Source of the DNA: Candidatus Gastranaerophilales bacterium
GTDB lineage: Bacteria > Cyanobacteriota > Vampirovibrionia > Gastranaerophilales > Gastranaerophilaceae
NCBI GenBank assembly: GCA_944326125.1
Contig: CALVCR010000114.1
Span: 1 to 33,272, forward strand
DNA: 33,272 nt
Direction of reading: 5' to 3'
The position numbers were made by a program, and so were the translations under genes. Shown piece after piece: positions 1 to 33,272 of the stretch. The notes under the pieces were generated by a model. That model searched no databases, was not told the DNA's origin, and saw only the letters and a list, made by a program, of their open reading frames with translations. Positions within the stretch are counted from its first letter, which is position 1. Each line of letters opens with the position of its first letter.

Positions 1-476
1 GTTGTTAATTCGCTGAATTTTTTAATTTCACCGGCTTTAATTTCTACAGTTCCTTTACCGAGTTTTTTCTTTTCAGCTTCAACTAATTTAGCCAATTCAT
101 CGTCGTATGCTTTTTGTGCTTCAGTTAATTTTTTAGCAGCTTCGTTGTCGGCAGGTAGTTGACCTGTTGCAGTCTTGCTTTCTTCTTTGATTTTTGCAAC
201 TTTATCATCATATTCTTTTTCTGCATTTTTTACAGCTTCAACATGTTTCTGGGCAGTTTCCCAGAAAGTTTTATTTTCTGTATCTTTTTCAATCTGTGTT
301 TTAAATGTATCTTCAGATTCTTTTAAAATATCGTCAAAAGATGTGTATTTTGGTTTTTTTACACCAACAGGGGATAAATAGCCTCCAACGCCCCCTACTG
401 CGGCTCCGCCAATCACATAAGGTGTTACAGAACCTTGATTTTGCTGTACTTGTTGAATTGCTAATTCATCTGCCAT
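1..476 (-). CDS. coiled-coil protein of unknown function, C-terminus cut by window edge
   Basis: Read on the minus strand, an open frame starts at ATG 476 (protein start MADELAIQQVQQNQ) and runs off the window after 158 codons without a stop. AGGAGCG lies 7 nt before the ATG, which fixes the start. There is no Sec signal peptide. Residues about 17-40 are Gly/Ala/Val-rich and hydrophobic (PYVIGGAAVGGVGGYLSPVG). From about residue 50 the protein is Lys/Glu/Ala-rich with heptad-like spacing, so a coiled coil is likely. A -10-like ATATATAAGTAAG at 523-539 resembles the -10 box of the other coiled-coil genes, but no upstream dyad is found at the usual spacing. Function not recognised. It shares architecture with the genes at 1268, 2359, 16414 and 24095. 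Confidence 0.75.
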   Translation of the reverse strand, partial: MADELAIQQVQQNQGSVTPYVIGGAAVGGVGGYLSPVGVKKPKYTSFDDILKESEDTFKTQIEKDTENKTFWETAQKHVEAVKNAEKEYDDKVAKIKEESKTATGQLPADNEAAKKLTEAQKAYDDELAKLVEAEKKKLGKGTVEIKAGEIKKFSELT

Positions 477-522
477 AACTAATCGCTCCTATATTTAATT
501 CACTATTTACTTATCATTTCAA

Positions 523-539
523 CTTACTTATATATCTTA
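523..539 (-). promoter_or_regulatory. degenerate regulon-type -10 box
   Basis: The minus strand reads TAAGATATATAAGTAAG here, matching 12 of 17 positions of the CTTTATATATATGTAAG box found before genes 1268 and 2359. It lies 46 nt upstream of ATG 476. No clear RTTA-N7-TAAC dyad is found 38 nt further upstream, so this is a weak call. Confidence 0.3.
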
Positions 540-770
540 ACGTTTAAAGATTTTAAAAATTGCTATTAAAAAAACATTAAATTCTACAAGCTTTGCTAAA
601 ACTATTATATTTACTGAATTTTGGCGGTAAAACTTTTATTTACATATCTTTACAATGAGGTGTTCTATTACTTATTTTTAATACAAACCGGCATGTAAAA
701 ATAAGTTAGGCATGACAGAATAATGTTTCACATTGAGAGTTCATGTCTTTTAATTTTAGTTGAAAATACA

Positions 771-800
771 AAAGAACTTGGATTTTATCCAAGCTCTTTT
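771..800 (-). terminator. duplicated terminator-like hairpin
   Basis: An inverted repeat with an ATTTTAT centre and flanking A/T tracts, one mismatch in the stem. It is the copy of the tRNA-Leu terminator inside the left unit of the tandem duplication. Confidence 0.5.
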
Positions 801-806
801 TATAAC

Positions 807-929
807 TGGGCGAGAAGAGACTGTCTTGAGTCTCTCGCAATAAACGTGTCTTCGGATTTTGCTTCAAAAAACGATGTTTTTTTAGCAAAAGTCCTTCGCA
901 CTCTGCTCGCTCCTCGCTCGAACTCTTAA
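807..929 (-). pseudogene. interrupted partial copy of tRNA-Leu 3' end
   Basis: On the minus strand the fragment reads TAAGAGTTCGAG (919-928 and the flanking 917-918), then an insert of about 96 nt, then GTCTCTTCTCGCCCA (807-821). The intact tRNA-Leu has the two parts joined, so the T-arm is interrupted. The insert (about 823-918) carries an inverted repeat at 857-890 (TTTTGCT..AAAAAAC / GTTTTTTTAGCAAAA) and a GAGCGAGCAGAG motif. The acceptor 5' strand, D-arm and anticodon arm are absent, so it cannot be a functional tRNA. Confidence 0.65.
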
Positions 930-977
930 AATGTTTCACATTGAGAGTTCTCGTCTCTTATTTCTAGCTGGATATAC

Positions 978-1010
978 AAAAAAGACTTTGATTTTATCAA
1001 AGTCTTTTTT
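978..1010 (-). terminator. Rho-independent terminator of tRNA-Leu
   Basis: A perfect 15-bp inverted repeat (978-992 with 996-1010) and a 3-nt loop, ending in a T-run on the minus strand 8 nt after the tRNA 3' end. Confidence 0.85.
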
Positions 1011-1017
1011 CAGTAAA

Positions 1018-1098
1018 TGGGCGAGAAGAGACTCGAACTCTTACACCATAGGCGCTAGATCCTAAGTCTAGTGCGTCTACCAATTTCGCCACTCGCCC
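1018..1098 (-). tRNA. tRNA-Leu (anticodon TAG)
   Basis: Class II tRNA of 81 nt. The acceptor GGGCGAG pairs with CTCGCCC, with discriminator A and no encoded CCA. The D-arm has GGTAGACGC. The anticodon stem CTAGA/TCTAG encloses loop CTTAGGA, giving anticodon TAG, which reads CUA and other CUN codons. A long variable arm (CGCCTATGGTGT) precedes T-arm AAGAG-TTCGAGT-CTCTT. A canonical promoter lies upstream and a terminator follows. Confidence 0.97.
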
Positions 1099-1125
1099 GA
1101 AAACTTTTCCGTGAGGACATTTGTT

Positions 1126-1154
1126 AATATATCAAGCCCAAACTCTTTTGTCAA
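1126..1154 (-). promoter_or_regulatory. sigma70-type promoter for tRNA-Leu
   Basis: On the minus strand, TTGACA (1149-1154), a 17-nt spacer, then TATATT (1126-1131), about 28 nt upstream of the tRNA 5' end. Confidence 0.8.
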
Positions 1155-1175
1155 TTTTCAGCTTTTTAATTAATT

Positions 1176-1245
1176 GTTAACTTTTGTAACAAAATGTATA
1201 AGGTCTGAAATTAGAGATTTTTTATATACTTTATATATATGTAAG
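1176..1245 (+). promoter_or_regulatory. bipartite regulon promoter, copy 1
   Basis: GTTAACTTTTGTAAC at 1176-1190 is a dyad (GTTA-N7-TAAC). Exactly 38 nt later comes CTTTATATATATGTAAG (1229-1245), an extended -10-like element. The same two parts at the same spacing lie before gene 2359 and on the minus strand at 25473-25542. From the end of the -10 box to ATG 1268 is 22 nt, identical to copy 2. I infer an activator or repressor site near -60 and a promoter at the AT-rich box. Confidence 0.8.
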
Positions 1246-1267
1246 ACAAAAGATGGAAGATATTAAG

Positions 1268-2248
1268 ATGGTCAGCTACGGATTTAATACTATGAATATG
1301 CTTAATACGAACACCATAGGTTTCGGTAATATGCGTATGTTCATTGGCGGCCTTAACATGTTCGGTAACATGGTTGGTTCTTCCATTTTTACTAATTGTA
1401 ACGGTTCTTTTAACTATGATGCTTATGCCGGTTTTCAAGTCGGCAGTGTTCTTATGAATATTGGCGGTGCTATACTTGGTCAGGTAATTCAAGAAAAATC
1501 CGCAAATTCTAACAAGACTTTAACAGCAAATGTTGAGGATTTAAATGGTAGAATCTCTGCTGTTGAAGAAGAAAAACGGGAATATGATGGCAAAGTGAAA
1601 GAACTTGAAGGCAAGAATGAAGAAGCTGAGGGTAATATTAATACTTATGAATCAGAGTTAAGTTCTCTAAAAGTTCTTGAAACAAAAGCTGCTGATGCCA
1701 AAAATCAAGCGTTTACAAATTTACAAAATGCAACAGCTGACAATAAGACAGAGCTTCAGGCTGCATATGATGCAGCGGTTAAGGCCTACAATGAAGCTGT
1801 AAAGAACAAAGAGAATAAAGAAAAAGAAATCGAGGCTCAGCAAGAAATCATTGATACTAATAACCTTAAGATAGAAGAACTTAAAGCTAAAATAGAATCA
1901 TGCGATGAAGAGCTCGCTGATCTTAAAGCTGAACGTGATGCTATTCAGGCTCAGTTGGCAGAGCAAACTTTAGATAAGGCAGACGGTGTTAAATTAACCC
2001 GAACAACAACAGAAGAATTTGCTAAGTTATATGATATTGAAAATAATGATTATAAGGCTGGTTTTGATGCATCAAATGTAAGCAAGAGCGACTTAAGATA
2101 TATAATAAGTCAGTATAGAACAAGTGAAAATGCCGAAACAAAAGAAAAATGGGCTAAGGTCATGAAGAAAATCTATAATGACACCAATCTTGACAGCAGC
2201 GTAAAAAGCGATAACATCAGAGCAGCATATAAGTTAATGTGCGAATAA
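1268..2248 (+). CDS. coiled-coil protein of unknown function (regulon member)
   Basis: 326 aa from ATG 1268 (MVSYGFNTMNML). An in-frame ATG at 1253 exists, but 1268 has GGAAGA 7 nt upstream and sits exactly 27 nt after GTAAGA, as the start of gene 2359 does, so 1268 is preferred. Residues 1-75 are rich in Gly, Met and Asn with weakly hydrophobic stretches (about 18-40 and 54-74) but no Sec signal. Residues about 85-240 are a long Glu/Lys/Ala-rich coiled coil (ISAVEEEK.., IEELKAKIESCDEELADL). The last 80 residues look helical and globular. Family not recognised. A terminator follows, so the gene is likely monocistronic under the bipartite promoter. Confidence 0.85.
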   Translation: MVSYGFNTMNMLNTNTIGFGNMRMFIGGLNMFGNMVGSSIFTNCNGSFNYDAYAGFQVGSVLMNIGGAILGQVIQEKSANSNKTLTANVEDLNGRISAVEEEKREYDGKVKELEGKNEEAEGNINTYESELSSLKVLETKAADAKNQAFTNLQNATADNKTELQAAYDAAVKAYNEAVKNKENKEKEIEAQQEIIDTNNLKIEELKAKIESCDEELADLKAERDAIQAQLAEQTLDKADGVKLTRTTTEEFAKLYDIENNDYKAGFDASNVSKSDLRYIISQYRTSENAETKEKWAKVMKKIYNDTNLDSSVKSDNIRAAYKLMCE

Positions 2249-2266
2249 AAAGAAAAATAATTAAAT

Positions 2267-2336
2267 ATTAACATTTGTAACAAAAAAGTCCGAACCTGAA
2301 ATCGGACTTTTTTTATCGACTTTATATATATGTAAG
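2267..2336 (+). promoter_or_regulatory. bipartite regulon promoter, copy 2
   Basis: ATTAACATTTGTAAC at 2267-2281, then 38 nt, then CTTTATATATATGTAAG at 2320-2336. The second box is identical to copy 1 over 17 bases. The terminator of the preceding gene occupies the 38-nt spacer, so spacing is kept while spacer sequence is not. ATG 2359 is 22 nt after the box. Confidence 0.8.
2282..2315 (+). terminator. Rho-independent terminator
   Basis: A 12-bp stem (AAAAAAGTCCGA / TCGGACTTTTTT) with an 8-nt loop and a T-run. It ends the gene at 1268 and lies within the spacer of the next gene's bipartite promoter. Confidence 0.85.
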
Positions 2337-2358
2337 ATATAAGAAGAAAGACAGAATT

Positions 2359-3201
2359 ATGGGCGCAATTTCAGACGGAAGCTTCAGAGATGTAGCAACT
2401 TATAATAAGCAAATGCGAGAGCTTTATACCCTTCAGAATGGCGGCGGGTATGAGACTCATTCTGTTTGGGGTTCTGCTCTGGCAACTGCGCTGCCTTCTC
2501 TTTTTATGACTTTGGGTTCAAAAATCGGAGCATCAGATGGCTCTGATGCAGAATCCGAAACCGGTGATTCTTCAAAGCTTGCAGAAGATATACAAGCTGA
2601 TATAGATAATACCCTTAGTAACGTTGGCTGTTCTGATATTTCAGAAGTGCAAACTAAGCTTCAAACTGCACAGTCAGATTTGCAAAAAATAAATACAGAT
2701 ATTAATTCTAAAGAATCTCAAATTACGCAATTGAGCAAGCAAATATCTGAACTGACGAGAGTTACGGAAGATGAATATGATAGTCCTGAGTTGATGTTAA
2801 ATAAAGCGAAAGCCGAGCAATTGAATGCACAAAAGGCTGCTCTTGAGGCAGAGCTGAAGGCCTTAAAAGCGCAACAAACTGAAAAAAAAGAGGAAGTTGA
2901 AAAGTACAGTCAGGCTTTGAATAATTTAAAAACTTTGCAAAAACAACTAAAAAAAGCAGAGGGCAGAGATGCTATTGAAAATCTTGTAAATAACGAATCA
3001 AAAGATTTTTCAAAGGCATTGACAGAACTTCGTGATGCTATTCAATCAGGAAATCAGGATTTGGTTAATACAAAAGCGTTGCTTGTTGAAGATGCATATA
3101 ATAAATATCTGAAGGAACATCCTGATGCAAAGAACAGAACAATAGAAAGAGGCTATGATTCTGTTAAAAAGTATATTAAAGCGGCGAAAGAAACTAAGTA
3201 A
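2359..3201 (+). CDS. coiled-coil protein of unknown function (regulon member)
   Basis: 280 aa, start MGAISDGSFRDVATYNKQ. A purine-rich AAGAAGAAAG lies before ATG 2359. No Sec signal. A modest hydrophobic segment is at about residues 36-56 (VWGSALATALPSLFMTLGSK), then a Ser/Asp/Glu-rich linker and a coiled coil at about 88-200. The C-terminal 80 residues contain LRDAIQSGNQD (224-234), closely similar to LRDKVVEGDQD in the protein at 16414-17331; the following residues keep Tyr spacing in both (NKY, QTY). The two may share a C-terminal domain. Its promoter matches that of the gene at 1268 in sequence and spacing. Function unknown. Confidence 0.85.
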   Translation: MGAISDGSFRDVATYNKQMRELYTLQNGGGYETHSVWGSALATALPSLFMTLGSKIGASDGSDAESETGDSSKLAEDIQADIDNTLSNVGCSDISEVQTKLQTAQSDLQKINTDINSKESQITQLSKQISELTRVTEDEYDSPELMLNKAKAEQLNAQKAALEAELKALKAQQTEKKEEVEKYSQALNNLKTLQKQLKKAEGRDAIENLVNNESKDFSKALTELRDAIQSGNQDLVNTKALLVEDAYNKYLKEHPDAKNRTIERGYDSVKKYIKAAKETK

Positions 3202-3207
3202 TGCTTA

Positions 3208-3237
3208 TTGCATATAAAAGATATTATATGATATAAT
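3208..3237 (+). promoter_or_regulatory. sigma70-type promoter for the pseudopilin at 3269
   Basis: TTGCAT (3208-3213), an 18-nt spacer and TATAAT (3232-3237), 31 nt before ATG 3269. Confidence 0.6.
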
Positions 3238-3268
3238 GCTCTCGTAAGAATTTTAGCGAGGTGTTTAT

Positions 3269-4201
3269 ATGAAAAGCAAAGGCTTTACTTTAGTAGAAGT
3301 TTTAATTACTTTAGCTATAATAGGGATTGTTGCGGCAATAATGTCACCTATTATTGGGGGGCTTATTCCTGATAAAAACAAAGCAATGGTGCTTAAGTTT
3401 TCTAAAACAATTACGGACTTGAATGCTGATATGTTAAATAATTCAAGTCTTTATTACAGCGGTGATACTAATTGTACCGGTTTGGATTGTCAGCAGCAAC
3501 CTTTAGATTCCCCTTATAATGCAGATTCAAAGTACAAGGGTGCTACGAAATATCCGTATTTGTTAGCAGGGAATTTGCAGGTAATGAATGATCCAGAGGT
3601 TTCGGGGGCAAATGTTACATTTACAACGGTTGATGGTGTTGACTGGTTAATAGAATCAGCAACTTCAGGTAAAGCTGTTATTACACTTGATGTGAACGGT
3701 TCGGGTGCTCCTAATTGCTATTATTCAGCCTCTTGTCAAAAGCCGGATCAGTTCAGACTTCTGGTCGCTTCAACCGGGAAACTATATGCGGGCGATGCTT
3801 TAACAGAAGCTTATTTGAAGAATCCGACAAAATTGAATGATAAGAAAAATGATTTAAAAAATGCAGAAGAATCGGATATTGATTATACTACCGGCTATGA
3901 AGAATTGATAGATGATGTACTTGGAGTCGAATCAAAGACAGATAATTCTGCCGGAAATGACGATACAACCGGCGATGATGTAACAAATGACGATGGTGAT
4001 GATAGTGGATCAAGTAACAATACTACCGGCGGTGGGGTTAAGGATCCTATTTTAGGCAATTTTGTACAATGGAACCCGGGAAATGGTGGCGGAAATATAT
4101 CGCTTCCTCCGAATGAAGTTCTCCCTCCTACATTTGATCGTCCAAATGATGATTTTGAGTATCAGAGACCGATATTTCAAGGTGATAAGGCATATCAATA
4201 A
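3269..4201 (+). CDS. type IV pilin-like protein / pseudopilin
   Basis: 310 aa. The N-terminus MKSKGFTLVEVLITLAIIG is a class III prepilin signal: short basic leader, cleavage after Gly5, methylatable Phe6, Glu at mature position 5, then a hydrophobic helix to about residue 30. This directs assembly into type IV pili, type II secretion pseudopili or competence pili by a PilD-type peptidase, which is not in this window. The globular part has two Cys pairs (CTGLDCQQ and CYYSASCQ). From about residue 225 the protein is a low-complexity Asp/Thr/Asn/Gly stretch followed by a Pro/Gly/Asn-rich tail, unusual for a core pilin and suggestive of an exposed tip or surface extension. GAGGTG precedes the ATG. 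The stop codon directly abuts the TTG start of gmhA. Confidence 0.88.
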   Translation: MKSKGFTLVEVLITLAIIGIVAAIMSPIIGGLIPDKNKAMVLKFSKTITDLNADMLNNSSLYYSGDTNCTGLDCQQQPLDSPYNADSKYKGATKYPYLLAGNLQVMNDPEVSGANVTFTTVDGVDWLIESATSGKAVITLDVNGSGAPNCYYSASCQKPDQFRLLVASTGKLYAGDALTEAYLKNPTKLNDKKNDLKNAEESDIDYTTGYEELIDDVLGVESKTDNSAGNDDTTGDDVTNDDGDDSGSSNNTTGGGVKDPILGNFVQWNPGNGGGNISLPPNEVLPPTFDRPNDDFEYQRPIFQGDKAYQ

Positions 4202-4780
4202 TTGAATAATAAAATTGAGAGTTATATTAAAAATTCGATTGAAACCAAAATATCTATATTAAGAAATGATACGATTTTAAATATAGTTGAAGGTTTATCA
4301 GAGTCTATATCGGAATCACTATTGAATTCCGGAAAGGTACTGGTTGCGGGTAACGGCGGCTCTGCCGCCGATGCCCAGCACTTTGCCGGGGAGTTGATGT
4401 GTAAACTATATAAAACTCGGGCCCCGCTTTCAGTGCTTGCACTTACTACGGATTCGTCAGTTATAACGGCCATTTCTAATGATATGGATTATAAATATTG
4501 TTTCTCCAGGCAAATTGAAGCTCTGGGGAAAAAAGATGATATCTTTGTGGGAATTTCAACGTCAGGGAATTCCGATAATATTGTTGAAGCCCTCAAAACA
4601 GCCAAAGAACTAGGGCTTGTTACTGCAGGTCTAACCGGCATAGATAAAGGCGCCATGGATGAGTTTTGTGATTACTTAATTAAGATTCCATCTTCTAATG
4701 TCCCGCAAATACAAGAGTCTCATATAATGATTGTACATATTTTAGCTATGTTGATTGAGGAAAACTTATTTAAACAGTAA
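4202..4780 (+). CDS. gmhA: phosphoheptose (sedoheptulose 7-phosphate) isomerase
   Basis: 192 aa, the usual GmhA length. It converts sedoheptulose 7-phosphate to glycero-manno-heptose 7-phosphate, the first step towards nucleotide-activated heptose for LPS core or glycans. The SIS-domain signature [11 protein letters not shown] is at 50-60, the phosphate loop STSGNS at 119-124. H60, E64, Q171 and H179 match the metal and active-site residues of GmhA. The start must be TTG 4202, because the preceding in-frame codon is the pilin stop TAA (4199-4201) and no early ATG exists. AAGGTGATAAGG lies upstream, so translational coupling to the pilin gene is likely. The rest of the heptose pathway is not in this window. 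Its 3' end overlaps the convergent gene at 4770 by 11 bp. Confidence 0.93.
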
Positions 4781-5711
4781 TCTTTATTTTATTTTTAAAG
4801 TATTCTATAGTTTCATTTAATCCGTCTCTGATGTCTACTCTCGGCTCCCATTTTAGTGAGTTCTTAGCCAGTGTGATATCGGGTTTTCTCTTAACCGGAT
4901 CATCAGACGGAAGCGGTTTATAAATAAGTTTGGATTTTGAATCTGTTAATTTAATTATAAGAGTCGCAAGATCTTTAATTGTTCTTTCTTCAGGATTACC
5001 GAGGTTAACCGGTCCTGTAAAGTTAGGGGTATTCATCATTCTGATAAGCCCTTCTACCAGATCTGATATGTAACAAAAAGATCTGGTCTGATTTCCGTCT
5101 CCGTAGATGGTAATATCTTCTCCTCTTAATGCTTGAACGATGAAATTTGAAACCACTCTACCGTCATTAGGATGCATATTAGGTCCGTAAGTATTGAATA
5201 TGCGGACGATTTTTATATCAGTACCAAATTGCCTTCTATAGTCGGTCATAAGAGTTTCGGCACAACGTTTTCCCTCATCATAGCAGCTTCTTACTCCAAT
5301 TGGGTTTACGTTACCCCAGTATGATTCCGGCTGCGGATGTATTAATGGATCTCCGTATACTTCACTTGTTGATGCCTGTAGTATTGTTGCACCGTATTTG
5401 TTGGCAAGTTCAAGCATATTTATGATGCCCATAACGGAAGTACGTATTGTTTTAACTGGATTATATTGATAGTGTGGCGGACTTGCCGGACAGGCAAGAT
5501 TATATATCTGGTCTATAACATTAAAATATTCTTCAGTGATATCATGTTCAACTAATTCAAAGTTGGGATGTTTATAAAAAGATTCGATATTTTCTATTGA
5601 ACCTGTAAAAAAGTTATCCAGACATATTACATAATTCCCTTCATCTAGAAGTCTTTTACATAAATGTGAACCGATAAAACCAGCTCCTCCTGTTACCAGA
5701 ATACGTTTCAT
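4770..5711 (-). CDS. UDP-glucuronate decarboxylase-type SDR (UDP-xylose synthase)
   Basis: 313 aa extended short-chain dehydrogenase. GGAGFIG at 8-14 is the NAD-binding loop; STSEVYG at 114-120 and Y144-x3-K148 (YDEGK) supply catalytic residues. The segments [15 protein letters not shown] (74-88) and RIFNTYGP are typical of UXS/ArnA-type UDP-glucuronate decarboxylases rather than 4-epimerases. Expected reaction: UDP-glucuronate + NAD to UDP-xylose + CO2 through a 4-keto intermediate, feeding polysaccharide or LPS decoration. Next to gmhA it suggests a small nucleotide-sugar cluster, although the genes converge. A dTDP-glucose 4,6-dehydratase is a less likely alternative. Confidence 0.88.
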
Positions 5712-5749
5712 AAAACAACACCCCCTGCTAATTATTTTAGCATAAAAAC

Positions 5750-5778
5750 TTGATATCTTGTTCTCAATATTATATAAT
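5750..5778 (+). promoter_or_regulatory. sigma70-type promoter for the pseudopilin at 5814
   Basis: TTGATA (5750-5755), a 17-nt spacer, TATAAT (5773-5778), 35 nt before the ATG. A near-consensus promoter, suggesting strong expression. Confidence 0.8.
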
Positions 5779-5813
5779 TTTTGCGTAGCTTAAGATAAGA
5801 AAGAGGACTTTAT

Positions 5814-6497
5814 ATGATGAAATTAAAAGGTTTTACTTTGGCAGAAGTTTTGATTACTCTTGCAATAGTTGGTGTTATTGCATCTCTGACTCTGCCGGCT
5901 TTGATGACAAATGTCTCTAAGTCAAGTGTCGGACCATCTCTGGCGAAAGCAGTTAATACAATGGAAAATGCTAATAAGATGATTCTTACAGATAATACTG
6001 CAAGACAATTAAAAACTATTTGTGCGGATGATTATATAGCTTGTTTGAAGAATTATGTTAATGGGACAATAATTTCTGAAGAAGTTAACTATTTACAGTA
6101 TTCCCTTGCTGAGCAGGCTTTTTCAACATCCGGCGGGGAAGCAGGTAATTCCAGCGTAAAAGGTTTGATGACAAATGACGGTATTGTTATTTATCAGACG
6201 GCTGCGCCTTCGGATGATCCGATTGAAGGAGCTTCCGGTGCATATTACGGAAGGTATTATACCGTATATGTAGATACTAATGGTTACAAAAAACGGCCAA
6301 ATGCTGTAGGAAGGGATACATTTGAGTTTTATGTTGACTTGAACGGAGCTGTTATTCCTTATGGCGGACAGTTATATAAGGATTATACCGGCGGTGATTC
6401 GGTACTCTGGGAAACAGGATGCCTGAAGAGCGGTCCTACTGACGGAGCCTCTTGTACAGGTTCTGTTGTAGATAATGGCTGGAAAGTTGAATATTAA
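5814..6497 (+). CDS. type IV pilin-like protein / pseudopilin
   Basis: 227 aa. The start MMKLKGFTLAEVLITLAIVG has the prepilin cleavage site after Gly6, Phe at the mature N-terminus and Glu at mature position 5, with a hydrophobic helix to about residue 30. The C-terminal domain includes RYYTVYVDTNGYKKRPN and FEFYVDLNGAVIPYGG, the arrangement of a beta-sheet with an exposed loop common in minor pilins. AGAGG lies 8 nt before the ATG. A near-consensus promoter precedes it and a strong terminator follows, so it is a single-gene unit. It differs from the 3269 pilin in lacking a long low-complexity tail. Filament type (T4P, T2SS or competence) cannot be told from sequence alone. Confidence 0.88.
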   Translation: MMKLKGFTLAEVLITLAIVGVIASLTLPALMTNVSKSSVGPSLAKAVNTMENANKMILTDNTARQLKTICADDYIACLKNYVNGTIISEEVNYLQYSLAEQAFSTSGGEAGNSSVKGLMTNDGIVIYQTAAPSDDPIEGASGAYYGRYYTVYVDTNGYKKRPNAVGRDTFEFYVDLNGAVIPYGGQLYKDYTGGDSVLWETGCLKSGPTDGASCTGSVVDNGWKVEY

Positions 6498-6508
6498 TAA
6501 AAATAAAC

Positions 6509-6543
6509 AAAAAATGCGGGTGTTTTTAACACCCGCATTTTTT
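6509..6543. terminator. bidirectional Rho-independent terminator
   Basis: Stem TGCGGGTGT (6515-6523) / ACACCCGCA (6529-6537) flanked by A and T runs. It ends the pilin transcript on the plus strand and can end pyk on the minus strand. The pyk stop codon (6526-6528) lies in its loop, so the last pyk codons form half of the stem. Confidence 0.9.
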
Positions 6544-7980
6544 GTTTTGATCGTCTTCCGCTCCTATTCTGTGAACGCGTATAAAGTTGGTTCTGCCTGA
6601 AATAAGTTTTGGAATAGACCCGATAATTATAATGCGTTCATCCTTCTTGAAAGAAGTGTTTTCCAGAATATATTTATCAATTTCTTTAAGAATAGCTATA
6701 TCTAAGACAGCATCCCATTCTTTATGGCTCGGTGTAATTCCCCAGTAAAGATTAAGTTTTCTACATGTTTTTTTAAGGTCAGAGATTGCTATTATGGGAA
6801 CTGACGGTCTTAATTTTGCTAAGAGTCTAGGAGTGTACCCCGTGTGGCTAAAGGCAAGAATTGCTTTAGCATGTAAATCTTGAGCCATTTTTACAGCTGC
6901 ATTGGCAATTGCCTGAGGTGAAAGTTCATAATGCTCATTAATATCCAGAATTAAATTTGAGAGACAGAACTGGCAGTTCTCTGTGTTATTTGCAATTTCT
7001 CTCATCATAGAAACAGCTTCTACAGGATATTTGCCCATCGCGGTTTCACCTGAAAGCATAACTGCATCCGTACCGTCCATAATTGCATTTGCAATATCAC
7101 TTGCCTCTGCTCTTGTAGGAATAGGTTCTTCTATCATTGATTCCAGCATTTGAGTAGCTACTATACAGACTCTTCTTTGTTTAATAGCTTTATCAATAAT
7201 AACTTTTTGTATAATAGGAACTTCTGCCGGCGACATTTCTATCCCCAGATCCCCTCTTGCAACCATTATTCCGTCTGCTTCATATATTATTTCATCAAGG
7301 TTTTTAACAGCTTGTGGTTTTTCTATCTTGGCAATAACCGGAATTTCGCCACCAATTGATCTGATATATTTTTTAGCCATAATAACATCAGTTGCTTCTC
7401 TGACAAATGATTGCGCAATATAGTCGGCATTATTTTCTACTGCAAATTGGATAAATTCTTTATCTCTTTTAGTTACAGCATCAAGGCTTGCGGTTGATCC
7501 GGGAAGGTTAATACCCTTTCTTGGCTTTATAACTTCACCGTAAAGAACTTCTGTATAAACTTTGCCGTCTTTAACATCGCATACACATAATCCGACTTTA
7601 CCATCATCAAGGAGAATCTTATCCCCTGTTTTTACGTCATCTGCGATTCCCTCATAGTCAACCGGAATAAAGTCAGAGTTTTCTTCATATTCTCCGGCTT
7701 TGAGAGTTAGTTTGTCTCCGCATTTGATTTCAATAGGCGAAGGAATGTTTCCAACACGTATTTTAGGACCTTGCAGGTCTATCATAAAAGGTATATATAA
7801 ACCAAGTTCATCTGATACTTTTCTTATATTTTGAATATTTTCCAAATGACCTTCCATGTTTCCGTGGGAAGTGTTAAGCCTGAACATAGAAGCTCCTGCT
7901 AAAGTTAATTTTTTTATCATCTCATATGATGAAGTTGCAGGCCCCAGTGTTGCAACAATTTTTGTTTTACCTTTCTTCAT
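6526..7980 (-). CDS. pyk: pyruvate kinase
   Basis: 484 aa. Catalyses phosphoenolpyruvate + ADP to pyruvate + ATP, the last step of glycolysis, in the cytoplasm. Residues 5-14 KTKIVATLGP and 34-40 RLNTSHG form the conserved N-terminal substrate site; VARGDLGIEM carries the metal and K+ region; ATQMLESM and SGETAMGKYPVEAV are characteristic of the A domain. The B domain inserts at about 70-165. The C-terminal domain is of normal length and has no extra PEP-utiliser domain; the tail ends in a Cys-rich KKCGC. GAGGAG lies 9 nt before the ATG. It is divergent from the LysM gene. Confidence 0.97.
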   Translation of the reverse strand: MKKGKTKIVATLGPATSSYEMIKKLTLAGASMFRLNTSHGNMEGHLENIQNIRKVSDELGLYIPFMIDLQGPKIRVGNIPSPIEIKCGDKLTLKAGEYEENSDFIPVDYEGIADDVKTGDKILLDDGKVGLCVCDVKDGKVYTEVLYGEVIKPRKGINLPGSTASLDAVTKRDKEFIQFAVENNADYIAQSFVREATDVIMAKKYIRSIGGEIPVIAKIEKPQAVKNLDEIIYEADGIMVARGDLGIEMSPAEVPIIQKVIIDKAIKQRRVCIVATQMLESMIEEPIPTRAEASDIANAIMDGTDAVMLSGETAMGKYPVEAVSMMREIANNTENCQFCLSNLILDINEHYELSPQAIANAAVKMAQDLHAKAILAFSHTGYTPRLLAKLRPSVPIIAISDLKKTCRKLNLYWGITPSHKEWDAVLDIAILKEIDKYILENTSFKKDERIIIIGSIPKLISGRTNFIRVHRIGAEDDQNKKCGC

Positions 7981-8091
7981 ACTATTTATCTCCTCGTAAA
8001 ATCTTAAAACACACTAATTATATTTGAAAAAAATTTTCATGTATACAATTCTTAATATTAAACGCAATTTTTTTTACAAATTTTTCTTTTA

Positions 8092-8097
8092 TATAAT
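8092..8097 (+). promoter_or_regulatory. -10 box of the LysM gene
   Basis: TATAAT, 32 nt before ATG 8130. No convincing -35 was found at 16-18 nt; the upstream sequence is a T-rich tract. Confidence 0.45.
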
Positions 8098-8129
8098 ATG
8101 GGGAATTTTTAAAATAGGAGATTTTGTAA

Positions 8130-8870
8130 ATGGTGGATATTGCTGCAGAAAATAAGTACATTAGTTATGTTATGAATAAGATTTCTACAGATAATGTTGA
8201 AAAGGAGTCTTATACTGTTCAAAAAGGTGATAATCTATGGAATTTAGCAAAGAAAGAATTAGAAAAAACCGGTAAGGCATCTAATCAAGAAATTAGTAAT
8301 TACATGTTATTGATTGCTAAACTAAACGGTTTGGATACTTATGAAAAGATGAATTCTCTTAAATATGATCAGACCATTTTTATGCCTGATACCGATGTTA
8401 AATCTGCTAGAGAATATATCGGGCTCGAATCTGTTCAAAAAGAATTAACGGCTGCTGAGAAAAGTTTATATCAGACACTTGAACTTCTCAAGTCTGACGA
8501 AGTAGAAATTACAAAAAGATATAGCGGCGCTTCTGATGTAGAAGTGTATATTGCACAAAAGGAAGATAAAGACATAGGTTTTCCAACGACTGCTGCTTCA
8601 ATATATACCAAAGGCCATGGCAAAGATATGAAAATTTTGCAATTTGCTTTTGAAGATTCTGAAGAAAATATTCAACCGGAGCGCCTCGACTATACAATGT
8701 ATGAGAACGGGCAGATAGTTAGAAGTTCTTACTCAAGATATTCAGCAGAAAAAAACGGTGCGATTAAAAAAATTGATAATCTTGGTGAAGTTACAAATAC
8801 CTTGAAAGACATTCTTTCAACAAAAGCTCTGGATTACAGTATAGGAACGACAATATCTTTAAATATGTAA
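8130..8870 (+). CDS. LysM-domain protein of unknown function
   Basis: 246 aa. Residues about 27-86 form a LysM-type module: SYTVQKGDNLWNLAKKEL, an inserted helix, then a return strand ending in QTIFMPD. LysM binds N-acetylglucosamine-containing glycans such as peptidoglycan. No signal peptide or transmembrane helix is visible at the N-terminus (MVDIAAENKYISYVMNKI), which is odd for a wall-binding protein. The remaining 150 residues have no recognised catalytic motif. AGGAG lies 11 nt before the ATG. It is a monocistronic unit with its own -10 box and a following hairpin. A cytoplasmic or non-classically exported role is possible. Confidence 0.8.
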   Translation: MVDIAAENKYISYVMNKISTDNVEKESYTVQKGDNLWNLAKKELEKTGKASNQEISNYMLLIAKLNGLDTYEKMNSLKYDQTIFMPDTDVKSAREYIGLESVQKELTAAEKSLYQTLELLKSDEVEITKRYSGASDVEVYIAQKEDKDIGFPTTAASIYTKGHGKDMKILQFAFEDSEENIQPERLDYTMYENGQIVRSSYSRYSAEKNGAIKKIDNLGEVTNTLKDILSTKALDYSIGTTISLNM

Positions 8871-8872
8871 TA

Positions 8873-8913
8873 AAAAACAACAACCGGATTACATTGCTGT
8901 CTGGTTGTTGTTT
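8873..8913. terminator. terminator between the LysM gene and tRNA-Pro
   Basis: Inverted repeat AAACAACAACC / GGTTGTTGTTT around an 18-nt centre. The T-run is stronger on the minus strand, so it mainly ends tRNA-Pro, but it can work both ways. Confidence 0.8.
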
Positions 8914-8919
8914 AAGAAA

Positions 8920-8993
8920 TCGGGATGACAGGATTTGAACCTGCGACCCCTTCGTCCCGAACGAAGTACGCTACCAAGCTGCGCTACATCCCG
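8920..8993 (-). tRNA. tRNA-Pro (anticodon CGG)
   Basis: 74 nt without encoded CCA. Acceptor CGGGATG/CATCCCG, discriminator A. D-arm GCGCAGCTTGGTAGCGT. Anticodon stem CTTCG/CGAAG with loop TTCGGGA gives CGG, reading CCG. T-arm GCAGG-TTCAAAT-CCTGT. An interrupted copy of its 5' half lies just upstream. Confidence 0.97.
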
Positions 8994-9036
8994 ATAAAAA
9001 AGTATTCAATTGTCAAACGGGTTGTTGAGCGTACTT

Positions 9037-9113
9037 GAACGAAGTACTACCTCTCCTCAAATGTGACATTTAGTCACATTTTCGTCGGCAGAGTCAAGCT
9101 GCGCTACATCCCG
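9037..9113 (-). pseudogene. interrupted 5'-half copy of tRNA-Pro
   Basis: On the minus strand it reads CGGGATGTAGCGCAGCTTG (9113-9095), identical to tRNA-Pro positions 1-19, then a 43-nt insert (9094-9052), then GGTAGTACTTCGTTC (9051-9037), resuming the tRNA sequence through the anticodon stem with small changes before it diverges. The break is in the D-loop. The insert carries the perfect inverted repeat AAATGTGAC/GTCACATTT (9059-9081). The 3' half is missing, so it is not functional. It lies between the tRNA promoter and the intact gene. Confidence 0.75.
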
Positions 9114-9143
9114 ATACATAAATTAATATCAATGTACATTTCT

Positions 9144-9171
9144 ATTCTAGTATTAAAATATTTGCTTGCAA
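9144..9171 (-). promoter_or_regulatory. probable promoter for the tRNA-Pro unit
   Basis: TTGCAA (9166-9171), a 16-nt spacer, TAGAAT (9144-9149) on the minus strand. It would transcribe the interrupted tRNA-Pro copy first and then the intact tRNA-Pro. Confidence 0.45.
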
Positions 9172-9306
9172 GGGGTATCTTTTATTAAAAAGTGAGAGAA
9201 TTAGATAAAAATTAGGTAGGAATTCCTCTTTTAAATCTCCTTAAAATATTGATAATAAAAATATAAACATTTTGAGATTTTTATCGCGAAAGGAGATTGT
9301 ATTAAA

Positions 9307-9942
9307 ATGAAAGTGTTGTTGATTAATGGTTCCCCTCACAAAAATGGATGTACCTATACTGCCCTGAATGAAATTGCAAAGACTCTTGAGTCTGAAGGGA
9401 TAGGTGCGGAAATCTATTTTATAGGAACAGACCCTATTTCTCCATGCAAGGCTTGCAGAGCATGCGCAAAAATCGGGAAATGTGTAATAAAAGACAAAGT
9501 AAATGATTTTATTGACTATGCGGCTGATTTTGACGGCTTTATAATTGGCTCTCCCGTCCACTATGCAAGTGTAAGCGGTTCTATTGCACCTTTCCTTCAC
9601 AGAGCGTTCTTTGCCTGCTTTATGTCAGGAAGAGGTAATGTATTCAGACTTAAACCGGGTGCTGCTGTTGTAAGTGCAAGAAGAGCCGGTACTACAGCTA
9701 CACTGGATCAATTAAATAAATATTTTACTATTACAGAAATGCCTATAATTTCTTCCCGTTACTGGAATATGGTTCACGGACAAAATCCGGAAGAAGTTTT
9801 GCAGGATAAAGAAGGTATGCAGAATATGAGGATACTTGCTAAGAACTTTGCATACTACCTTAAGTGTAAAGAAGCCGCTGCAAAGGCAGGGATAAATCCG
9901 CCGGAGCCGGAAGAAATTGAATTTACTAATTTTATCAGATAA
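9307..9942 (+). CDS. FMN-binding iron-sulfur flavoprotein (NADPH-dependent FMN reductase family)
   Basis: 211 aa flavodoxin-like fold. MKVLLINGSPHKNGCT (1-16) is the beta strand and phosphate-binding loop for FMN. Cys47, 50, 53 and 59 (CKACRACAKIGKC) form the compact cysteine motif of iron-sulfur flavoproteins, which ligate a 4Fe-4S cluster in the family. GSPVHYASVSG (86-96) is the second FMN-contact loop. It likely transfers electrons between a ferredoxin or NAD(P)H and a small substrate; the partner is unknown. AAGGAG precedes the ATG. An aldo/keto reductase starts 12 nt after its stop with its own AAAGGAG, so the two form an operon concerned with cytoplasmic redox metabolism. Confidence 0.88.
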   Translation: MKVLLINGSPHKNGCTYTALNEIAKTLESEGIGAEIYFIGTDPISPCKACRACAKIGKCVIKDKVNDFIDYAADFDGFIIGSPVHYASVSGSIAPFLHRAFFACFMSGRGNVFRLKPGAAVVSARRAGTTATLDQLNKYFTITEMPIISSRYWNMVHGQNPEEVLQDKEGMQNMRILAKNFAYYLKCKEAAAKAGINPPEPEEIEFTNFIR

Positions 9943-9954
9943 AAGGAGATATCT

Positions 9955-10797
9955 ATGGAAACAGTTAAATTGAATAATGGCGTTGAAATGCCGATTTTAG
10001 GTTATGGTGTTTACCAGGTCGGCCCTGCTGAGTGTGAAAGATGTGTCAGAGACGCAATTGATACAGGTTACAGATTAATTGATACTGCGCAGTCTTATTT
10101 TAACGAAGAAGGTGTTGGGAATGCGATAAAAAATTCAGGAGTTAAAAGAGAAGATTTGTTTCTTGTAACAAAAATATGGATTTCCAGATCCGGTGATGAA
10201 AAAGCAGCTGCTTCCATAGATGAATCTTTAAGAAAACTTCAAACAGATTATGTAGATTTGTTGTTAATTCATCAGCCTTTTGGAGATTATTACGGAACCT
10301 ATAGAGCTATGGAAAAGGCTTATAAAGCCGGTAAAGCCCGTGCAATTGGCGTAAGTAATTTCTATCCGGACAGGTTTATTGACTTATCTCATTTTTGCGA
10401 AATTCAGCCTGTCGTAAATCAGGTTGAAACTCATGTTTTCCAACAGCAGAAGAAAGCTCGAGAAATCATGAAAAAGTATAATACTCAGATTATGTCCTGG
10501 GGCCCTTTTGCGGAAGGTAAAAATAATATGTTTAAGAATGAAACCCTTGTTTCAATCGGCGAAAAATACGGAAAATCTTCAGCGCAAGTCGCTCTGCGCT
10601 TTCTGACACAGGAAGGAATTGTTGTAATTCCGAAATCCGTTAAGAAAGAACGTATGGAACAGAATTTGAATATTTTCGATTTCAAATTGTCACCGGAAGA
10701 ACTTGCTGAAATAAGAGCTCTGGATACCGGAAAGAGCCTTTTCTTCTCTCACTATGATCCGGAAACAGTTGAAATGATAATCAATCTCACAAGATAA
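9955..10797 (+). CDS. aldo/keto reductase (2,5-diketogluconate reductase-like)
   Basis: 280 aa single-domain TIM barrel. The catalytic tetrad is visible: D43, Y48 (DTAQSYFN), K73 (VTKIW) and H106 (LLIHQP). VIPKSVKKERMEQN near residue 225 is the NADPH 2'-phosphate binding loop. Reduces aldehydes or ketones with NADPH; the exact substrate cannot be read from sequence. The N-terminus LNNGVEMPILGYGVYQV is typical of the small AKR subfamily. AAAGGAG lies 7 nt before the ATG and 12 nt separate it from the flavoprotein gene. A small membrane-peptide gene follows after 13 nt. Confidence 0.93.
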   Translation: METVKLNNGVEMPILGYGVYQVGPAECERCVRDAIDTGYRLIDTAQSYFNEEGVGNAIKNSGVKREDLFLVTKIWISRSGDEKAAASIDESLRKLQTDYVDLLLIHQPFGDYYGTYRAMEKAYKAGKARAIGVSNFYPDRFIDLSHFCEIQPVVNQVETHVFQQQKKAREIMKKYNTQIMSWGPFAEGKNNMFKNETLVSIGEKYGKSSAQVALRFLTQEGIVVIPKSVKKERMEQNLNIFDFKLSPEELAEIRALDTGKSLFFSHYDPETVEMIINLTR

Positions 10798-10810
10798 GGA
10801 CCCTGATAAA

Positions 10811-10927
10811 ATGAAAATGTACTTTTTTATAATTGCGTTAATATCTTTTTTCTTTGCTTTTTTATCACAGATAATCTTTTCGTATGATAAAAACGGTAAG
10901 TTGTTTTATAAGAACCATTTGCGATAA
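10811..10927 (+). CDS. small single-pass membrane protein (38 aa)
   Basis: ATG 10811 to TAA 10927. Sequence starts MKMYFFIIALISFFFAF and holds one hydrophobic helix (about residues 4-25), then a charged tail with Lys, Asp, Asn and Arg (YDKNGKLFYKNHLR). AAGGA lies 10 nt upstream. It sits between the aldo/keto reductase and a terminator, so it would be the last gene of that operon. No family recognised. The amphipathic layout and the nearby terminator support a real gene, but no homology is available. Confidence 0.5.
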   Translation: MKMYFFIIALISFFFAFLSQIIFSYDKNGKLFYKNHLR

Positions 10928-10936
10928 AGTCTCTGT

Positions 10937-10966
10937 GCTGCCATAGAAATATGGCAGCCTTTATTT
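10937..10966 (+). terminator. Rho-independent terminator
   Basis: GCTGCCATA / TATGGCAGC with a GAAA tetraloop, followed by CTTTATTTTA. Ends the flavoprotein-reductase operon. Confidence 0.85.
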
Positions 10967-10972
10967 TAGAAT
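10967..10972 (+). promoter_or_regulatory. -10-like box placing the start point at the ATG
   Basis: TAGAAT ends 6 nt before ATG 10979. No Shine-Dalgarno is present. No good -35 is seen, because the upstream sequence is the preceding terminator. Confidence 0.35.
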
Positions 10973-10978
10973 TAAAAA

Positions 10979-11578
10979 ATGCTGAATAATTATATTACAT
11001 ACTTAAATTTTCTCAATGAGAAATTGGATAAATTTTTTAGACAGCAAAAGCCTTATGTTTTCTGTAAAAAAGGCTGCTCCAGGTGCTGCCGGAATGCGCA
11101 ATTCCCTTATACATCAATAGAAATGACTTATCTGCTTCAAGGTTTGATGAGACTGGATAAGGAGACTCTTAATATTATATCTGCTAAGGTTGACAGAATA
11201 TTGGAAGAGGAGAAAATCTTTCAAGGAGAACGTTTTAGGTATGATTGCCCGTTTCTTATAAATGATGCTTGTTCTGTCTATGAATACAGAGGTATTGTGT
11301 GCAGAACTTTCGGACTCCCGACTCAAGCTCCCGACGGTGCACTTCTAATTCCGTTTTGTTGTTATGAAGGTTTGAATTATTCCAATGTTTTTGATATTGA
11401 TAAGAATAAGGTGTCGGAAGAAAAGGTTAGGGCTCTAAATCCGGAATTTGAGCCGTACGGGTACAATATAAGCTACGAATATCTAACGAATCCGGATTTT
11501 GAAAGAGGGTTTAACTTCTCTTTCGGCGAAAGGAAACCTCTTATTGAATGGTTTAAAATGAAAGGAAATATGAAATAG
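10979..11578 (+). CDS. YkgJ-family cysteine-cluster protein
   Basis: 199 aa. Cysteines C29, C33, C36 and C37 (CKKGCSRCC), then C90 (CPFL), C98, C108 (CRTFG) and C127/C128 match the YkgJ/CxxCxxCC cluster family, thought to bind zinc or an Fe-S cluster. The biochemical role of the family is unsettled. The start ATG 10979 has no Shine-Dalgarno and follows a TAGAAT box by 6 nt, so the mRNA may be leaderless. The MFS transporter ATG lies 2 nt after its stop, indicating tight co-transcription and probable translational coupling. Confidence 0.85.
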   Translation: MLNNYITYLNFLNEKLDKFFRQQKPYVFCKKGCSRCCRNAQFPYTSIEMTYLLQGLMRLDKETLNIISAKVDRILEEEKIFQGERFRYDCPFLINDACSVYEYRGIVCRTFGLPTQAPDGALLIPFCCYEGLNYSNVFDIDKNKVSEEKVRALNPEFEPYGYNISYEYLTNPDFERGFNFSFGERKPLIEWFKMKGNMK

Positions 11579-11579
11579 G

Positions 11580-12812
11580 ATGAACAGGCTGGCATCAGCA
11601 TTCAGAGCATTAAAATACAGAAATTTCAGATTGTTTTTCCCCGGTCTTGTAACTTCTCAAGTCGGAATTTGGATACAGAATGTTGCATTGAGCTGGGTTG
11701 TTTATGATTTGACTAATTCTCCGTTTATGATGGGGTTGATTATGTTTTTCAATACGATCCCGTTGTTTCTCGTGACTCCGTTTGCCGGAGTAATTATAGA
11801 TAAGTTTAACAGGCATAAGCTCTTAAAAATGATTCAGATTCTTTTTGCTCTGCAATCCTTTTTAATTGCCGTATGTGCATTGAGCGGACATCTAAGGATT
11901 TGGAATATTATTTTATTGGGCGTCTTTTTAAATACGATAGCTGCAATTGACACTCCTTTAAGGCAATCGACATATATTCATCTTGTTGATGATAAAAGGG
12001 ATTTGAGTAATGCTATTTCACTTAACTCTGCCTGTTTTAACGTAGCAAGACTTGTAGGGCCGGCTCTTGCAGGCGTTCTTTTATCATTAGTCGGTGCGGG
12101 ATGGTGCTTTGCAATTAACTTTATATGTATTTTCCCTTCTGTAATCCTTGTTGCTATGATGAAATTTGAGGATAAAAAATCAGAAAAAATTAAAAATACA
12201 ACAATTTTAGACGGTTTAAAAGAAGGCTGGGAATATGCTTTTAGCTCAGAGCAAATACTTACTCTGCTTGCTTTTATCGGCTTATTTGCTTTTATTGCAC
12301 TTTCTTATCCAATGCTTATGCCGATTTACACAAAAGACGTTTTGCAGGGAGATTCAAGAATCCTGGGCTATGTTATGAGTTCTGCCGGTATCGGCGCTTT
12401 ATGTTCTTCTATTTTTCTGGCTGCTAAAACTACCTTGCGAGGGTTAAAATACATATTGTGTTTGGGGGCGCTTCTTTTAAGTGCGGCATTTATCTGTTTG
12501 GGATTTACTGAAAATGTAGTTCCGGCTTGTGTCTTTATGTTTTGTGTAGGTTTTGGTATGACATCTGCCATGACTCCTGAAAATACTCTTTTACAGTCAA
12601 TTGTCGATGATGATAAAAGAGGCAGGATAATGAGTATTCACACCATCTGTTTTACCGGTGTTACCTCTTTGAGTAATTTTGTTGCAGGTTCAATTACTCA
12701 GGTTATTGGTATTTCCAATGCTATGATACTATTTGGAAGTGTTTTATTTACGGCAGCACTCTTCTTTACGGTAAAATTCTACCATATGCAGTTTCAGTCG
12801 CGCTTGTTCTGA
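11580..12812 (+). CDS. MFS transporter (EntS/MFS_3-like exporter)
   Basis: 410 aa with about 12 hydrophobic segments. The N-terminus FRALKYRNFRLFFPGLVTSQVG is characteristic of the MFS_3/EntS group. DKFNRHKLLKMI in the loop after the second helix corresponds to MFS motif A, and a second related loop (DDDKRGRIMSIH) follows the later helices. Members export siderophores, drugs or other small molecules using proton motive force; the substrate here is unknown. The start is ATG 11580, 2 nt after the preceding stop. A TetR gene follows downstream, but it has its own operator and promoter, so whether it controls this transporter is uncertain. Confidence 0.88.
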   Translation: MNRLASAFRALKYRNFRLFFPGLVTSQVGIWIQNVALSWVVYDLTNSPFMMGLIMFFNTIPLFLVTPFAGVIIDKFNRHKLLKMIQILFALQSFLIAVCALSGHLRIWNIILLGVFLNTIAAIDTPLRQSTYIHLVDDKRDLSNAISLNSACFNVARLVGPALAGVLLSLVGAGWCFAINFICIFPSVILVAMMKFEDKKSEKIKNTTILDGLKEGWEYAFSSEQILTLLAFIGLFAFIALSYPMLMPIYTKDVLQGDSRILGYVMSSAGIGALCSSIFLAAKTTLRGLKYILCLGALLLSAAFICLGFTENVVPACVFMFCVGFGMTSAMTPENTLLQSIVDDDKRGRIMSIHTICFTGVTSLSNFVAGSITQVIGISNAMILFGSVLFTAALFFTVKFYHMQFQSRLF

Positions 12813-12881
12813 TATGTGGCTTAAGAAGTTGCGGACAGGCTATTTAGGCCTGTTAATCAGCTATGTTTTGTTTCGATTTAC

Positions 12882-12909
12882 TGACCCTAAGTCATTGACT
12901 TTAAGTCAA
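12882..12909 (+). promoter_or_regulatory. tandem palindromic operators at the tetR promoter
   Basis: TGACCCTAAGTCA (12882-12894) and TGACTTTAAGTCA (12896-12908) are spaced by 14 bp. The second is centred in the 17-bp palindrome ATTGACTTTAAGTCAAT (12894-12910). Its TTGACT could itself be the -35, with AT-rich -10 candidates at 12913-12923. Binding here would block the promoter, so autorepression by the downstream TetR protein is inferred. Confidence 0.7.
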
Positions 12910-12946
12910 TAATATGATAATATAAAAATATAAACAGGAGTATTGT

Positions 12947-13549
12947 ATGAATAAGAGACAAATTGCGGCACAAAATACAAAAAGAAAGCTTATTTCAACG
13001 GCTTTAGAATTATTAAAGGAAAAAGGCTTTGATGCGATTAATGTTGAAGATATTACTAAAAAGGCAGGGGTTGCAAAAGGAACCTTTTATACATATTTTA
13101 AGCGCAAGGAGGATATAGTTTTAGATATCAGCCGTGTGCCGTTTAGTGAGATAGCGGAAGAGTTAGAAAAAATGGACGGTGTGGATATTATTGAAAAACT
13201 TACTTATTATTTTCACCGTTTTATGGAGTGTGTTGAGTATGGAGGTATTCATATTTGCCGTCAATGGACAAGAGATGTTTTAGATCCGAATTCTGTACCT
13301 GAAAATAAAGACGGGCAGAAGTGGGCTTATGATTATGAGATGCTGAAGGATATTTTAGGTTCTGCTGTTAAAACAGTTGAATTGAGGAGTGATACGCCTG
13401 TTGAATTATTAGCACATATTATCATAAGTGAACTTTACGGAATGATGACTTGCTGGTGTATGTCAGACGGCGAGTTTGAGCCGCTTGAATGGACTGAAAA
13501 GTTTTGTAAAGTGCAGCTTAAAGCTATTTTTGAACCATATTTAAAATAA
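12947..13549 (+). CDS. TetR/AcrR-family transcriptional regulator
   Basis: 200 aa. The N-terminal helix-turn-helix spans about residues 12-58, with the recognition segment ITKKAGVAKGTFYTYFKRKEDI (shown in part: AGVAKGTFYTYFKRKED) typical of TetR. The C-terminal ligand domain is variable and contains several Cys and Trp (ICRQWTRD, CWCMSDGEF). AGGAG precedes the ATG. Tandem palindromes overlie its promoter, pointing to autoregulation. The aldo/keto reductase starts 12 nt after its stop, so reductase and regulator form an operon, and the inducer is probably a reactive carbonyl or related compound. Confidence 0.93.
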   Translation: MNKRQIAAQNTKRKLISTALELLKEKGFDAINVEDITKKAGVAKGTFYTYFKRKEDIVLDISRVPFSEIAEELEKMDGVDIIEKLTYYFHRFMECVEYGGIHICRQWTRDVLDPNSVPENKDGQKWAYDYEMLKDILGSAVKTVELRSDTPVELLAHIIISELYGMMTCWCMSDGEFEPLEWTEKFCKVQLKAIFEPYLK

Positions 13550-13560
13550 GGAGGTAATCT

Positions 13561-14562
13561 ATGAAATACAGAAAATTGCGTGATATTGAAGTTTCTGCAG
13601 TCGGTATGGGATGTATGGGCTTTTCTCATGGCTACGGCGCTCTCCCTCCGGAAGAAGAATCAATAAGGTTAATGAGAAAAGCATATGATCTGGGTTGTAC
13701 TCTTTTTGATACAGCGGAAGCTTACGGACCTTATGTTAATGAAGAACTGGTCGGAAAAGCTGTTAAACCTTTTAGAGATAAAATTATTCTTACAACAAAA
13801 TTTGTTCCGGTATCCCAGCCTGGACAGGAGATTCCGGAAGGTAAATTGAGTAAAAAAGGTGTGACAAATGCCTTGAACGATTCACTCAAAAGGCTTCAAA
13901 CAGATTATATTGATATTTATTACGAACACAGGGTTCCTTTGGATTCCAATGTGGAAGAGGTTGCAGAATGGATGGGCGAATTTATAAAAGAAGGTAAAAT
14001 ACGCGCCTGGGGACAGTCTCAGTCTACTGAAGAACAAATAAGAAAGGCTCATTCAGTAACACCACTTACTGCAATACAAAGCGAGTATTCAATGATGGAG
14101 AGAATGTTTGAAAAAGATGTCATTCCGACATGTCAGGAATTAAATATAGGTTTTGTGGCTTTTTCTCCTATGGCGAGCGGTTTCTTGAGCGGTAAATATA
14201 ATAAGGATACTCAATATAAGGGAGATGATGTAAGAAGGGTTATTACAAGATTTAATCCTGAAAATGTTGAAAAGAATCAGCCGCTCTTGGATTTATTACA
14301 CGCTGTTGCGGATAAAAAAGGTGTAACTCCTGCTCAGTTATCACTGGCATGGATGCTTCACAAGTATCCTCATGTTGTGCCGATTCCGGGTATGAGAAAG
14401 GATGAAAGAGTTATCGAAAATCTCGGCGCCGCAGATGTTATCTTAACAGATGAAGAATTTAATAACATAGAAACAGAACTAAATAAGATAACAATCTATG
14501 GCAACAGAACCGACGAGGATATCCATAAACTCGGTTCAGTAAAAGCACGTGATTTTAATTAA
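13561..14562 (+). CDS. aldo/keto reductase (large, AKR13/YakC-like)
   Basis: 333 aa TIM barrel. The catalytic tetrad D50, Y55 (DTAEAYGPY), K80 (TTKF) and H123 (YYEHR) is intact. The variant YYEHR in place of the common LIHQP/LHRPD and the start VSAVGMGCMGFSHGYG mark the larger AKR13-type subgroup. VIPGMRKDERVIENLG (in part) is the NADPH-binding loop near residue 280. AAGGAGG precedes the ATG. Second gene of the tetR operon, likely induced by its substrate through that regulator. Substrate unknown. Confidence 0.93.
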   Translation: MKYRKLRDIEVSAVGMGCMGFSHGYGALPPEEESIRLMRKAYDLGCTLFDTAEAYGPYVNEELVGKAVKPFRDKIILTTKFVPVSQPGQEIPEGKLSKKGVTNALNDSLKRLQTDYIDIYYEHRVPLDSNVEEVAEWMGEFIKEGKIRAWGQSQSTEEQIRKAHSVTPLTAIQSEYSMMERMFEKDVIPTCQELNIGFVAFSPMASGFLSGKYNKDTQYKGDDVRRVITRFNPENVEKNQPLLDLLHAVADKKGVTPAQLSLAWMLHKYPHVVPIPGMRKDERVIENLGAADVILTDEEFNNIETELNKITIYGNRTDEDIHKLGSVKARDFN

Positions 14563-14577
14563 GAATTCTTTATTATT

Positions 14578-15441
14578 CTAATTCTTTCCAATTACACTGA
14601 CAGAATATTTTTTCAGATCCAGAACAATAATTCTGTGGTTAAGTAAATCAGGTATATATAGGTGTCGGCCTTTAGCTGCGATATTTGCGGGGCCGATACC
14701 TGATTCCTGAAATATTATTTCTTCTTTTTTTGTTTTTGTATCAATTGCTATAACAGCTTGTCTTGCCCAATCAGAGACGTAAAGCGTTTTCCCTGATATA
14801 GCTAATCCATCATAGAGTCCCGGGGTTGTATTAAATTTTTCCACAGAAGGTTTGGTTTTATCTTGTACAACATAAATAACATTTTCTTCTTTAATATTTG
14901 TATAATCTTTTGGAATAGAAGCAATGTAAACCGTTTTGCCTTTGATTACAATGCCGTTTGGAGAAGGAACATCTACCCATTTTTCAGGCTTTAATTCTTT
15001 TTCCTTAAGGTTAATTTTATAAATCCTATCCGTGTTTGTAACTGTTACATATAACTCATCTTTAGAAATATCCATAGCATTTATAACAGTATCCTCTTTC
15101 GGAAATTCTATTTTCTGGGGGGGTTGTTTCAAGTTTCTGAGATTATAGATCCATATTTTGTCCCTGTCGCATACATACAAGTTTCTTTTGTGAACAACAG
15201 TTGCTGTCGGCTTTTTTAAATTGCCGTCTGCCGGAATAAAGTTTCTTATTCGATTATTTTTATAAAAGAGGATAAAGCCTTTGTTTATTTTTTCTTCACC
15301 TCTCATTGTTTCTGTTCCGTAATTGGAAATTAAAAGACCTCCTTTATATGGCATAACACTTTCGCTGAAGCGTATTTCCGGCGCTGCAAGCGCCAAACAC
15401 TGTGCCAAAATAAGCAGAGATAACACTAAAAATCTCTTCAT
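14578..15441 (-). CDS. secreted beta-propeller (NHL/SMP-30-like) protein
   Basis: 287 aa. A Sec signal peptide MKRFLVLSLLILAQCLALA ends near residue 20 (ALA-AP). The mature part has repeating blades with motifs such as NLYVCDRDKIWIYNL, DELYVTVTNTDRIYKINL, KTVYIASIPKDY, KTLYVSDWARQAVIAID and RHLYIPDLLNHRIIVLDL. About six such repeats fit a six-bladed propeller like NHL or gluconolactonase proteins. No catalytic residues can be assigned. It likely acts in the periplasm. GGAGGG lies 5 nt before the ATG. It converges on the aldo/keto reductase gene with 15 nt between stops and no obvious terminator. Confidence 0.82.
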   Translation of the reverse strand: MKRFLVLSLLILAQCLALAAPEIRFSESVMPYKGGLLISNYGTETMRGEEKINKGFILFYKNNRIRNFIPADGNLKKPTATVVHKRNLYVCDRDKIWIYNLRNLKQPPQKIEFPKEDTVINAMDISKDELYVTVTNTDRIYKINLKEKELKPEKWVDVPSPNGIVIKGKTVYIASIPKDYTNIKEENVIYVVQDKTKPSVEKFNTTPGLYDGLAISGKTLYVSDWARQAVIAIDTKTKKEEIIFQESGIGPANIAAKGRHLYIPDLLNHRIIVLDLKKYSVSVIGKN

Positions 15442-15512
15442 ATACCCTCCAGACTACATTCTAGCAATATTTTTGCTGTTGTGTAAAGGAGTTTACATAA
15501 GATTTACAAATC

Positions 15513-15848
15513 CTAAAGCCCGAGTTTTTGATTAAGTTTAAGTTCTCTGATTAATTCAAGGACTGAAAGAATTTCTTCAAACATAGTATTAAAAGTTTGT
15601 TCGGTAGTTCTTCTATTCATTTCAGTCATAGAAAACAAATCTTTTCTGGCATCAATTGCAATAACAATCTTATTATTTTTAAAAGCTGCCCTCATATATT
15701 TTTTATTAAAAGTATAAGTTATAGCAAAGCAAACAGCTCCGAGCATAACCGTTGCAAATATTAAGAAAACACCGACGATTGAATAAGAGACTATATTTTG
15801 AAACGATAATGAGGTATCAAATTCACAGATTTTAAATTTAACGCCCAT
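15513..15848 (-). CDS. small single-pass membrane protein of unknown function
   Basis: 111 aa from ATG 15848 (MGVKFKICEFDTSLSFQ). An in-frame ATG at 15866 would add six residues, but AGGAAG lies just before 15848, so that start is preferred. A strong hydrophobic segment at about residues 19-46 (IVSYSIVGVFLIFATVML..) is followed by a basic stretch (NKKYMRAAFKNNK) and a C-terminal helical region rich in Glu, Thr and Leu. The N-terminus is short. No family recognised. It is separated from the propeller gene by 71 nt and is on the same strand, so co-transcription is possible. Confidence 0.65.
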   Translation of the reverse strand: MGVKFKICEFDTSLSFQNIVSYSIVGVFLIFATVMLGAVCFAITYTFNKKYMRAAFKNNKIVIAIDARKDLFSMTEMNRRTTEQTFNTMFEEILSVLELIRELKLNQKLGL

Positions 15849-15910
15849 ATATCTTCCTGTTATCATATCATCAATGCATTATCCAGCCTCAGCTCGCTCA
15901 CGCTGAACAC

Positions 15911-15934
15911 CTGAACAAGACAAAGTCTTGTCAG
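15911..15934. repeat. inverted repeat near tRNA-Glu
   Basis: CTGAACAAGAC (15911-15921) and GTCTTGTCAG (15925-15934) form a stem with a 3-nt loop. It sits in a non-coding stretch that also holds GAGCGAGCTGAG on the minus strand, close to GAGCGAGCAGAG in the tRNA-Leu insert. Confidence 0.55.
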
Positions 15935-15963
15935 GGGTTCCTTCTTCCTCATCCGAACAAGCC

Positions 15964-15998
15964 AAAAGAAGGAATACAGCAAGTGCATTCCTTCTTTT
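15964..15998 (-). terminator. terminator of the tRNA-Gln/tRNA-Glu unit
   Basis: AAAAGAAGGAAT / ATTCCTTCTTTT with an 11-nt loop, 2 nt after the tRNA-Glu 3' end on the minus strand. Confidence 0.7.
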
Positions 15999-16000
15999 AG

Positions 16001-16072
16001 CGGCGGTAAGGGGAATTGAACCCCTGTTTGGAGAATGAGAATCTCCCGTCCTAACCACTAGACGATACCGCT
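16001..16072 (-). tRNA. tRNA-Glu (anticodon CTC), with an A1-C72 mismatch
   Basis: 72 nt without encoded CCA. D-arm GTCTAGTGGTTAGGAC, anticodon stem GGAGA/TCTCC, loop TTCTCAT giving CTC, T-arm AGGGG-TTCAATT-CCCCT, discriminator G73 as usual for tRNA-Glu. Aligned this way the acceptor is AGCGGTA with TACCGCC, so position 1 is A opposite C72. The other six pairs are sound. It may be a true mismatch or a shifted end. It follows tRNA-Gln by 25 nt on the same strand. Confidence 0.9.
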
Positions 16073-16097
16073 ATATAAAAAGTTCCCAATAAAAAAA

Positions 16098-16173
16098 TGG
16101 CTGGGGCGGAAGGATTCGAACCTCCGGAATGGCGGGACCAAAACCCGCTGCCTTACCACTTGGCGACGCCCCA
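16098..16173 (-). tRNA. tRNA-Gln (anticodon TTG)
   Basis: 76 nt including an encoded CCA. Acceptor TGGGGCG/CGCCCCA, discriminator G, D-arm GCCAAGTGGTAAGGC, anticodon stem GCGGG/CCCGC with loop TTTTGGT giving TTG, T-arm GGAGG-TTCGAAT-CCTTC. It is the only tRNA of the four here with encoded CCA. First gene of a tRNA-Gln/tRNA-Glu transcript. Confidence 0.97.
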
Positions 16174-16184
16174 TCAGCCACCAT

Positions 16185-16215
16185 ATTATAATAAAATATC
16201 AAGTTTAAATGTCAA
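16185..16215 (-). promoter_or_regulatory. promoter for tRNA-Gln/tRNA-Glu
   Basis: TTGACA (16210-16215) on the minus strand. The -10 is TATTAT at 16188-16193 (16-nt spacer) or TATAAT at 16185-16190 (19-nt spacer). The start point falls about 5-10 nt before the tRNA-Gln. Confidence 0.7.
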
Positions 16216-16349
16216 GAGATTAAATCGTGAATTGTGAGTTGTGAATCGAAAATCGTAGATTTTAAACTGTTCAGCAGGTTAAAATAACTTGTTTTATGCT
16301 GTCTAATTTAGGAGAAGTGAATCTCGAACAGAGGATTGCAGGTTAAAAA
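16216..16349. other. non-coding stretch, no feature seen
   Basis: AT-rich sequence with short near-repeats (GAATTGTGAGTTGTGAATCG). No gene, ribosome site or hairpin of note was found. Confidence 0.5.
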
Positions 16350-16377
16350 TAAAAGGGCTAATCTTTTGATTAGCCCT
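16350..16377 (-). terminator. Rho-independent terminator
   Basis: AGGGCTAATC / GATTAGCCCT with a TTTT loop, T-rich on the minus strand, 36 nt after the stop of the gene at 16414. Confidence 0.85.
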
Positions 16378-16413
16378 AAAACTTATACTACACACTACAC
16401 GATATCTAGCTAT

Positions 16414-17331
16414 TTATGTTGTACTTGGTTTTGTAATCTGCCATACAGCGTCGCCGATAAGTCCGACCAGAGCCCCTGCAACAGCAGCATTCTTAGCAAA
16501 TTTCCAGTTCATTTTTAGTGTTCCTGGGAGCTTGAGGGTGTCTTTTAATTTTTTAGGGAGTATGCTTACCCCGGCTTTACCGATACCATTAATTAGAAGT
16601 GATGCTCCACCACCAGCAATTGCACCATATGCACTATACTTGGCTGCGTGAGCTACACCGCCGCCTATAGCACCGATGGTTTTTGCTGTATCTTGACTTC
16701 CTTTCTGATCAATTCTCAAACCAAAGCAGTGGTTTAATGTCTGATCAACATATTTTTCTGATGAACCCGGCTTGAATTGCTTTTTGAAGCCTGTTGTCAT
16801 AGCACTTCCGCCATACTTTTTGATATCATTTCTTAAGTCACTTTTGCAGACTGTGTTATAGACCGCTTCAATTAATTCTGAGGCTGATGTTTTAGGATTA
16901 TTAAATCCGTTTCTTTCATTAAGTTCACCTTTATATGTCTGATATATTGCGGATTTTAATTCGTCAAATTCCTGACAGATACCATCTTGGTCACCTTCTA
17001 CAACTTTGTCACGCAAGTTCTGGATACCTTGCATTACATCAGAGTTTGTTAAAACTTTTCTGATTAAAGCTGAATCGGTTTCTCGGTTAGCTCTTACATC
17101 ATTCTGCAATAACATTGAATGCATATCTGCAGAGTGCTGCATTTGAGAAGATTCAATATCCTGCTGAGTATAAGCCATCATTAAAGGATAATTTATTCCC
17201 ATCCCATATCCGTATGGTGAATACATTCCGCCCATACCGTACATCATATTATCATATGAGGTAAATGTTCCCGGTGCACTTAATGCTAAGTTGCCGAGCC
17301 CGTAACCTATCCCAGATATCGGTAATGCCAT
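16414..17331 (-). CDS. Gly/Met-rich protein of unknown function (likely regulon member)
   Basis: 305 aa, start MALPISGIGYGLGNLALS; TAGGAGG lies 6 nt before ATG 17331. No Sec signal. Residues 26-55 are Gly/Met/Tyr-rich (YGMGGMYSPYGYGMG), recalling the N-terminus of the protein at 1268. A helical section (55-150) includes LRDKVVEGDQD (106-116), nearly the same as LRDAIQSGNQD in the protein at 2359. Residues about 215-245 and 280-300 are Gly/Ala-rich hydrophobic stretches that could insert in a membrane. Its upstream -10 box (17369-17385) matches the regulon box at 15 of 17 positions. Function unknown. It has its own terminator. Confidence 0.83.
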   Translation of the reverse strand: MALPISGIGYGLGNLALSAPGTFTSYDNMMYGMGGMYSPYGYGMGINYPLMMAYTQQDIESSQMQHSADMHSMLLQNDVRANRETDSALIRKVLTNSDVMQGIQNLRDKVVEGDQDGICQEFDELKSAIYQTYKGELNERNGFNNPKTSASELIEAVYNTVCKSDLRNDIKKYGGSAMTTGFKKQFKPGSSEKYVDQTLNHCFGLRIDQKGSQDTAKTIGAIGGGVAHAAKYSAYGAIAGGGASLLINGIGKAGVSILPKKLKDTLKLPGTLKMNWKFAKNAAVAGALVGLIGDAVWQITKPSTT

Positions 17332-17368
17332 AATGACCTCCTACCAAAATTTAACTAACCTTTTTTAC

Positions 17369-17385
17369 CTTACATATTAATAAAG
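17369..17385 (-). promoter_or_regulatory. regulon-type -10 box
   Basis: CTTTATTAATATGTAAG on the minus strand, two mismatches from CTTTATATATATGTAAG. About 40 nt upstream the minus strand reads TAAACTTTTATTAA, a degraded form of the dyad TTAACTTTTGTAAC at nearly the same distance (2 nt longer). Confidence 0.55.
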
Positions 17386-17502
17386 TATTTCTGTATTTCT
17401 AAATTGCTTGTTTTATGCTTTTTGCTTAATAAAAGTTTACAATTGTTACATAAGCCTTTTTGCTGACTTTGTTGTATTATATACATATAAAAGGGGAGTG
17501 CT

Positions 17503-18228
17503 ATGAGGATTGAAGCAAAAAATCTCGTTAAAATATATGGGGACAGAAGTGTAGTAAATGACATTTCTTTTTATATGGATAAAGGTGAAGTAGTTTGTCT
17601 TTTAGGTCCTAACGGAGCCGGTAAAACGACCACTTTTTATATGATTGTCGGTCTGGTTAAGCCTAATAAAGGTAATGTTTTCATAGATGGAAAAGATATT
17701 ACAACCTGGCCAATGAACCTGAGAGCAAAAGCCGGGATTGGTTATTTACCGCAGGAAAATTCAATTTTCAGAAAGTTAACAGTGGAAGAAAACATTCAAC
17801 TTGTGCTTGAGATGAACGATAAGTTAACTGTCAATGAGAAAAAAGCGAAACTTGAAGAGCTTCTTGATGAATTTGGTGTTGCAAGATTGAGAAAGTATCC
17901 TGCAGTTGCGCTCTCTGGCGGTGAAAGAAGAAGGGTTGAAATTGCACGCGCTCTTGCTGCAAGTCCTGATTTTATGCTGCTTGATGAACCTTTTGCCGGT
18001 ATTGACCCTATTGCAATCGGTGAAATTAAGGATAATATTAGAAAAATTTCCGCAGAAAAAGGTCTGGGAGTTCTTATTACTGACCACAACCCTAAGGCTA
18101 CACTTTCTATTACAGATAGAGCCTATGTAATATTTGACGGTAAAATTAAGATTCAGGGTAAAAGTACCGATGTTGCAAATGATCCGGTTGCGAAAGAATT
18201 TTATCTTGGAAAGGACTTCAAACTCTAG
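17503..18228 (+). CDS. lptB: LPS export ABC transporter ATP-binding protein
   Basis: 241 aa, the usual LptB length. Walker A GPNGAGKTT (35-43), Q-loop YLPQENSIF (81-89), signature LSGGERRR (137-144), Walker B FMLLDEP (157-163) and switch H195 (TDHN). ERRRVEIARAL and the NIQLVLEM segment are typical of LptB. It powers extraction of LPS from the inner membrane by the LptFG permease. AGGGGAG precedes the ATG. The permease gene starts at 18230, 1 nt after the stop, and a secreted phosphodiester glycosidase gene follows. Divergent from the regulon-type gene at 16414. Confidence 0.96.
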   Translation: MRIEAKNLVKIYGDRSVVNDISFYMDKGEVVCLLGPNGAGKTTTFYMIVGLVKPNKGNVFIDGKDITTWPMNLRAKAGIGYLPQENSIFRKLTVEENIQLVLEMNDKLTVNEKKAKLEELLDEFGVARLRKYPAVALSGGERRRVEIARALAASPDFMLLDEPFAGIDPIAIGEIKDNIRKISAEKGLGVLITDHNPKATLSITDRAYVIFDGKIKIQGKSTDVANDPVAKEFYLGKDFKL

Positions 18229-18229
18229 T

Positions 18230-19354
18230 ATGAAAAAACTGTTTACTGTATATGACAGATACATTTTTATGCAGGTTCTTGTGACAACAATTGTTGCAAT
18301 TCTGTTGTTTACTATAGTTTGGATTGCTCCGGAAATGCTTTTAAATACTATTAAAAAAGTATTGGCCGGTGAGTTTGGGCCTAAGACAGGGGTGCTGATT
18401 CTTTTTTATGAAATACCGAAGATTCTTGGAAAAGCTTTTCCTGTCGGACTTCTTCTGGGCTCTCTATTTACATTTGATAAGTTAAGTAAAGATTCGGAGC
18501 TTACTATATTTAGGGCTGTAGGGATGTCATTTTGGAGGATTCTGGCGCCTGTTCTTGTATTGAGTTTAATTGTTACATATCTGTGTTTTGTAACTTATGA
18601 TAAGCTGATACCGTTTTCCTGCCAGAAGCTTTTGGATATAAGAGGCGGCCGAACTCTTACCCAGTATATTTATACTAAAAAGGATGAAAATAATAATCCA
18701 AAACAGGCTGTTGTTGTATCAAGATACTTTAACGGAGAGATGTCCAATGTTATCGTAATGAATTTCTCAAAACAGATATTTGATGATCTTCACGGACTTT
18801 CTAATGTTCTTGTTGCTGAAACAGGGCATAAAGGGGTAAGTCCTAATGGACTTTCAAGCTGGGTGCTAGAAGATGTTACTTCATACGATATTAGTGAGGA
18901 AGGCATTTTCAAGACTATTAAAAAAATTGATAGAGTGGATATACTAGAAGGCGAAGATTCTGAGAATGCCTATACAATTATGATTAATTCCACGAAGCGC
19001 GACAGAGATATCAATAATAAGGATCTTAAACATTATGTATCTTTGCTAAAAAAAGAAAATCTTGATGAAGATTACAGATTGATGCTTAATAAATATCTTC
19101 AACGCTTTTTCCATCCTTTTGTTTGTGTATTATTGGCTGTTATGGGCTGCTTGCTCGGATTCAGTAAACCTCGTGAGCAAAGGTTAATAGGTTTTACTAT
19201 TGCAATCGGGTGTATATTTGTTTATTATATAACTCTGCCTTTCTTTGATCTTTTGGCAGAAAAAGGCGTTCTGCATCCGCTTATTACGGCAGCATTCCCG
19301 CCGCTGGCATTTTTATGCGCTATAATTGCATTCTACAAATCGAGGGATTTATAA
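18230..19354 (+). CDS. LptF/LptG-family LPS export permease
   Basis: 374 aa from ATG 18230 (MKKLFTVYDRYIFMQVLV). A longer in-frame extension back to 18134 lies inside lptB and is rejected. Three N-terminal helices (about 10-35, 60-80, 100-120), a periplasmic beta-jellyroll region (about 125-265, with VVVSRYFNGEMSNVIVMNF) and three C-terminal helices fit YjgP/YjgQ permeases. The FHPFVCVLLAVMGCLLGFS segment in the fourth helix is typical. Works with LptB to lift LPS to the LptC/A bridge. Only one permease gene is seen here, so it may form a homodimer or pair with one elsewhere. Confidence 0.92.
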   Translation: MKKLFTVYDRYIFMQVLVTTIVAILLFTIVWIAPEMLLNTIKKVLAGEFGPKTGVLILFYEIPKILGKAFPVGLLLGSLFTFDKLSKDSELTIFRAVGMSFWRILAPVLVLSLIVTYLCFVTYDKLIPFSCQKLLDIRGGRTLTQYIYTKKDENNNPKQAVVVSRYFNGEMSNVIVMNFSKQIFDDLHGLSNVLVAETGHKGVSPNGLSSWVLEDVTSYDISEEGIFKTIKKIDRVDILEGEDSENAYTIMINSTKRDRDINNKDLKHYVSLLKKENLDEDYRLMLNKYLQRFFHPFVCVLLAVMGCLLGFSKPREQRLIGFTIAIGCIFVYYITLPFFDLLAEKGVLHPLITAAFPPLAFLCAIIAFYKSRDL

Positions 19355-19355
19355 T

Positions 19356-20177
19356 ATGAAAATTAAAACGGGTTTATTATTGTTTTTTTTAATGTTTGCA
19401 GGTTCTGTTTGGGCTGCTCCAATCGATGTTCAATATGAGGATGGTATTTATCATATTGTTTTGTCGGGGGAAAAGATGAAAAAACAGGTTCAATTTGTTT
19501 CATCTTCAAATCTTATTACCAATAAAGAAGCCCACAATAATGCTCAATCGCAGCTTACTATCAATGCCGGATTCTTTGATCCTGATAATCAGAAGTCTGT
19601 TTCTTATGTTGTTAACGATTACCAAACGGTAGAAGACCCTATATTTAATGAAAATTTAATGACAAATCCGGTTACAAGAAAGAATTTACGTTTAATATTG
19701 AATAGAACGGAATTCCGTGTTTTAGACTGTGACAGTAAATTAAAATATGAAATTGCTCCTCATAATTCAAAACTGGATTTTTTGTGCTCGATAAGGACGT
19801 CAGCTCAAGGAGGTCCGCAGCTGCTTCCTCAGTTAAGACTTGAGGAAGAATTCTTTTTAGTCAAAGATTCTGAAGGAAATGTTGTACGAGAATCAGCTTC
19901 TGTTCTGCAAAAGACACCAAGAACTCTTATCGGGCTAAAATCATTAGAAAAAGGCGCACAGGAGATTCATATTTTTATTGTAACAAATGAACATCCTATG
20001 GATATCTATGAAGCCAGAGATTTATGCGCAAAATACGGATTAGACAGTGCAATGGCTTTTGACGGCGGCAGTTCAACTTCTCTGGATTACAAAAAAATTC
20101 ATGTCGTTTCTACTCAGGACTCCGGAGATACAGGCCGCGCTTTAAAATCTTTTATGCTCGTGAAAAAAGGCAAATAG
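19356..20177 (+). CDS. secreted phosphodiester glycosidase (NAGPA-like)
   Basis: 273 aa from ATG 19356, 1 nt after the permease stop; AGGG lies upstream. The N-terminus MKIKTGLLLFFLMFAGSVWA is a Sec signal with cleavage near A20/A21. The body has the NAGPA/DUF2233 features: INAGFFDP (mature beta strand with conserved NGGFF-like turn), GGPQLLP and the C-terminal MAFDGGSSTSL, where the DGG(G/S)S motif is part of the active site. The family removes sugars linked through phosphodiesters. Co-transcribed with lptB and the permease, it may trim an LPS or wall glycan phosphodiester in the periplasm; that role is inference. Confidence 0.88.
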   Translation: MKIKTGLLLFFLMFAGSVWAAPIDVQYEDGIYHIVLSGEKMKKQVQFVSSSNLITNKEAHNNAQSQLTINAGFFDPDNQKSVSYVVNDYQTVEDPIFNENLMTNPVTRKNLRLILNRTEFRVLDCDSKLKYEIAPHNSKLDFLCSIRTSAQGGPQLLPQLRLEEEFFLVKDSEGNVVRESASVLQKTPRTLIGLKSLEKGAQEIHIFIVTNEHPMDIYEARDLCAKYGLDSAMAFDGGSSTSLDYKKIHVVSTQDSGDTGRALKSFMLVKKGK

Positions 20178-20217
20178 CGGTATTGGGGTAAATTGGGGGT
20201 AATAAATATTGTTATAA

Positions 20218-20253
20218 AAAAACGGATTGGAAAATTTTTCCAATCCGTTTTTA
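20218..20253. terminator. bidirectional terminator between the lpt operon and rplL
   Basis: A perfect long inverted repeat with AAACGGATTGG / CCAATCCGTTT arms, A-run and T-run on opposite sides, serving both convergent transcripts. Confidence 0.92.
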
Positions 20254-20268
20254 CAAATAAATGTCAAA

Positions 20269-20649
20269 CTACTTGATTTCAACAGTAGCACCAGCAGCTT
20301 CAAGCTGTTTCTTGATAGCTTCAGCATCTTCTTTCTTAACGCCTTCTTTGATAGCTTTAGGAGCACCATCAACTAAATCTTTAGCTTCTTTTAAGCCAAG
20401 ACCGGTGATAGCTCTAACTTCTTTCAATACAGCGATTTTCTTATCAGCAGGAACTGATGCTAAGATAACATTAACTTCAGAAGCTTCGTCTTCACCTGCA
20501 GGAGCAGCACCAGCAGCAGCCGGAGCAGCAGCTACAGCAACAGGAGCAGCTGCAGATACGCCGAATTTTTCTTCCATAGCTTTTACTAATTCAGCAGCTT
20601 CTAATAAAGTTAATTTTTCAATTGATTCTAAAATTGCTTCTACACTCAT
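20269..20649 (-). CDS. rplL: 50S ribosomal protein L7/L12
   Basis: 126 aa. The N-terminal dimerisation helices ([31 protein letters not shown] in part), an Ala/Pro/Gly-rich hinge (about 33-53) and the C-terminal domain with [20 protein letters not shown] and [12 protein letters not shown] are standard. The C-terminal domain recruits translation GTPases. AAGGAG precedes the ATG. Second gene of rplJL with an 83-nt gap and terminated by the inverted repeat at 20218. Confidence 0.98.
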
Positions 20650-20732
20650 GATTTTCTCCTTTTATTTCTTTTTTAGTAGTTGTAATACGTTTTAGTTTTA
20701 GCTGTTAGGCTGGCAATAGGTATTTCCCCACC

Positions 20733-21254
20733 CTAAGCTGATCTTTGGTCTCTGACAGCTGCAATAGCTCTAACAAGAGATGACATAACAGCGTTGACAG
20801 AGTTTGCGATACCTGAAGCAGGTGAGTTGATGCATCCAAGCATTTTTGCGTAGATTTCTTCTTTTGAAGGAAGAGTTGCCAATGCTTTTGCTTCGTCAGC
20901 TGACATAAGTCTGCCGTCCATAGCTGCTGCTATGATTTCACCTTTTTTAGTATCTTTAATAAATTTAGATAATGCTTTTGCAGGTGCTACCTGATCTTTA
21001 AACCCGAATGCTATAGCAATAGGGCCTTTGAAGGTTTCAGAAAGAACTTCATAAGGAGTTCCTTTAATAGCAATTTTTGCCAGAGTATTTTTAGTAACCA
21101 TGTAATCGCCGTCTTCTTTTTGAAGAGCTCTTCTAAGGTTAGTAATTTCCTCTACTGAAAGTCCTTTGTATTCGGTAACAATTGCAACTTGTGCTTTATC
21201 GATTTTTTCTTTGATAAGTGCTACCTTATCTTCTTTAAAAGCTTTTGTTGACAT
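20733..21254 (-). CDS. rplJ: 50S ribosomal protein L10
   Basis: 173 aa from ATG 21254 (MSTKAFKEDKVALIKEKI). An in-frame extension to 21329 would run through the attenuator hairpin, while AAGGAG lies 6-7 nt before 21254, so the shorter start is right. The N-terminal RNA-binding domain contains the TEYKGLSVEEITNLRRAL and KNTLAKIA motifs; the C-terminal helix binds L7/L12 dimers. Forms the stalk base on 23S rRNA. Likely autoregulated by binding to its own leader. Confidence 0.97.
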   Translation of the reverse strand: MSTKAFKEDKVALIKEKIDKAQVAIVTEYKGLSVEEITNLRRALQKEDGDYMVTKNTLAKIAIKGTPYEVLSETFKGPIAIAFGFKDQVAPAKALSKFIKDTKKGEIIAAAMDGRLMSADEAKALATLPSKEEIYAKMLGCINSPASGIANSVNAVMSSLVRAIAAVRDQRSA

Positions 21255-21295
21255 TTTTTGCTCCTTTATATATTTTTTCGACCTTAATTTCATAC

Positions 21296-21334
21296 TAAAA
21301 AGATTTTGCAATCTTTTTTCTAATCGCAAAATCT
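21296..21334 (-). terminator. attenuator hairpin before rplJ
   Basis: On the minus strand AGATTTTGCGATT pairs with GATTGCAAAATCT (two G-T pairs), with an AGAAAAAA loop, followed by TTTTT. It lies between the promoter and rplJ, a position suited to transcription attenuation. Confidence 0.7.
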
Positions 21335-21490
21335 AACACAATCGTAAGCTATTTATATTATTTGCTTTATTGACCCGGTTCCGACTCTTATACAAGGCTT
21401 TCGCCTTACTGCCCTTTCCCGGCCCCTGTGTAATCTCGGCTAGCTTGGTTTATTTAAATCCTAACATAAGGATACTAACTGTCTGCGATT
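21335..21490 (-). promoter_or_regulatory. probable L10 leader (rplJL autoregulatory RNA)
   Basis: About 155 nt of GC-richer structured sequence on the minus strand between the promoter and the attenuator, with local hairpins such as TAAGGCGAAAGCCTT and a GGGGCCGGG/CCGG segment. Bacterial rplJ leaders bind L10 or L10(L12)4 and control termination. I assign this from position and layout; the kink-turn was not verified. Confidence 0.55.
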
Positions 21491-21498
21491 ATAAAGAT

Positions 21499-21527
21499 AA
21501 TTTATCAAAACAATATTTTTATGTCAA
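21499..21527 (-). promoter_or_regulatory. promoter for rplJL
   Basis: TTGACA (21522-21527), a 17-nt spacer, TAAATT (21499-21504) on the minus strand. It lies immediately after the stop of the glycosyltransferase gene, making rplJL an independent unit. Confidence 0.7.
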
Positions 21528-21539
21528 GCTTTTGTAAAC

Positions 21540-23003
21540 TTATTTTACTTTTGTTGCTGTAATAACTGTCCAGTAGCCATTTTTCTGTATGTCAAAATCT
21601 TTATAATCGTTGTTAAGAGTTTTTATCAGATCCCATTTGATTTTTGAAAAAGTTATAAACATTTCAGGAATATTCATCTTTTCTGATTTCTGAATCAGAT
21701 TTTCAGGTACAAAACTTACACTATCAAGAAATACGACGGAGATTCTTTCTCCTTTCTTCATGTTGTCCAGAATAGCGGAAGGTTTGTTAATATACTCAAA
21801 ACGGTTAATTTTACTTATATATAAGGCCGGATAATTGTTGTCTATATAGCGTAAAAATCTGTCGGGCTCATAATATGTATAAAGGATTTTGTCCGGTTTA
21901 ACTATATTTATAATATCACCAAGGAGTTTATTTCCTTCAGGACGAGAAAGTTTTGCCGTATAGAACGGAGTGAATACCGAGAAAAGGTGGAAAAATATAA
22001 ATATTCCTGCCCAAATAGTTTTCTTTTCTAAACCGATAGATATCAGAAGGATTATGGCCGGAAGTATTTCTATAGAATATTTTGTGATAAAAACAATTTT
22101 ACCGCCGAGAGCCAGTATTGACATTACTAGGAGTGTAAATAATGATATAACGGCAAGTCCTTTTTGTTTTTTTGCTCCTGTGAAAATGCCGTATAGACCT
22201 ATCAAGGTCGGAATTGTTATAAGAATAATAAATAATAAATTTTTGCTGTAGAAAAATACGGTCGGTGCGTTTATATTGTTTGTTAATATTGGTGAAAGAA
22301 AATCGCTGAATAAAAATAAGATATTTGTATATGAGAATTTCCCCCACCACTGCGAAGCCGGTGACATTGTTAGTATATTTATTCCGAAAAAGACAATAAT
22401 TACTCCCAGTATTGTTGCAGGAATAAGGATTTTTGCCGATAAATTTTTCTTCTTATAAATTATATAAACAGTGTTGAAGAATAAGTAAATAAAACCCAGT
22501 ACGTGTGTAAGTACAAGAAGAGTTCCTGATATAATATATCCGGCAGTGTTAAACCTTGTTGTATCTTTCAGCAATTTTAGTGTAAATAAAAGTAATAAGG
22601 ATGCAAACAAGAAGAGAAGCGAATAAAATCTGACTTCCTGCGCATAATATACTAAAAAGGATAGCACTGCTGTAATTGATGCGGCAATAAATCCTGTTCT
22701 TTTTGAATGTTCTTTTCCTGTCAGGTAAATAACCGGAATAGCAAGTACTGACGGCAAAACTGATGAAAGTCTTAAAATGATGTCGTTATAATTGCTAAAA
22801 GGTTTCAGGTAGAAATAATATAAAGGCATATGGCACTGCTTAAGTATTGCTTGCCAGAAACCTTTCCCAAAAGGGGTTGATGCAACAAACCAGCTTACAT
22901 ATTCGTCATTCCAGAGTCCTTCCGGCTTATCAATATTAATAAGCCTCAAAATGCATCCAAGGACAATAATGCAAATAAGCAGCCAATTTATTCGTTTTAT
23001 CAT
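21540..23003 (-). CDS. GT39/ArnT-like membrane glycosyltransferase
   Basis: 487 aa with about 9-12 hydrophobic segments and a C-terminal soluble domain (about 365-487). The first helix is followed by a loop with LWNDEYVSW (30-38); the paired acidic residues D33-E34 are the catalytic/metal signature of GT-C enzymes such as ArnT and PMT. These move a sugar from a polyprenyl phosphate to an acceptor on the periplasmic face, often lipid A, protein or arabinan. The adjacent divergent GT2 gene likely makes the donor. GGGAG lies 9 nt before the ATG. Acceptor and sugar are unknown. Confidence 0.83.
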   Translation of the reverse strand: MIKRINWLLICIIVLGCILRLINIDKPEGLWNDEYVSWFVASTPFGKGFWQAILKQCHMPLYYFYLKPFSNYNDIILRLSSVLPSVLAIPVIYLTGKEHSKRTGFIAASITAVLSFLVYYAQEVRFYSLLFLFASLLLLFTLKLLKDTTRFNTAGYIISGTLLVLTHVLGFIYLFFNTVYIIYKKKNLSAKILIPATILGVIIVFFGINILTMSPASQWWGKFSYTNILFLFSDFLSPILTNNINAPTVFFYSKNLLFIILITIPTLIGLYGIFTGAKKQKGLAVISLFTLLVMSILALGGKIVFITKYSIEILPAIILLISIGLEKKTIWAGIFIFFHLFSVFTPFYTAKLSRPEGNKLLGDIINIVKPDKILYTYYEPDRFLRYIDNNYPALYISKINRFEYINKPSAILDNMKKGERISVVFLDSVSFVPENLIQKSEKMNIPEMFITFSKIKWDLIKTLNNDYKDFDIQKNGYWTVITATKVK

Positions 23004-23022
23004 TCTTGTTTACTCCCTCTTT

Positions 23023-23042
23023 GATTTATTATACAATAAATT
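23023..23042. promoter_or_regulatory. symmetric promoter region between the GT39-type and GT2 genes
   Basis: The 55-bp gap holds an imperfect palindrome (ATTTATT..AATAAAT). On the minus strand it contains TATAAT. Shared control of both divergent genes is possible. Confidence 0.35.
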
Positions 23043-23058
23043 GCAAGGAGTAAAAGAT

Positions 23059-24012
23059 TTGACTAAGCTAGTTATTCAAATACCGTGTTTTAATGAAGAA
23101 GAGACTCTTTTGACAACTTTAAATGCTCTGCCGGCAGCTATAGATGGAGTCGAGGTGATTGAAGTCCTTGTGATAGATGACGGTTCCGGAGATAATTCAG
23201 CCTCTATTGCCAGAGAATGGGGTGCAGAAGTCTTGCAAATAAAACCCAATAAGGGGTTGGCAAATGCTTTTCGTTCAGGGTTGCAGGAATGTCTGAAAAT
23301 GGGCGCAGATATTATTGTTAATACTGATGCTGATAATCAGTATGATGCTACTTGTATAGGAGATCTTATTAAACCGGTTTTAAGGGGCGAAGCAGATATC
23401 GTGATTGGAGCAAGAGATATTCTGAGTATTAAAGAATTCTCTTTTATTAAAAAAATCCTGCAAAAACTTGGTTCTGCGGTTTTAAGACTTCTGTCTTCAA
23501 CCAAAGTTCAGGATGCCCCAAGCGGCTTTCGTGCTTTTTCAAAAGAAGCGGCATTAAAGCTTAATGTATTTGATAACTACACATATACAATGGAAACCCT
23601 TTTGCAGGCAGGTGCAAAAGGCTTAAAGGTTGTCTCTGTGCCGGTCAGGGTTAATCCGCAGCTTAGAAAATCTAAACTCGTTAAAAATATTTTCAGTTAT
23701 GTAGTAAAGTCTATGAAAACTACTGTAAGAATGTTTATTGTATACCGTCCGTTCAGGTTTTTTATAACTTTTTCACTAATTTCGGCATTACTGGGTCTGT
23801 TTTTAGTGGGTCGATTCTTATATTTCTACCTGTTAGGACAAGGAAACGGTCATATTCAATCTCTTATTTTTGCTGCAGTATTTTTAATTTCTTCCGTGCA
23901 GCTTGCTATTGTTGCGGTATTAGGGGATCTGCTTTCTATTAATAGAAAATTGTTAGAGGATATACAAATAAGAATAAAGAATTTTGAGTTAAAAAATAAA
24001 AACCGCTTATGA
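23059..24012 (+). CDS. GT2 polyprenyl-phosphate glycosyltransferase
   Basis: 317 aa. The start is TTG 23059: AAGGAG lies 8 nt before it, and the frame upstream would overlap the divergent gene. The GT-A domain begins KLVIQIPCFNEEETL; VLVIDDGSGDNS (37-48), the DAD metal motif (D90-A-D92, followed by NQYD) and GFRAFSKEA are typical of dolichyl/polyprenyl-phosphate mannose or glucose synthases. Two hydrophobic helices at about 233-253 and 267-290 anchor it in the membrane. It should transfer a sugar from a nucleotide sugar to undecaprenyl phosphate. Only 55 bp separate it from the GT39-type gene, which could use the product. Confidence 0.9.
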   Translation: MTKLVIQIPCFNEEETLLTTLNALPAAIDGVEVIEVLVIDDGSGDNSASIAREWGAEVLQIKPNKGLANAFRSGLQECLKMGADIIVNTDADNQYDATCIGDLIKPVLRGEADIVIGARDILSIKEFSFIKKILQKLGSAVLRLLSSTKVQDAPSGFRAFSKEAALKLNVFDNYTYTMETLLQAGAKGLKVVSVPVRVNPQLRKSKLVKNIFSYVVKSMKTTVRMFIVYRPFRFFITFSLISALLGLFLVGRFLYFYLLGQGNGHIQSLIFAAVFLISSVQLAIVAVLGDLLSINRKLLEDIQIRIKNFELKNKNRL

Positions 24013-24019
24013 AAAGCGG
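23994..24019 (-). terminator. terminator of the gene at 24095, overlapping the GT2 stop
   Basis: CCGCTT (24003-24008) / AAGCGG (24014-24019), with a T-run on the minus strand only. The GT2 stop codon TGA (24010-24012) lies in the loop. Confidence 0.6.
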
Positions 24020-24094
24020 CTAAAGAAAAGGAAAAAGGAAAAAGGTTAGGTAAATGTCGGGGGCGTCATCCCCCTTGGGGTATAAATCTTACAT

Positions 24095-25246
24095 CTAGCT
24101 GAATATACCGAATGTACGTTCGATATTATCATCTCGAACCTGTTTAAGAGCATCCATTTCTGTTGTTATGGAGGTTCTTTCTGTTTCAAGTTTGCTTAAT
24201 TCTGTATCAAATTTTGAATCCTTTTGATTTATTTTATCAAGTTCATATTCATATTCTGCTTCAGCTTTTTTTAAGTCTGTATCATCTTGAACTTCTTGCA
24301 GATAGTTTTCATTAGTACTTGTTGTAATACTTGTGTCTACCCAGCCTTTATTAGCTCCGTCAGTATTGTATACCTGGATAGTAACAAGTCCTGCTTCTAC
24401 CATGTTCTGGAACCATTCATTGCCTGCTTCGCCGCTCTGGTATTGTTCATCAATAGTGGTACAGCCTCCGGCTTCTTCAATACCTTCGTAGAGCTGAACA
24501 TAGTAGTTGAATTCTGCTTCAAAATCATTCCACGTGCAGTCAGGGAAATCTATGTCTCCGTCATCTTCTCCCATAACTCCGCTTTTATTTATATTCATCT
24601 GGTCATAGATTTCTGAAGAATATTTTTCATATAATAAGCTCCTGAATTCATCTAATGCTGTTTGTTTTGCACTATCACCTTCGGCTTCTTCAATAGCGTC
24701 AAATGCTTCAACAAGTTCCGAGTCATCTGTGTGTGAGTCATAAACCCGCTGTTCACTATCTGTCATGTATAAACTATGCCCCGTGCCACTTTCGCTGTCG
24801 TAGCCATAGTCTTGTTGGGCAGTACCGATACCGACTTCACATCCCTGATTCCCATTTCCGTTCCAGCCAAAATTACCTTCAAATCCTATCATTGCGTATG
24901 CAAATGCATATTTGTCGCTATATGATTCATATTTTTCGGCAACTTCTTCCGGTACAATCATATTCCCGGTTTTTGAATCAATAAGAGCATACTGTTTTAC
25001 TCGGGTTTCACTATAGCCGCATAATGTAGAAAAGTTTGCATCAACATATTTAACACTTGCATCATCATTTCTGAATGCGACTTGTATTTTAGTGGCATCC
25101 CATGCATCACAGTAGTTCTGGTACAACTCATCTTTCTGAGTTGCCAAGGCTATCTTTTGAGACTCTAAATTTTGAGCTTTTAACTCTACATCATGGAGTC
25201 TGCTGGTCAAAGATAGTAATCTAGCTTGTGACGCCGCCATTCCCAT
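24095..25246 (-). CDS. protein with terminal coiled coils, unknown function (regulon member)
   Basis: 383 aa; AAGGAAC lies 8 nt before ATG 25246. No Sec signal. Residues 1-50 (MGMAASQARLLSLTSRLHD, then LKAQNLESQKIALATQ) form an amphipathic helix or coil. Residues 55-310 are acidic, rich in Asp, Glu, Tyr and Gly. Residues about 316-383 form a second coiled coil ending in IERTFGIFS. Helical ends around a variable middle recall flagellin, hook-type and other axial proteins whose termini pack together; this is an analogy, not homology. I recall similar starts in proteins of gut Melainabacteria, unverified. Two RTTA-N7-TAAC dyads lie upstream, at 25328 and 25528. Confidence 0.85.
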   Translation of the reverse strand: MGMAASQARLLSLTSRLHDVELKAQNLESQKIALATQKDELYQNYCDAWDATKIQVAFRNDDASVKYVDANFSTLCGYSETRVKQYALIDSKTGNMIVPEEVAEKYESYSDKYAFAYAMIGFEGNFGWNGNGNQGCEVGIGTAQQDYGYDSESGTGHSLYMTDSEQRVYDSHTDDSELVEAFDAIEEAEGDSAKQTALDEFRSLLYEKYSSEIYDQMNINKSGVMGEDDGDIDFPDCTWNDFEAEFNYYVQLYEGIEEAGGCTTIDEQYQSGEAGNEWFQNMVEAGLVTIQVYNTDGANKGWVDTSITTSTNENYLQEVQDDTDLKKAEAEYEYELDKINQKDSKFDTELSKLETERTSITTEMDALKQVRDDNIERTFGIFS

Positions 25247-25272
25247 TTGAATAAGTTCCTTTTTGTTTTTCC

Positions 25273-25342
25273 TATACCAATATTTACGGCATTTTTGATG
25301 AAAAACTTTAGGATTTGATAATAAATTGTTACAAAAGTTAAT
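25273..25342 (-). promoter_or_regulatory. regulon dyad, copy 4, with a divergent -10 region
   Basis: ATTAACTTTTGTAAC on the minus strand (25342-25328), 82 nt before ATG 25246, close to the 78 nt seen before genes 1268 and 2359. The downstream part at the expected spacing reads CCGTAAATATTGGTATA, not the conserved box. Confidence 0.6.
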
Positions 25343-25384
25343 ATTTAATTGTTATATCACTCCGGTATATCGATTTCATGCTTC

Positions 25385-25415
25385 TATAAAATAAAAGCTT
25401 CTCATCATGAGAAGC
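25385..25415 (-). terminator. Rho-independent terminator
   Basis: GCTTCTCAT / ATGAGAAGC followed on the minus strand by TTTTATTTT. It lies about 70-80 nt after copy 3 of the regulon promoter and before the gene it might otherwise serve. Confidence 0.8.
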
Positions 25416-25470
25416 GGGAAAAGGTTTTTAGGAAGGGAATTTAGGAATTAAAATCTTTTATATCATCTTG
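25388..25470 (-). ncRNA. putative small RNA or leader remnant
   Basis: A complete bipartite promoter (25473-25542) points into this stretch, which ends in a strong terminator without any usable reading frame (ATG ATA TAA only). The product would be about 80 nt. It could be a small RNA of the regulon, or what remains of a deleted regulon gene between its promoter and terminator. Confidence 0.4.
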
Positions 25471-25472
25471 CA

Positions 25473-25542
25473 CTTACATATATATAAAGTATATATATGC
25501 GTCTTAATTTCAACGAAGATACTTTTTGTTACAAAACTTAAC
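25473..25542 (-). promoter_or_regulatory. bipartite regulon promoter, copy 3
   Basis: On the minus strand GTTAAGTTTTGTAAC (25542-25528), 38 nt, then CTTTATATATATGTAAG (25489-25473). Box and spacing are identical to copies 1 and 2. The dyad touches the stop codon of the radical SAM gene. Confidence 0.8.
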
Positions 25543-27051
25543 TTAGGATTTGTTCATTAATCTTTTATATTCGTTTATTAAAAGCTGCTTTGGCGGGTAT
25601 ATATCAATATAATCCCAAGGCAGGGTCTCTGTTAAATCAAATCCGTTTATAGCTTTCTCTGTCGAAATGGAAATCTCTTTTAAGGCAGATTTATAGGCTC
25701 CGCTTTTCCCGCCTTTTTTGTATACTTCAATAAGAAGCGGCGTTAGTGTTTCATCTCCACGTGATAATAAGGTCTGCCAGTAATCCCATTTGATACTTGA
25801 AAATTTTGAAGTCATTCCTATTTTAGCCAGTTCTTTTTCCAGATATTTTTGTTTTTTTTCAAGTGTTTTTGAATCTTCTCTTGCACACCATTGGAAAGGA
25901 GTTTGCGGTTTAGGTACAAAGGTTGAAAAAGAGAAGGTTATATTAAATCCTTTATTTTCGTTTTTTATTTTTTTTGCAAGTACCAAAAATTCATCAATAT
26001 CTTCCTGTGTTTCAGTTGGAATTCCTATCATAGAGTATATCTTAAGCCCTTTTAAGCCGTTTTCTCTTGAAATTCTTACGGCATTTAAAATCTGTTCCTC
26101 CTTAAGGTTTTTATTTATAACCTTTCGGAGTCTTTCGCTTGCCGCTTCTATTGCGATTGTGGAATTTTTCTGCCCTCCTTTAACCAGAGTTTTTACCATT
26201 TCCGCTGTTACTGAGTCTGTCCTGAGGGATGATATTCCAAGCTCAATATTCTCTCCGGATTCCATTTTTTCATATAGATAATTCATTATTTTGCTAAAAT
26301 CCGGGTGTGCGCTTATTTGTGCTCCTAAAAGTGCAATTTTATTGGTATGGGATAATCCTAGATTAATAGCTTTAATAATTTCTTCATAAGGATAGTATCT
26401 AAACGGTAGGTTTATATATGATGCGGTGCAGAATGCACAGCGATTCATGCAGCCTCTTGATACCTCTATTACAAAGGTATCCTTGAAGTAACTTTTATCA
26501 CTTAGAATAGGAGTATAAATAACATTATTAAGCGGTACTGTTGCTTTTTTTACGGTATTATTGAGCGAAGGCACCAAAACTCCTTCTAATTGTGATAACT
26601 TTTGCAAAGTTTTTTCTTTTGTATCTTTTTCTTTTAAAATCTCAAGAACTTTTATAAATGATTCTTCTCCATCTCCTATCATTAAAAAATCAAAAATTTG
26701 TTTTAACGGTTCGGGATTTGTGGTTATAACAGGGCCGCCTGCGAATATTAAAGGCGAGTTTTCGTCTCTTTCAGAGGATTTTAAGGGTATTTTGTATCTT
26801 TCCAGCAGTTCAAACACTCCCATAAAATCAAAATCAAAAGAAAGTGAAAATGCTATTGCATCAGCTTGGAATGCCGGATGTTCGGTATCCGTACATACAC
26901 GTATAGCATTTATATTAGCCATTGTGTCTGCCAGCCTGTATAACCACATATATCCAAGGGAAGATAAGGCAAACTCTTCTATTGCCGGATACGCCATCCA
27001 GAAGTTAAAATTGCTTTTTTGTCTAGAGGGTTGGTAAAGAAGTTTTTCCAT
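25543..27051 (-). CDS. radical SAM protein with B12-binding-like N-terminal domain
   Basis: 502 aa. C201, C205 and C208 (SRGCMNRCAFCTAS) ligate the radical SAM 4Fe-4S cluster. The N-terminal 190 residues, with AYPAIEEFALSSLGYMWLYRL, LIFAGGPVITTNPEPL and MIGDGEESF, resemble the cobalamin-binding-like domain of YgiQ/TIGR03960-type proteins. The TIM-barrel part includes IEAASERLRKVINKNL and YSMIGIPTETQEDIDEF. Substrate unknown; relatives act in RNA or small-molecule modification. The gene begins 1 nt after the stop of the AI-2E gene, so both are in one operon. Confidence 0.87.
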   Translation of the reverse strand: MEKLLYQPSRQKSNFNFWMAYPAIEEFALSSLGYMWLYRLADTMANINAIRVCTDTEHPAFQADAIAFSLSFDFDFMGVFELLERYKIPLKSSERDENSPLIFAGGPVITTNPEPLKQIFDFLMIGDGEESFIKVLEILKEKDTKEKTLQKLSQLEGVLVPSLNNTVKKATVPLNNVIYTPILSDKSYFKDTFVIEVSRGCMNRCAFCTASYINLPFRYYPYEEIIKAINLGLSHTNKIALLGAQISAHPDFSKIMNYLYEKMESGENIELGISSLRTDSVTAEMVKTLVKGGQKNSTIAIEAASERLRKVINKNLKEEQILNAVRISRENGLKGLKIYSMIGIPTETQEDIDEFLVLAKKIKNENKGFNITFSFSTFVPKPQTPFQWCAREDSKTLEKKQKYLEKELAKIGMTSKFSSIKWDYWQTLLSRGDETLTPLLIEVYKKGGKSGAYKSALKEISISTEKAINGFDLTETLPWDYIDIYPPKQLLINEYKRLMNKS

Positions 27052-27052
27052 A

Positions 27053-28078
27053 TTAGTTCATTGTTTTTATATATAATTCTTCAATTAAAACACAAACCGT
27101 AGCTGCAATAGCAGGTGCAAATATAACGCCGATTACGCCAAGGTATTGAGCTGTTACAAAAAGGAAAAAGTATATAATGAGCGGATGTAAATCAAGAAAC
27201 TTACTGAAGATATATGGTCTGACCAGGTTATTTTCTGCCCATTGCGAGAAGATGAATAAGACAACAATAAGAGTTAAAATAACCGGACCGCTTTTGATTG
27301 CGCTTAAAAGGCATATAGCAAGTGCAATGCCCGGTCCAACAACAGGTACTATATCAAGAATTGCAGACAATAATCCCAAGAGGAGTGCATAATCTACTCT
27401 CATGATCATAAGCCCGATTGCCATTATGATACCAACACTTGTCATTGTTGCAATTTGCGCAACTACATATCCTCCAATTTTTTGGGATATTGTCTCGATA
27501 ATCTCATCAGCGCGATCTTTCATTTGCGCAGGGAAAAGACTTAAAAAAGCTTTTCTTACGGTATCTTTATCAGAAATAAAATAGTAGATTATAATTATTG
27601 CGGCAAGAAAATAAACAATTGCAGATGCAAAGTTTATACTAAAGTTTATGGAACCGTTAACAAATTTTGTTGTGAAGTCTGATGTTGATGAAATCAATTC
27701 ACCTATATCCATTTGCGCAATTTGTGATTGGTTAATAAAAGGAGTATTTACTATAAATGTTTTTATTGAGCTTATGTATTGCGGAAGCATTCCGATAAAA
27801 GACTTAATTTCGTGTCCTGCCATAAAAATGATTGGAATAAAAAATGCTCCGATTACAAGAACTGAAACAGTTACAACAAGCCCTGCAGCTTTGCTTCGGC
27901 TCATTTTTTTAGTAAGTTTATCAACAATAGGATTAAGTGAGCATGCAATAACATAGGATGCAAAGAATAGAATAGCAATGTCTTTAATTTTTGTTATAAA
28001 AATTATAAAAAGTATTGCGATAATAAAGAATACAATATTCTTAGCGCTTATATATTTTTGAAACATTGCTTCAAACAT
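27053..28078 (-). CDS. AI-2E family transporter
   Basis: 341 aa with about 8 hydrophobic segments. Two N-terminal helices, a loop with MSRSKAAGLVVTVSVL, then a long amphipathic section (about 95-150), and C-terminal helices including LLGLLSAILDIVPVVGPGIA, which is the family's most conserved motif. Members include TqsA-type AI-2 exporters and Na+/H+ antiporters, so the substrate cannot be assigned. TAGGAGG lies before the ATG. First gene of an operon with the radical SAM gene. Confidence 0.9.
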   Translation of the reverse strand: MFEAMFQKYISAKNIVFFIIAILFIIFITKIKDIAILFFASYVIACSLNPIVDKLTKKMSRSKAAGLVVTVSVLVIGAFFIPIIFMAGHEIKSFIGMLPQYISSIKTFIVNTPFINQSQIAQMDIGELISSTSDFTTKFVNGSINFSINFASAIVYFLAAIIIIYYFISDKDTVRKAFLSLFPAQMKDRADEIIETISQKIGGYVVAQIATMTSVGIIMAIGLMIMRVDYALLLGLLSAILDIVPVVGPGIALAICLLSAIKSGPVILTLIVVLFIFSQWAENNLVRPYIFSKFLDLHPLIIYFFLFVTAQYLGVIGVIFAPAIAATVCVLIEELYIKTMN

Positions 28079-28164
28079 TTAATCCTCCTAATTTAAAACC
28101 CGAGTATAATTTTATCATAAAATTTACTAGCCTGTTATATATTCATTTTATTTGTAATAAATGT

Positions 28165-28170
28165 TAAAAT
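28165..28170 (+). promoter_or_regulatory. -10-like box placing the start point at the ATG
   Basis: TAAAAT ends 6 nt before ATG 28177. No Shine-Dalgarno is present. The -35 region is poor. Confidence 0.4.
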
Positions 28171-28176
28171 ACATCT

Positions 28177-28956
28177 ATGGAAATTTTATTAGATATAAAA
28201 AATCTTTCAATTGAATACAAGAGTATAAATGAAGGTGATAAATCGGCTATCATTGCGGTGAATGATGTCTCATTAAAAATTCAAAGAGGTGAAATTTATG
28301 CTCTGGCCGGTGAATCCGGATGCGGTAAATCATCTCTGGCAAAAGCTATAACAAAACTTGTTCCCAGAAAATCCGGTGACATCATATTTGACGGAAAAAG
28401 TATTTATGAACACACAAAAATAGATGCAAAAGAATATCCTAAGCAGGTTCAGATGGTATTTCAAAACCCGTATTCAAGTCTGAATCCTAAAATGAAAATA
28501 TATGACATATTAAAAGAACCTTTAGATATAAATACTAAATTAAAAAAAACAGAAAAAGACACTTTGATAGAAGAAGTCTTATTAGACACGGGTTTGCAAA
28601 CCAGTTGTCTGTCTCTTTATCCCCATGAATTCTCCGGCGGACAAAGACAAAGGATCGCAATTGCAAGAGCCTTAATTCTTAATCCAAAACTCCTTATAGC
28701 GGATGAACCTGTGAGCGCTCTGGATGCAAGTATTCAGGCTCAGATAATTAATCTTTTAAAAGATTTGAAATTCAGAAGAGATTTAACGATTCTCTTTATT
28801 TCACACGATATGAATGTTATAAAGTACCTCGCAGACAGAGTTGGCATTATGTATTTTGGGTCTTTGCTGGAAGAAAATTATACAGGTACTATTTTCCGGT
28901 ATCCAAAAGAAGAATATACAAAAACCCTTCTATCAGCTGTCCCCTCTCTTAAATGA
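28177..28956 (+). CDS. oligopeptide/dipeptide-type ABC transporter ATPase (OppF/DppF-like)
   Basis: 259 aa. Walker A GESGCGKS (45-52), QNPYSSLNP (96-104), signature FSGGQRQR (152-159), Walker B LLIADEP (172-178) and H210 (FISHD). The MVFQNPYSSLNPKM motif and SALDASIQAQI are typical of OppF/DppF. It lacks the usual C-terminal Cys-rich extension, ending near YTKTLLSAVPSLK. No permease, binding protein or partner OppD is adjacent, so it is an orphan here. No Shine-Dalgarno precedes the ATG. Its 3' end overlaps the convergent TPR gene by 24 bp. Confidence 0.9.
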   Translation: MEILLDIKNLSIEYKSINEGDKSAIIAVNDVSLKIQRGEIYALAGESGCGKSSLAKAITKLVPRKSGDIIFDGKSIYEHTKIDAKEYPKQVQMVFQNPYSSLNPKMKIYDILKEPLDINTKLKKTEKDTLIEEVLLDTGLQTSCLSLYPHEFSGGQRQRIAIARALILNPKLLIADEPVSALDASIQAQIINLLKDLKFRRDLTILFISHDMNVIKYLADRVGIMYFGSLLEENYTGTIFRYPKEEYTKTLLSAVPSLK

Positions 28957-30273
28957 TTTGTTCGGAACAGGCATTTCTCCTATTAAAGTTTTGAATTTTT
29001 CGTCTTTGTAGAGATAGATTCTTATTGTATATCTTCTAAGTTCTCTGCGGGTGAAAATTTTCTTTTTAAACCTGACTTCAACAGGTTGTGATTCGTAACC
29101 GTTTGAAGTTAGCGGATATTTTTTATTTGCAATCGCTTTCGTCACTGTTTCTAATTCTTTTCCCTTATGTGTAAGTACAAAATCTCCATACAAATTAACT
29201 ATGTCAGAATTTGAGACATTCGCAAATCTGTAAACAGCTTTAACCGGATATGTAAACCAGAATTTTTTAACACTGAATTCATCTGTAATGATATCAATAT
29301 CATTTTTGTAAACGACTTTTCTTGCTACAAATAAGTCAACTGAGTGAATCTTGTATCTATAATATTTTGCCTGTGTCGGCCGGTTATCCAGGTCTGCAAT
29401 TGTAGCTGATTTCATAAGAGCATTGCAATATACGCCGTAATCTATTTCTTGTGGAATTTTATCCAGCAGTTCTTCAAAATATGAGACGGATTTTTCAGGG
29501 TCTGAGTCTGAGAGTATTATAGCGAGCTTGTATTTAACTTTAAGGTTATCCGGTTGATATTGTTCAGCTTTTTTTAGGAATCTTACGGCATCGCTGTTAA
29601 AGCCGCTCTTTACCATAATATCTGCTGTTTGAGTGTAAGCTCCAACGATTCTTTCTTTTATCGATTTATCAATTGCAGGATCTTTTTTGCTGAATTTATT
29701 GTAATAGAAATTCGCTCTTTCATAACTTTTTGCCCCGCTCAGAAATTTTCCTATTGAATAGTACTTGTCTCCCATTTCTATATAGGCACGCGTTTTATAC
29801 TTGATAAGGGTTTTGTTGTGTGTATCTTTAATCTGATTAAGTACGCTTTGTGCATCAGAAAACTTCTCTTGCGCTATTAAGACGCTGGCCAGTTTGTAAT
29901 ATGGCTTATATATTCCGGAACGTACTTTTAATATTGCGTTTTCGTAGGCTATTTGTGCATTGTAATAATCATGAACCGTTTCATACAATTCCCCGACATG
30001 CATACATACAGCATATTTTTCTTTTTTTAAGTCTTTTGCAAAGTCAGATTGCATAATTATTTCTTTTGCAATTCTTTCATCAAGTTGTTCTTGTTCTTCA
30101 ATATTGGCATAAATGTTTTTTATCATCTCGTTTCTTGCATGGATTGCAAGAAATGTTGTGAATATAATTGCAGTAAGAACAGATACAGTCACAGTTCTTA
30201 TGTATTCCATAATAATCTGTGACTTTGTTTTTCTTCTGTTGTATTTTGTTTTTCTGGCTTTTTCTTTAATCAT
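28933..30273 (-). CDS. membrane-anchored TPR-repeat protein
   Basis: 446 aa. Basic N-terminus, one hydrophobic helix at about residues 27-46 (VTVSVLTAIIFTTFLAI), then TPR-like helical repeats (about 85-310): GELYETVHDYYNAQIAYENAI, YKLASVLIAQEKFSDAQSVL, GDKYYSIGKFLSGAKSYERA, ADIMVKSGFNSDAVRFLKKA. The C-terminal 120 residues appear beta-rich. The topology suggests a periplasmic scaffold, N-terminus in the cytoplasm. The ATG overlaps the end of the mgtC-family gene by 8 nt (ATGATTAA), so translation is coupled. Partner unknown. Confidence 0.82.
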   Translation of the reverse strand: MIKEKARKTKYNRRKTKSQIIMEYIRTVTVSVLTAIIFTTFLAIHARNEMIKNIYANIEEQEQLDERIAKEIIMQSDFAKDLKKEKYAVCMHVGELYETVHDYYNAQIAYENAILKVRSGIYKPYYKLASVLIAQEKFSDAQSVLNQIKDTHNKTLIKYKTRAYIEMGDKYYSIGKFLSGAKSYERANFYYNKFSKKDPAIDKSIKERIVGAYTQTADIMVKSGFNSDAVRFLKKAEQYQPDNLKVKYKLAIILSDSDPEKSVSYFEELLDKIPQEIDYGVYCNALMKSATIADLDNRPTQAKYYRYKIHSVDLFVARKVVYKNDIDIITDEFSVKKFWFTYPVKAVYRFANVSNSDIVNLYGDFVLTHKGKELETVTKAIANKKYPLTSNGYESQPVEVRFKKKIFTRRELRRYTIRIYLYKDEKFKTLIGEMPVPNKSFKRGDS

Positions 30274-30985
30274 TCAATTCCTGCATTGTAACTGAATCCG
30301 GCGAACAAATTTCTGTCAATTTTTTATAAATATCATTCATCAGTTTTTTGTGGCTTAATTCAAAAGTGGAAGATATTTTGGCTTTTTCAGGGTTTTCAAT
30401 AAGTCGTTTTGATGAAAAATCAACCATATTTTCAACAATTGAAGCTAGATAATTATGGACTTTTTCGGACTCTTCTCTGCTGCAATATATAGTAACTTTA
30501 AATCTCCTTGAACGTTTAATGCTTGAAGGAAGTATTCTTCTTTCAAAAATACGGATTAGGGTTAGAACGGCAACACTCAAAACTGTTGCAAGCAGGGCTA
30601 TATCAAAATGCCCGACTCCGCATGCCATACCTATACTTGCGCTCATCCATAAAGTAGCAGCTGTGGTTAAACCTATTACCATAGGCCCGTTTCTTAGAAC
30701 TGTACCTGCACCGATAAAACCAATACCTGTTACAATCTGGGCGGCTACTCTTGCTGTATCTCTTACTCCTGTTGCATTATCAACAATAATATTATCTCCC
30801 GCAGCAAATGTCGGGAATCCGTATATTGAAATAACTGTAAAGACGCAAGCTCCCAAACATACAAGAATATGTGTTCTTAATCCTGCATATTTGTTTGTAA
30901 GTTCTCTTTCTAACCCCAAAAGAAAGCCTAACCCAAGTGCTGCTAAAAGTCTTATCACAACATCAGCATTTATGAGGTATTCCAT
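30266..30985 (-). CDS. MgtC/SapB family membrane protein
   Basis: 239 aa. Five hydrophobic segments in the first 150 residues, with the family core GLERELTNKYAGLRTHILVC and QIVTGIGFIGAGTVLRNG, then a soluble ACT-like C-terminal domain (about 165-235). MgtC proteins help survival at low Mg2+ or modulate ATP synthase and phosphate handling in pathogens; in other bacteria the role is less clear. GGGAG lies before the ATG. First gene of an operon with the TPR gene, under a TTGTCA-17-TATTAT promoter. Confidence 0.92.
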   Translation of the reverse strand: MEYLINADVVIRLLAALGLGFLLGLERELTNKYAGLRTHILVCLGACVFTVISIYGFPTFAAGDNIIVDNATGVRDTARVAAQIVTGIGFIGAGTVLRNGPMVIGLTTAATLWMSASIGMACGVGHFDIALLATVLSVAVLTLIRIFERRILPSSIKRSRRFKVTIYCSREESEKVHNYLASIVENMVDFSSKRLIENPEKAKISSTFELSHKKLMNDIYKKLTEICSPDSVTMQELND

Positions 30986-31010
30986 TTATTCTCTCCCTTT
31001 CCCTCTATTT

Positions 31011-31039
31011 ATAATACAATATTAGATTAAAATTGACAA
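31011..31039 (-). promoter_or_regulatory. promoter for the mgtC-family/TPR operon
   Basis: TTGTCA (31034-31039), 17-nt spacer, TATTAT (31011-31016) on the minus strand. The -35 abuts the stop codon of the acetyltransferase gene. Confidence 0.65.
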
Positions 31040-31621
31040 TTATTTCTCATATCTTAACTTGTCGGCTTCTGTAATTTCTCTTATCACTTTACATGGGTTA
31101 CCAGCAGCGATAACGTTAGACGGAATATCTTTAGTAACAACACTTCCAGCGCCTATTATGGTATTGTTCCCGATATTTACCCCCGGCATAACAATAACAT
31201 TCCCTCCAAACCATACATTGTTACCAACTTTGATAGGAAATGCATACTCAAGACCTTTAACTCTTGTTTCACTGTCCAGAGGATGTTGAGGTGTATAAAA
31301 TCCACAGTTAGGTCCGATAAATACATTATCTCCAAACGTTACTTTACCCGGATCAAGGATAATAAGTCCATGGTTAGCGTAGAAATTTTCTCCTATTTCT
31401 ATATTGTATCCGTAATCGCATTGGAATGGCTGCTCAATTATAAAATTATTACCGGTTTTAGCAAATAGTTTTTTTATTACTTTAGCTCTCTCTTCTGTTT
31501 CCTTAGGATGAAGGTTGTTATATTCGTAACAAATACTTTTGCAGTCCTGTCTCTCGTTAATTAATTCCGCTTCAGCAGGATTATATCTTAATCCTTTAAG
31601 CATTTTATCTTTTTCCTTCAT
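31040..31621 (-). CDS. maltose/galactoside O-acetyltransferase-like protein
   Basis: 193 aa. N-terminal Mac domain (about 5-60, MLKGLRYNPAEAELINER), then left-handed beta-helix hexapeptide repeats (IEIGENFYANHGLIIL, VTFGDNVFIGPNC, IKVGNNVWFGGNVIV, VNIGNNTIIGAGSVV). H113 in TPQHPLD is the catalytic base position. It transfers acetyl from acetyl-CoA to a sugar hydroxyl; LacA/Maa-type enzymes act on galactosides, maltose or glucose. GGAGG precedes the ATG. Divergent from the dGTPase gene. Confidence 0.92.
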   Translation of the reverse strand: MKEKDKMLKGLRYNPAEAELINERQDCKSICYEYNNLHPKETEERAKVIKKLFAKTGNNFIIEQPFQCDYGYNIEIGENFYANHGLIILDPGKVTFGDNVFIGPNCGFYTPQHPLDSETRVKGLEYAFPIKVGNNVWFGGNVIVMPGVNIGNNTIIGAGSVVTKDIPSNVIAAGNPCKVIREITEADKLRYEK

Positions 31622-31672
31622 ACAACCTCCTCTTAGAAATTATGCTACTTAATAATGAAATTAATGTCAATC

Positions 31673-31701
31673 TTGGACAAAATTCGACAATTGTGTATAA
31701 T
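31673..31701 (+). promoter_or_regulatory. sigma70-type promoter for the dGTPase, start point at the ATG
   Basis: TTGGAC (31673-31678), 17-nt spacer, TATAAT (31696-31701). The expected start point, 7 nt on, is the A of ATG 31708. No Shine-Dalgarno is present. Confidence 0.75.
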
Positions 31702-31707
31702 ATGACT

Positions 31708-32742
31708 ATGACAATTGATTTAGGGACAATTAAAAACGAACTGGAAAAAAGGGAGCTAGATCTCCTTAGCCCTTATGCAACAAAGTGTCTTGAATCGAAA
31801 GGGAGAAAACGCCCTAGAGTGGATAATTTTCCGATAAGGACAGAATTTCAAAGAGACAGAGATAAAATTATTCATTCTAAATCTTTTAGAAGATTAAAAC
31901 ATAAGACCCAGGTCTTTTTATCTCCTTATAATGACCATTTTAGAACAAGGCTGACTCATACTCTTGAAGTTTCTCAGATAGCCAGAACAATGGCAAGAGC
32001 TTTGAAACTCAATGAGGATTTGACGGAGGCTATTTCATTAGGCCATGATTTGGGTCATACGGCATTTGGTCACTGCGGGGAAGCAACATTGAATGAACTC
32101 TTGCCGAACGGTTTTTTTCATAATCTTCAAAGTGTCAGAGTTGTAGAGGTTCTTGAAGATATGAATCTGTGTAAAGAAACTGTAGACGGTATCTTAACTC
32201 ACTCCTGGGGGTATAAACCAAAAACTCCCGAGGCGCAAATTGTTCAGTACGCAGATAAAATAGCTTATATCAACCACGATATAGAGGATTCTGTCAGAGC
32301 AGGAGTGATTTCTGAATCAGATTTACCGAAGGATTGTACGGAATACTTTTCTTCCAACCAATCAGACCGGCTTGGGAAAATGATAACAGATGTTATTGTT
32401 AATTCAATGGGCAAGCCTAAGGTTGCTATGTCCGAAGAAGGCTGGTACTATGTGACGAAGCTGAGAGAATGGATGTTTGAGAATGTTTATCTCGATCCGA
32501 TTACAAAGGCGGAAGAAGCTAAAGCAAGAAATATTATAAAATCTCTTTATGAATATTATACGGAAAAACTTGCTGCATACTGCGACAAAGAAGATATTCC
32601 ACAGCTCGTTGTTGATTATATTTCCGGTATGTCTGATCAGTATGCGATTAGAAGGTATAAGGATTTATTTATTCCAAAACCTCTTGCTGAGAATACTAAT
32701 GACGAGGCTCTTTTAAGAAAGATTCAGAATGAAATACATTAA
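31708..32742 (+). CDS. dGTPase-like dNTP triphosphohydrolase (HD domain)
   Basis: 344 aa from ATG 31708 (MTIDLGTIKNELEKREL). An ATG at 31642 is in frame, but it lies upstream of the promoter; ATG 31702 overlaps its -10 end. HD-domain metal ligands are H84 (RLTHTLEV), H113-D114 (GHDLGH) and the D of VQYADKIAYINHDIED. RRLKHKTQVF is the conserved N-terminal motif. It removes triphosphate from dGTP or other dNTPs, controlling nucleotide pools. The ATG is 7 nt after TATAAT and has no ribosome site, so the mRNA is probably leaderless. The next gene overlaps its 3' end by 14 bp. Confidence 0.93.
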   Translation: MTIDLGTIKNELEKRELDLLSPYATKCLESKGRKRPRVDNFPIRTEFQRDRDKIIHSKSFRRLKHKTQVFLSPYNDHFRTRLTHTLEVSQIARTMARALKLNEDLTEAISLGHDLGHTAFGHCGEATLNELLPNGFFHNLQSVRVVEVLEDMNLCKETVDGILTHSWGYKPKTPEAQIVQYADKIAYINHDIEDSVRAGVISESDLPKDCTEYFSSNQSDRLGKMITDVIVNSMGKPKVAMSEEGWYYVTKLREWMFENVYLDPITKAEEAKARNIIKSLYEYYTEKLAAYCDKEDIPQLVVDYISGMSDQYAIRRYKDLFIPKPLAENTNDEALLRKIQNEIH

Positions 32743-33272
32743 ATTCGGAACATATACTGGCGCTGAGAATATGAAAATTGACAGCGATCTTCTTGATGAA
32801 GCTATTGCAACTTCTTCTAAAGAACCTGTATTCAGACTCTATGCCTGGTCTCCTAAATGCATATCTCTCGGTCGAAATCAGGACGGAGCTTTCTTGCAGG
32901 GAACCGAGATTAATGTTGTGCGCAGGCTTACCGGCGGCAGGGCTTTGCTTCATGATAACGAAATAACTTACAGCTGTGTTTTTCCTGTATCATCAATTCC
33001 GGACGGAGAAAGCGTAACCCTTTCTTATAAATATATTTCAGGTATTTTAATAGACTTTTTCAAAACTTTAGGTGTGGAGTTAGATTTTGGGGAAAATAAG
33101 CGCCATAATACAACTTTTGATTATTGTATGCTGCTTTCAACCGGAGCAGATGTTTGTTATAACGGGAAAAAGATTATAGGTTCTGCCCAGTGCCGTAAAC
33201 ATGGATATATTTTGCAGCATGGTTCAATCCTTTTTGGGTATGATAAAGAGTTTTTGGAAAGTCTGTTTCATG
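32729..33272 (+). CDS. lipoate-protein ligase A / octanoyltransferase LipM-like, 3' truncated
   Basis: 181 codons from ATG 32729 to the window edge, no stop. MKYIKFGTYTGAENMKID is the start; PKCISLGRNQD, RRLTGGRALLHDNEITYS and KKIIGSAQCRKHGYILQHGSILF are the conserved lipoyl/octanoyl-AMP binding segments, with the invariant lysine in GKKIIGS. A Cys in TTFDYCMLLSTG corresponds to the acyl-accepting Cys of LipM, so octanoyltransferase activity is possible; ligase and transferase cannot be told apart without the C-terminus. The start overlaps the dGTPase 3' end, so the two are co-translated. Confidence 0.88.
   Translation, partial: MKYIKFGTYTGAENMKIDSDLLDEAIATSSKEPVFRLYAWSPKCISLGRNQDGAFLQGTEINVVRRLTGGRALLHDNEITYSCVFPVSSIPDGESVTLSYKYISGILIDFFKTLGVELDFGENKRHNTTFDYCMLLSTGADVCYNGKKIIGSAQCRKHGYILQHGSILFGYDKEFLESLFH

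Follow-up and report, generated by a model that had tools for sequence, protein, structure and literature searches.

What kind of promoter stands ahead of the coiled-coil protein genes in this stretch of DNA, and which regulator may act on it? The window, meaning the whole stretch of 33,272 nucleotides that was analysed, is contig C114 of a 1.72-Mb, 145-contig MAG of Candidatus Gastranaerophilales that is 86% complete. Gastranaerophilales are an order of gut bacteria belonging to the cyanobacteria without photosynthesis, or Melainabacteria. A first-pass annotation of the window described a two-part element, RTTA-N7-TAAC followed after 38 nt by CTTTATATATATGTAAG, and read the first part (box 1) as the imperfect dyad of a dimeric, perhaps CRP-like, regulator near -60 and the second part (box 2) as a -10-like box. 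The genome also encodes an ortholog of RpaB, a regulator of light responses in cyanobacteria. Homologs of RpaA, RpaB and NblS have been reported in Melainabacteria, possibly with another function (Di Rienzi et al. 2013, PMC3787301), a termite-gut genome paper again notes rpaA and rpaB (PMC5877343), and the lineage is reported to be non-photosynthetic (PMC3787301).

Three parts of the element in the window

All three copies of the element were found where the first-pass annotation had placed them, and the gap from TAAC to CTTTATATATATGTAAG is exactly 38 nt in each (1190/1229, 2281/2320 and, on the minus strand, 25528/25489). Genes 1268 and 2359 indeed both start 22 nt past the second box. As had also been described, the spacers differ in sequence while their length is fixed, and the spacer of copy 2 contains a terminator. 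The two boxes are real, but the two-part description overlooked a third, -35-like element inside the spacer. The element thus has three parts: the upstream box, then TGAAAT or GGCAAT as a -35-like hexamer, and exactly 17 nt later CTTTATATATATGTAAG (Table 1). The claim that the element precedes coiled-coil genes holds for copies 1 and 2 but not for copy 3, where a predicted sRNA of about 85 nt, with a terminator at its end, comes next instead.

Table 1. Coordinates of the promoter elements and neighbouring features in the window.
Feature	Position	Strand	Basis or remark
Exact HLR1 consensus	639..656	+	Ahead of a minus-strand gene that starts near 476, at a distance of about 163 nt
HLR1-like box, copy 1	1173..1190	-	GTTACAAAAGTTAACAAT, 15/16 to KTTACAWWNNKTTACAWW; reverse-oriented
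-35-like TGAAAT, copy 1	1206..1211	+	17 nt before box 2
Box 2 CTTTATATATATGTAAG (-10 region), copy 1	1229..1245	+	Pattern search
Coiled-coil protein without Sec signal	1268..2248	+	Pfam: none above cut-off
HLR1-like box, copy 2	2264..2281	-	14/16 to consensus; reverse-oriented
Terminator (hairpin and T-run) of upstream gene 1268, within promoter spacer	2288..2314	+	Sequence
-35-like TGAAAT, copy 2	2297..2302	+	Sequence
Box 2, copy 2	2320..2336	+	Pattern search
Coiled-coil protein without Sec signal	2359..3201	+	ORF
Protein downstream of class B site	16414..17331	-	ORF
Weaker class B site, fourth in window	17369..17446	-	AGCAATTTAG ... CTTTATTAATATGTAAG; model R1 E=2.8e-9
MGMAASQARLL... protein	24095..25246	-	Downstream of sRNA and extra HLR1-like box
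Extra HLR1-like box without box 2	25328..25345	+	14/16; ahead of minus-strand gene 24095-25246
Predicted sRNA, family 2	25388..25472	-	Alignment of 8 genus loci, fold, no Rfam match
Box 2, copy 3	25473..25489	-	Pattern search
-35-like TGAAAT, copy 3	25507..25512	-	Sequence
HLR1-like box, copy 3	25528..25545	+	14/16; reverse-oriented relative to minus-strand transcript

Recurrence and geometry of the element

By itself, RTTA-N7-TAAC is weak evidence, with 8 matches in the window against 3.8 expected. Box 2 gave 5 matches in the window with up to three mismatches (0.37 expected), and 23 matches in the genome with up to two mismatches, compared with 1 for the reversed pattern. Alignment of the 23 genome matches left about 19 plausible sites and revealed the third element in the 38-nt spacer, which reads TGAAAT in one class of sites (class A), AAAAGGCAATTTTT in another (class B), and TGCAAT in a few. 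A sequence-only model, R1, built from the 19 sites, found about 54 matches in the genome at E<0.006 and 76 matches in stretches from related genomes. When the distinct box-2 sites of this and related genomes were pooled (124 sites, most of those used coming from one genus and so not independent), 111 kept the spacing [TG]G[AC]AAT-N17-CTTT. The distance from the end of the upstream box to CTTT is 38 nt in 72 sites and 39 nt in 15 where the box is reverse-oriented; for forward-oriented boxes it is mostly 36 nt (16 sites). In weaker sites GCAATT and ACTTTATAT are retained. The 17-nt and 38/39-nt spacings bear out the earlier view of a promoter element with fixed geometry and a -10-like second part.

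The first-pass annotation had called for a genome-wide motif search, and the distribution found by the search is not random: 42 of the 54 genome matches have an ATG ORF of at least 50 aa within 60 nt downstream, compared with 26% of AT-rich control positions. The repeated sequence is a real and unusually strict promoter family. A standard sigma-70 promoter has TTGACA-N17-TATAAT. The element has the canonical 17-nt spacing, with TGAAAT/GGCAAT and CTTTAT as its hexamers instead, and box 2, conserved over 17 nt, exceeds a normal -10 in length. Reading TATACT as the -10 was rejected, since this would leave only 13-14 nt between it and the -35-like box.

Outside this genome, all 21 further genomes of the same genus had 50-99 matches each to the R1 model at E<=0.1. 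Matches were fewer in the other families of the order, being strong in families f6 and f7 and weak in f2-f5. With stricter filters and E<=1e-5, the composite promoter was found in 38/38 genomes sampled from its own family and in 0/79 sampled from the class outside this family. This combination of parts thus characterizes the lineage, and RpaB itself is spread more widely.

Several further arrangements were observed in the window. The copy 2 promoter of gene 2359 overlaps the terminator of gene 1268 so that TGAAAT begins in the hairpin loop, and a -35-like TGAAAT within a terminator hairpin is also present in three loci of relatives (L117, L124 and L154). Upstream of the minus-strand gene at the left edge, between 480 and 656, the exact HLR1 is accompanied by a class B-like core of degenerate sequence (AGCAATTTTT ... 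GATATATAAGTAAG), at which model R1 gives no match. The order of sRNA, HLR1-like box and gene at the MGMAASQ gene recurs in a related locus (L132). Two genes, at 3269-4201 and 5814-6497, have type IV prepilin-like N-termini (KGFTLVEVLITLAIIGIVAAI).

The upstream box resembles HLR1

The published binding consensus of RpaB, known as HLR1, is KTTACAWW-N2-KTTACAWW (PMC13421787). HLR1 was scored at every offset of 90 core sites that had been picked without using box 1, which makes the comparison non-circular. Class A (58 sites) has a reverse-oriented HLR1 15 nt before the -35-like box, with a mean score of 14.78 of 16 against a background of 7.4, and class B (25 sites) has a weaker, forward HLR1 13 nt before the -35-like box, with a mean of 12.64 of 16. 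In the whole genome, HLR1 with at most one mismatch has 97 matches, compared with 30 for the reversed pattern. HLR1 scores of at least 13/16 were reached in 467 of 1202 (39%) random AT-rich 100-nt stretches. Because HLR1 is so frequent by chance in AT-rich DNA, the claim is based on the high mean score at one constant offset and not on the motif being present. We conclude with good confidence that box 1 is a predicted direct repeat of the HLR1 type, the RpaB site. The idea of one shared regulator site upstream is upheld in this form. As for the earlier statement that no regulon with such an element had been described, the binding motif has been described already as HLR1, though, in the literature searched, neither for this group nor together with this core promoter. 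If CTTTAT is the -10, the HLR1-like box, lying 13-15 nt before the -35-like hexamer, would extend from about -68 to -51; cyanobacterial HLR1 at about -66 to -45 activates (PMC13421787).

RpaB, other response regulators and sigma factors

The RpaB ortholog of the genome (C82:3023-3808) shares about 70% identity with the aligned RpaB proteins of Nostoc and Synechococcus. The DTRVVDVHISRLR region is the same as in cyanobacterial RpaB, and the recognition-helix region is nearly unchanged. Among plasmids, its best 12 matches are all cyanobacterial and 53-67% identical, with 11/12 annotated as RpaB, and its genome matches have at least 59% identity in Cyanobacteria/Melainabacteria and at most 46% elsewhere. 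The genome has three OmpR-type response regulators: the RpaB ortholog, L083, and L084, which by inspection resembles RpaA and has a promoter match directly after its stop codon. A class B site lies upstream of rpaB in this genome, as it does in 3 of the 18 named loci, which gives a weak hint that rpaB may be autoregulated. No description of an RpaB regulon in Melainabacteria/Gastranaerophilales was found in the literature searched, which covered few subscription journals.

Eight sigma factors were found in the genome. In one of them, L077, the recognition regions differ by inspection from those of the housekeeping sigma, and about 110 nt upstream of its gene (L203, G000:C80:12690-13010), containing an HLR1-like site and TTGA...GATATAT, are conserved in most of the genus genomes inspected. 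With its divergent recognition regions and the HLR1-like site upstream, L077 is an attractive candidate for the sigma factor of box 2. Its phylogenetic profile was uninformative about such a role, as relatives occur across the order whether the motif is strong or weak. The element consensus does not match the promoter motif of cyanobacterial SigF, TAGGC (-32) and GGTAA (-12) (PMC2758279).

Proteins downstream of the promoters

The first-pass annotation held that the controlled proteins have no Sec signals, and by a simple hydropathy rule a Sec-like start was indeed found in 0/42 downstream proteins, compared with 43/256 other ORFs. Pfam matches were obtained for 3 of the 20 larger downstream proteins (GH108, HEAT repeats and a weak RHS repeat), and none of these 20 matched photosynthesis or high-light target genes of the kind found in cyanobacterial regulons. 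Downstream families that recur across the genus include MAIANLHETLL, MANTAALLG/MSTAAQLG, MALLQSYDINAM, MLTVTTSEES and others. For the MANTAALLG family, AlphaFold predicts a helical hairpin with confidence (pLDDT 92), to which the PDB has no significant match (best E 0.038). The proteins behind two class B sites (G000:C99:15839 and C9:2770) are identical, 62 aa long (MARVLISMPESFLGKIDEVADLESRSRSELIREALRSYITRS), and resemble ribbon-helix-helix regulators. On the minus strand of G000:C117 (L081), a protein with a highly repetitive PPTGGTEPPAAGTEPP tail adjoins a FliA-like sigma gene.

One site stands ahead of a 99-aa gene, after which an AAA/R3H gene and then fliP, fliQ, fliR, flhB and flhA come next on that strand, as in flagellar/type III export regulons. 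Unlike in flagellar regulons, the composite site was present in 0/5 flagellin upstream regions inspected, and an exact HLR1 in 1/5. Since FHIPEP export-gate genes were found in 37/37 genomes sampled from the order, most with two full-length copies, and flagellins in 36/37, it is possible that regulon products are exported by a type III system. In the genome itself, two full-length FlhA-type export gates (G000:C60:6293-8383 and C138:38052-40160) both have promoter matches nearby.

Predicted small RNAs

Three sites of the genome run into terminators rather than ORFs, and these transcripts are predicted sRNAs of two families. In family 1, the sites at C6:4072 and C51:30506 precede near-identical stretches with the invariant core AACCTTTCATACAACCTACACACTAACCTTCT...ACACATGAGGAATT, which is kept in six loci of relatives. 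Family 2, behind window site 25473, is UCCCUAAAUCCCUUCCUAA-like and kept in seven loci of the genus; its window member, of about 85 nt, would fold into a single-stranded CU-rich UUCCUAAAUUCCCUUCCUAAAAACCUUUUCCC followed by the terminator GCTTCTCATGATGAGAAGC and a T-run. In another family of the order, sites are likewise followed by CU-rich stretches like that of sRNA family 2 (L138, L141). Neither family has a credible Rfam match, and in both the CU-rich part is largely unpaired and anti-Shine-Dalgarno-like. Calculated sRNA-leader duplex energies did not separate the leaders of the regulon from others (p=0.17 and 0.07). A GGTTAG seed, chosen post hoc, was found in 6/38 class B leaders and 3/274 others (Fisher p=1.4e-4), so that pairing of the sRNAs with class B leaders via GGTTAG is only suggestive.

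The copy 3 transcript (25472-25388) could instead belong to the MGMAASQ gene as its 5' attenuator leader, as it lies upstream of that gene on the same strand, in the window and likewise in L132. We regard this as doubtful, because homologous stretches with terminators occur in other contexts (L119, L122, L125, L126, L172 and L179) and the MGMAASQ gene has its own HLR1-like box past the terminator.

Alternative readings of the element

The dyad of a CRP/FNR or NtcA-type regulator near -60 was suggested by GTTA-N7-TAAC, which is imperfectly palindromic in the window copies. When the arrangements were compared over the 58 class A sites, the direct repeat reached 14.8 of 16, while the inverted arrangement peaked at 12.3 and the everted one at 11.8. 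The dyad look of box 1 is therefore incidental, since the direct repeat outscores the inverted one at the fixed offset. In addition, the bases inside the supposed dyad are not complementary, and NtcA GTA-N8-TAC has no match in the consensus, which makes this reading, and with it the CRP-like dyad of the first-pass annotation, very improbable. Even harder to credit is a mobile or duplicated repeat without regulatory function as the source of the conserved block. In its favour, the 17 nt of box 2 hardly vary, and neighbouring coiled-coil genes follow the copies at 1176 and 2267; against it, spacers of fixed length differ in sequence, one of them contains a terminator, and the sites are found, on the matching strand, ahead of sRNAs and of genes that are not related.

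A different question is which OmpR-type regulator would use the box. The RpaA paralog or the third regulator, L083, might bind it, with the mechanism otherwise the same, given that the genome has three such regulators, that the RpaA-like L084 has a promoter match after its stop codon, and that RpaA and RpaB compete for shared sites in cyanobacteria (PMC13421787). We consider this unlikely, as the consensus found is the one published for RpaB and the recognition-helix region of RpaB has barely changed.

Discussion

It is likely that the element is an HLR1/RpaB promoter in which a -35-like hexamer and, 17 nt later, a long -10/start region drive about 50 transcription units. We propose that RpaB, an OmpR-type regulator, would recruit RNA polymerase when bound to HLR1, which lies 13-15 nt ahead of the -35-like hexamer (class A, TGAAAT; class B, GGCAAT), and that transcripts would start with short leaders from the long -10/start region CTTTATATATATGTAAG. 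In this manner RpaB may control mostly uncharacterized proteins without Sec signals, together with at least two sRNA families. Binding, activation, start sites and sRNA expression are predicted here from the DNA sequence.

The proposed regulon is similar to the RpaB/HLR1 regulon of the cyanobacteria Synechocystis 6803 and Synechococcus 7942 in its binding consensus, in the orthologous regulator, in its predicted sRNA members and, for the predicted start sites, in an HLR1 placed directly ahead of the core promoter, where activated cyanobacterial genes have it. Unlike the cyanobacterial regulon, it is found in bacteria that have no photosynthesis, its targets are uncharacterized non-Sec proteins and new sRNAs, its promoters keep strictly to the 17-nt spacing and have a box 2 that hardly varies over its 17 nt, and its sites fall into two classes with HLR1 in opposite orientations. 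The RpaB regulon of cyanobacteria includes the sRNA PsrR1 (PMC13421787). As in the RpaB-PsrR1 loop of Synechocystis 6803, a predicted sRNA here lies under an HLR1 site alongside protein genes; unlike in that loop, the sRNAs are outside Rfam families, CU-rich and anti-Shine-Dalgarno-like, and target pairing is only suggested. A more far-reaching possibility, which we put forward as speculative and not probable as a whole, is that RpaB is in charge of a regulon devoted to non-Sec proteins, possibly exported by a type III system, that the sRNAs pair with class B leaders in a feed-forward loop, and that a sigma factor of its own (C80:11812-12693, with a conserved HLR1-like site upstream in the genus) reads the long box 2.

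The HLR1 promoters provide an explicit, testable list of targets for RpaB outside photosynthesis, and this list bears on what RpaB may have done before, or may do without, oxygenic photosynthesis. They also expose two new predicted sRNA families and a large set of uncharacterized proteins in a common gut lineage, and hint that RpaB may have a role in a non-photosynthetic microbe.
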